DNA from: Clostridia bacterium
GTDB lineage: Bacteria; Bacillota; Sulfobacillia; SLMV01
DNA: 34,921 nucleotides
Direction of reading: 5' to 3'
Assembly (NCBI GenBank): GCA_003563985.1
Contig: PWSR01000050.1
Location: 1 to 34,921, forward strand
Part shown: positions 1-34,921 of the stretch, one piece after another
Layout: each line of letters starts with the position of its first letter
Numbering within the stretch: position 1 is the stretch's first letter
Position numbers and translations under genes: made by a program
The notes under the pieces: generated by a model
Told to the model about the DNA's origin: nothing
What the model saw: only the letters and a program-made list of their open reading frames with translations
The model's database searches: none

Positions 1-341
1 CCCCGGGCCGGCGTATCCAGTTGATGGGAACTGACGCCGAGATCCAGCAGGATCGCGTCCACCTCCCCGACCCCGAGGGCATCGAGGTGGCGGTTCAGGT
101 CGCGCCAGTCTCCCCGGATCAATTCCAGGCCGCATTGCAGACCGGTCAATGTTTTCTCCGCGAATTCCAGGGCCTCGCCGTCTCGATCGATGCCGACCAG
201 CGAGCCGTGTTCTCCCAATCGCTCGGCTAGGGCACGGGCGTGCCCCCCGCCGCCCACGGTCCCATCGACGCAGATGGCATCCTCGGGTGGATCGAGCAAT
301 TCGACGACTTCCTGCAACATGATCGGTCGGTGAAACCTCAT
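1..341 (-). CDS. rsmH: 16S rRNA (cytosine-1402-N4)-methyltransferase RsmH, 5' part only
   Basis: This is the N-terminal 113 codons of RsmH (MraW), the SAM-dependent enzyme that N4-methylates C1402 of 16S rRNA in the ribosomal P site; the rest lies beyond the left edge. The translation begins [12 protein letters not shown], matching the family's H-P-V-L-L-x-E-V opening. It continues with the SAM-binding [13 protein letters not shown] loop (about residues 26-38), then GIDRDGEAL and the [12 protein letters not shown] motif (about 98-109). The ATG at 339-341 overlaps the mraZ stop as ATGA, so the two genes are translationally coupled. The mraZ-rsmH order is the normal start of a division/cell-wall cluster, which probably continues leftward with ftsL and pbp genes (inferred, not seen). 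Confidence 0.95.
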
Positions 342-775
342 AATATGGACCCCAGATCCGTCAGTTCCTCGGCCAGTTCTTCGTAACTCTCTTCGGTGGC
401 ATCCTGGAAGCGCTCCCACTCTCGGCGATCCCATATTTCGATCCGGCTTCCGACACCGATGATTACCGCTTCTTTGTCGAGGTCAGCGTAAGTCCGCAAA
501 TTGGCGGGGATAATGGTTCTGCCCTGGGAATCGAAGACGGCATGGGCGGCACCGGAGAAGAAAAGTCGAACGAAGGCGCGTGCATCGGAGCGCGTGAAGG
601 GCAGCTGCCGGAGTTTCTCGGTCAGGACTTCCCATTCGTCCGTGGGATATATGAAGAGGCAGTTGTCCAAACCCTTGGTCATGACAAACTCCGCTCCGAG
701 GCCTTCTCGAAAGCGGGCGGGTACCGTTACTCTTCCCTTTTCGTCCAAATTATGTTGGTATTCGCCCATGAACAT
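338..775 (-). CDS. mraZ: Transcriptional regulator MraZ
   Basis: MraZ is a ring-forming AbrB/SpoVT-fold DNA-binding protein that controls its own division/cell-wall operon. The 145-residue product has the typical [16 protein letters not shown] opening and two tandem half-domains; the second carries [15 protein letters not shown] chose the ATG at 775 because a GGAGG lies about 9 nt upstream; an in-frame ATG at 769 is the alternative. A longer reading frame to 832 would run through the MraZ boxes and is not needed. The gene is the first of its operon and has its own promoter and operator repeats. Its stop overlaps the rsmH start. Family membership is clear from sequence; the self-regulation is family knowledge supported here by the upstream repeats. 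Confidence 0.95.
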
Positions 776-806
776 GGGTGCCATCCTCCGCCTATCCTCC
801 GCTATC

Positions 807-832
807 CCCCACTTTTCTCCACCTGTCTCCAC
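807..832 (-). promoter_or_regulatory. Three MraZ boxes (operator of the mraZ operon)
   Basis: On the minus strand three copies of GTGGRG (GTGGAG, GTGGAG, GTGGGG) sit exactly 10 bp apart, at 827-832, 817-822 and 807-812. They lie between the mraZ promoter and its start codon. Direct repeats with one-helical-turn spacing upstream of mraZ are the known binding pattern of MraZ, so this is very likely its operator. The repeats are seen directly; binding is inferred. Confidence 0.8.
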
Positions 833-839
833 TCACTGT

Positions 840-868
840 ATTCTCCGCCCCACGGGAAACTCCTTCAA
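840..868 (-). promoter_or_regulatory. Putative sigma-70-type promoter of mraZ
   Basis: Minus-strand TTGAAG (863-868), 17-bp spacer, GAGAAT (840-845). The start point would fall just ahead of the MraZ boxes. Each hexamer matches the consensus at 4 of 6 positions. Confidence 0.55.
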
Positions 869-870
869 CG

Positions 871-902
871 AAAAGAGGGGATTCTCGAAGAATCCCCTCT
901 TT
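871..902 (-). terminator. Rho-independent terminator upstream of mraZ
   Basis: A perfect 14-bp stem (872-885 with 889-902) has a 3-nt loop and is followed on the minus strand by TTTT. It separates the zinc-ribbon/miaA side from the mraZ operon. The short T-run on the other strand would also allow bidirectional action. It lies directly before the mraZ -35 element, so it probably insulates the division cluster from read-through. Confidence 0.85.
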
Positions 903-958
903 CGGGTAAAATCGCTATTATTTTGGTCATCTATCCGGTCCCGGCGTCGCTCGGTGGG

Positions 959-1147
959 CTAGAAGTTGGAAGTTACTCCCATCACGGGACGGCCGACTAC
1001 CGCGGTTCCACAGCCGGGACACGTTACCTCGCCCGATGGAAATGCCGTCTCCGTATTGGCCGGCGAACTAACGACCATGGTACCCTGGCGTCCACAGCGA
1101 AAACACAGGTACTCTACCGTTACTTCCTCGGTGCTGATCATTCTCAT
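959..1147 (-). CDS. Small zinc-ribbon protein (hypothetical)
   Basis: A 62-residue frame beginning MRMISTEEVTVEYLCFRCG contains two CxxC pairs (CFRC near residue 15 and CPGC near residue 44), the pattern of a small zinc ribbon. I do not recognise a named family. The ATG at 1147 has an AGAGGG sequence 6-10 nt upstream. The same frame stays open to 1477, but the extra 110 residues have no recognisable motif and look like translated non-coding DNA, so I left them out. The gene is followed by the strong terminator at 871-902, consistent with a transcribed gene ending there. The function is unknown; a nucleic-acid-binding or metal-binding role would be a guess. Confidence 0.55.
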   Translation of the reverse strand: MRMISTEEVTVEYLCFRCGRQGTMVVSSPANTETAFPSGEVTCPGCGTAVVGRPVMGVTSNF

Positions 1148-1561
1148 CCGATCCCTCTTTTCCGATTCCGGGGCACCCATCCCGGAGGCCTCGACTTCAT
1201 CGGACGCGCCGGCTCGAACTCCCGGGACCCACTGGTCCCGGCCCGAATCCGAGCGAACTCGACTTCTGGCGGAAAAGGAGGCATCCACCACCGAAGGGCG
1301 CAATGTGGAGCGCACGAAAATCGGTGGCGTCTCCTTTGGTGAACCTGGAATTTGGGTGGGTGTGGGGATGGAGGGGCAATCGAGACGCAGACCGTGTTCG
1401 ACATTGCGAACCGTTAAGATGTCGTACGCTCGATCCACTGGAATCGTCCCCTCGACGGGCTTCGGCGGCCCAACCACGGCTTGCGGTCGTAATCGAAAAG
1501 GCTACTTTCCCCCGGTTCTTCGACGTCTACACGGCAATCCCCTTCCCCCGAGAGGGGGATT
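1148..1561. other. Intergenic region between miaA and the zinc-ribbon gene
   Basis: About 410 bases without a convincing gene. Several frames are open because of high G+C, but none has a recognisable motif or a good ribosome site. Directly after the miaA stop there is a hairpin of five C, GAGA and five G (1545-1558) without a T-run, which might weakly terminate miaA. I found no convincing promoter or tRNA-like structure. Confidence 0.5.
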
Positions 1562-2491
1562 TCAACATCGTTCCAGCCAATCGATCACGAGTTCCCGCGC
1601 GGAACGGGTCGGGGATTCGCCGCAAATCCAGTGGATGCCCGGCTCCCTCCGGAACCAGCTCAACTGCCGCTTGGCGAAATGACGTGTATTTCGCTTCACC
1701 AGTCGAAGGCATTCTTCGAAATCGATGGATCCCCCGAGATAGGAGAGGACTTCCCGGTAACCTAGGGCCTGCGAGGCCGTAGCGCTCAACCGGGGATAGA
1801 ACTGCAGCAACTCCCGTACTTCCTCCACCAGGCCGTCGGTGAACATCCGATCCACGCGGGCATCGATGCGGCGGTAAATATCCTCTCGCGGCAACCACAG
1901 GCCGATGAGCAGGCAGGGATATACCGGTTTGCTCGGGGTTTGATTCCGCCATTGCGTCATCGTGGTTCCCGTGATCCGATGCACCTCCAGGGCGCGGATG
2001 ATCCTCCGCAAATCGTTCGGATGTAACCTCTCGGCGGACTCGGGATCGATGACGGCGAGCCTGCGGTGCAGGGTGCCCCGCCCGCATCTTCGCTCCTCAT
2101 TCTCCAGGGCTTTTCGGAGCGCGGGTCGCGATCCCACCGAGGCCAATGGATAGTCGTAAAGAAGGGTCCTGATGTAGAGGGCGGTTCCTCCTACCAGGAT
2201 CGGTAGGTGACCCCGATCTCCAATCTGGGCGATGGCGCGACGCGCCAGGGACTTGAATTCCCCGACGCTGAACTCGCGATCGGGGTCCACGATGTCCAGC
2301 AGATGATGTCGTACCCGGGAGCGGGCATCGAGCCCGGGTTTATCCGTCCCGATATCCATGCCGCGATACACCGCCATGGAATCCGCCGAGATGATCTCAC
2401 CGTGGAAGGATTCGGCCAGTTCCACGCCTAGGCGCGTCTTCCCCACCCCGGTGGGGCCGACTACGGCTACGAGGCATTCCCTGTTCCCCAT
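1562..2491 (-). CDS. miaA: tRNA dimethylallyltransferase MiaA
   Basis: MiaA transfers a dimethylallyl group to N6 of A37 in tRNAs that read UNN codons; MiaB, also in this window, then adds the methylthio group. The 309-residue product has the P-loop GPTGVGKT near residues 12-19, the family motif ISADSMAVYRGMDIGTDKP (about 34-52), and the LVGGTALYI and ASQALGYRE signatures. The ATG at 2491 overlaps the mutL stop as ATGA, so the longer frame to 2857 is rejected. The order mutS-mutL-miaA is widespread in Gram-positive bacteria; hfq, which often follows, is not seen here. The length is normal for the family. Confidence 0.95.
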   Translation of the reverse strand: MGNRECLVAVVGPTGVGKTRLGVELAESFHGEIISADSMAVYRGMDIGTDKPGLDARSRVRHHLLDIVDPDREFSVGEFKSLARRAIAQIGDRGHLPILVGGTALYIRTLLYDYPLASVGSRPALRKALENEERRCGRGTLHRRLAVIDPESAERLHPNDLRRIIRALEVHRITGTTMTQWRNQTPSKPVYPCLLIGLWLPREDIYRRIDARVDRMFTDGLVEEVRELLQFYPRLSATASQALGYREVLSYLGGSIDFEECLRLVKRNTRHFAKRQLSWFRREPGIHWICGESPTRSARELVIDWLERC

Positions 2492-4200
2492 CACGCCCTC
2501 CGGAAAAGGCGATCGATATCCGTCCGATCGATCCGGATCACCGTGGGGCGACCGTGGGGGCAGACCCCGGGTGCCCGTAACGCCGCCATCCGTGCGATCA
2601 ACCCCCGGATCTCCGCGGGCCCCAACGCCTCGCCGGCCTTGACCGAGGCCCGGCACGCCGCCAGGGCAGCCGCAGCCCGCGTGGAACTGGGCGTACTGGA
2701 TGCGCCCTCCCCGAGCCTCTCGAGGATCTCGAGCAGAAGCCCCGCGGGAGCCGGTTCGCCGGCCAGGATGGGGACGGATCGTACCGCCACCGCCCCGGGA
2801 CCGAAGGGTTCCACTTCGAAACCCATCTCCGAGATGACGTCGCCCCACAGGCGCCACAACTCCATGGTCCGCCCATCCAATTCGACGATGGCGGGGGCGG
2901 CCAGGCGTTGGGCGGGCGGATCGGGTCGCTCCGAGGCCTCCAGGGCCACATCGTAATACAGTCTCTCGCAGGCAGCGTGTTGATCCACGAGGTACAATCC
3001 CCCGGGACCCCGGGCGACGATAAAGGTGTTCAACACCTGTCCCAGGGGCTCCAGGTTCTCAAAGACGCGATCCACCCGAATCTTCTCGTCGTCCCGGGCG
3101 AACCCGTACGCTACCTGTTCTTCCGCCAGGACGGCCCCGGGATGGAATTCCCGGGCGTCGTCCTCCCTCCCTTGGCCACCGGGAATATCCCAGCGGGAAA
3201 CCTTCATGGAGAGCAGGGCCCCCTGCACGCCGCGATAGAGACGGCCCGTCAATTCGCGTTCATCGTGGAAGCGAACGCGGCGCTTGGTGGGGTGCACGTT
3301 TACGTCGACGCGATCGGGACGAACGTTTAGGATCACGATGGCTACCGGATGTCGACCCGTGGGGGCAAAGCCTTCGTAAGCCCGGTCGAGGACCGCGGAG
3401 AAGGCGGGATGGGTGATGGCTCTCCCGTTGAGCAGGAAGAACTGGCGATCCCGGCGGGCGCGGCTCAAGTCCGGGGGTCCCACGAGACCACTCATGATTG
3501 CATTGGTTTCCCCGGGGTACAACGGGAGGAGTTTGCCGGCGAATTCCGCGTCGAATACCTCCGCGACCGCCTGTGCGAGGTCGCCGGATCCCGAGGAGAA
3601 GATGCTCTCTTTGCCCCCGGATATCAGGCGAAATGAGACGGCGGGGTTACCGAGGGCGAGTTCGCGTACGCGGGTCGCAACGTGCGTCGCTTCCGTGCCC
3701 GGGGAGCCGATATTGCGAAGCCGCACGGGCGTGTTAAAAAAGAGATCGGATACTTCGACGGTGGTGCCCTGGGGGCCCGTCCACGGGGTGGCGCCTTCCA
3801 GGACATCTCCTTCGGCCACCAGCCGGGCACCCTCCATGGCGTCGGCGGTCCGGGAGCGGATTTCCAGGCGCGAAACCGAGGCGATGCTGGCCAGCGCCTC
3901 CCCGCGAAATCCGAAGGTGGGAATGGCCCACAGATCGTCCTCCCCCTCGAGTTTACTGGTAGCGTGGGATTGCACCGCCAGGAGCATGTCCCGGGGATCG
4001 ATGCCCGATCCATCGTCGACGACGGAGATCTTCTGGAGGCCGCCCCCTTCGATTTTCACGCGAATCCGCCGGGCGCCGGCATCCAGGGCGTTCTCGACCA
4101 ATTCTTTGACAACGGATGCCGGCCGCTCTACGATCTCCCCCGCGGCGATCCGATTCACCAGGGTTCGCGGCAACACGCGGATCCGCCTCTGCTGCGTCAC
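2491..4200 (-). CDS. mutL: DNA mismatch repair protein MutL
   Basis: MutL is the GHKL-ATPase matchmaker of mismatch repair, coupling MutS to strand incision. The 569-residue product shows the ATPase motifs VKELVENALDAG (E36, N37), DDGSGI (about 62-67) and TFGFRGEAL. The C-terminal dimerisation/endonuclease domain has DQHA at 406-409, an ACRAS motif and CPHGRPT near the end. Usual endonuclease-type MutL proteins have DQHA-x2-E-x4-E. Here the last acidic position is Asp417, a conservative but uncommon change. The start is GTG at 4200, overlapping the mutS stop as GTGA behind a GGGAGGGGAT ribosome site. Retention of the other motifs suggests a methyl-independent, nicking MutL as in Bacillota; activity is inferred. 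Confidence 0.95.
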   Translation of the reverse strand: MTQQRRIRVLPRTLVNRIAAGEIVERPASVVKELVENALDAGARRIRVKIEGGGLQKISVVDDGSGIDPRDMLLAVQSHATSKLEGEDDLWAIPTFGFRGEALASIASVSRLEIRSRTADAMEGARLVAEGDVLEGATPWTGPQGTTVEVSDLFFNTPVRLRNIGSPGTEATHVATRVRELALGNPAVSFRLISGGKESIFSSGSGDLAQAVAEVFDAEFAGKLLPLYPGETNAIMSGLVGPPDLSRARRDRQFFLLNGRAITHPAFSAVLDRAYEGFAPTGRHPVAIVILNVRPDRVDVNVHPTKRRVRFHDERELTGRLYRGVQGALLSMKVSRWDIPGGQGREDDAREFHPGAVLAEEQVAYGFARDDEKIRVDRVFENLEPLGQVLNTFIVARGPGGLYLVDQHAACERLYYDVALEASERPDPPAQRLAAPAIVELDGRTMELWRLWGDVISEMGFEVEPFGPGAVAVRSVPILAGEPAPAGLLLEILERLGEGASSTPSSTRAAAALAACRASVKAGEALGPAEIRGLIARMAALRAPGVCPHGRPTVIRIDRTDIDRLFRRA

Positions 4201-6749
4201 GGGCCATCCCCTCCCTTTCCGCCGAATAATGAGGACTGCTTGAAGCCTCGCTCGCCCCGCATGGCATCCAGGTGCGGCGAGTCCGCCATCTCGGCGACGA
4301 CCTCGGGTAGGGCGCTGATACGCTCCAGGCCATCCAGGATTTCCCGGGACCGTCCTATCGTCGAGGGAGGCAGGCCTGCGAGGCGGGCCACGTGGATACC
4401 GTAACTCTCGTCGGAAGGACCGGGCACTACCTTCCGCAGGAACACCACGTCCTCGCCATCTTCGCGCACCGCCACCGAGCAGTTGATGACGCCGGGGCAG
4501 AAATGGGCCAACCTCGTCAACTCGTGGTAGTGGGTGGCGAAAAGGGTACGACAGCCCAACCCCGGCGCGTACCGAAGGTACTCGCACGTCGACCAGGCGA
4601 TGCTGATCCCATCGAAGGTGCTGGTGCCGCGTCCGACTTCATCCAGGATCACGAGGCTTCGCCCCGATGCGTTGTTCAAAATGTCGGCCACTTCGGTCAT
4701 CTCCACCATGAACGTACTGCGTCCCCGGGTCAGGTCGTCGGCGGCGCCTATGCGCGTGAAAATCTGATCCACCCACCCGATCCGGGCCTCTCGAGCGGGC
4801 ACGAAACTCCCCATCTGGGCCATGATCGTTATGAGGGCGACTTGCCGCAGGTAAGTAGATTTACCCGACATATTCGGCCCCGTGATCACCATGAATGCCC
4901 GGTTGAGCGGATCCAGTTGGCAATCGTTGGGGACGAAATCCTCTTCGGTGCGCTCCAGGACGGGGTGCCGGCCGTCGACAATGGAGAGATCCCCGGTCTC
5001 ATCGATGACGGGACGACAATAATCGTAGCGGACCGCGGTATCCGCCCAGCTGAGCAGTACGTCCACTTGCGCCAGGGTAGCCGCGGTGGCCTGGAGCCGG
5101 CGACGCTCGGCCGCCACCTCGGAGCGCAAGCGCAGGAAGACGGCGTACTCCAGCTCGCCCATTCGCTCCTGGGCGCCCAAGATATCCGCCTCTTTCTCCT
5201 TTAACTCCGGCGTGATGTAGCGCTCCGAATTGACCAGCGTCTGTTTCCGAATGAACTCTTCTGGAACGAGATCGCGATTGGGATGGGTCACTTCGATGTA
5301 ATATCCAAATACCTTGTTATAGCCCACCTTGAGGGACTTGATCCCCGTTCGCTCTCGCTCCCGGGCCTCCAATCCCGCCACCCATTCCCGTCCCCGGGCG
5401 GCGCGCTCCCGTAGGGTATCGACTTCCGGATCGTAGCCCGTGCGGATGAGACCGCCCTCGGTCAGGCTCACCGGTGGATCGTCGGCCATGGCAAGTTCCA
5501 GGGTTTCACGGATATCCTCCAGGGGATCCATCCGATCCGCGATTTCCTCCCAGACCCCTCGATCCGCCAGGCCCCGCAGCGCCTCCGCTACGGCCGGGAG
5601 GCGATCCAATCCATCGCGCAGCGCCACCATATCCCGGGCGTTGGCTCTCCCCGCGCTGATTCGGCCCACCAATCTTTCCAGGTCGGCGACGCCCTTCAGG
5701 GCCTCGCCCAGGGCCTCACGTCCCATCCCATTATCCACGAGACATTGGACGGCATCGAGACGCTCTTCGATGGCCCCGATATCCTTCAGGGGTCGTTCCA
5801 TCCACCGGCGAAGGAGGCGCCCGCCCATGGAGGTACGGGTGCGATCCAATGCCTCGAGGAGCGTGCTCCCCCTGCGATCGGAGAAAAGGGGCTCCGTCAA
5901 TTCCAGGGTACGGCGCGCCACCGGGTCTAGGATGAGAAAGTCCCCGAGGTCGTACGTCCGCAGCCCCGTCACGGCAGCGGGTGCCGCGCCTCCGATCTCT
6001 CCGAGGTAGGACAGTAGGGCACCGGCGGCCCGCACCGCTTGACCCCGGTGCTCGCATCCGTAGCCGGCCAGGTCACGCGTCCCGAAATGCTCGGTCAGCG
6101 TCCTCCTGGCGGCGACCTCACCAAATGCTCGCGTTTCGACGCGGGGAAAGCTGAGGACACCGACCCGGGCCAGCCGGTTCCGCCAGGAATCCTCTCGCAG
6201 GCCCGGATCCACCAGGCATTCCCTGGGGGCGAGGCGGGCGAACTCGCCCAGGAGCAGGTCCTCGGACCCGGGGCCCTCCACCTGTACGCAGGCGAAGTAG
6301 CCGGTGGATATATCGGCGACGGCCATGCCCAGGACGTCACCGTCTCCGGCGATGGCCGCGGCGAAATTGTCGCGGCGACTTCCCATCACCCCCGAGTCCA
6401 GGCGAGCCCCCGGGGTGATCACGCGCGCTACGCGGCGCTCTACCAAGCCCTTGGCCTTCGGATCGCCAATCTGCTCGCAGATGGCAACCCGCTCTCCCGC
6501 CTCGATCAGGGTCTTTATGTAGCCCTCCGCCGAGTGGTGGGGTACGCCGGCCATGGGTACGCGAACGCCGTTCCCGCCATCCCGGGAAGTCAGCGTGATC
6601 TCCAGGATCCCGGCGGCGCGCTCTGCATCTTCGAAAAACATCTCGTAGAAATCCCCCATCCGGAAGAAGAGAATATCCTCGGGATGGGCGTCCTTGATCT
6701 CCAGGAATTGCTTCATCATGGGGGTCGATACCTGATCCTTGATGTCCAA
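4197..6749 (-). CDS. mutS: DNA mismatch repair protein MutS
   Basis: MutS recognises mismatches and small loops and recruits MutL. The 850-residue product carries the mismatch-reading F-x-E motif in GDFYEMF (F34, E36), the connector/core/clamp regions, and the ABC-type ATPase with Walker A GPNMSGKST, Walker B LVILDEVGRGTST and the ATHYHEL switch. I set the start at TTG 6749, because GGGAGG lies 6 nt before it; the frame stays open upstream to 6782 but without a ribosome site. The gene leads the mutS-mutL-miaA operon and has a divergent methyltransferase gene upstream. Length and motifs are those of a standard MutS1. Confidence 0.96.
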   Translation of the reverse strand: MDIKDQVSTPMMKQFLEIKDAHPEDILFFRMGDFYEMFFEDAERAAGILEITLTSRDGGNGVRVPMAGVPHHSAEGYIKTLIEAGERVAICEQIGDPKAKGLVERRVARVITPGARLDSGVMGSRRDNFAAAIAGDGDVLGMAVADISTGYFACVQVEGPGSEDLLLGEFARLAPRECLVDPGLREDSWRNRLARVGVLSFPRVETRAFGEVAARRTLTEHFGTRDLAGYGCEHRGQAVRAAGALLSYLGEIGGAAPAAVTGLRTYDLGDFLILDPVARRTLELTEPLFSDRRGSTLLEALDRTRTSMGGRLLRRWMERPLKDIGAIEERLDAVQCLVDNGMGREALGEALKGVADLERLVGRISAGRANARDMVALRDGLDRLPAVAEALRGLADRGVWEEIADRMDPLEDIRETLELAMADDPPVSLTEGGLIRTGYDPEVDTLRERAARGREWVAGLEARERERTGIKSLKVGYNKVFGYYIEVTHPNRDLVPEEFIRKQTLVNSERYITPELKEKEADILGAQERMGELEYAVFLRLRSEVAAERRRLQATAATLAQVDVLLSWADTAVRYDYCRPVIDETGDLSIVDGRHPVLERTEEDFVPNDCQLDPLNRAFMVITGPNMSGKSTYLRQVALITIMAQMGSFVPAREARIGWVDQIFTRIGAADDLTRGRSTFMVEMTEVADILNNASGRSLVILDEVGRGTSTFDGISIAWSTCEYLRYAPGLGCRTLFATHYHELTRLAHFCPGVINCSVAVREDGEDVVFLRKVVPGPSDESYGIHVARLAGLPPSTIGRSREILDGLERISALPEVVAEMADSPHLDAMRGERGFKQSSLFGGKGGDGP

Positions 6750-6807
6750 CGGTAACCTCCCAGGTCCGCGGGCCGGGACCAACTTCCACCGCGGAATTCT
6801 TCATGTT

Positions 6808-6837
6808 ATTGTACAGGAAAGCCGATTCAATCGCCAA
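6808..6837 (-). promoter_or_regulatory. Putative promoter of mutS-mutL-miaA
   Basis: Minus-strand TTGGCG (6832-6837), 18-bp spacer, TACAAT (6808-6813), about 60 bp upstream of the chosen mutS start. The -10 box is near consensus. The region is shared with the divergent methyltransferase gene. Confidence 0.5.
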
Positions 6838-6852
6838 TTTCGGGAGGCCATC

Positions 6853-7701
6853 GTGTCCGTCGGATTGCTGCTTTTCCTTAACCGCTTCTTTCCCCTACCC
6901 CGCCATCCCTTCAACCTGGAGTCGGCGGGCCGGGAGAGCTACGCCGAATGGCAGTTCCGGATGGGACAGCGCACCATCGAGTTCTTCCTCGACTATACCT
7001 CCCCCGAGGATATGTTCGCGGATCGACGCGTCCTGGACGTCGGCTCCGGCGGCGGTGGCAAGACCTGCTACTACGCCACGTTGGGTGCCAGGGGCGTCTG
7101 GGGTGTCGATGCCGTCGAGGCATACCGGGACCGCGCCGAGGCCTTCAGCGCGGAGAAGGGATTGGCGGACCGAACGACGTTCATCGCGGCGGATGCCCGC
7201 AAACTGCCCTTCGAGGATGATTTCTTCGACACGATCATCATGAACGATACCTTCGAACACCTGGAGGCCCCGGAAGCGGTCCTGGAGGAGTGTGGTCGCG
7301 TCCTGGCCGCCTCGGGGCGGATCTTCATCAACTTTCCACCGTACTACCACCCCCACGGCGCCCACCTCACCGACGCCATCGGTATCCCGTGGGTCCACGT
7401 GTTCTTCTCCGAAAAGACGTTGGTTCGGGCGTACCGGCGGCTGGTCGCGGACCTGCCCGATGGGGCGGAACGCCTGGCGCTGCGACTGGGAGGGGATCCC
7501 GAATCCGAGGGACTCGCCTACCTCAACGGGATGACCGCCGGCCGATTCCGGCGCATCCTGGCAGCGTCCGACATGGAAACGCTTCACTACCGGGAACATC
7601 CCCTGCGGTCCTTCATGGCGCCCCTCACCCGGATCCCCGGGCTCCGAGAGGGGTTCCTCCGGATGGTGGTTGCGGTACTATCCCCCGCGGAGAGTGGCTA
7701 G
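6853..7701 (+). CDS. Class I SAM-dependent methyltransferase
   Basis: A 282-residue protein with a Rossmann-type methyltransferase core: motif I VLDVGSGGGGK at about 60-70, a GVDAVEAY acidic strand end, ADARKLPFEDDFFD, and DTFEHLEAPEAVLEE followed by RVLAASGRIFINF. It belongs to the broad ubiE-like methyltransf_11 group, in which the substrate cannot be read from sequence. The GTG start at 6853 has GGGAGG 5 nt upstream; the frame is open further left, but only across the mutS start region. It is a single gene on the plus strand between mutS and miaB. Its TAG stop shares the tetranucleotide CTAG with the miaB stop on the other strand. The short hydrophobic N-terminus (GLLLFLNRF) might be a membrane contact, but this is weak. 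Confidence 0.85.
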   Translation: MSVGLLLFLNRFFPLPRHPFNLESAGRESYAEWQFRMGQRTIEFFLDYTSPEDMFADRRVLDVGSGGGGKTCYYATLGARGVWGVDAVEAYRDRAEAFSAEKGLADRTTFIAADARKLPFEDDFFDTIIMNDTFEHLEAPEAVLEECGRVLAASGRIFINFPPYYHPHGAHLTDAIGIPWVHVFFSEKTLVRAYRRLVADLPDGAERLALRLGGDPESEGLAYLNGMTAGRFRRILAASDMETLHYREHPLRSFMAPLTRIPGLREGFLRMVVAVLSPAESG

Positions 7702-9044
7702 GGCAGGAGACGCCCGCGCAACTGGAAGGTCTGGGCTTCGAAAATCTCGACCGTCCGAAAGGACCCCTCCAGACCCGGGGGACCCTCGACCAACACCAGG
7801 TGATTCGTCGCCGTTCTCCCCCGGTAGACCCCGGGATGGGATGCCGAGGGGCGTTCCAGCAAGACCTCGGGTGTATCCCCCACCCGGCTTCGATTCCGGT
7901 CCAGGGCGATTCCGTATTGTAATTCGTTGAGGCGCGCCAACCTCTCCTTCTGCACCGACCGCGGCACCTGGTCCGGGTAGTCGGCGGCGGCGGTCCCGGG
8001 GCGCGGCGAGTAAGCGAAGGAATACGCTCCATCAAAGCCCACCCGCCGGAACAAATCCAGCGTATCCTGGAAATCCGCCTCGGTCTCCCCGGGGAAACCT
8101 ACAATGACGTCCGTGGTGATGGAGGCCCCGGGGATTCGTTCCCGGATGTAGGTGGCCAACTCCAAGAAATGATCGCGATCGTACCCGCGGTTCATACGGC
8201 GGAGGATCCGATCGCTACCGCTTTGCACGGGGAGGTGGAAGTGATTGCAAACCGGTTCCAAGTCCGCCACGGTATCCACCATCCCGTGGTCGAAATCCCG
8301 GGGATGCGAGGTGGTATAGCGTATCCACTTCAGGCCCGCGACCGCCGATAGGAACTCCAGGAGATCGGGGAACCTGACATCTTCCTCCAGGTCCCGCCCG
8401 TAGGCGTTCACGTTCTGGCCGAGCAAGGTAATCTCGAGCACCCCCTCGTCGACCAGGCCCCGGACCTCCTCGAGGATATCCACGGGGCGACGGCTGCGCT
8501 CGATACCGCGCACATAGGGCACAACACAGTACGAACAGAAATTCTCGCAGCCGTAAATGATGGGGACCCAGGCCCGTACCCCCGGGTCGCGGCGGCGAGG
8601 CAGGCCCTCGGGTCGTACGGTATCTCGATCCCCCACGTCGATCAGCGGGGACTGTCCCGAGCGCACCCGTTCTAGAAGCTCCGGCAATCGGTGGAGATCT
8701 CCCGTACCGAAGACCAGGTCGACGTGCGGCGCCCGCGCGAGAATGCGCTCGGCGGCGCCTTCCTCGACGGGCATGCACCCCCCGATGGCGAGGATGACCC
8801 CCGGGTCGCGATACTTGTGTATCTTTAGCCTACCGAGTTCACCCAGGACGCGATCCTCGGCGGTTTGCCGCACCGCACAGGTGTTGAGCAGGATGATATC
8901 CGCCTCCTCGGGCCCCGGAGCGCGCGCGTACCCCGACGCCTCCAGGATACCGGTCAAGACCTCGGAGTCGTGTTCGTTCATCTGGCAGCCGTATGTCTGT
9001 ATATGGAAGCGACCCCGGGGGCCGAATTCAGAGTGCATCGCCAT
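7698..9044 (-). CDS. miaB: tRNA-2-methylthio-N6-dimethylallyladenosine synthase MiaB
   Basis: MiaB is a radical-SAM methylthiotransferase that converts i6A37 to ms2i6A37 in tRNA, acting after MiaA. The 448-residue product has the three auxiliary-cluster cysteines in YGCQMNEHDSE (C20), NTCAVR (C56) and GGCMP (C90), and the radical-SAM CxxxCxxC in GCENFCSYC (C166, C170, C173). The C-terminal TRAM region includes GRTATNHLVLVEG. The ATG at 9044 has an AGGGAATGGGATC ribosome-site region; a second ATG six bases on is possible. It converges on the methyltransferase gene with overlapping stops. The second methylthiotransferase of the window, rimO, is distinguishable by its HLGCAKNLVD opening. Confidence 0.95.
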   Translation of the reverse strand: MAMHSEFGPRGRFHIQTYGCQMNEHDSEVLTGILEASGYARAPGPEEADIILLNTCAVRQTAEDRVLGELGRLKIHKYRDPGVILAIGGCMPVEEGAAERILARAPHVDLVFGTGDLHRLPELLERVRSGQSPLIDVGDRDTVRPEGLPRRRDPGVRAWVPIIYGCENFCSYCVVPYVRGIERSRRPVDILEEVRGLVDEGVLEITLLGQNVNAYGRDLEEDVRFPDLLEFLSAVAGLKWIRYTTSHPRDFDHGMVDTVADLEPVCNHFHLPVQSGSDRILRRMNRGYDRDHFLELATYIRERIPGASITTDVIVGFPGETEADFQDTLDLFRRVGFDGAYSFAYSPRPGTAAADYPDQVPRSVQKERLARLNELQYGIALDRNRSRVGDTPEVLLERPSASHPGVYRGRTATNHLVLVEGPPGLEGSFRTVEIFEAQTFQLRGRLLP

Positions 9045-9077
9045 GATCCCATTCCCTTCATCGAGACTTCTTGCCCC

Positions 9078-9106
9078 ATTGTAGCAGTCCCCACGCGGGC
9101 CTTCAC
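9078..9106 (-). promoter_or_regulatory. Possible promoter of miaB
   Basis: Minus-strand TACAAT (9078-9083) is a near-consensus -10 box. The matching -35 at 17 bp, GTGAAG (9101-9106), is poor. It lies 35 bp upstream of the miaB start. Confidence 0.35.
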
Positions 9107-9174
9107 CCCTTGTGACCCGAACGACCTTTGTGACAAGCTCAACCCGTTGGTGATCGTGGAGGTGATGAAACAAA

Positions 9175-9798
9175 TTGTCAGAAGAAACCATCGTCGTCGT
9201 AGCCCGGGAGCACCTACCGGAAGAGGCCCGTTTCAGCGGAGTACGCCGGGGTGCGAATCCCTTCCTCGACGCCCTGCGGCAACACTGGTTTCGCGCCCCC
9301 CGCGGGCGTGCCGAATCCCGTTCCGACTGGAAGCAGCCCATTCCCTACATACTAATCCGCCGCGGCGAGCAGATCTTCACCACCGTGCGCAGCTCCGACG
9401 GCGAGGAGCGCCGCCTCCGCAACAAGGTCTCCATCGGCATCGGGGGGCATCTACGTCCCGGGGATCACACCACCTTCGAGGACCTGCTATTGGAAAATGC
9501 ATATCGCGAACTCAACGAGGAATTGTTTCTCCGGCCCCGCCCCTCGCCGGAAGATCTCCGGGGACAGTTGTCCTTCCTCGGCGTACTCAACGACGAAGGG
9601 AACGACGTGGGGCGTTGCCACCTGGGCTTTCTGTATCTGCTGGATATCGCCGAATCGGTTTCCGTCGAGGTGCGGGAGCGGGATAAGTTGACCGGCGATT
9701 TTCGCAGCCCCGCCGCTATTCCCCGGGATGCGAACACGGAAACCTGGTCGCTGCTCGCCCTGGAACTCCTGGAAGAGGGCGAAGCCCTTGTTGAGTGA
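9175..9798 (+). CDS. Nudix-like hydrolase
   Basis: A 207-residue protein with a Nudix-type signature: GIGGHLRPGD (about 88-97) followed by LLLENAYRELNEEL (about 104-117). R111, E112, E115 and E116 match the metal-binding REUxEE part. The spacing between the GG and the RE element is longer than in the classic GX5EX7REUXEEXGU box, so this is a variant family and the substrate is unknown. The start is TTG at 9175, behind an excellent GGAGGTGATG ribosome site. A cysteine-cluster gene follows after 37 nt, suggesting a two-gene operon divergent from miaB. The rest of the protein (a beta-rich PYILIRRGEQIFTTVR segment) fits the Nudix fold. It could also be a non-catalytic Nudix protein. Confidence 0.7.
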   Translation: MSEETIVVVAREHLPEEARFSGVRRGANPFLDALRQHWFRAPRGRAESRSDWKQPIPYILIRRGEQIFTTVRSSDGEERRLRNKVSIGIGGHLRPGDHTTFEDLLLENAYRELNEELFLRPRPSPEDLRGQLSFLGVLNDEGNDVGRCHLGFLYLLDIAESVSVEVRERDKLTGDFRSPAAIPRDANTETWSLLALELLEEGEALVE

Positions 9799-9835
9799 AG
9801 CCGGACTGGTTCGCCTATGGCGGGAGGTATACGCC

Positions 9836-10327
9836 ATGACCGACCCCGTGACGCCCCTGGATTACGACTGCGGGGAACTGTGCGAATCACTCTGTTGCCA
9901 GGATTGGGAAGAGGGCGTCGGTATGTACCTTCTGCCGGGCGAAGAACTCCTGCTGGCGGGGGAGCCCTGGCTGACTCGTCGCTGGCACGACACCCAGCGG
10001 TACTCCCTCCCGACTTCCTGGGATCGAGGCGCCTGGTTCGTGACGTGTGAAGGATGGTGTCCCCGGTCCATGCGCCCCTTCGGCTGTCGAACGTTCCCGT
10101 TGACGGCGGATATGTCAGAGGACGGCGACTGGCGGCTGATCCTCGACCCCAACGGGCTGCCCATCTGCCCCCTGATCAAGGTCGATCGCCCCGAACTCCT
10201 GCAACCCGCCTTCCGGGCGACGATGAAGCGGGCATGGAGGAAGCTGCTAACCGTGGAGGCCATCCGCAACGAGGTCCTGGCGTCCTCGCGGCGCCGTCGG
10301 ATGCGCATACCCCCGCGCCACGCGTAA
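9836..10327 (+). CDS. Cysteine-cluster (YkgJ-like) protein
   Basis: A 163-residue protein rich in conserved-looking cysteines: DYDCGELCESLCCQDW near the N-terminus, GMYLLPGEE, then CEGWCPRSMRPFGCRTFPL and ICPLIK. This arrangement resembles the YkgJ/CxxCxxCC family of putative zinc- or iron-cluster proteins, whose biochemical role is not established. The ATG at 9836 follows GGGAGG at 8 nt. It is the second gene of a pair with the Nudix-like protein. The C-terminus is basic (RRRRMRIPPRHA). A perfect 13-bp inverted repeat spans its stop region. The family is recognised at the motif level only; the function is unknown. Confidence 0.65.
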   Translation: MTDPVTPLDYDCGELCESLCCQDWEEGVGMYLLPGEELLLAGEPWLTRRWHDTQRYSLPTSWDRGAWFVTCEGWCPRSMRPFGCRTFPLTADMSEDGDWRLILDPNGLPICPLIKVDRPELLQPAFRATMKRAWRKLLTVEAIRNEVLASSRRRRMRIPPRHA

Positions 10328-10363
10328 GGGGCGAGACCCGAGATGGATCCCGCCCCTTACGCG
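10321..10363. terminator. Convergent intergenic hairpin (probable terminator)
   Basis: Perfect 13-bp arms, CGCGTAAGGGGCG (10321-10333) and its complement (10351-10363), with a 17-nt loop. It lies between the convergent cysteine-cluster gene and acd and overlaps the former's stop. There is no T-run on either side, so termination is inferred from position and stem strength. Confidence 0.5.
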
Positions 10364-10386
10364 TAGCCCGTTCCTTCAGCTCCCCG

Positions 10387-12492
10387 CTACTCGTCCTTCA
10401 ACGTGATCTTGACGTCCAGGGCCGCGACCCCGTCCGCATAGGCGAAGAAGGGGTTGATGTCCAGCTCCTGGATTTCGGGGAAGTCGCGGGCCAGTTGGGC
10501 GATGCGGCCGACGGTGTCCTTGACTGCATCGATATCCTTGGGCTCGTCGCCCCGGTATCCCTTCAACAATTCAAAGGCCCGGGTACTCTCGATCATCTCG
10601 TCGAGGTCCACGTCCGTGAGTCCGTGGGCCACCCGGAAGGAGACGTCCTTCATCAGGTCCACGAAAACCCCGCCCATGCCGAACATCAGCAGCGGGCCGA
10701 AGACGGGATCGGTGGAAAGGCCGACGATGAGTTCCTCGCCCTTGGGGAACATCTTTTGCACCTCGACACCGTATACCTTGGCGTCCGGTTCGTGGGTAGA
10801 GGCATTCTCGCTGATTTCTTCGAAGGCCCGCTCCACGGAGGCCCGGTCCTCGATACCGAGAACGACCCCACCGATATCCGTCTTGTGGATGATCTCCGGC
10901 GAAGCGACCTTGAGCACCACCGGATAGCCCATGGCATCGGCCATATTTCCCGCTTCCTCGGCGGTGGTGGCCAACTCCGAGGGAGTCGTTCCGATTCCGT
11001 ATGCCTTCGCCACGGCCATGGCCTCGGGGCCGAGCAGTATGCGACGGCCGGAATCCTTCACCGAGTCGAAGATCCGTCGGACTTCCGCTCCATCGCCCTG
11101 GTACGTGACCTCCGTGGCATCCTCGAGGATATCCCGTCGGCTGCCGTACTCCACGAGTCCCTGCAGGCAACCCACGGCGCCTTCCGGAAAGGCGAAGGCC
11201 GGGATTCCATTGGCGAATAGATCCCGGGATGCCTTCTTGACGCTGGCACCCCCGGTGAAGGAAGCGATGATGGGCTTGCCGGGATACTTCTCGTGGAACT
11301 CGAGGATGTCCTTGGCGGTCTCTTCGGGATCGGTGAAGGCGGTGGGGCAAAGCAGGATGAGCGCCATGTCCACGTTCGGATCCGCCAGGGAGTGCTCCAG
11401 GGCGTGCCGGTAGCGCTGCGGTCCGGCGTCGCCGATGACGTCCACGGGGTTCTTCACGCTGGCCATGGCCGGCAGACCCTCGCGCAGGGTATCCATGGTT
11501 TCGGGATCCAACTGGGCCAGTTCCAGCCCGGAGAGTTCCACGGCATCCGTCGCGACGACGCCGGTTCCCCCCGCGTTGGTGACGATGGCGACCCGCTTAC
11601 CCTCGGGCACCGCCTGGTAGGCGAAGGCCATTGCCTTGGAGAACTGCTCCTCCATGGTGCGGGCCCGCAATACACCGGATTGCCGGAAGGCCGCTTCGTA
11701 CCCGGCATCGCTGCCGGCCAAGGCTCCGGTGTGGGAAGACGCTGCCTTGGCACCGGACTCGCTGACGCCGGCCTTCAGGACGACCACGGGCTTCTTGAGG
11801 CTCGCCGCCCGGGCGGCCTCCAGGAAAGCCGGGCCATCCTCTATGCTCTCGAGATAGAGCAGTATGACGTCGGTCTCGGGATCGTCGGCGGCGTCGGAGA
11901 TGAAGTGCGCTTCGTTCAGATGGGCTTTGTTGCCCATGCTGATGAACTTGCTGAACCCGAGGCCCTCCTCGAGGCTCCAGTCCAGGATGGCCAGGCACAG
12001 TGCCCCGGACTGCGAGAAAAAGGCGATGTTCCCGGTGATCGGATAGACCCCGGAAAAGGACGCATTGATGGGGGTATGGGTATCGATGACACCCAGGCAA
12101 TTGGGCCCCATCATGTTCATATCGTGCTTCTCGCAGATCTCCACCAGCTGGTTCTCCAACTTCGCGCCCTCTTCGTTGGCCTCTTTGAAACCGGCGGTGA
12201 TGACCACGACGCTACCGACACCCTTGTCACCACACTCCTCCATGGCGGCGGGAACCAGCGGCGCGGGTATGCACATGACCGCCTGTTCCACGGGGCCGGG
12301 AATCTCGCTCACGCTCGAGTAGCACTTTAGGCCCTCGATTTCCTCGGCCTTGGGATTCACCGGGTAGATCTCCCCGGGGAAGCCACAACTAATGAGATTC
12401 TTGACCACGGCATTCCCGACTTTACCGGGTGCGTCCGAGGCCCCAACTACGGCGATGGCGTTTGGTCTGTACAAGGTCTTCAGGTCCGGCAT
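10387..12492 (-). CDS. acd: ADP-forming acyl-CoA (acetyl-CoA) synthetase, fused alpha-beta
   Basis: This NDP-forming acyl-CoA synthetase converts acyl-CoA, ADP and phosphate to the free acid, CoA and ATP, a fermentative energy-conserving step common in anaerobes and archaea. The 701-residue chain holds the CoA-binding domain (IAVVGASDAPGKVGN, about 13-27), the succinyl-CoA-ligase-like domains with the phospho-histidine in SSHTGALAGSD (H254), and a C-terminal ATP-grasp domain (GYPVVLKVASPEIIHKTD, then MFGMGGVFVD). The single-chain alpha-beta arrangement is common in bacteria. The ATG at 12492 follows GGTGAGG. It is the last gene of a long operon that also encodes a 2-oxoacid:ferredoxin oxidoreductase, its likely acyl-CoA supplier. 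Substrate range cannot be read from sequence. Confidence 0.9.
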   Translation of the reverse strand: MPDLKTLYRPNAIAVVGASDAPGKVGNAVVKNLISCGFPGEIYPVNPKAEEIEGLKCYSSVSEIPGPVEQAVMCIPAPLVPAAMEECGDKGVGSVVVITAGFKEANEEGAKLENQLVEICEKHDMNMMGPNCLGVIDTHTPINASFSGVYPITGNIAFFSQSGALCLAILDWSLEEGLGFSKFISMGNKAHLNEAHFISDAADDPETDVILLYLESIEDGPAFLEAARAASLKKPVVVLKAGVSESGAKAASSHTGALAGSDAGYEAAFRQSGVLRARTMEEQFSKAMAFAYQAVPEGKRVAIVTNAGGTGVVATDAVELSGLELAQLDPETMDTLREGLPAMASVKNPVDVIGDAGPQRYRHALEHSLADPNVDMALILLCPTAFTDPEETAKDILEFHEKYPGKPIIASFTGGASVKKASRDLFANGIPAFAFPEGAVGCLQGLVEYGSRRDILEDATEVTYQGDGAEVRRIFDSVKDSGRRILLGPEAMAVAKAYGIGTTPSELATTAEEAGNMADAMGYPVVLKVASPEIIHKTDIGGVVLGIEDRASVERAFEEISENASTHEPDAKVYGVEVQKMFPKGEELIVGLSTDPVFGPLLMFGMGGVFVDLMKDVSFRVAHGLTDVDLDEMIESTRAFELLKGYRGDEPKDIDAVKDTVGRIAQLARDFPEIQELDINPFFAYADGVAALDVKITLKDE

Positions 12493-12529
12493 GCATCCTC
12501 ACCTTTCCGCGGAAGGAATCAGTACGGGT

Positions 12530-13045
12530 TCAGCGTCCGAAGAGGCGAGCGAAAAATCCACCTCGACGCCGTCCTTCCCTCGCAGCCAGCTCGTAGCGCA
12601 GCTGCTGTATCTCTTTTTGTGTCCGAATCAACGTCAGCATCAGCTTGTCTCGATCCTCCATGCGACGATCCTCGATGCGCTCCAGGCGCCCCAGGATCTC
12701 GCGGAGCAGGGGATCTTCGTCCTCGACGGTCTCTCCGGCGACGGCAACATCCTCGGCAACCTCGACGGGCGAATTGGCCCCGACGGTTGCACCCAACTCT
12801 CCGCGGATCTCCTCGGCGGTCAATCCAATCTGTGCAAACTTGTGTATTTTCTCCAGGAGGAGAGCGCCGTCCCTCGTGAGGACTTTGTCTCCCCCATCTT
12901 TCCGAACCGCGAGCAGGTCCCCGAACTCCGCGAGATAGGAACGGAATACCTTGGGGCTCAGGCCCAGGCGCTCCCCCAAATCGGGCAGAGTGACGACCTT
13001 CTCTTCACCCCCGGGCAGGATATTCCCGGCATCGTCGGATGGCAT
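12530..13045 (-). CDS. MerR-type HTH regulator with C-terminal coiled coil
   Basis: A 171-residue protein. Residues of about 17-80 resemble a MerR-type winged helix (VVTLPDLGERLGLSPKVFRS, then a KIHKFAQIGLTAEEIRGEL helix). A charged, probably coiled-coil segment follows (LLREILGRLERIEDRRMEDRDK) and a basic tail ending RGGFFARLFGR. No ligand-binding domain is visible. It could be a local transcription regulator or a chromosome-binding protein of the RacA type, and sequence alone does not decide. The ATG at 13045 has GGGAGGTGG 7 nt upstream, so the longer frame to 13096 is rejected. It sits between the PHP gene and acd in the same operon, with 37 nt to acd. Confidence 0.65.
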   Translation of the reverse strand: MPSDDAGNILPGGEEKVVTLPDLGERLGLSPKVFRSYLAEFGDLLAVRKDGGDKVLTRDGALLLEKIHKFAQIGLTAEEIRGELGATVGANSPVEVAEDVAVAGETVEDEDPLLREILGRLERIEDRRMEDRDKLMLTLIRTQKEIQQLRYELAAREGRRRGGFFARLFGR

Positions 13046-13089
13046 CGATTGACCACCTCCCATGCGACCAGCAAAACCCACACTGCATT

Positions 13090-14013
13090 CTACCATTCGC
13101 CCCCGGGGTTGTCATGGATGGATGGCGCTTCCATCGAAGCGTCCCGAAGATCCCGGGCCCAGCCGGCCGGAACATATATCGATCCCAACGGAGGTTCTCC
13201 CGTCCTCCCGTGGAAATCGGACCCTCCCGAGGGCAGCAGATCGAGGCGGCGCGCGCATTCCATCAGCCCACGGATCTGGGCGAAGGAGTGCTCGGGATGG
13301 ATTACCTCGAGCCCCTTCAAGCCCAGTGTCACCAGGTATTCGATCAGCGGGCGGGGGTCGGCGTACAGGCCGGGATGTGCCAGGACCGGAACCCCGCCCG
13401 AGGCCCGGATCGCCACCAGGGCTTCTTCGACATCTACGCGGCGGCGCGGTACGTACCCCGGGCGACCGGGGGCGATGAACTGCGCAAAGGCCGCGGGGAT
13501 GGTGGAAGCGTAACCCGAATGTACCAGGGCTTCCGCCAGGTGCGGCCTCCCGGGACTGGCATCGGGGGCCATCCCCGCGGATACCTGTTCCCAGGTTACG
13601 TGGACGCCGGTTTCCTCGAGCCTGTCGATCATGGCCAACATGCGAAGGTGTCGATCCCGCCGCGCCGCCGCCAGCAGGTCGGCCAGCGGTCCCGTGAGCG
13701 GATCGGCACCGTAGGCCAGGAGGGGTACTTCCCCCGCATCCAACTTATCGGCCGCCCCCGGCGCGGCCAGGGAGGCCGACTCCCCGGACAGGTAGACGCC
13801 CAATTCGATTCCCGGCAGGGTGCGCAGACCGTACTCCCGGGCGCGGGTGGCCCATGCGCCGGGATCCGGGGCGGTATCGTGATCACATATCGCGATCCAC
13901 TCCAACCCGCATTGGGCGGCCCCTCGCAAGAGCTGTTCGGGCGAGTGCGTGCCATCCGAGGCCGTGGAATGCAGGTGAAGGTCCGCGCGCCCGGGCCTCA
14001 CCCCTTCGGCCAT
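13090..14013 (-). CDS. PHP-domain phosphoesterase (YciV/RNase AM-like)
   Basis: A 307-residue PHP-domain protein with the metal-binding signatures ADLHLHSTASDGT (about 10-22), ICDHD (about 42-46), PGIELG, LAHPG and SGGSDFHG near the C-terminus. The layout is that of the stand-alone YciV/TrpH group, in which characterised members hydrolyse 3',5'-nucleoside bisphosphates or act as 5'-3' exonucleases on short RNA. Which activity applies here is not readable. The ATG at 14013 lies inside the end of the dipeptidase gene (16-nt overlap). The GGGAGGT upstream is too close to that ATG, so the in-frame GTG at 14001 is a possible real start. Confidence 0.85.
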   Translation of the reverse strand: MAEGVRPGRADLHLHSTASDGTHSPEQLLRGAAQCGLEWIAICDHDTAPDPGAWATRAREYGLRTLPGIELGVYLSGESASLAAPGAADKLDAGEVPLLAYGADPLTGPLADLLAAARRDRHLRMLAMIDRLEETGVHVTWEQVSAGMAPDASPGRPHLAEALVHSGYASTIPAAFAQFIAPGRPGYVPRRRVDVEEALVAIRASGGVPVLAHPGLYADPRPLIEYLVTLGLKGLEVIHPEHSFAQIRGLMECARRLDLLPSGGSDFHGRTGEPPLGSIYVPAGWARDLRDASMEAPSIHDNPGGEW

Positions 14014-15029
14014 ACCTCCCGAAACACGCGCAAGAAGTTGCCGCCCAGGATGTCGCGGATATCCGGTTCGGAGTATCCCCGATCCAATAATCCCGCGGTA
14101 ATGGCGGGGAGCTTGGTGGCGTCTTCGAGGCCGTCGGGAGTGTCACCGATCCCGTCGAAATCCGAGCCCAGGCCCACGTGCTGGGGTCCGACGAGTTCCA
14201 CGATATAGTCGACGTGATCCAGCACCATGTCCAGGGTGGCCCGCGGCGCCCCCTCACCGGCCTTCGATCCGGACAACGGATGGGCCATGGCACCGAGTTC
14301 CGGGTGCACGAAGTTCGGAGCAAAATTCATCCCCATCACCCCGCCGGCCCGGGCCAGGGCTGCGATCTGGTCGTCGTTGAGATTCCTCGGATGATCGCAG
14401 ACGGCCCGTGCATTGGAATGGCTGGCGATGAAGGGTTTTTCGGAAATCTCCGCGACGTCCCAAAAACCCGGGTCGGATACGTGGGCTACATCGACGACGA
14501 TGCCGAGGCGATTCATCTCCCGTATCGCCGCAACGCCGAACTCCGTGAGCCCACCGCCGGTCCGCGCCTCGGCGATCCCGTCGGCGATGCGATTGCGCTG
14601 ATTCCACGTCAGCCCGATGACCCGGACGCCCAATTCGAAGAGCATCCGCAGTACCCCGAGGTCGCCCTGCAGCGCTTCCCCGCCCTCTATGGACATCACA
14701 CACGCCAGTTTGCCCGCCTCGCGAAGTCGTTCGATGTCCTCCACGCTCTTCGCATGTCCCACTAGACCGGGGTTGGCTCGCACTTCCCGGTAGAAGGCGT
14801 CGGCCATTTGCATAAACCGGAGCAGGCCTCGATCGGGCTTGAAATCGGGCTCTATGTAATGGGCGAACAGTTGTACGTCGACTCCGCCCTCCAGCAGACG
14901 AGGGAAATCGGCATGTCCCTCCGCGGAGCGCTCCCCGAGGGACCGCTTTCCCTTGACCGCCGCGATGAGGGTATCGACGTGGCCGTCCACCACCAATGCT
15001 TCCCGATGCAATTTCGCCGCGTCCGTCAC
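13998..15029 (-). CDS. Membrane dipeptidase family protein (peptidase M19)
   Basis: A 343-residue zinc dipeptidase of the renal dipeptidase (M19) family. Visible signatures are VDGHVDT (H17, D19), SIEGGEAL with the bridging glutamate, VDVAHVSD, ASHSNAR and LGSDFDGIGDTP. No signal peptide is visible, so it is probably cytoplasmic. Bacterial members cleave dipeptides, including ones with D-residues or non-standard amino acids. The start is GTG at 15029, with a somewhat distant AAGGAAGTGG ribosome site. It lies just downstream of the korABC genes and overlaps the PHP gene. In this context it could supply amino acids for oxidation via 2-oxoacids (inference). Confidence 0.92.
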   Translation of the reverse strand: MTDAAKLHREALVVDGHVDTLIAAVKGKRSLGERSAEGHADFPRLLEGGVDVQLFAHYIEPDFKPDRGLLRFMQMADAFYREVRANPGLVGHAKSVEDIERLREAGKLACVMSIEGGEALQGDLGVLRMLFELGVRVIGLTWNQRNRIADGIAEARTGGGLTEFGVAAIREMNRLGIVVDVAHVSDPGFWDVAEISEKPFIASHSNARAVCDHPRNLNDDQIAALARAGGVMGMNFAPNFVHPELGAMAHPLSGSKAGEGAPRATLDMVLDHVDYIVELVGPQHVGLGSDFDGIGDTPDGLEDATKLPAITAGLLDRGYSEPDIRDILGGNFLRVFREVWPKG

Positions 15030-15065
15030 GATAACGCCACTTCCTTTCGCGATTGAGATCCGAGA

Positions 15066-15620
15066 CTACTGTGCCAACTCGATCCCCAGGGAGAAGGCCC
15101 GCCGGTTCTTGCGACCGAGATCCCCGCCGGCCTCCGCCAGTGTCGCGAGGACGCGATCGGGGTCTACCACCGGGCGCAGGGCCAGGAACGTCCCCAGGGC
15201 GAGGATGTTGAAACTATCTTCGAGGCCCGCCTTGCGGGCCTCCACGGTAAAGGGGAATCCCCGCTCTCCGGGCGCGTCCCCTTCGGTCGCGTCGTACGTG
15301 TCGTATACCAGCAGACGTTGCGAATCCGCCTCCGGCGGGTACATGGCGCGGGCAGCACCGGTGAGGGCCAGTATCCCCCAGGGATTCAAGACCATGGGAT
15401 AGGCGATGGGCGACTCCGCCACCACCACTTCGGACTTGGAGAACCCACCCCGGCTGGCGACTCCGTAGCTTTGCGTCTGGACCACGTGCAGTCCCGACTC
15501 GGCGGCGACTCGCCCGACGAGGCGGCCCAGGAAGACCAGGCCCTGTCCACCCGACCCGGCGAGGACGATTTCACGTCGATCCCCCCGGGTGGCACCATCC
15601 GCTACTCCTCGGGAGGGCAT
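15066..15620 (-). CDS. korC: 2-oxoacid:ferredoxin oxidoreductase, gamma subunit
   Basis: A 184-residue gamma subunit of the pyruvate/2-oxoglutarate:ferredoxin oxidoreductase superfamily. IVLAGSGGQGLVFLGRL (about 18-34) and SYGVASRGGFSKSEVV (about 51-66) are the typical motifs of the CoA-binding gamma domain. The ATG at 15620 shares its A with the korB TAA stop (TAATG), so translation is coupled. With korA and korB it forms a heterotrimer core; a separate ferredoxin-like delta subunit is not found in this operon. The kor-type assignment (2-oxoglutarate or other 2-oxoacid) is by similarity of arrangement; the exact substrate is open. Confidence 0.88.
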   Translation of the reverse strand: MPSRGVADGATRGDRREIVLAGSGGQGLVFLGRLVGRVAAESGLHVVQTQSYGVASRGGFSKSEVVVAESPIAYPMVLNPWGILALTGAARAMYPPEADSQRLLVYDTYDATEGDAPGERGFPFTVEARKAGLEDSFNILALGTFLALRPVVDPDRVLATLAEAGGDLGRKNRRAFSLGIELAQ

Positions 15621-16441
15621 TACTCTACACCCCCCGCCGCCGCGCGTTGAACGTGGGCATACCGACTATGAAAGTCGGCCCGCGACGTCTCGTGGAGCAC
15701 ACCGATGGGAAGGTGTTCCCGCCGTTCTTCCTCCGTCATGGCATCGTATCGACTCTTGGGCACACCGTGATCCCTCCAGTGCTTCATCATGTCCACGGGG
15801 GTCGGTAGTCGATTTCGACGGCCGTAGTGGACCGGGCAGGACGACATCACCTCGACCAGCGAGAACCCGGGGTTCTCCAGAGCCCGGTCCAGGATCCGGT
15901 CCAGGACGCCGACGTGATACACGGTACTTCGGGCCACCAGGGATGCGCCGGCTGCCTCGGCCACCGCGCACAGATCGAAACCCTCCTCGGGATTGCCGTA
16001 CAGGGAGGTACTGCTGAACTGTCCCGCGGGCGTCGTGGCGGAATACTGTCCTCCCGTCATGCCGTAGTTCAAGTTGTTGGAAACGACCGCCGTCACCCCG
16101 ATGTTGCGCCGGGCAGCGTGGAGGAAATGGTTCCCCCCGATGGTTGCGCAATCTCCGTCTCCCATCAGCGAGAGGACGGTCAACTCCGGGTTGCTCGCCT
16201 TGACCCCCGAAGCGAAGGCTAGGGCTCGACCGTGGGTGCCGTGGATGGAGTTGGTCGCCAGGTAGTCGTCGGCCTTCCCAAAGCAGCCGATACCGGTCGT
16301 GGTGACCACGCGGTTGGGCGGCGTTCCCCGCCGCGCCAGGGCGCGGGCCAGGGAGGCAATGATGATCCCGTTACCGCAGCCGGGGCACCAAAACAGTGGG
16401 AACTTATCCTGCAGCAGGTAGTCTCGATATCCAAGGGTCAT
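15620..16441 (-). CDS. korB: 2-oxoacid:ferredoxin oxidoreductase, beta (TPP) subunit
   Basis: A 273-residue thiamine-diphosphate-binding subunit that decarboxylates the 2-oxoacid and passes electrons to an FeS cluster. It shows FWCPGCGNGIII with two cluster cysteines near the N-terminus, TGIGCFGK, and the TPP motif MGDGDCATIGGNHFLHA followed by NNLNYGMTGGQ. The ATG at 16441 overlaps the korA stop as ATGA. A later conserved cysteine is in SSCPVHYGRRN. The order korA-korB-korC with tight coupling is the usual arrangement of the three-subunit form. Electrons presumably go to ferredoxin, which implies an anaerobic or low-potential metabolism (inference). Confidence 0.93.
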   Translation of the reverse strand: MTLGYRDYLLQDKFPLFWCPGCGNGIIIASLARALARRGTPPNRVVTTTGIGCFGKADDYLATNSIHGTHGRALAFASGVKASNPELTVLSLMGDGDCATIGGNHFLHAARRNIGVTAVVSNNLNYGMTGGQYSATTPAGQFSSTSLYGNPEEGFDLCAVAEAAGASLVARSTVYHVGVLDRILDRALENPGFSLVEVMSSCPVHYGRRNRLPTPVDMMKHWRDHGVPKSRYDAMTEEERREHLPIGVLHETSRADFHSRYAHVQRAAAGGVE

Positions 16442-17571
16442 GAAATCACCTCGACCATGAATTCGGCCAGTTCGTCGGGATGGATCGCTTGCCCGTCGCT
16501 GCGGTTGTAGGCATAACAGGGATAATGTGGACCCAGGATCCGCTCCACTTCCCGCACCATCTGCCCCAGGTTCATCTCCGGGACGATGACCGGGGTTTCC
16601 CCGACGAGTTCGCGCACTGCGTCCGCCGGGAAGGGCCACAGGCTGCGCAATTTCAGAAGGGCGACGCGCAGCCCCCCCGGAGAATCGATCACCAGCTGCT
16701 CCGCGGTGCGGGCCGTGGCGCCGTAGGCAACCAGGATGACGTCGGGATCTTCGGGTCCGATCACCTCGTAGTCGGCGATCCGGTGAACGGCATTCTCCAC
16801 CTTATCGTGCAATCGGCGGATGGTCTTTCGGGCCTGCCCGGGGTCGGCGGAAGGATACCCGGTATCGTCGTGGGCGGAAGAATTGGCCCGCACCAGGTAT
16901 TCCGATCCGAAGGGAGGGAGCGGAATCGGCAGGCCGTCATCGCCGTCGGAATGCATCCGGAAATCCCGCGGATCGACCCCGGGATCGCGCCGGGTTATCG
17001 GGTTGGAATCCTCGGGTGGCACCAGGAGTATATCCTCGCGCATGTGCCCGACGATGGCATCGCTTAGGACCAGGACGGGATGACGATACTCCTCGGCGAG
17101 GTCGAAGGCGCGACGTGTGAGATCAAAGCACTCTTTCACCGAGGATGGCGCCAGCACAATGGCCGAATGGTCTCCGTGCGATCCCCAGCGAGCCATCATT
17201 ACGTCTGCCTGGGCCGGCTTGGTCGCCAGGCCCGTGCTCGGGCCGGATCGCTGCACATCGACTATGACGCACGGCACTTCGGCCATGATGGCCACCCCGA
17301 GGTTTTCCAGCATTAGGGACAATCCGGGGCCGCTGGTGGCGGTGAAACTCTTCGCACCGGCCAGGCTCGCCCCGACGATTGCCGCCATGCTGGCCAGCTC
17401 ATCTTCCATCTGCATGTACACGCCGCCGATGGCCGGAAGCCTTCGAGCAGCCATCTCGGCGATCTCCGACGATGGCGTTATGGGATAGCCTGCGAAGAAA
17501 CTGGCCCCGGCGGCCAGTGCCCCTTCCACCACCGCTTCATTTCCCTGAACGAACGTCCTCTTGTCGGACAA
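16438..17571 (-). CDS. korA: 2-oxoacid:ferredoxin oxidoreductase, alpha subunit
   Basis: A 377-residue alpha subunit with the N-terminal pyrimidine-binding domain (GYPITPSSEIAE at about 29-40, EDELASMAAIVGASLAGAKS, TSGPGLSLM) and the C-terminal domain II (VILVAYGATARTAEQLV, LRSLWPFP). The gamma domain is a separate gene, as in the Kor/Vor subtypes. I take TTG 17571 as start, with AGGGGGGTC about 8 nt upstream. It follows ymdB after 12 nt, so the two are probably co-transcribed. Substrate could be 2-oxoglutarate, branched-chain or other 2-oxoacids. The neighbouring ADP-forming acyl-CoA synthetase and dipeptidase favour amino-acid-derived 2-oxoacids (inference). Confidence 0.92.
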   Translation of the reverse strand: MSDKRTFVQGNEAVVEGALAAGASFFAGYPITPSSEIAEMAARRLPAIGGVYMQMEDELASMAAIVGASLAGAKSFTATSGPGLSLMLENLGVAIMAEVPCVIVDVQRSGPSTGLATKPAQADVMMARWGSHGDHSAIVLAPSSVKECFDLTRRAFDLAEEYRHPVLVLSDAIVGHMREDILLVPPEDSNPITRRDPGVDPRDFRMHSDGDDGLPIPLPPFGSEYLVRANSSAHDDTGYPSADPGQARKTIRRLHDKVENAVHRIADYEVIGPEDPDVILVAYGATARTAEQLVIDSPGGLRVALLKLRSLWPFPADAVRELVGETPVIVPEMNLGQMVREVERILGPHYPCYAYNRSDGQAIHPDELAEFMVEVIS

Positions 17572-17583
17572 TCTATGACCCCC

Positions 17584-18399
17584 CTATGGATCGTATCGAC
17601 GGTTGATTACTTCGATCTCCCGGAGAGAGCAGGCGTCGTCATCATCGCCCATGGTCAGTAGGGCCGCGTTCAGCATCCTCGGCCCGGAAGCAACCTTGAA
17701 TCGCGATGGGATCTGAGAGTAGAAGCGTTCCACGACGATATCGGCTTTAACCCCGATCACCCCATCCGCCGGACCGGTCATACCCAGGTCCGTCACGTAG
17801 GCCGTGCCTCGCGGTAACAACCGGGCATCATTGGTCTGCACGTGGGTATGCGTGCCGACCACGGCGGCCACCCTCCCGTCGAAGGCATGCCCGAAGGCGA
17901 TCTTCTCCGAGGTCGCCTCGCCGTGCAGATCCACCAGTATCGGCGTACCCGGAGCGCCTTCGAAATCCTGCAGAACCCGTTCCATGGCTCGGAAGGGACA
18001 GTCGAAATTGGTATTTATGAAGACCCGCCCGTGGAGGTTCACCACCATCACTTCTCGCCCGGAGCTGGTGTTGAACAAACCGTATCCGCGCCCGGGCGTT
18101 CCCGGTGGGTAATTCAACGGTCGGAGGATCCTGGGCTCGGTCGGGACATATTCCAGGGAACCCCGAACGTCCCAAACGTGATTTCCCGTGGTGATGACAT
18201 CCACCCCGGCGGCGAATAGTTCCCGCGCCGATTTTTCGCCGATCCCCACGCCCCCGGAGGCGTTCTCTCCGTTGGCAACCACCAGGGTAGTTGCGAACTC
18301 CCGGCGTATCCCCGGCAGCCGTTCTTTCAGCAAACGCCGACCCGATCGCCCCACCACGTCGCCGATGAATAGAATCCTCTCAGTGGCAGTCCCTGCCAT
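17584..18399 (-). CDS. ymdB: YmdB-family metallophosphoesterase (TIGR00282)
   Basis: A 271-residue binuclear-metal phosphoesterase of the YmdB family. The Bacillus member hydrolyses 2',3'-cyclic nucleotides and affects biofilm and RNA levels. The metal-site motifs are all present: FIGDVVGRSGR near the start, NGENASGG, TGNHVWD, DLHGEATSEK and GTHTHVQT. The ATG at 18399 follows GGGGGTATCGGG. As in many Gram-positive genomes it lies directly downstream of rny, but the usual companion spoVS is absent and the korABC operon follows instead. A hairpin with TTTT between rny and ymdB suggests partial separation of the two transcription units. Confidence 0.93.
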   Translation of the reverse strand: MAGTATERILFIGDVVGRSGRRLLKERLPGIRREFATTLVVANGENASGGVGIGEKSARELFAAGVDVITTGNHVWDVRGSLEYVPTEPRILRPLNYPPGTPGRGYGLFNTSSGREVMVVNLHGRVFINTNFDCPFRAMERVLQDFEGAPGTPILVDLHGEATSEKIAFGHAFDGRVAAVVGTHTHVQTNDARLLPRGTAYVTDLGMTGPADGVIGVKADIVVERFYSQIPSRFKVASGPRMLNAALLTMGDDDDACSLREIEVINRRYDP

Positions 18400-18453
18400 C
18401 CCGATACCCCCGTCCCCACCGATCTTTCGCCAAAGGAATGTAGTTTCCTCCGA

Positions 18454-18494
18454 AAATGCGCCGGGGCCCGCGGTACAAGCCCGCGCGCCCCGGC
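18454..18494 (-). terminator. Hairpin terminator after rny
   Basis: On the minus strand a GC-rich stem (arms 18487-18494 and 18460-18467, GCCGGGGC type, with additional inner pairing) is followed by GCATTTTC, just downstream of the rny stop. The weak T-run suggests partial termination before ymdB. Confidence 0.55.
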
Positions 18495-18518
18495 AACTTC
18501 GGCGAGTTCAACTGTCCA

Positions 18519-20060
18519 CTACTGAGCGTATTCTATTGCCCTGGTTTGGCGAATGACCGTGACTTTTACCTGTCCCGGGTACTCCACCTGTTCCTCGATA
18601 CTCTTGACGATCTCCCGCGCCAGGGCGTAGGCCTCTAGATCGTCGATCTCATCGGGTTTGACCATGATCCGGATCTCCCGGCCCGCCTGGATGGCGTAAC
18701 TCTCCTCGACCCCCTGGAAGGAGTCGGCGATGCCCTCCAGCTTGGAAAGGCGTTGGATGTAGGCCTCCAGGGTCTCGCGCCGCGCGCCGGGGCGCGCCGC
18801 GGAAAGGGCGTCGGCCGCGGTGATTAGGACAGCCTCGACGCTTTCGGCTTCGTAGTCTCCGTGATGGGAACTCATCCCGGCGACGATCTCGTCCTTTTCG
18901 CCGTAGCGACGGAGGAGATCGCGGCCGATATCGACGTGCGTTCCCTGTATCTCGTGGTCAACCGCTTTTCCGATGTCGTGTAGCAAGCCCGCACGCCGGG
19001 CGACGTTTGTGCTCACACCCAGTTCCGAGGCCATGACACCGGCCAGATGACTCACTTCCATCGAGTGCTGCAAGACGTTCTGGCCGTAACTGGAACGGAA
19101 CTTCAGCCGCCCCAACAATTCCGTAAGGCGGGGATGCAAACCGTGCACCCCGGCGTCGTAAGCCGCCTGCTGGCCGGTCTCGCGAATCTGTTCTTCGATC
19201 TCGCGGCCCACCTTCTCGTACATCTCCTCGATTCTGGCGGGATGTATCCGTCCGTCTGCGACCAATTTCAACAACGTGAGTCGAGCCTTCTCGCGGCGAA
19301 TGGGGTCGAAGCCGGAGATAACCACGGCTTCCGGCGTATCGTCGATGATGAGGTCGACGCCCGCGAGGCTTTCAAAGGCGCGAATATTACGCCCCTCGCG
19401 ACCGATAATTCGACCTTTCATGTCGTCACTGGGCAGCTCCACCACGGATACGGTGCTATCGCTGACCTGATCGGCGGCACTTCGTTGGATCGCGAGGGAG
19501 ATGATCTCCCGGGCCTTCTTCTGGGCGGTTTCCCGGGCCTCGGTCTCGATGTCGCGAGCCAATATCGCTGCCTCGCGCCGAGCCGTCTTCTCGATCTTGG
19601 CCATGACTTCCGCCCTGGCCTCCTCCCGGGTGAGCCCCGCGATGCGCTCCATCTCTCGCACGTGCTCATCCAAGACCCTCTGTGCCTCTGCCTCGATCTC
19701 TTCCACTTTTTCTTGGCGGGCCTTCAGAGCGTTCTCTCGCTCATCAAGCCCCTCGAGACGACGTTGAAGGGATTCCTCTCGGTTGGCTAACCTTCGCTCT
19801 ATCTCCTGGAACTCGGTCCGGCGTTCGCGCACTTCGTCCTCGAACTCGGACCGCATGGCGTGAATTTCCTCTTTCGCCTGCAGCGCAGATTCCTTCTGCT
19901 TGCGCTCGGCCTCCTTGCTCGCATCGTTGAGGATGCGAACCGCTTCGCGCTCGGCGGAGCCGATCCGCGCTTCCGCGACGGACTTGCGCAAGAGAAAACC
20001 GACGATTAAACATATGATTCCTACGGCCGCTGCAACGGCGATCGCTTGCCCTAGGGTCAA
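18519..20060 (-). CDS. rny: Ribonuclease Y
   Basis: RNase Y is the membrane-anchored endoribonuclease that initiates mRNA turnover in many Gram-positive bacteria. The 513-residue product has an N-terminal membrane helix (about 4-24), a long charged coiled coil (about 30-165), a KH domain with [15 protein letters not shown], and an HD domain with [23 protein letters not shown] and SSHHGD. The TTG start at 20060 follows GGAGGTG by about 10 nt, and an in-frame TGA lies 6 bases upstream, so no longer start is possible. The gene stands 53 nt downstream of an intrinsic terminator, and I see no promoter in between. Its expression therefore seems to depend on read-through (see the structured RNA entry). 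Confidence 0.96.
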
Positions 20061-20113
20061 AGGTCACACACCTCCATCCTTGGGATGATGGCGTACCTGT
20101 TCTTGAATCAGAC

Positions 20114-20141
20114 AAAAAAAGCCGAGTCCATGGGACTCGGC
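20114..20141 (-). terminator. Rho-independent terminator ahead of rny
   Basis: Perfect stem GCCGAGTCC/GGACTCGGC (20121-20141) followed on the minus strand by seven T (20114-20120). It is a textbook intrinsic terminator, placed between the structured RNA and rny. Confidence 0.92.
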
Positions 20142-20315
20142 CTGTGAACCTACCACAGCGCGTACGGCTCGCACGTTCCCCCGTGGGGGCGAATCGGTTG
20201 TAATCCCCATTTACTCCTTAACGACCGCGGACCGGCTGTCCCGCCGATGTTGCTGGGCATTTTACCGAACATATCTAAAACCGTGCACCGGTAGAATTCA
20301 GAACAGGTGATTCCC
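20114..20315 (-). ncRNA. Structured small RNA or regulatory leader ahead of rny (unidentified class)
   Basis: A near-consensus promoter (20322-20351) should start a transcript near 20315 that ends at the terminator at 20114-20141, about 200 nt. Its two ends can pair in a long helix. On the minus strand CCUGU (20303-20307) pairs with ACAGG (20141-20145), GAAU-CUACC (20290-20299) pairs with GGUAG-GUUC (20146-20154), and the helix continues with GUGC/CGG against CCG/GCGC (about 20281-20288 with 20157-20168). The interior holds at least two further hairpins, including a C-rich/G-rich one near 20177-20190. Size and long closing helix are compatible with 6S RNA. The position 53 nt before rny, with no other promoter, is equally compatible with a terminating riboswitch-like leader. 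I recognise no known riboswitch core. Confidence 0.6.
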
Positions 20316-20321
20316 ACGCAA

Positions 20322-20351
20322 ATTTTATCGGTCATCGGTACCCGGTGTCAA
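20322..20351 (-). promoter_or_regulatory. Promoter of the structured RNA (and rny)
   Basis: Minus-strand TTGACA (20346-20351), 18-bp spacer, TAAAAT (20322-20327). The -35 is a perfect consensus and the -10 matches 5 of 6. It lies in the recX-rny intergenic region. Confidence 0.75.
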
Positions 20352-20384
20352 GAAACGCAGCCGCGATGGCGCGGGCATCGCGGG

Positions 20385-20870
20385 TTATCGTGAATCTTCG
20401 GCATCTCGCATGACCCGGCGAATGACCCCGTCGGGAAACCCCCGGCCCTTCAAGAAACGATAATGCCGGGCCGCCACCTTGGGATCGGCGCGCAACACAT
20501 CGGGGTCCACCCCCCGTCCCCGCAGGGCATTTCGCGCCATGGCATCCTCGAGATCCGACGTCAATTCTTCGTCGACGATCCTGCGGGCCAACTCATCTTC
20601 GACACCCCGGTGCCGGAGGTCCCGGATCACCTTGGCCCGACCCGCGGGCTTTCGGGTCAACACGTGTTCTACGTACCGGCGGACATAGGACTCATCGTCG
20701 ACCAGGCGCAGTTCGATGAGTCGCGCCGCCGCGTCATCGACCGTCTCCCGTGCGTAACCCCGGGAGACGAGGCGATCGCGCAGCGCATTCAGGGGATAGT
20801 CCCGTCGCGTCAGAAGCCGAAAACAGTAGGCCAGCGCCTCCTTGACCGGATCCTGTCGGATATCGGACAC
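20385..20870 (-). CDS. recX: Recombination regulator RecX
   Basis: RecX binds RecA filaments and limits their activity. The 161-residue product shows the three-repeat helical RecX pattern: AYCFRLLTRRDYPLNALRDRL at the N-terminus, then LVDDESYVRRYVEH and a C-terminal HYRFLKGRGFPDGVIRRVM. The ATG at 20870 lies 3 nt after the recA stop, so it is co-transcribed with recA and the LexA-controlled thpR. Length is normal for the family. Confidence 0.93.
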   Translation of the reverse strand: MSDIRQDPVKEALAYCFRLLTRRDYPLNALRDRLVSRGYARETVDDAAARLIELRLVDDESYVRRYVEHVLTRKPAGRAKVIRDLRHRGVEDELARRIVDEELTSDLEDAMARNALRGRGVDPDVLRADPKVAARHYRFLKGRGFPDGVIRRVMRDAEDSR

Positions 20871-20873
20871 GGG

Positions 20874-21893
20874 TTAGCTCTCCTCCTCGTGCTCGGGTCG
20901 CAGCCGACGCTCCAATCCGACCTTCTCCAAAATAGCCTTCTCCAGCGTTTCCTTTTCCTCCGGGTTTTCCGATAGCCAGGCCTTCGCCTTTTCCCGTCCC
21001 TGGCCCATCCGTTCCTCGCCCAGGGAGTACCAGGCTCCGGCCCGGGTAACGATCTCGTGTTCCACGCCCAGGTCCAGCAAATCACCTTCCCGGGAGATAC
21101 CGGTACCATACATCAGGTCGAATTCCGCCTGCCGGAAGGGCGGCGCCACCTTGTTCTTCAGTACCCGGGCCCGCACCTTGATACCCAAACTGGTACTTCC
21201 ATCCCGCAGGGATTCGATCCGGCGCACATCGATGCGCACCGAAGAGTAGAACTTCAGGGCGCGACCACCCGGGGTTACCTCCGGACTGCCGAACATCACG
21301 CCGACCTTCTCGCGGATCTGGTTGATGAAGATAACGATCCCGCGGGACTTGGAAATTGCCCCGCTCAGCTTCCGCATGGCCTGGGACATCAACCGAGCCT
21401 GGAGGCCAACGTGGCTATCCCCCATCTCCCCTTCGATCTCGGCCCGCGGCACCAGCGCGGCGACGGAATCGATGATCACGACATCCACGGCGCTGCTGCG
21501 CACCAGGGCCTCTGCGATGTCCAGCGCCTGCTCTCCCGTGTCCGGTTGGGATATGAGAAGGTTGTCCACGTCGACGCCAATCCGGCGCGCGTAGCTGGCA
21601 TCCAGTGCGTGTTCTGCATCGATGAATGCGGCAAAGCCACCGTGCCGCTGCGCCTCGGCAGCCACGTGCAGAGCAACCGTCGTCTTACCCGAAGCTTCCG
21701 GACCGTATATCTCCACGACGCGGCCCCGGGGAAGTCCCCCGACTCCCAGTGCAATGTCCAGGGATAGGCACCCGGTGGGAATCACTTCGACGTCTCGGTA
21801 CGCCTTCGATTCCCCGAGTTTCATGATGGCGCCCTTGCCGAACTGTCGTTCGATTTGCGAAATCGCCATATCCAGAGCTTTTTCCCGCTCCAA
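20874..21893 (-). CDS. recA: Recombinase RecA
   Basis: RecA forms filaments on single-stranded DNA, catalyses strand exchange and triggers LexA self-cleavage. The 339-residue product has Walker [10 protein letters not shown], Walker [16 protein letters not shown], the loop [14 protein letters not shown] and the [16 protein letters not shown] motif. I place the start at TTG 21893, because AGGAGG ends 8-9 nt upstream. The in-frame GTG at 21902 overlaps that ribosome site and is unlikely. The gene lies 47 nt downstream of thpR and 3 nt before recX. No separate promoter is evident in the thpR-recA gap, so the LexA box upstream of thpR probably governs recA. Confidence 0.97.
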
Positions 21894-21940
21894 TGGGAAC
21901 ACCTCCTAGGTGGCATAATATACCAATTCTTTCCCGCCGA

Positions 21941-22507
21941 CTACCCGAACCCCAGGGATAGCTTCTCCATAACGGTGTAGGTCGGAGCACCTCGGCTCAA
22001 CTGGCTCCGAATCAGCAGTACCTCCTCCACGGGATCGATCCCCCACAACCTATCCGCGTGGGACGACACGATTTCCGATACGTCCGCCGGTTCTCCGCGG
22101 AACCGTCCCACGGTGACGTGGGGGTGAAAGGATCGATCGTCCTTTCGGAGGCCGTATTTCTGCGTCAATACCTCCACCAGGCCTTCGGCGAGATTTGTCA
22201 GACGATCCGCACCGTCCGATACCCCGCCCCACAAAACCCTCGCCCGTTGGGGCGTCGGGAAGGCTCCGGCTCCCTCTACCCGCATCTGGAAGGGAGATTC
22301 CGCCGCGGTTACTTCGCGGAGATCCCGGGCCATCGGTTTCACGAGGTCGGGATCCGTGTCCCCCAGAAACACCAGGGTTAGATGACGCCGCCCGTGGGCC
22401 ACGGGCCGAAAGGTTCTCCCCCACCCTCGACTCGCCGCTGCGGTGAGTTCATCGAGTCTTGCATCGGTATCCCGCCGGAGATCCGCGGCGATAAATAGAC
22501 GATACAT
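21941..22507 (-). CDS. thpR: RNA 2',3'-cyclic phosphodiesterase (LigT/ThpR)
   Basis: A 188-residue protein of the 2H phosphoesterase family, which opens 2',3'-cyclic phosphates at RNA ends (older name 2'-5' RNA ligase). Both catalytic HxT motifs are present: HLT at 42-44 (RHLTLVFLG) and HVT at 130-132 (FHPHVTVGRF). The opening MYRLFIAADL matches the family's RLFIAIDL. The ATG at 22507 has GGTGGAGG 8 nt upstream. It is the first gene of the thpR-recA-recX operon, downstream of cinA, and its promoter carries a perfect LexA box, so an RNA-end enzyme is placed in the SOS response here. Confidence 0.93.
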   Translation of the reverse strand: MYRLFIAADLRRDTDARLDELTAAASRGWGRTFRPVAHGRRHLTLVFLGDTDPDLVKPMARDLREVTAAESPFQMRVEGAGAFPTPQRARVLWGGVSDGADRLTNLAEGLVEVLTQKYGLRKDDRSFHPHVTVGRFRGEPADVSEIVSSHADRLWGIDPVEEVLLIRSQLSRGAPTYTVMEKLSLGFG

Positions 22508-22524
22508 TGTGTACCTCCACCCCG

Positions 22525-22553
22525 AGTATCATCGAACATGTGTTCGCCGTCAA
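22525..22553 (-). promoter_or_regulatory. Promoter of thpR-recA-recX
   Basis: Minus-strand TTGACG (22548-22553), 17-bp spacer, GATACT (22525-22530). The -35 overlaps the cinA stop codon region. The spacer contains the LexA box. Confidence 0.75.
22533..22546. promoter_or_regulatory. LexA (SOS) box of thpR-recA-recX
   Basis: CGAACATGTGTTCG fits the Gram-positive LexA consensus CGAACRNRYGTTYG at every position. It lies inside the promoter spacer, so bound LexA would block RNA polymerase until RecA-stimulated cleavage. The LexA gene itself is not in this window. Confidence 0.88.
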
Positions 22554-23797
22554 GACGATCTCGACAAACGACGCCTCAAGCCCACCAGGGCATATATCGC
22601 GCTCCTCCGGCGAACCCCGGCCCGGTCACCGGTAAAGAAATGCCCCTCGGTCTCGGTTCCCCATGGGCCACTAAAGCCGAAACATACCGTGCCCACGGGT
22701 TTCTCCTCGGTCCCCCCTCCGGGTCCCGCGACACCGGTGACGGAGATCCCGATGTCGGCACCGAGGACGTCCCGTGCCCCCTCGGCCATGGCCCCGGCCA
22801 CGGGTTCGCTTACCGCACCCCATTCGATCATCAGGGATTGGGGTACGCCGAGGAGATCCTCCTTGGCCGCGTTGGAATAGGAGACGATGGCCCCGAGGAA
22901 GTAGTCTGAGGCGCCCGCAGCATCGGTCAACATACCCGACAGGGATCCACCGGTACAGGATTCCGCCAGGGCAATGGTCAGGCCTCGTTCGCGCAAGTCT
23001 CTTCCGACGGAGGCCGATAGTGAATCTCCGTCGTATCCGTAGATGTATTCCCCGATCCGGCGGCCGATCTCCCCCTGGAGAGCTACGAAGGTCTCGTTCG
23101 CCTCCTCGGCATCCGCAGCCCGAGTCGTCAGGCGCACCCGCACGGTGCCGGTCCCGGAATAGAGGGCGATGGTCGGCTGGGTCTGGGCATCGATGAGGTC
23201 CGCCAGCTTGTCCGCAACGGTGGACTCTCCGATGCCGGCGGTGAGTATTTCCCGCGAAAAGAGGCGAGTTTCCGGAATGAGATCTCGGGATCGCAGGAGG
23301 GGTAACAGGGCTTCTTCGAACATCGCTCGCAGTTCTCCCGGCGGCCCGGGTAGGCAGGCCACCGAACCCACATCGTCGGCCAGGTAGAACCCCGGGGCGG
23401 TGCCGCGATGGTTCTCGAGGGCGATGGCGCCCTCGGGCATCTGGGCCTGGCTCTCGTTGTTCGCCGTCATCTCTACGGTTCTGTTGCAAAAGTACGTTCG
23501 AATGCGGTCGAGCAAATCCGGATCCGTAACCAGGGGTCGCCCCCAGGCCGCCGCCGTCGCCTCCCGGGAGATGTCATCCGCCGTGGGACCCAGTCCACCG
23601 GTAACGAGGAGCAAATCGGATCGCTCCCGGCCAACGGAAAGGGTCTCGCATAGCCGCGCGAAATTGTCGCCGACGGTGATGTGGTGATAGACGTCGATAC
23701 CCAGCTCGGCACACCGGCTCGATAGGTAATGGGCATTGGTATTGAGAACTTCGCCCAAGAGGAGTTCTGTTCCCACCGCTATGATTTCTGCTCTCAT
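22550..23797 (-). CDS. cinA: CinA, nicotinamide-nucleotide amidase / competence-damage protein
   Basis: A full-length, 415-residue CinA. The N-terminal molybdopterin-binding-like domain (AVGTELLLGEVLNTNAHYLS, VTGGLGPTADDISRE, LPGPPGE) has ADP-ribose pyrophosphatase activity in studied members. The C-terminal PncC domain (LAESCTGGSLSGML, SVTGVAGPGGG, GTVCFGF) deamidates nicotinamide mononucleotide in NAD salvage. I start at ATG 23797, where the MRAEIIAVGTELL family opening begins and GGAGG lies 11 nt upstream; an ATG at 23815 is the alternative. It precedes thpR-recA as in many Gram-positive genomes. The pgsA gene often found just upstream is missing. Confidence 0.95.
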   Translation of the reverse strand: MRAEIIAVGTELLLGEVLNTNAHYLSSRCAELGIDVYHHITVGDNFARLCETLSVGRERSDLLLVTGGLGPTADDISREATAAAWGRPLVTDPDLLDRIRTYFCNRTVEMTANNESQAQMPEGAIALENHRGTAPGFYLADDVGSVACLPGPPGELRAMFEEALLPLLRSRDLIPETRLFSREILTAGIGESTVADKLADLIDAQTQPTIALYSGTGTVRVRLTTRAADAEEANETFVALQGEIGRRIGEYIYGYDGDSLSASVGRDLRERGLTIALAESCTGGSLSGMLTDAAGASDYFLGAIVSYSNAAKEDLLGVPQSLMIEWGAVSEPVAGAMAEGARDVLGADIGISVTGVAGPGGGTEEKPVGTVCFGFSGPWGTETEGHFFTGDRAGVRRRSAIYALVGLRRRLSRSS

Positions 23798-24099
23798 GGA
23801 ATTCCCGGCCTCCATCGGGCGATCCGAAATGCAGCTTGCGATCACCCTCCGTCCCGCGGCCGGGAAATGATCTCTCCTGTCCGCCCAGTTGTGGTGACAT
23901 GCACCGGGCTCGTCCGGGACGGGGTCTCGATCCGGAGGGAAACTGACCATCCCCCGTCGACACCCATCCCTAGCATACCAGAGCTACGCCCGGGGACGTA
24001 CACCCAGACCCAGAGGAAACGGGCCCCGGGATATCCCGGGACCCGCGCATCCCCCTCGGGGGATCTTACACGCACTTGAGATGAAACCGTCTACGTCTT
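23798..24099. other. Intergenic region between the b5-like gene and cinA
   Basis: About 300 bases with no convincing gene. It holds the strong hairpin annotated at 24014-24045 and a shorter C-rich/G-rich hairpin around 24050-24062. A cinA promoter should lie here. A TATGCT on the minus strand (23973-23978) could be a -10 box, but no good -35 accompanies it. Confidence 0.45.
24014..24045 (-). terminator. Probable terminator of the mini-ferritin/b5 operon
   Basis: Near-perfect palindrome GGGCCCCGGG-ATAT-CCCGGGACCC-like (24021-24044). On the minus strand it is followed by GTTTCCTCT. The stem is very stable and the T-run weak. It lies about 55 nt after the b5-like stop. Confidence 0.55.
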
Positions 24100-24333
24100 C
24101 TATTCTTCGAGGGTCCCGACTACCGGGAAACGCTCCACCAGGTCCATCCCGTGGGGTGCCGCCTTCATTGCTTCCGTGAGATCCCTACCCACCGGATGGG
24201 TCACCTGGTGTCGCCCGTCCCGCCAATGGGAGCTGGCGCTCACATCGTAAACCTTTCCGTCCACGGCGACGCACGCGGGCCGACCCTCTTTTCCATCGCA
24301 TCGGGCGAGTTCCTCGGGTGTGACCACTTTCAC
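24100..24333 (-). CDS. Small cytochrome b5-like haem-binding protein
   Basis: A 77-residue stand-alone cytochrome b5-like domain. Visible landmarks are TPEELARCDGKEGRPACVAV, DGKVYDVS, HWRDGRHQVTHPVGRDLTEAM and APHG, followed by a VVGTL ending. This is the pattern of the small bacterial Cyt-b5 family; H42 or H46 and H61 are the likely haem ligands (inference). The GTG at 24333 has GGAGGTG 6-8 nt upstream, better than the GTG at 24342. It lies directly downstream of a Dps-like mini-ferritin, with only a hairpin between them, so the two are probably co-expressed. It has no signal peptide or membrane helix. It may carry electrons or haem for the ferritin-like protein. Confidence 0.85.
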   Translation of the reverse strand: MKVVTPEELARCDGKEGRPACVAVDGKVYDVSASSHWRDGRHQVTHPVGRDLTEAMKAAPHGMDLVERFPVVGTLEE

Positions 24334-24353
24334 GGAATCCACCTCCCCGATAG

Positions 24354-24384
24354 GGGGAGGGAAGCCATCGCCGCCTCCCTCCCC
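24354..24384 (-). repeat. Intra-operon hairpin between mini-ferritin and b5-like genes
   Basis: Perfect 9-bp arms GGGGAGGGA (24354-24362) and TCCCTCCCC (24376-24384), 13-nt loop, no T-run. It may stabilise the upstream mRNA 3' end or tune the ratio of the two products; neither role is shown. Confidence 0.5.
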
Positions 24385-24396
24385 GTATCCACATCG

Positions 24397-24948
24397 CTAG
24401 CGGAGGAACTTGCCGGCGAAGGGAGAGGTGTCGCCAGTGCGCAGATAGTGTCCAGAGGGACCCTCGCCCAGGAACTCGGAGAACCACGCCTCGTGTTCGA
24501 TCTCTTCGTGGAGAATCGCCAGGGACAGGTCATAGGTCCGATGATCCTTGCCGGCGGTTAGATTGCATATGTGGGTGTATCCGCGAACGGCACACCGCTC
24601 GGCTTCTACCAGCACCTGCAGCATTGCCTTCACATCGGTGGGATCCGAGGGTAGATTGGCGGGTGGGCAAGCGGAAATGTCATGGAATTCCTTCATGTCG
24701 TCGGGGAGCTTGCCTCCCAATTCGTAGATCCTCGGGACCAGTGCCTCGAAGTGGTTGCGGTCCTCGATCCGGGCCGCCTCGGCGATGGGTTTGATTCCCT
24801 CGCCCTCGAGGCCGATCAAGTTTACGCGGAGGATGGTGTAGTAATAGAAGGTCGTCAGTTCCGCTGCGGCATTCTTGACCAGCAGTTCGACCAGCTCGTC
24901 CACGTTGATACCCGTCTTCTCAACCATTTCCCTCGCTACTTTGGCCAT
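24397..24948 (-). CDS. Archaeal-type Dps-like mini-ferritin (DPSL)
   Basis: A 183-residue ferritin-like four-helix protein of the Dps-like group first known from archaea and anaerobes. Likely di-iron ligands are E30 (NAAAELTTFYYY), E62 and H66 (ARIEDRNHFEALV), E115 or E117 (LVEAERC) and E149/H152 (HEEIEHEAWFSEF). Three cysteines (C94, C119, C128) lie near this site, as in the so-called thioferritins. Such proteins use peroxide to oxidise and store iron, protecting DNA from oxidative damage. The ATG at 24948 follows a G-rich ribosome site, so the frame to 24996 is not used. The downstream b5-like protein is a candidate redox partner. Confidence 0.85.
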   Translation of the reverse strand: MAKVAREMVEKTGINVDELVELLVKNAAAELTTFYYYTILRVNLIGLEGEGIKPIAEAARIEDRNHFEALVPRIYELGGKLPDDMKEFHDISACPPANLPSDPTDVKAMLQVLVEAERCAVRGYTHICNLTAGKDHRTYDLSLAILHEEIEHEAWFSEFLGEGPSGHYLRTGDTSPFAGKFLR

Positions 24949-25014
24949 GGTAGTTCCCCCCTGATTCGGTTTGGGTCCGGTGGGAGGAGCGTGCATCGAG
25001 AATCCCTCGACTTC

Positions 25015-26367
25015 TCAGACGAGTTTTCGGCGAATCCGTCCCCATAGATCGATGGAGTCGGCCGCCTCGATTTCCACCTCGAGCCGGACACCCGGTTCGA
25101 GTCCTTTGACTCCCTCGTCGACCCCCGGGATGATCACGGCGCCGTCGATTTCGGGCGCCTGCCCCGGGTGACGACCCATCCAGACCTCATCCCTATACTT
25201 ATCCAGCACCACGGAAAGCATTCGTCCGACGAAGCGCTGCTTCGCTTCGAAGGAGGCCCGTTCGATGACCTCGCCCAATTGATTCGCTCGATCCCGCGCC
25301 ACCCCCCCGGGGACCACACCGGGCAGGGAATGGGCCGGCGTTCCCTCCTCGGGGGAGAATGGGAATACGGCCGCATCGTCCAACTGCAACGCTGCGACCC
25401 GATCCAGGAGCAATTCGAAGTCTGCCTCGGTCTCCCCGGGGAACCCCACCAGGAAGGTCGAGCGCAACGAGAATTGGGGGTGATTTCGGCGCAACCGGGT
25501 GAGGAAGTCGCGAACCCTCTCGGGATCCTCGGGGCGGCCCATGGCCGCGAGGATGCGCGGGCTGGCGTGTTGCAGCGGGACGTCGAGATAGGGCGCTATA
25601 TTGTCGTGCCGGAGAATGGTTTCCACCAGGGACTCGTCAATCCCGGCGGGGTGCGCGTACAGTATACGGATCCACGTATCCACAAACGCCTCGGCCAGGG
25701 ATCCGAGCAGCTCATTGAGTCCCATACCGGTGGCCGGATCGCGATAGCGGGTGACATCCTGGGCGACGAGATTGAGTTCCCGGGCACCATCGTCGACCAG
25801 GGCAGCGGCCTCCCGGAGTATCTCCGCCGCCGGCCGCGATCGATAGGGACCGCGAATCAGCGGAATGGCGCAATAGTTGCAACGGCGATCGCAACCCTCC
25901 GCGATCTTGAGGTATCGATAATGCCGGGGCGTCCAACGAAATCGCTTCCCCGGTCCCCCGGCGGCTTCCACATCGTTCGACACCCGCAGCGGGTGTCCCC
26001 CGGCCAGGGCCCCGGCTACCACCCCGGAGATCTGGTGGATATCGTTGACCCCGATGATCCCCGCCAGTTCCGGGATTCCCTCGCGCAATTGCTCCGGATA
26101 TCTCTGGGCCAGGCACCCCGCCGCGATCACCGCGGGAATGCGGCCATCTTCTCCCGGTTCGACGGCGGCGAGAATCGCATCCACTGCCTCCTCGCGCGCA
26201 TCGGAAATGAAGCCACACGTATTCACGATGACCACGTCGGCGCATTCCGTCCCCGAGGCAATCTCGTATCCCGCTTCCCGCAGATGGCCGGCCATCACCT
26301 CGGCGTCCACCAGGTTCTTGGCGCAACCCAGGTGCACGAACGCAATGCGGTCCTTCCCATCCTGCAT
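25015..26367 (-). CDS. rimO: Ribosomal protein S12 methylthiotransferase RimO
   Basis: RimO is a radical-SAM enzyme that beta-methylthiolates an aspartate of ribosomal protein S12. The 450-residue product opens with AFVHLGCAKNLVDAE (C15), the RimO-specific form. Other cluster cysteines are NTCGF (C51) and AAGCLAQRY (C85), and the radical-SAM CxxxCxxC is GCDRRCNYC (C159, C163, C166). YLDVPLQHASPRIL and a C-terminal TRAM domain follow. The ATG at 26367 has AGGGAG about 8 nt upstream. In many Gram-positive genomes rimO lies between rodZ-like and pgsA-cinA-recA genes. Here it is followed by the mini-ferritin pair instead of pgsA. Confidence 0.95.
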   Translation of the reverse strand: MQDGKDRIAFVHLGCAKNLVDAEVMAGHLREAGYEIASGTECADVVIVNTCGFISDAREEAVDAILAAVEPGEDGRIPAVIAAGCLAQRYPEQLREGIPELAGIIGVNDIHQISGVVAGALAGGHPLRVSNDVEAAGGPGKRFRWTPRHYRYLKIAEGCDRRCNYCAIPLIRGPYRSRPAAEILREAAALVDDGARELNLVAQDVTRYRDPATGMGLNELLGSLAEAFVDTWIRILYAHPAGIDESLVETILRHDNIAPYLDVPLQHASPRILAAMGRPEDPERVRDFLTRLRRNHPQFSLRSTFLVGFPGETEADFELLLDRVAALQLDDAAVFPFSPEEGTPAHSLPGVVPGGVARDRANQLGEVIERASFEAKQRFVGRMLSVVLDKYRDEVWMGRHPGQAPEIDGAVIIPGVDEGVKGLEPGVRLEVEIEAADSIDLWGRIRRKLV

Positions 26368-26480
26368 GACCGAACTCCCTTCGAAGCCCGGGGCGGCGGA
26401 AGCCTCCCGGGACACAGTTCGCCGTACTCTCCCCCGGGAGTGTACCCGATACCGGACCGGGCGAAAAGTAGAGTTGCCAC

Positions 26481-27197
26481 TCAATTGCCCATGCGTCGCA
26501 GGGCAGACCGGTACGCCAGGACGTTCAGAAGGACGACGTAGGCAAGGCCGATCCCGTAATACTGCCAGTAACCCAGGAACATGGCATCGGAGCCACGGAC
26601 CACGGTACTGACCACCTTCGCCGGCCAAAACCCCGGGGCGAACCCGAATAACAGTTCCTTGGCGTCGGCGAAGAACATACCGGCGATGGGAAAGATCAGG
26701 ATGATCCCCGTCCCCTTCATCACGGCGAATCCCTCGATCTTGTTCGTGGCCACGGCGTTGATGAGAAGACCGGACATGGGCGCCGCCAGGGAGGCCAGCA
26801 GCGAAAGCCCCAGGATGTCCCCCGCTCCCAGGATTCCCAGGTTGGAAAACCACAGAACGTACAGACAGCTCACCACGGACATGGTGAACAACAAGATCAA
26901 GCGGAACGAGAGGAATCGATGGACCCCCAGGGGTGTGACGCCGATGGAAATGAGCACGCCGTCGTCGCGGTCATCGAGGATGGAAAACCCGATGACCGCC
27001 CCGAACACGTGGGGCGTCATCAACAGGAGGAAGACCAGGGGGAAATCCCCCTGGGTCCGCAAGTCCAGGGCTCCGATCTCTGCCGCCCAGGGGATGACGT
27101 ATCGTCCGATGATCCCGAATACAATGGGATAGCCAATCATGAAACGCAGCATGGGATCCCGCATCATTTTCCTGGCTTCGCCCAAGAGGAAGGTCAT
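26481..27197 (-). CDS. ABC-2 type transporter permease (second)
   Basis: A 238-residue membrane protein with about six hydrophobic segments, beginning MTFLLGEARKMMRDPMLRFM and including FPLVFLLLMTPHVFGAVIGFSILDDRDDGVL. It carries the pattern of ABC-2 permeases, with an R-DP element after the first amphipathic helix. It follows the first permease within about 10 nt; the ATG at 27197 (or GTG at 27203) comes just after that gene's stop. Together with the other permease and the ATPase it forms a complete export-type ABC transporter. The substrate is unknown; drug, lipid or peptide export are all possible. Confidence 0.8.
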   Translation of the reverse strand: MTFLLGEARKMMRDPMLRFMIGYPIVFGIIGRYVIPWAAEIGALDLRTQGDFPLVFLLLMTPHVFGAVIGFSILDDRDDGVLISIGVTPLGVHRFLSFRLILLFTMSVVSCLYVLWFSNLGILGAGDILGLSLLASLAAPMSGLLINAVATNKIEGFAVMKGTGIILIFPIAGMFFADAKELLFGFAPGFWPAKVVSTVVRGSDAMFLGYWQYYGIGLAYVVLLNVLAYRSALRRMGN

Positions 27198-27205
27198 GTA
27201 CACGG

Positions 27206-27931
27206 TTACACCCCACTTTCCCGGGCGGCGAATGCATCGAATCCCGCCAGCACAGATCGGGCGAGCACGGCCGTACCCACGGCGAGGTAGACGGCCGAGT
27301 AGCCGATCTCCCAGGGGGCCCCTTCGCCCGCCGATGCACCGATCAATATGATGGCCGCCTTGGTCGGCAGCAGGTACATCAGGGATTCGAGGATCTGGTT
27401 TTGAATCAAACCCACGGATTCCAGCGCCACCGGTAACATCACCACGATCGTGTATTTCACGATCCCCGTCAGGAGATCCGTGAAATCGCGCGAGCGATAG
27501 GCTACCAAGAATCCCATGAGGCAATGAAAGGCGCCGATCAACAGGATCGCCGGCAGCAGGGGTAGCAAGGCCACATCGATCTCCCGGAAGAATCGCGCGT
27601 AGGCGTAGAGAATCACCAGGGTTTGCACGTTGGACAGGAGATTCCCCGAGGACTTCGCCAGGACGTATTCTGCCTTCGTAATGGGAGAGACCAAGAGGCT
27701 CCGTATGGCTCCTTCATCCTTTTCGAAAAACATGGTGACCCCGACCAGTAGCATCGCCATCACGGTGGTGTCGATGAGCAGGACCAGGACGAATATCCCC
27801 GTGAGATTGGGAATCTCGGAGAAGTGCAGGACGGCGATCCAAAAGGCGGCCACGAACAGGCTGGCCGAGATGATATTGTAACGCGCCAGTCGAACGAGTT
27901 CCCCTTTGAACAGGGTTCCAAAGGCCTTCAT
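27206..27931 (-). CDS. ABC-2 type transporter permease (first)
   Basis: A 241-residue membrane protein with about six hydrophobic stretches. The start MKAFGTLFKGELVRLARYN is typical of ABC-2 permeases, followed by VMAMLLVGVTMFFEKDEGAIRSLLVSP, where the ExDEG-x-(R)-L-SP segment is the characteristic cytoplasmic coupling loop. The ATG at 27931 overlaps the ATPase stop as ATGA, so the subunits are co-translated. It is unlike the second permease in sequence, so the transporter is probably a heterodimer. The substrate is unknown. Confidence 0.82.
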   Translation of the reverse strand: MKAFGTLFKGELVRLARYNIISASLFVAAFWIAVLHFSEIPNLTGIFVLVLLIDTTVMAMLLVGVTMFFEKDEGAIRSLLVSPITKAEYVLAKSSGNLLSNVQTLVILYAYARFFREIDVALLPLLPAILLIGAFHCLMGFLVAYRSRDFTDLLTGIVKYTIVVMLPVALESVGLIQNQILESLMYLLPTKAAIILIGASAGEGAPWEIGYSAVYLAVGTAVLARSVLAGFDAFAARESGV

Positions 27932-28779
27932 GTGATCTTCATCCCGGTCACCTCTATGAAGATGTCGTCCAGGGTGGTCTCCTGGCTGTGCATGGTTAGG
28001 ATCCGGTGGCTTCGCACGACATCCAAGAAACCTTCGTCTTCCCCCAATCCGTCCAGGTCGAAGGAAGTATGCCGCACGCCACCATCGGATTCGTACTCCA
28101 CATCTACCCGGCGCTGCCCGTAACGCAGTTTGAGGTTCTTGGGGGTCTCGATATCGGCGATTTTCCCGTGGGCCATGAACGCCACTTGATCGCACAACTC
28201 GTCGACATCGTTCATGAGGTGGGTGGTAAGCAGGACGGTACCACCCTCGGAGCGAAACTCGCGAATCATCCCCTTGATCACCCGGGCATTCATGGGATCC
28301 AAGCCCATGGTGGGTTCATCCAGGAAGAGAATCGAGGGTTCGTTCAGCAACGCCCGGGCGAAGTTGAGCCGGATCTTCATGCCCTTGGAAAACTCCGCCA
28401 CGCGCTTGTGGCGGTCCTCGAAGAGGCCGAGGCGCCGAAGGAGGGCGTCGGTGTCCGTGGTCCTCTCGTACAGCCGCGCGAAGAAATCCAGGTTTTCCTG
28501 GGCGGTGAGCTTAGAAAAATGGACCGGCATCTCGAATCCCACGCCGACGTGCTGGTAGAAATCGCGACCGTAGCCCGCGAGATCGCGACCTCGATACAGG
28601 ATCCTTCCCCCGTATCTTCCCAGTATCTTCACCATGACCTTCTGGGTGGTGCTCTTCCCCACACCGCTGGGTCCGAGCAACCCGAAGATCTCGCCGTCGC
28701 GGACCTCGAAATTCAACCCCCTGAGCGTATCCTCGTCGTTCTTCGGATAGCGAAACGTGAGATCTTCCACGATGAACAT
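27928..28779 (-). CDS. ABC transporter ATP-binding protein
   Basis: A 283-residue ABC ATPase with Walker A GPSGVGKST near residue 36, a Q-loop around GVGFEMP, a degenerate signature FSKGMKIRL in place of LSGGQ, Walker B ILFLDEPTMGLDP and the switch TTHLMND. The C-terminal extension (TTLDDIFIEVTG) is typical of the drug/ABC-2 export subfamily. The ATG at 28779 follows GAGGTG, and the longer frame to 29157 is an artefact. The gene is the first of a three-gene ABC transporter operon and lies 173 nt downstream of the bshC-like gene. The non-canonical SKGMK signature is common in this export group. Confidence 0.9.
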   Translation of the reverse strand: MFIVEDLTFRYPKNDEDTLRGLNFEVRDGEIFGLLGPSGVGKSTTQKVMVKILGRYGGRILYRGRDLAGYGRDFYQHVGVGFEMPVHFSKLTAQENLDFFARLYERTTDTDALLRRLGLFEDRHKRVAEFSKGMKIRLNFARALLNEPSILFLDEPTMGLDPMNARVIKGMIREFRSEGGTVLLTTHLMNDVDELCDQVAFMAHGKIADIETPKNLKLRYGQRRVDVEYESDGGVRHTSFDLDGLGEDEGFLDVVRSHRILTMHSQETTLDDIFIEVTGMKIT

Positions 28780-28952
28780 GCTACACCTCGCCCTTCTGCG
28801 ATATCGGAAGGCGCCGACCCTCCTCGCGCGACCATCCCCCGTGAGGCTTCGGGCATCCGACCTCGAAGCCAATACTCCATTGCGTAGGATACGGCACAGC
28901 GGCCGCGGATCCTGCTCGATTTGCCGGGATGGCTCGACTGTCGCGCCCGCCG

Positions 28953-30653
28953 CTACGGTTCGTCCGATCGTGGAGACAGTTGCGAGGAATCCAATACGAC
29001 CAGGGATCCCAGCGGATGCGGTTCCGCCGCCAGCATCTCCAGGAAGCGCACGACCCGGGGGCGCGCCTCGGAGCCCATGAAGTTCGCCAGGCTCAAGTTC
29101 GACTGGGGCGCTCCCGCGGGAAGTAGTGTAGTCGATAGGATTCGCAGGGCCCGCCATTCCCGCGAAGCGCGCCGGATCAGGCGACGCTCGGATCGTTCGC
29201 GTACCTTCTGCAGCCGGCGGAGGGTCGCATCCCGATCCCGGGACACCATCGTCGCCGACCCGGGAATCCGCGACTCCAGGTGCGCCTCCACGGGCCGGTA
29301 TGCATCCCGGATTTCCGACTCGGCTCGGGTGAAGATCCCGTCCAGGGTTTGATCGACGGAAGCGAGCACCCCTCGCCTGCGGCGGGCCAGGAACGCTTCG
29401 AGGTGATCGATCTCCCCGGGTCGTCGCGGGTTCAAGCCCAGCAGCCCCATGGCCTCCTGTAGATTCCCATCTAGGATCGTAATGTTCGGGGTTGGCAAGA
29501 GTGCCGGGGCATCGAGATTGTGGAGTCCGAAGCCGCTTCGGAGTTGAACCATGACCCCCGACTCCACCGGTTCACAGAGATGGGCGAGGATCGGAAGGGT
29601 CAGCCCCAGGATGGTGGGGAAAGAAATGGCGCCGGGGCTGAAGTCTTCCGGGGAGGTTTCCAGCCATCGGAGAAGTTCCCGGGCTTCCAGGCCCCCGTCC
29701 CGTCCGTCGACGGCGAACTCCGATCCGCGCCGGCGCACCGCCCTGCGTTGCCCTTCCCTCTCAACGAAGAGGCCGGCGGCGTCCTCGGGGTGGGAGAACG
29801 GAACGGGATAGCCCGCCGCACTCATCCGCTCCCCCAGCACCCGCGCCTCCGCGGCGGTGCGCGGCGCACGAAGGATATAGCGACGCAAACCCTTGGAAAT
29901 TAGACGGCGCAGGGGTGGATGATGGGAGTCGGCGATTACCAACCCCAGGGTGGAGAGCAGATGGGCATAGACCAGGCAGAACCAATCCGCCAAGTCCAGG
30001 GCGGTCTCGACGGCATCCCCGGCCATTTGGAAGAAGGGAGCTTGCTGATCGCGCCCCGCCAAGGTCTCCGCGCGGGCCCGGAACTCGTGAACGCGCCCAT
30101 CGATGTCGACCGCGGCCGCGGTGGGAGTTCCTTCCACGGGAGGATCGAGGGCAATCCGCACCGGGTCTCCCCGGCGATCCAAGAGCCACAGTCCGCCCAT
30201 CCGCGCCCAGTTGTGGTCGGTGAGAACCCAGAGCAGGGGTATAACCCGGGTCCGGGTAAGGCGGGCGAACCGGCGGGCATATACGACGGCCAACAGTGCC
30301 TTGTAGAGGGATTGCACGGGACCCCCGAGGACGGTGGGACGTACGACGGCGACAACCACGGTGGTCTCCGCTTCGGCCAAGGACGCCGCCGCTTCGCAGG
30401 CTTTGGGATGATCTCCTCGATCCCGGCAAGCATCACTGAGAACCCGGGCGAGGGCGGCCCTGTCACCTCGCCACCGCTCATCGATTCGCCGCTTCCCCCG
30501 CACGATGGCGTCCGTACTGCGCGGATCCGAACCGAATAATCCGTGAACGCGAAGGGGGGCCACGGAGAAGTCCCGATGCAGCGCATCTCCTATTTCCAGG
30601 GCTCCCGGTCGTTTCAGCCGGAGTAGTTCCACGCATCCCCACCCCTCGCTCAT
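28953..30653 (-). CDS. bshC: Divergent BshC-like protein (bacillithiol cysteine-adding enzyme family)
   Basis: A 566-residue protein that aligns by eye with BshC, the enzyme adding cysteine to glucosaminyl-malate in bacillithiol synthesis. Family landmarks are LGGPVQSLYKALLAVVYAR (about 109-127), a downstream Rossmann-like core, a C-terminal coiled coil (about 450-520) and an ending like LLPAGAPQSNLSLANFM. However, the canonical TGQQ before the GGP element is replaced by VRPT, and the usual EDHD motif by TDHNW (145-149), so catalysis may be altered or lost. bshA and bshB are not in this window. The ATG at 30653 has only a weak ribosome site; an upstream in-frame GTG is possible. The long frame to 30944 overlaps the mrfA promoter and is rejected. 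Confidence 0.72.
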   Translation of the reverse strand: MSEGWGCVELLRLKRPGALEIGDALHRDFSVAPLRVHGLFGSDPRSTDAIVRGKRRIDERWRGDRAALARVLSDACRDRGDHPKACEAAASLAEAETTVVVAVVRPTVLGGPVQSLYKALLAVVYARRFARLTRTRVIPLLWVLTDHNWARMGGLWLLDRRGDPVRIALDPPVEGTPTAAAVDIDGRVHEFRARAETLAGRDQQAPFFQMAGDAVETALDLADWFCLVYAHLLSTLGLVIADSHHPPLRRLISKGLRRYILRAPRTAAEARVLGERMSAAGYPVPFSHPEDAAGLFVEREGQRRAVRRRGSEFAVDGRDGGLEARELLRWLETSPEDFSPGAISFPTILGLTLPILAHLCEPVESGVMVQLRSGFGLHNLDAPALLPTPNITILDGNLQEAMGLLGLNPRRPGEIDHLEAFLARRRRGVLASVDQTLDGIFTRAESEIRDAYRPVEAHLESRIPGSATMVSRDRDATLRRLQKVRERSERRLIRRASREWRALRILSTTLLPAGAPQSNLSLANFMGSEARPRVVRFLEMLAAEPHPLGSLVVLDSSQLSPRSDEP

Positions 30654-30725
30654 TCGTCGTCGGCGTGCCACAGTGCGCGCCCCGCAATACTTCTCGCCGT
30701 CCTTACTCTTTCCTGCCTCGGGACC

Positions 30726-30754
30726 TTGTCCGGGAACATATGTTCGCTTACAAT
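30726..30754 (+). promoter_or_regulatory. Promoter of mrfA-mrfB
   Basis: TTGTCC (30726-30731), 17-bp spacer, TACAAT (30749-30754), followed by the ribosome site AAGGGGGTGAT. The spacer contains a LexA box, the same design as the thpR-recA promoter. Confidence 0.8.
30733..30746. promoter_or_regulatory. LexA (SOS) box of mrfA-mrfB
   Basis: GGAACATATGTTCG matches the Gram-positive LexA consensus CGAACRNRYGTTYG at 13 of 14 positions. Its core GAACATATGTTC is a perfect palindrome. It sits between -35 and -10, where binding would repress transcription. The bshC-like gene diverges from the same region. Confidence 0.85.
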
Positions 30755-30770
30755 TGAAGGGGGTGATGGC

Positions 30771-33032
30771 GTGAACTTGGATCAATTGATCGACACGTTG
30801 CGCACGGACAAGGAATTCGGGGAGCGGGTTACGGGATGGGTCGAGGTAGCCCCCCGTGCCCCCGCGTACGGAGATCTCCCCGCCGTCGACGAACGACTGG
30901 CCTCCGCGATGAAACGGCGCGGAATCCTTCAACCCTATTCCCACCAGGCCCAGGCCATGGAGGGCCTACTCCGCGGCGAGAACGTCGTGGTTGCCACCCC
31001 CACGGCCTCAGGCAAGAGCCTTTGTTACATCATCCCCGTGCTCGAAGAGATACTACGCAAGCCCGAAGCCCGGGCCCTATTCCTATATCCGACGAAGGCC
31101 CTGGCGCAGGATCAGCGGACGGAAATCGGCGAGTGGATCGAAGCCATCGGAGGCGGTATCGCCAGTTTTACCTATGACGGAGACACCCCGGCCTCCTCGC
31201 GTCGCAGCATCCGCCGCGCCGGGCAAATCGTCATCACCAACCCGGACATGTTGCACACCGGGATCCTACCCCACCACACCAAGTGGGTACACCTCTTCGA
31301 AAACCTCGAGTACGTGATCATCGACGAGTTGCATACGTATCGAGGTGTGTTCGGAAGCCACGTGGCCAACGTGCTGCGCCGACTGCAGCGGATCGCACGC
31401 TTTTATGGGTCCTCACCCCGCTTTGCCGCATCCTCGGCCACCATCGCCAATCCCCGGGAACTCGCCGAAAGCCTGGTCGGGGAGCCCTTTCGCCTGGTGG
31501 ATGAATCCGGAGCCCCCCGGTCCAGGAAACACACCGTATTGTACAATCCCCCGGTGGTGAACCGAGAGCTGGGGATTCGCAGGAGCTCGGTCCTGGAGGC
31601 CCGCGACATCCTGCGACAACTCCTCGGAAACGGCATCCAGACCATTGCCTTCGTGCGGAGTAGGATCCAGTCCGAAGTACTCCTGTCATACCTGCGCGAG
31701 TCGCTTCCCCGCGTCAACATCCGCGGCTACCGGGGTGGATACCTCCCCGCGCAGCGACGCGAGATCGAACGCGGCCTGCGCACCGGGGAAATCCGTGGCG
31801 TGGTGGCGACCAATGCCCTGGAGCTGGGGGTCGATATCGGGTCCCTGGATGCGGCGGTACTGGTGGGATACCCCGGCACCATCGCCAGTGCCCTGCAGCA
31901 AATGGGGCGGGCCGGCCGTGGCGACGCCCCTTCCCTGGCGGTCATGGTGGCTTCCTCGAGCCCCCTGGATCAGCATCTGGTGACGCATCCCGACTATTTC
32001 TTCGATCGATCCCCGGAGCGCGGCCTGGTGCAGCCGGACAATCTGCACATCCGCGTCAGCCACCTCAAGTGCGCTGCCTTCGAGCTCCCCTTCACCGCGG
32101 AAGAAACGGAGGGAGATTCGGACCTGCGGGAAATCCTCGAGTATCTTTCCGAAACGAGAATCCTGCATCCCTCGGACGATCGGTGGCACTGGATGACCGA
32201 AGGGTTCCCCGCCCAGGACATCAGCCTACGATCGGCCTCGACGGGCAACGTGGTCATCGTTGACCGCACGGAACCCGAGCCCCGGGTCATCGGCGAGGTG
32301 GACGAGTTCAGCGCGCCGATGCTGTTACACGAGGAGGCCATATACATCCACGAGGCCGTACAGTACCAGGTGGAAGAGCTGGACCTCGAGGAGCGAAAAG
32401 CCTTCGTGCGCCGGATCGACGTGAACTATTACACCGATGCCACCTTCGCCGCCGACACGGCGGTTCTGGACGTCCTGCGCCGCGATGACCGCGAACTCGC
32501 CTCCCGATTCTTCGGTGAGATTCGGCTCACCGCGCAGCCAACGACCTTCAAGAAGATCCGTTTCGGCACCCACGAAAACCTGGGATGGGGCCGAATCCAC
32601 CTGCCGCCCCGGGAAATGCACACGACGGCCTACTGGATGACCCTGGAGCCGACCCTCACCGCTCGCTTCTCCCCCGGGGAAGTGGAATCCGGCCTCATGG
32701 GCTTGCGCAATCTCATGCTGGAGGTGGCACCGCTGTTCCTATCCTGCGACCGCAGGGATCTTTACGCCGTGGCGCAGATCCGATCCCCTTTCACGGGACA
32801 TCCCACCCTGTACCTGTGCGATGCGTACCCCGGGGGCGTCGGCCTCGGGGAGGCACTATTCGGCCTCGAGGCGGAGCTGCAAAGAACCTGCCTGCAGGTG
32901 GTGAGGGAATGCGTCTGTACCGACGGGTGCCCCTCTTGCATCGGTGCCCCGGCGGAGGTGGGAGCCAGTGCCCGCCGGATCGCCACCCGCATCCTGGCCC
33001 GATTGACCGGTGATCTGCGTTGTCTGGATTGA
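30771..33032 (+). CDS. mrfA: MrfA (YprA) DNA repair helicase
   Basis: A 753-residue superfamily 2 helicase of the MrfA/YprA type. In Bacillus it works with MrfB in a UvrABC-independent excision repair of mitomycin C damage. Motifs in order: ATPTASGKS (75-83), YPTKAL, TNPDMLH, the DELH box, SSATIANP, GYRGGYLPAQRREIE, NALELGVDIG and QQMGRAGRG. The C-terminal DUF1998-type domain ends with a CxCxxxCxxC metal site (C714, C716, C720, C723). I place the start at GTG 30771 behind AAGGGGGTGAT; the ATG at 30726 lies within the -35 box. It overlaps mrfB by 13 nt. The LexA box in its promoter indicates SOS control. Confidence 0.95.
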   Translation: MNLDQLIDTLRTDKEFGERVTGWVEVAPRAPAYGDLPAVDERLASAMKRRGILQPYSHQAQAMEGLLRGENVVVATPTASGKSLCYIIPVLEEILRKPEARALFLYPTKALAQDQRTEIGEWIEAIGGGIASFTYDGDTPASSRRSIRRAGQIVITNPDMLHTGILPHHTKWVHLFENLEYVIIDELHTYRGVFGSHVANVLRRLQRIARFYGSSPRFAASSATIANPRELAESLVGEPFRLVDESGAPRSRKHTVLYNPPVVNRELGIRRSSVLEARDILRQLLGNGIQTIAFVRSRIQSEVLLSYLRESLPRVNIRGYRGGYLPAQRREIERGLRTGEIRGVVATNALELGVDIGSLDAAVLVGYPGTIASALQQMGRAGRGDAPSLAVMVASSSPLDQHLVTHPDYFFDRSPERGLVQPDNLHIRVSHLKCAAFELPFTAEETEGDSDLREILEYLSETRILHPSDDRWHWMTEGFPAQDISLRSASTGNVVIVDRTEPEPRVIGEVDEFSAPMLLHEEAIYIHEAVQYQVEELDLEERKAFVRRIDVNYYTDATFAADTAVLDVLRRDDRELASRFFGEIRLTAQPTTFKKIRFGTHENLGWGRIHLPPREMHTTAYWMTLEPTLTARFSPGEVESGLMGLRNLMLEVAPLFLSCDRRDLYAVAQIRSPFTGHPTLYLCDAYPGGVGLGEALFGLEAELQRTCLQVVRECVCTDGCPSCIGAPAEVGASARRIATRILARLTGDLRCLD

Positions 33033-34219
33033 GGGACCGGCTCAGGAGGATGGATCCGGGCCCGACACCGCCGAAGGCCGTATCCCGGAGGGAGGACCGG
33101 GAGATCCCCCGGGGATTCCGCGCCCTGGAAGATTCGGGGGGCACCACCTATATCCGATCGAGCGAACATCCCCGGGCCAACCTGGACCCGGAAGCCCTGG
33201 AGGGTCTGGCCCTCCTCACCCATCCCGAATGCCCTCCGCAATCTCCCTCGGACCTGGTGGCTCTCGATCTCGAGACCACGGGGCTGTCCCGGGGCGCGGG
33301 GACCCTGGCATTTCTGACGGGGCTCGCCGTCATCGAGGAGCATCGGGTGCGAACCCTCCAATACCTGCTCCCGGACCCCTCGATGGAGGCACCGTATCTC
33401 GAAGCCATCTCCCGGGAACTGCGTGAACGCGGGCACCTGGTTACCTTTAACGGAAAGGGTTTCGACCTGCCGATACTGTCGGGACGTTTCACGTTGAATC
33501 GGATGACTCCCCCGACCTTCATCGGTCACCACGACCTCCTGGGACCGGCCCGCAGGCTCTGGTCCAGTTCCCTTCCCAGTTGCCGGTTGACCGCGTTGGA
33601 AGGCAGCGTTCTGGGCCGGGATCGCGATGGGGACGTTCCCGGATCCGAGATCCCCGCCCGCTATTTCGACTACCTGGCGGACGGTCGCTCCGATCTCCTG
33701 GATGAAGTGGTTCACCACAACGAACTGGACCTTCTCGCCACCATCGATTTGCTGTTTCGGATGGTGCGCCCCCTGTCCCGTCCATCGGCGAGCCCGGAGC
33801 ATCTCGCCATGGCGCGAATGGCGCAGGCGGCCGGCCGCCAGGAGATAGTGGAGGGGCAGCTTAAAGCCGCTACAGCGCGCGCCCGGGACGATGCAGAGTA
33901 CCTCGAGTCCCTCGAGGAGCTGGCCCTATATCACCGGCGGCGAAGGGATTATGCCCGGGCGGTACCACTTTGGATGGTGATGGTTTCGCTGATGGAATCC
34001 GGCGCGGGACGCATATCGCGGGACGTTGCACCATATGTGGAGCTGGCCAAGTTTGCCGAACATCGGTTGCGCGACCCCAGGCGCGCCTTGCGATACACGG
34101 AGCGCGCACTGCATTTCGATCCCGGGGGAAGCCGCTCCCGTTCCACGGATACGGTAGCACTGCATCACCGCCGGAATCGCCTGCTTCGACGGCTAGGCGA
34201 AGGCGACGATGTCGACTAG
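33020..34219 (+). CDS. mrfB: MrfB (YprB) DEDDh exonuclease with TPR-like tail
   Basis: A 399-residue RNase H-fold exonuclease (YprB/MrfB family), the partner of MrfA. Acidic residues expected for a DEDDh enzyme are visible: D83 and E85 in ALDLETTGLSRG, D149 in TFNGKGFDLPIL, and H232 with D237 in HHNELDLLAT. The C-terminal third (about 265-390) is helical with TPR-like segments (LALYHRRRRDYARAVPLW, RALRYTERALHFDP), probably for protein contacts. The start is TTG 33020 inside the end of mrfA, with GGTGATC upstream; TTG 33029 is the alternative. The overlap implies translational coupling and shared LexA control. Confidence 0.92.
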   Translation: MSGLRDRLRRMDPGPTPPKAVSRREDREIPRGFRALEDSGGTTYIRSSEHPRANLDPEALEGLALLTHPECPPQSPSDLVALDLETTGLSRGAGTLAFLTGLAVIEEHRVRTLQYLLPDPSMEAPYLEAISRELRERGHLVTFNGKGFDLPILSGRFTLNRMTPPTFIGHHDLLGPARRLWSSSLPSCRLTALEGSVLGRDRDGDVPGSEIPARYFDYLADGRSDLLDEVVHHNELDLLATIDLLFRMVRPLSRPSASPEHLAMARMAQAAGRQEIVEGQLKAATARARDDAEYLESLEELALYHRRRRDYARAVPLWMVMVSLMESGAGRISRDVAPYVELAKFAEHRLRDPRRALRYTERALHFDPGGSRSRSTDTVALHHRRNRLLRRLGEGDDVD

Positions 34220-34245
34220 GAGTCAAGAAACCCCTGTCTGAATTC

Positions 34246-34262
34246 TCGCGGGATCGCCCGCA
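34246..34262. terminator. Weak convergent hairpin
   Basis: GCGGG-ATCG-CCCGC in the short gap between the convergent mrfB and the membrane-protein gene, with no T-run. It may contribute to termination. Confidence 0.3.
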
Positions 34263-34921
34263 TCACTGCGCGCGCGTGAAATGAAGATTGCGGGGTGTAC
34301 CGGCGCGGATGGTACCGGCATCCATGTCGTTTACCTCGACGGCGAGTTCCGCCGGATTGCCGGCCCGGATGTAGAGTTCTTCCTCCGCCGACCAGGTCTG
34401 ACTACTCCCGGCACCCATGGTGGTCTCGGAGATCGTGGTACCGTCGGCCTCCACGCGCACCCAACAGGCATGGGCGGTGCGCAGCGTGACCCGAAGCGTC
34501 TCCACGCCTACCACTCGGTACTCGAAGGTGGAACCCGATTCGGTTCCGATTACCTCGCGGTCGGGTTCCGGTTCGGGCTCCGCGGGGGATGGATCCTCTT
34601 CCGCGGGTTCCTCGGCGGGCGATTCTTCCGCCTCGTTCCCTTCGGCGGGTTCTTCGGCGGGAACGGCATTCTCCGGTTCGTCGCGGCCGCCCCAGAGCCC
34701 GGCGGGAAGGGCGACGTAATAATAGATGGCGCCGACGGCGATTACGGCCACCAGGAGCCCCACCAGAGCCGATTCCACGATCCATAGAGCCCCCAGCGTG
34801 CCGGCCAGTACTCCAACAGCGGTCAGCACTGTGCCCCCCAGGATGTACGGGAGGCGGCGGTGTCCCAGAATGGGGCGGCTGTCCGACACGTAGCCCAGCC
34901 ACAGTCGCAAGGGCGATACGA
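34263..34921 (-). CDS. Membrane protein with RodZ-like (DUF4115) C-terminal domain, N-terminus beyond the window
   Basis: The open frame runs to the right edge (219 codons visible). The C-terminal 95 residues resemble the extracytoplasmic RodZ/DUF4115 domain: VETLRVTLRTAHACWVRVE, WSAEEELYIRAGNPAEL and a closing NLHFTRAQ. Before it come a Glu/Pro/Ala-rich linker and two hydrophobic helices (about residues 28-48 and 53-73 of the visible part). Upstream of these, instead of RodZ's basic segment after a helix-turn-helix domain, is GYVSDSRPILGHRRLPYI, which looks like the cytoplasmic motif A loop of an MFS transporter of the PUCC/SLC45 type. The gene may be a fusion or an unusual RodZ. The part outside the window would decide. 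Confidence 0.55.
   Translation of the reverse strand, partial: VSPLRLWLGYVSDSRPILGHRRLPYILGGTVLTAVGVLAGTLGALWIVESALVGLLVAVIAVGAIYYYVALPAGLWGGRDEPENAVPAEEPAEGNEAEESPAEEPAEEDPSPAEPEPEPDREVIGTESGSTFEYRVVGVETLRVTLRTAHACWVRVEADGTTISETTMGAGSSQTWSAEEELYIRAGNPAELAVEVNDMDAGTIRAGTPRNLHFTRAQ

Follow-up and report, generated by a model that had tools for sequence, protein, structure and literature searches.

A putative transcription attenuator in the mRNA leader of the RNase Y gene, conserved across families of Bacillota

The leader between recX and rny

We analysed a 34,921-nt stretch of DNA, referred to here as the window, in which recA, recX, and rny all lie on the minus strand. Since rny is on the minus strand, the element between recX and rny is read as the reverse complement of 20061-20351, and a fold of the plus strand of this region is irrelevant. 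A preliminary description had placed a structured RNA here with correct coordinates and a correct setting (rny is identified by TIGR03319, with recX and recA upstream). We found that the near-consensus sigma-70-type promoter of this element is the sole one in 600 nt, where 0.3 are expected from shuffles, and that the same TTGACA-N18-TAAAAT promoter is present in genomes G001 and G002. The predicted +1 lies at approximately 20315, and approximately 203 nt separate it from the end of the U-tract of an intrinsic terminator of the GCCGAG..CUCGGC type, which is kept across families. No promoter was found in the gap between the terminator and rny in the window, where the best site matches 6/12 positions, and none of 62 leaders has a promoter with at least 10/12 matches in this gap. 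Our data thus bear out the promoter, the strong terminator, and the lack of a promoter after it, as the preliminary description had claimed. The features of the locus, in the order in which they are transcribed, are the following.

20351..20322, minus strand: promoter, TTGACA (20351-20346), 18-nt spacer, TAAAAT (20327-20322); 11/12 matches
20303..20317, minus strand: P0 5' strand, the putative antiterminator strand, GUGGGA (20317-20312) and CCUGU (20307-20303)
20290..20296, minus strand: P1 5' strand UUCUACC; class and phylum consensus CUACCA; compensatory pair within the genus
20279..20284, minus strand: P2 5' strand ACGGUU
20271..20280, minus strand: UUUUAGAUAU, the window's form of the conserved AUAGAU motif; its G↓A is a candidate site for RNase Y
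20170..20270, minus strand: variable central domain with inner hairpins; compensatory changes at inner pairs within the genus
20164..20169, minus strand: P2 3' strand AGCCGU
20150..20154, minus strand: P1 3' strand GGUAG
20145-20141 and 20135-20130, minus strand: P0 3' strand, along with the terminator 5' arm (20143-20133)
20113..20143, minus strand: intrinsic terminator, AGGCCGAGTCC-CAT-GGACTCGGCTT plus T-tract; 5' arm 20143-20133, loop 20132-20130, 3' arm 20129-20119, U-tract to 20114
20095..20103, minus strand: AGAACAGGU, complementary to 5' ACCUGUUCU (20308-20300); genus level only
20075..20087, minus strand: small hairpin CAUCC/GGAUG abutting the Shine-Dalgarno sequence (SD); kept in two sister genomes
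20075-20071, minus strand: rny SD, GGAGG
18519..20060, minus strand: rny (RNase Y, 513 aa), UUG start at 20060; TIGR03319, 717 bits, E 7.6e-216

We found that the extreme 5' end of the leader is complementary to the 5' arm and loop of the terminator, a pairing (P0) absent from the preliminary description, in which GUGGGA and CCUGU find their partners UCCCAU and ACAGG in the terminator region. The long imperfect closing helix described earlier corresponds to P1 and P2, each with an ensemble probability of approximately 0.99 in the window RNA, and in G002 the 3' strand of P2 reads AACCGU in place of AGCCGU with the pairing retained. When the transcript was lengthened in the model, the probability of P0 (GGGA:UCCC) was 1.00 once the transcript reached the terminator loop, just before the 3' arm emerges, and fell to 0.00 as the terminator stem climbed to 0.96-1.00. 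These predictions suggest that the P0 and terminator folds are mutually exclusive and that the antiterminator can form first. At equilibrium the terminator form of the window RNA is more stable than the P0 form by 7.3 kcal/mol. Since the single-sequence folding energy of the leader is ordinary (z -0.72; 47/200 shuffles equally good), we relied on comparative evidence; folding z-scores from single sequences gave no discrimination.

Other pairings lie close to the gene. Ahead of the rny SD there is a 9-nt perfect complementarity between ACCUGUUCU and AGAACAGGU, which is kept in two sister genomes with one G-U pair in G002. A pairing of this type gave no class-wide signal when 5' segments and post-terminator segments were swapped between genomes (z -0.3), and it is therefore treated as a local feature only. 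The CCATC/GATGG pairing that had been noticed before the SD is present and is likewise kept in the two sister genomes; since it was seen in the genus only, and not as a general feature, we build no conclusion on it.

Covariation and distribution of the leader before rny

When divergent leaders were put into one multiple alignment, the consensus fold contained only the terminator, because the central domain is too variable, and so we compared own with swapped pairings instead. In this alignment-free test, the duplex energy of a genome's own 5' segment with its terminator arm is set against the energies obtained when partners are exchanged between genomes. Across 37 lineages of the window's class, the 5' 40 nt and the terminator 5' arm pair with -17.96 kcal/mol when both come from the same genome versus -14.00 kcal/mol when exchanged (z -8.5), and 0/20000 permutations were as good; L010, L017, L075, and L098, whose promoter or terminator calls were judged wrong by eye, were left out of this test. 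Control segments gave values near zero, both just upstream of the terminator (z -0.9) and downstream of it (z 0.3). Since the test was designed after the pairing had been seen by eye, it was repeated with the same definitions on held-out families. Among 35 families outside the class, P0 reached z -4.7 and P1 z -8.1, each with 0/20000 permutations as good. The covariation in relatives that the preliminary description had proposed to look for was thus found both inside and outside the class. These z values are not exact probabilities, as the lineages are related to differing degrees.

A heat map of segment pairs over 62 leaders, one per family, contained an antidiagonal ridge with z values down to -11.6. 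Positions 0-28 of the 5' end gave -8.4 with the terminator arm, positions 16-44 gave -11.6 with the 20 nt before the terminator, and positions 24-44 gave -10.7 with -28..-8, while the signal was weaker further in. The terminators of L211 and L213 were corrected manually, and the heat map excludes L213. Such a ridge is the signature of one long nested closing helix. When the terminator 3' arm was omitted, consensus folds contained the same closing helix, with compensatory changes, in 5/6 close clades; in the clade alignment of the window's genus, 7 pairs show compensatory changes.

Whether or not the element was present, we gathered rny upstream regions from the window's class (91) and from families or genera elsewhere in the phylum (60). 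A leader qualified under fixed rules if a promoter with a score of at least 10 was followed by a strong terminator ahead of the start codon. Qualifying leaders precede rny at 50/91 loci in the class and at 35/60 elsewhere in the phylum, compared to 0/30 among the recA upstream regions of the same relatives, which served as a control. Identity of the element itself is 86% and 79% in two sister genomes. Outside the class, a frequent pattern is GGGAGAAACUAG...CUACCA...CGGGUUU-UUAUAUAGAU...UGGUAG...ACCGAGUUUCUACUCGGUUUUU. We built a sequence-only profile from the 5' 53 positions of leaders outside the window's class, which matched 24/250 genomes with one match each, and all 24 matches lie just before the RNase Y gene; the training sequences come mostly from those 24 genomes, although several of the 24 were unused in training. 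This 5'-part profile misses the window's own divergent copy.

The terminator does not accompany rny everywhere. At the Bacilli loci examined, a strong promoter is followed by a long leader that lacks a terminator. In these Bacilli (L140-L142, L145, L147, L148, L151, L166, L203-L206) we observed a UGCCGAC-like stretch and a UAGCAA-type sequence before a GGAGGUGA SD, along with an AU-rich 5' part containing a GUAUAAUUUU-like sequence; the terminator-less leader is possibly a different, translational one. Rumen and gut Clostridia (L152, L159, L169, L182, L183) carry leaders whose 5' region contains a GCUGUUAUCGAUAGA-like sequence, with a long-loop terminator, GCCGUGCGAAGCG...CGCGCGGC, ahead of rny. 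Since UUCGGCUG in this 5' part is able to pair with the terminator's CAGCCG, the switch seems to reach these Clostridia as well. Outside Bacillota, the rny of L135, an actinobacterial Thermoleophilia MAG, has the same promoter-CCAUAGAU-terminator layout.

The start codons of rny form a separate observation. While the window's own rny starts with UUG, 57/151 rny genes have an in-frame AUU, AUC, or AUA suitably spaced from a strong upstream GGAGGU SD, with no AUG, GUG, or UUG there (loci L001-L034, L065-L122, L203-L262). Such starts are found in 34/60 genes outside the class and 23/91 inside it, compared to 0/30 for recA. In Escherichia coli, infC and pcnB are known to begin with rare codons of this type. 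In rny such codons could provide an extra translational feedback.

Known RNA classes and related systems

The preliminary description had recognised no known class in this element, and this stands, given that the Rfam search it had suggested returned no match. With the gathering score as threshold, Rfam 15 gave 0 matches in the window and 0 in 18 loci of the class, and among 20 loci of the phylum there was one off-target, sub-threshold match only; relaxed E-values gave chance matches only. The 5' UTR element of the RNase E gene, rne, is the Rfam family rne5, and the Rfam scan produced no match to the rny leader. 6S RNA (RF00013) is similar to the element in its size of approximately 200 nt, its long imperfect hairpin, and its own promoter and terminator, but the element fails the 6S model. 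No 6S match lies in the window, and the true 6S RNA of this genome (80.8 bits) is on another contig, at G000:C81:1-156; both 6S RNA and a second 6S copy were rejected as identities of the element. Leader-peptide attenuation was also rejected, as an SD-preceded short ORF was found in 6/62 leaders compared to 12.4 in shuffles, and none in the window. A search of open-access journal papers returned no description of a rny leader motif or terminator, and the rny switch appears to be undescribed so far.

Among the closest known systems is rny of Bacillus subtilis (PMC10303841), which is the same gene with a sigma-A promoter and a long (164-nt) leader. In B. subtilis, RNase Y reduces the amount of its own mRNA in part via cuts in the 5' UTR, the strongest of which fall mainly in the first 50 nt (PMC10303841). 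It differs in that this feedback acts through mRNA decay with RNase J1, and the paper makes no mention of a terminator, attenuation, or a conserved fold; the leaders of relatives examined among Bacilli have no terminator. A further parallel is the feedback of RNase E through the rne 5' UTR (cited in PMC10303841), which also involves a structured leader and a decay-initiating ribonuclease that senses its own level. The enzyme and the RNA are different, and the feedback concerns mRNA decay rather than a transcription terminator.

Autogenous and riboswitch-type attenuators share with the rny leader a mutually exclusive terminator and antiterminator formed via the terminator 5' arm and the lack of a later promoter. 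In contrast to them, the antiterminator strand of rny would lie at the very 5' terminus of the RNA, some 120-400 nt away, the whole leader is closed into one hairpin, and the sequence fits no described family.

A probable attenuator and its possible input

The rny leader has a terminator between promoter and gene with no later promoter and a conserved alternative pairing with the terminator arm, which are two of the marks of an attenuator. The switch is well supported by the promoter, the terminator, the lack of a later promoter, the covarying P0 and P1, and the exclusive link to rny. The preliminary description had offered read-through at an attenuator as one reading, and comparison across more than 60 families supports it. 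We consider an attenuator architecture very likely, and the most probable account overall is that the leader of the rny mRNA holds a cis-acting transcription attenuator, which would most likely sense RNase Y itself; this fuller account we regard as somewhat better than an even bet.

What the switch may respond to is suggested by a recurring motif. In unbiased k-mer counts over 69 leaders, the top k-mers were ATAGA (37 observed, 9.4 expected), ATAGAT (27 versus 3.6), and CTACCA (11 versus 0.7). AUAGAU usually lies approximately 35-55 nt from the promoter or 5' end, around position 45 counted from the -10 box and just 3' of the P2 5' strand; about half of the leaders lack it or carry a changed form. 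The favoured cleavage site of B. subtilis RNase Y is G↓A in AU-rich, unpaired RNA, with U at positions -2 and -3 (PMC11780869), and in its sequence the AUAGAU motif resembles such a site. Given this likeness and the autoregulation through the 5' UTR in B. subtilis, we infer RNase Y as the input, for which we see about an even chance.

In the attenuator that we propose, the P0 5' strand would act as an antiterminator by pairing with the loop of the terminator and its 5' arm, while P1 and P2 would draw the ends of the leader together. If P0 lasted while RNA polymerase passes the U-tract, rny would be transcribed; if P0 were lost, the terminator would form and an RNA of approximately 200 nt would be released. 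At low RNase Y the leader would stay intact, P0 would form, and rny would be read. Excess RNase Y may bind or cut the exposed AUAG↓AU in the nascent 5' part, thereby removing the antiterminator strand in favour of the terminator, so that surplus enzyme would reduce its own transcription. A ribonuclease-gated attenuator in the strict sense, in which cleavage by RNase Y at AUAG↓AU in the rny leader, soon after this site emerges, detaches the strand that disarms the terminator, is a tentative proposal that we hold to be possible though doubtful. Given that the terminator is ahead of P0 by 7.3 kcal/mol, read-through must be kinetic or assisted. A cut inside P1/P2 that have already formed leaves the 5' strand attached, and so cleavage would have to be early. 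Cutting during transcription is less easy to picture for an enzyme that, in B. subtilis, is bound to the membrane.

The input might instead be another protein or a general state, such as partner proteins of RNase Y, a cold-shock or ribosomal protein, pausing factors such as NusA, or temperature. The energies of the terminator and P0 are near enough for a bound factor to tip the balance, and a leader exclusive to rny carries no independent evidence on the identity of that factor. Nevertheless, the sole recurring single-stranded motif resembles an RNase Y site, and RNase Y autoregulation through the 5' UTR is known in B. subtilis, and we regard another input to a genuine attenuator as unlikely. 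A metabolite riboswitch, in which P1/P2 and the AUAGAU internal loop would form an aptamer and a small ligand would shift P0 versus the terminator, would account for the aptamer-like closing helix, the conserved internal-loop sequence, the terminator platform, and the wide distribution. We judge it quite improbable given that the link is to a single gene (rny in 24/24 profile matches) while metabolite riboswitches usually serve several genes of a pathway, that the conserved stretch outside the helices is short and varies, and that the central domain is very different between families.

The preliminary description had also considered a free RNA of about 6S size, and a stand-alone trans-acting sRNA, with rny expressed only by leak-through of the terminator, would agree with the strong promoter and terminator, the length of approximately 200 nt, and the single copy. 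This reading is disfavoured, since the genome's own 6S RNA sits elsewhere, the profile is found once per genome and always before rny, the position before rny is kept across the phylum, and the 5' end is conserved for pairing with the terminator arm, a pairing for which a free sRNA would have no use; we hold it to be very improbable. It is barely conceivable that there is no regulatory element at all, and that an ordinary recA-recX terminator lies beside an unrelated promoter with chance folding. While the unremarkable single-sequence folding energy would fit such a reading, the promoter precedes the terminator with none after it, and the swap tests and the recA control (0/30) contradict it.

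For the probable attenuator, a covarying terminator switch dedicated to rny, present in dozens of families of Bacillota and outside Rfam, would form a new cis-regulatory RNA class. The defined site and the defined pairing offer a means to ask whether a ribonuclease controls its own transcription by cutting the nascent leader. If true, ribonuclease gating would link the decay of mRNA with the termination of transcription in a large part of Bacillota. Our data suggest that many Bacillota would set the level of a main mRNA-decay enzyme by stopping transcription early.
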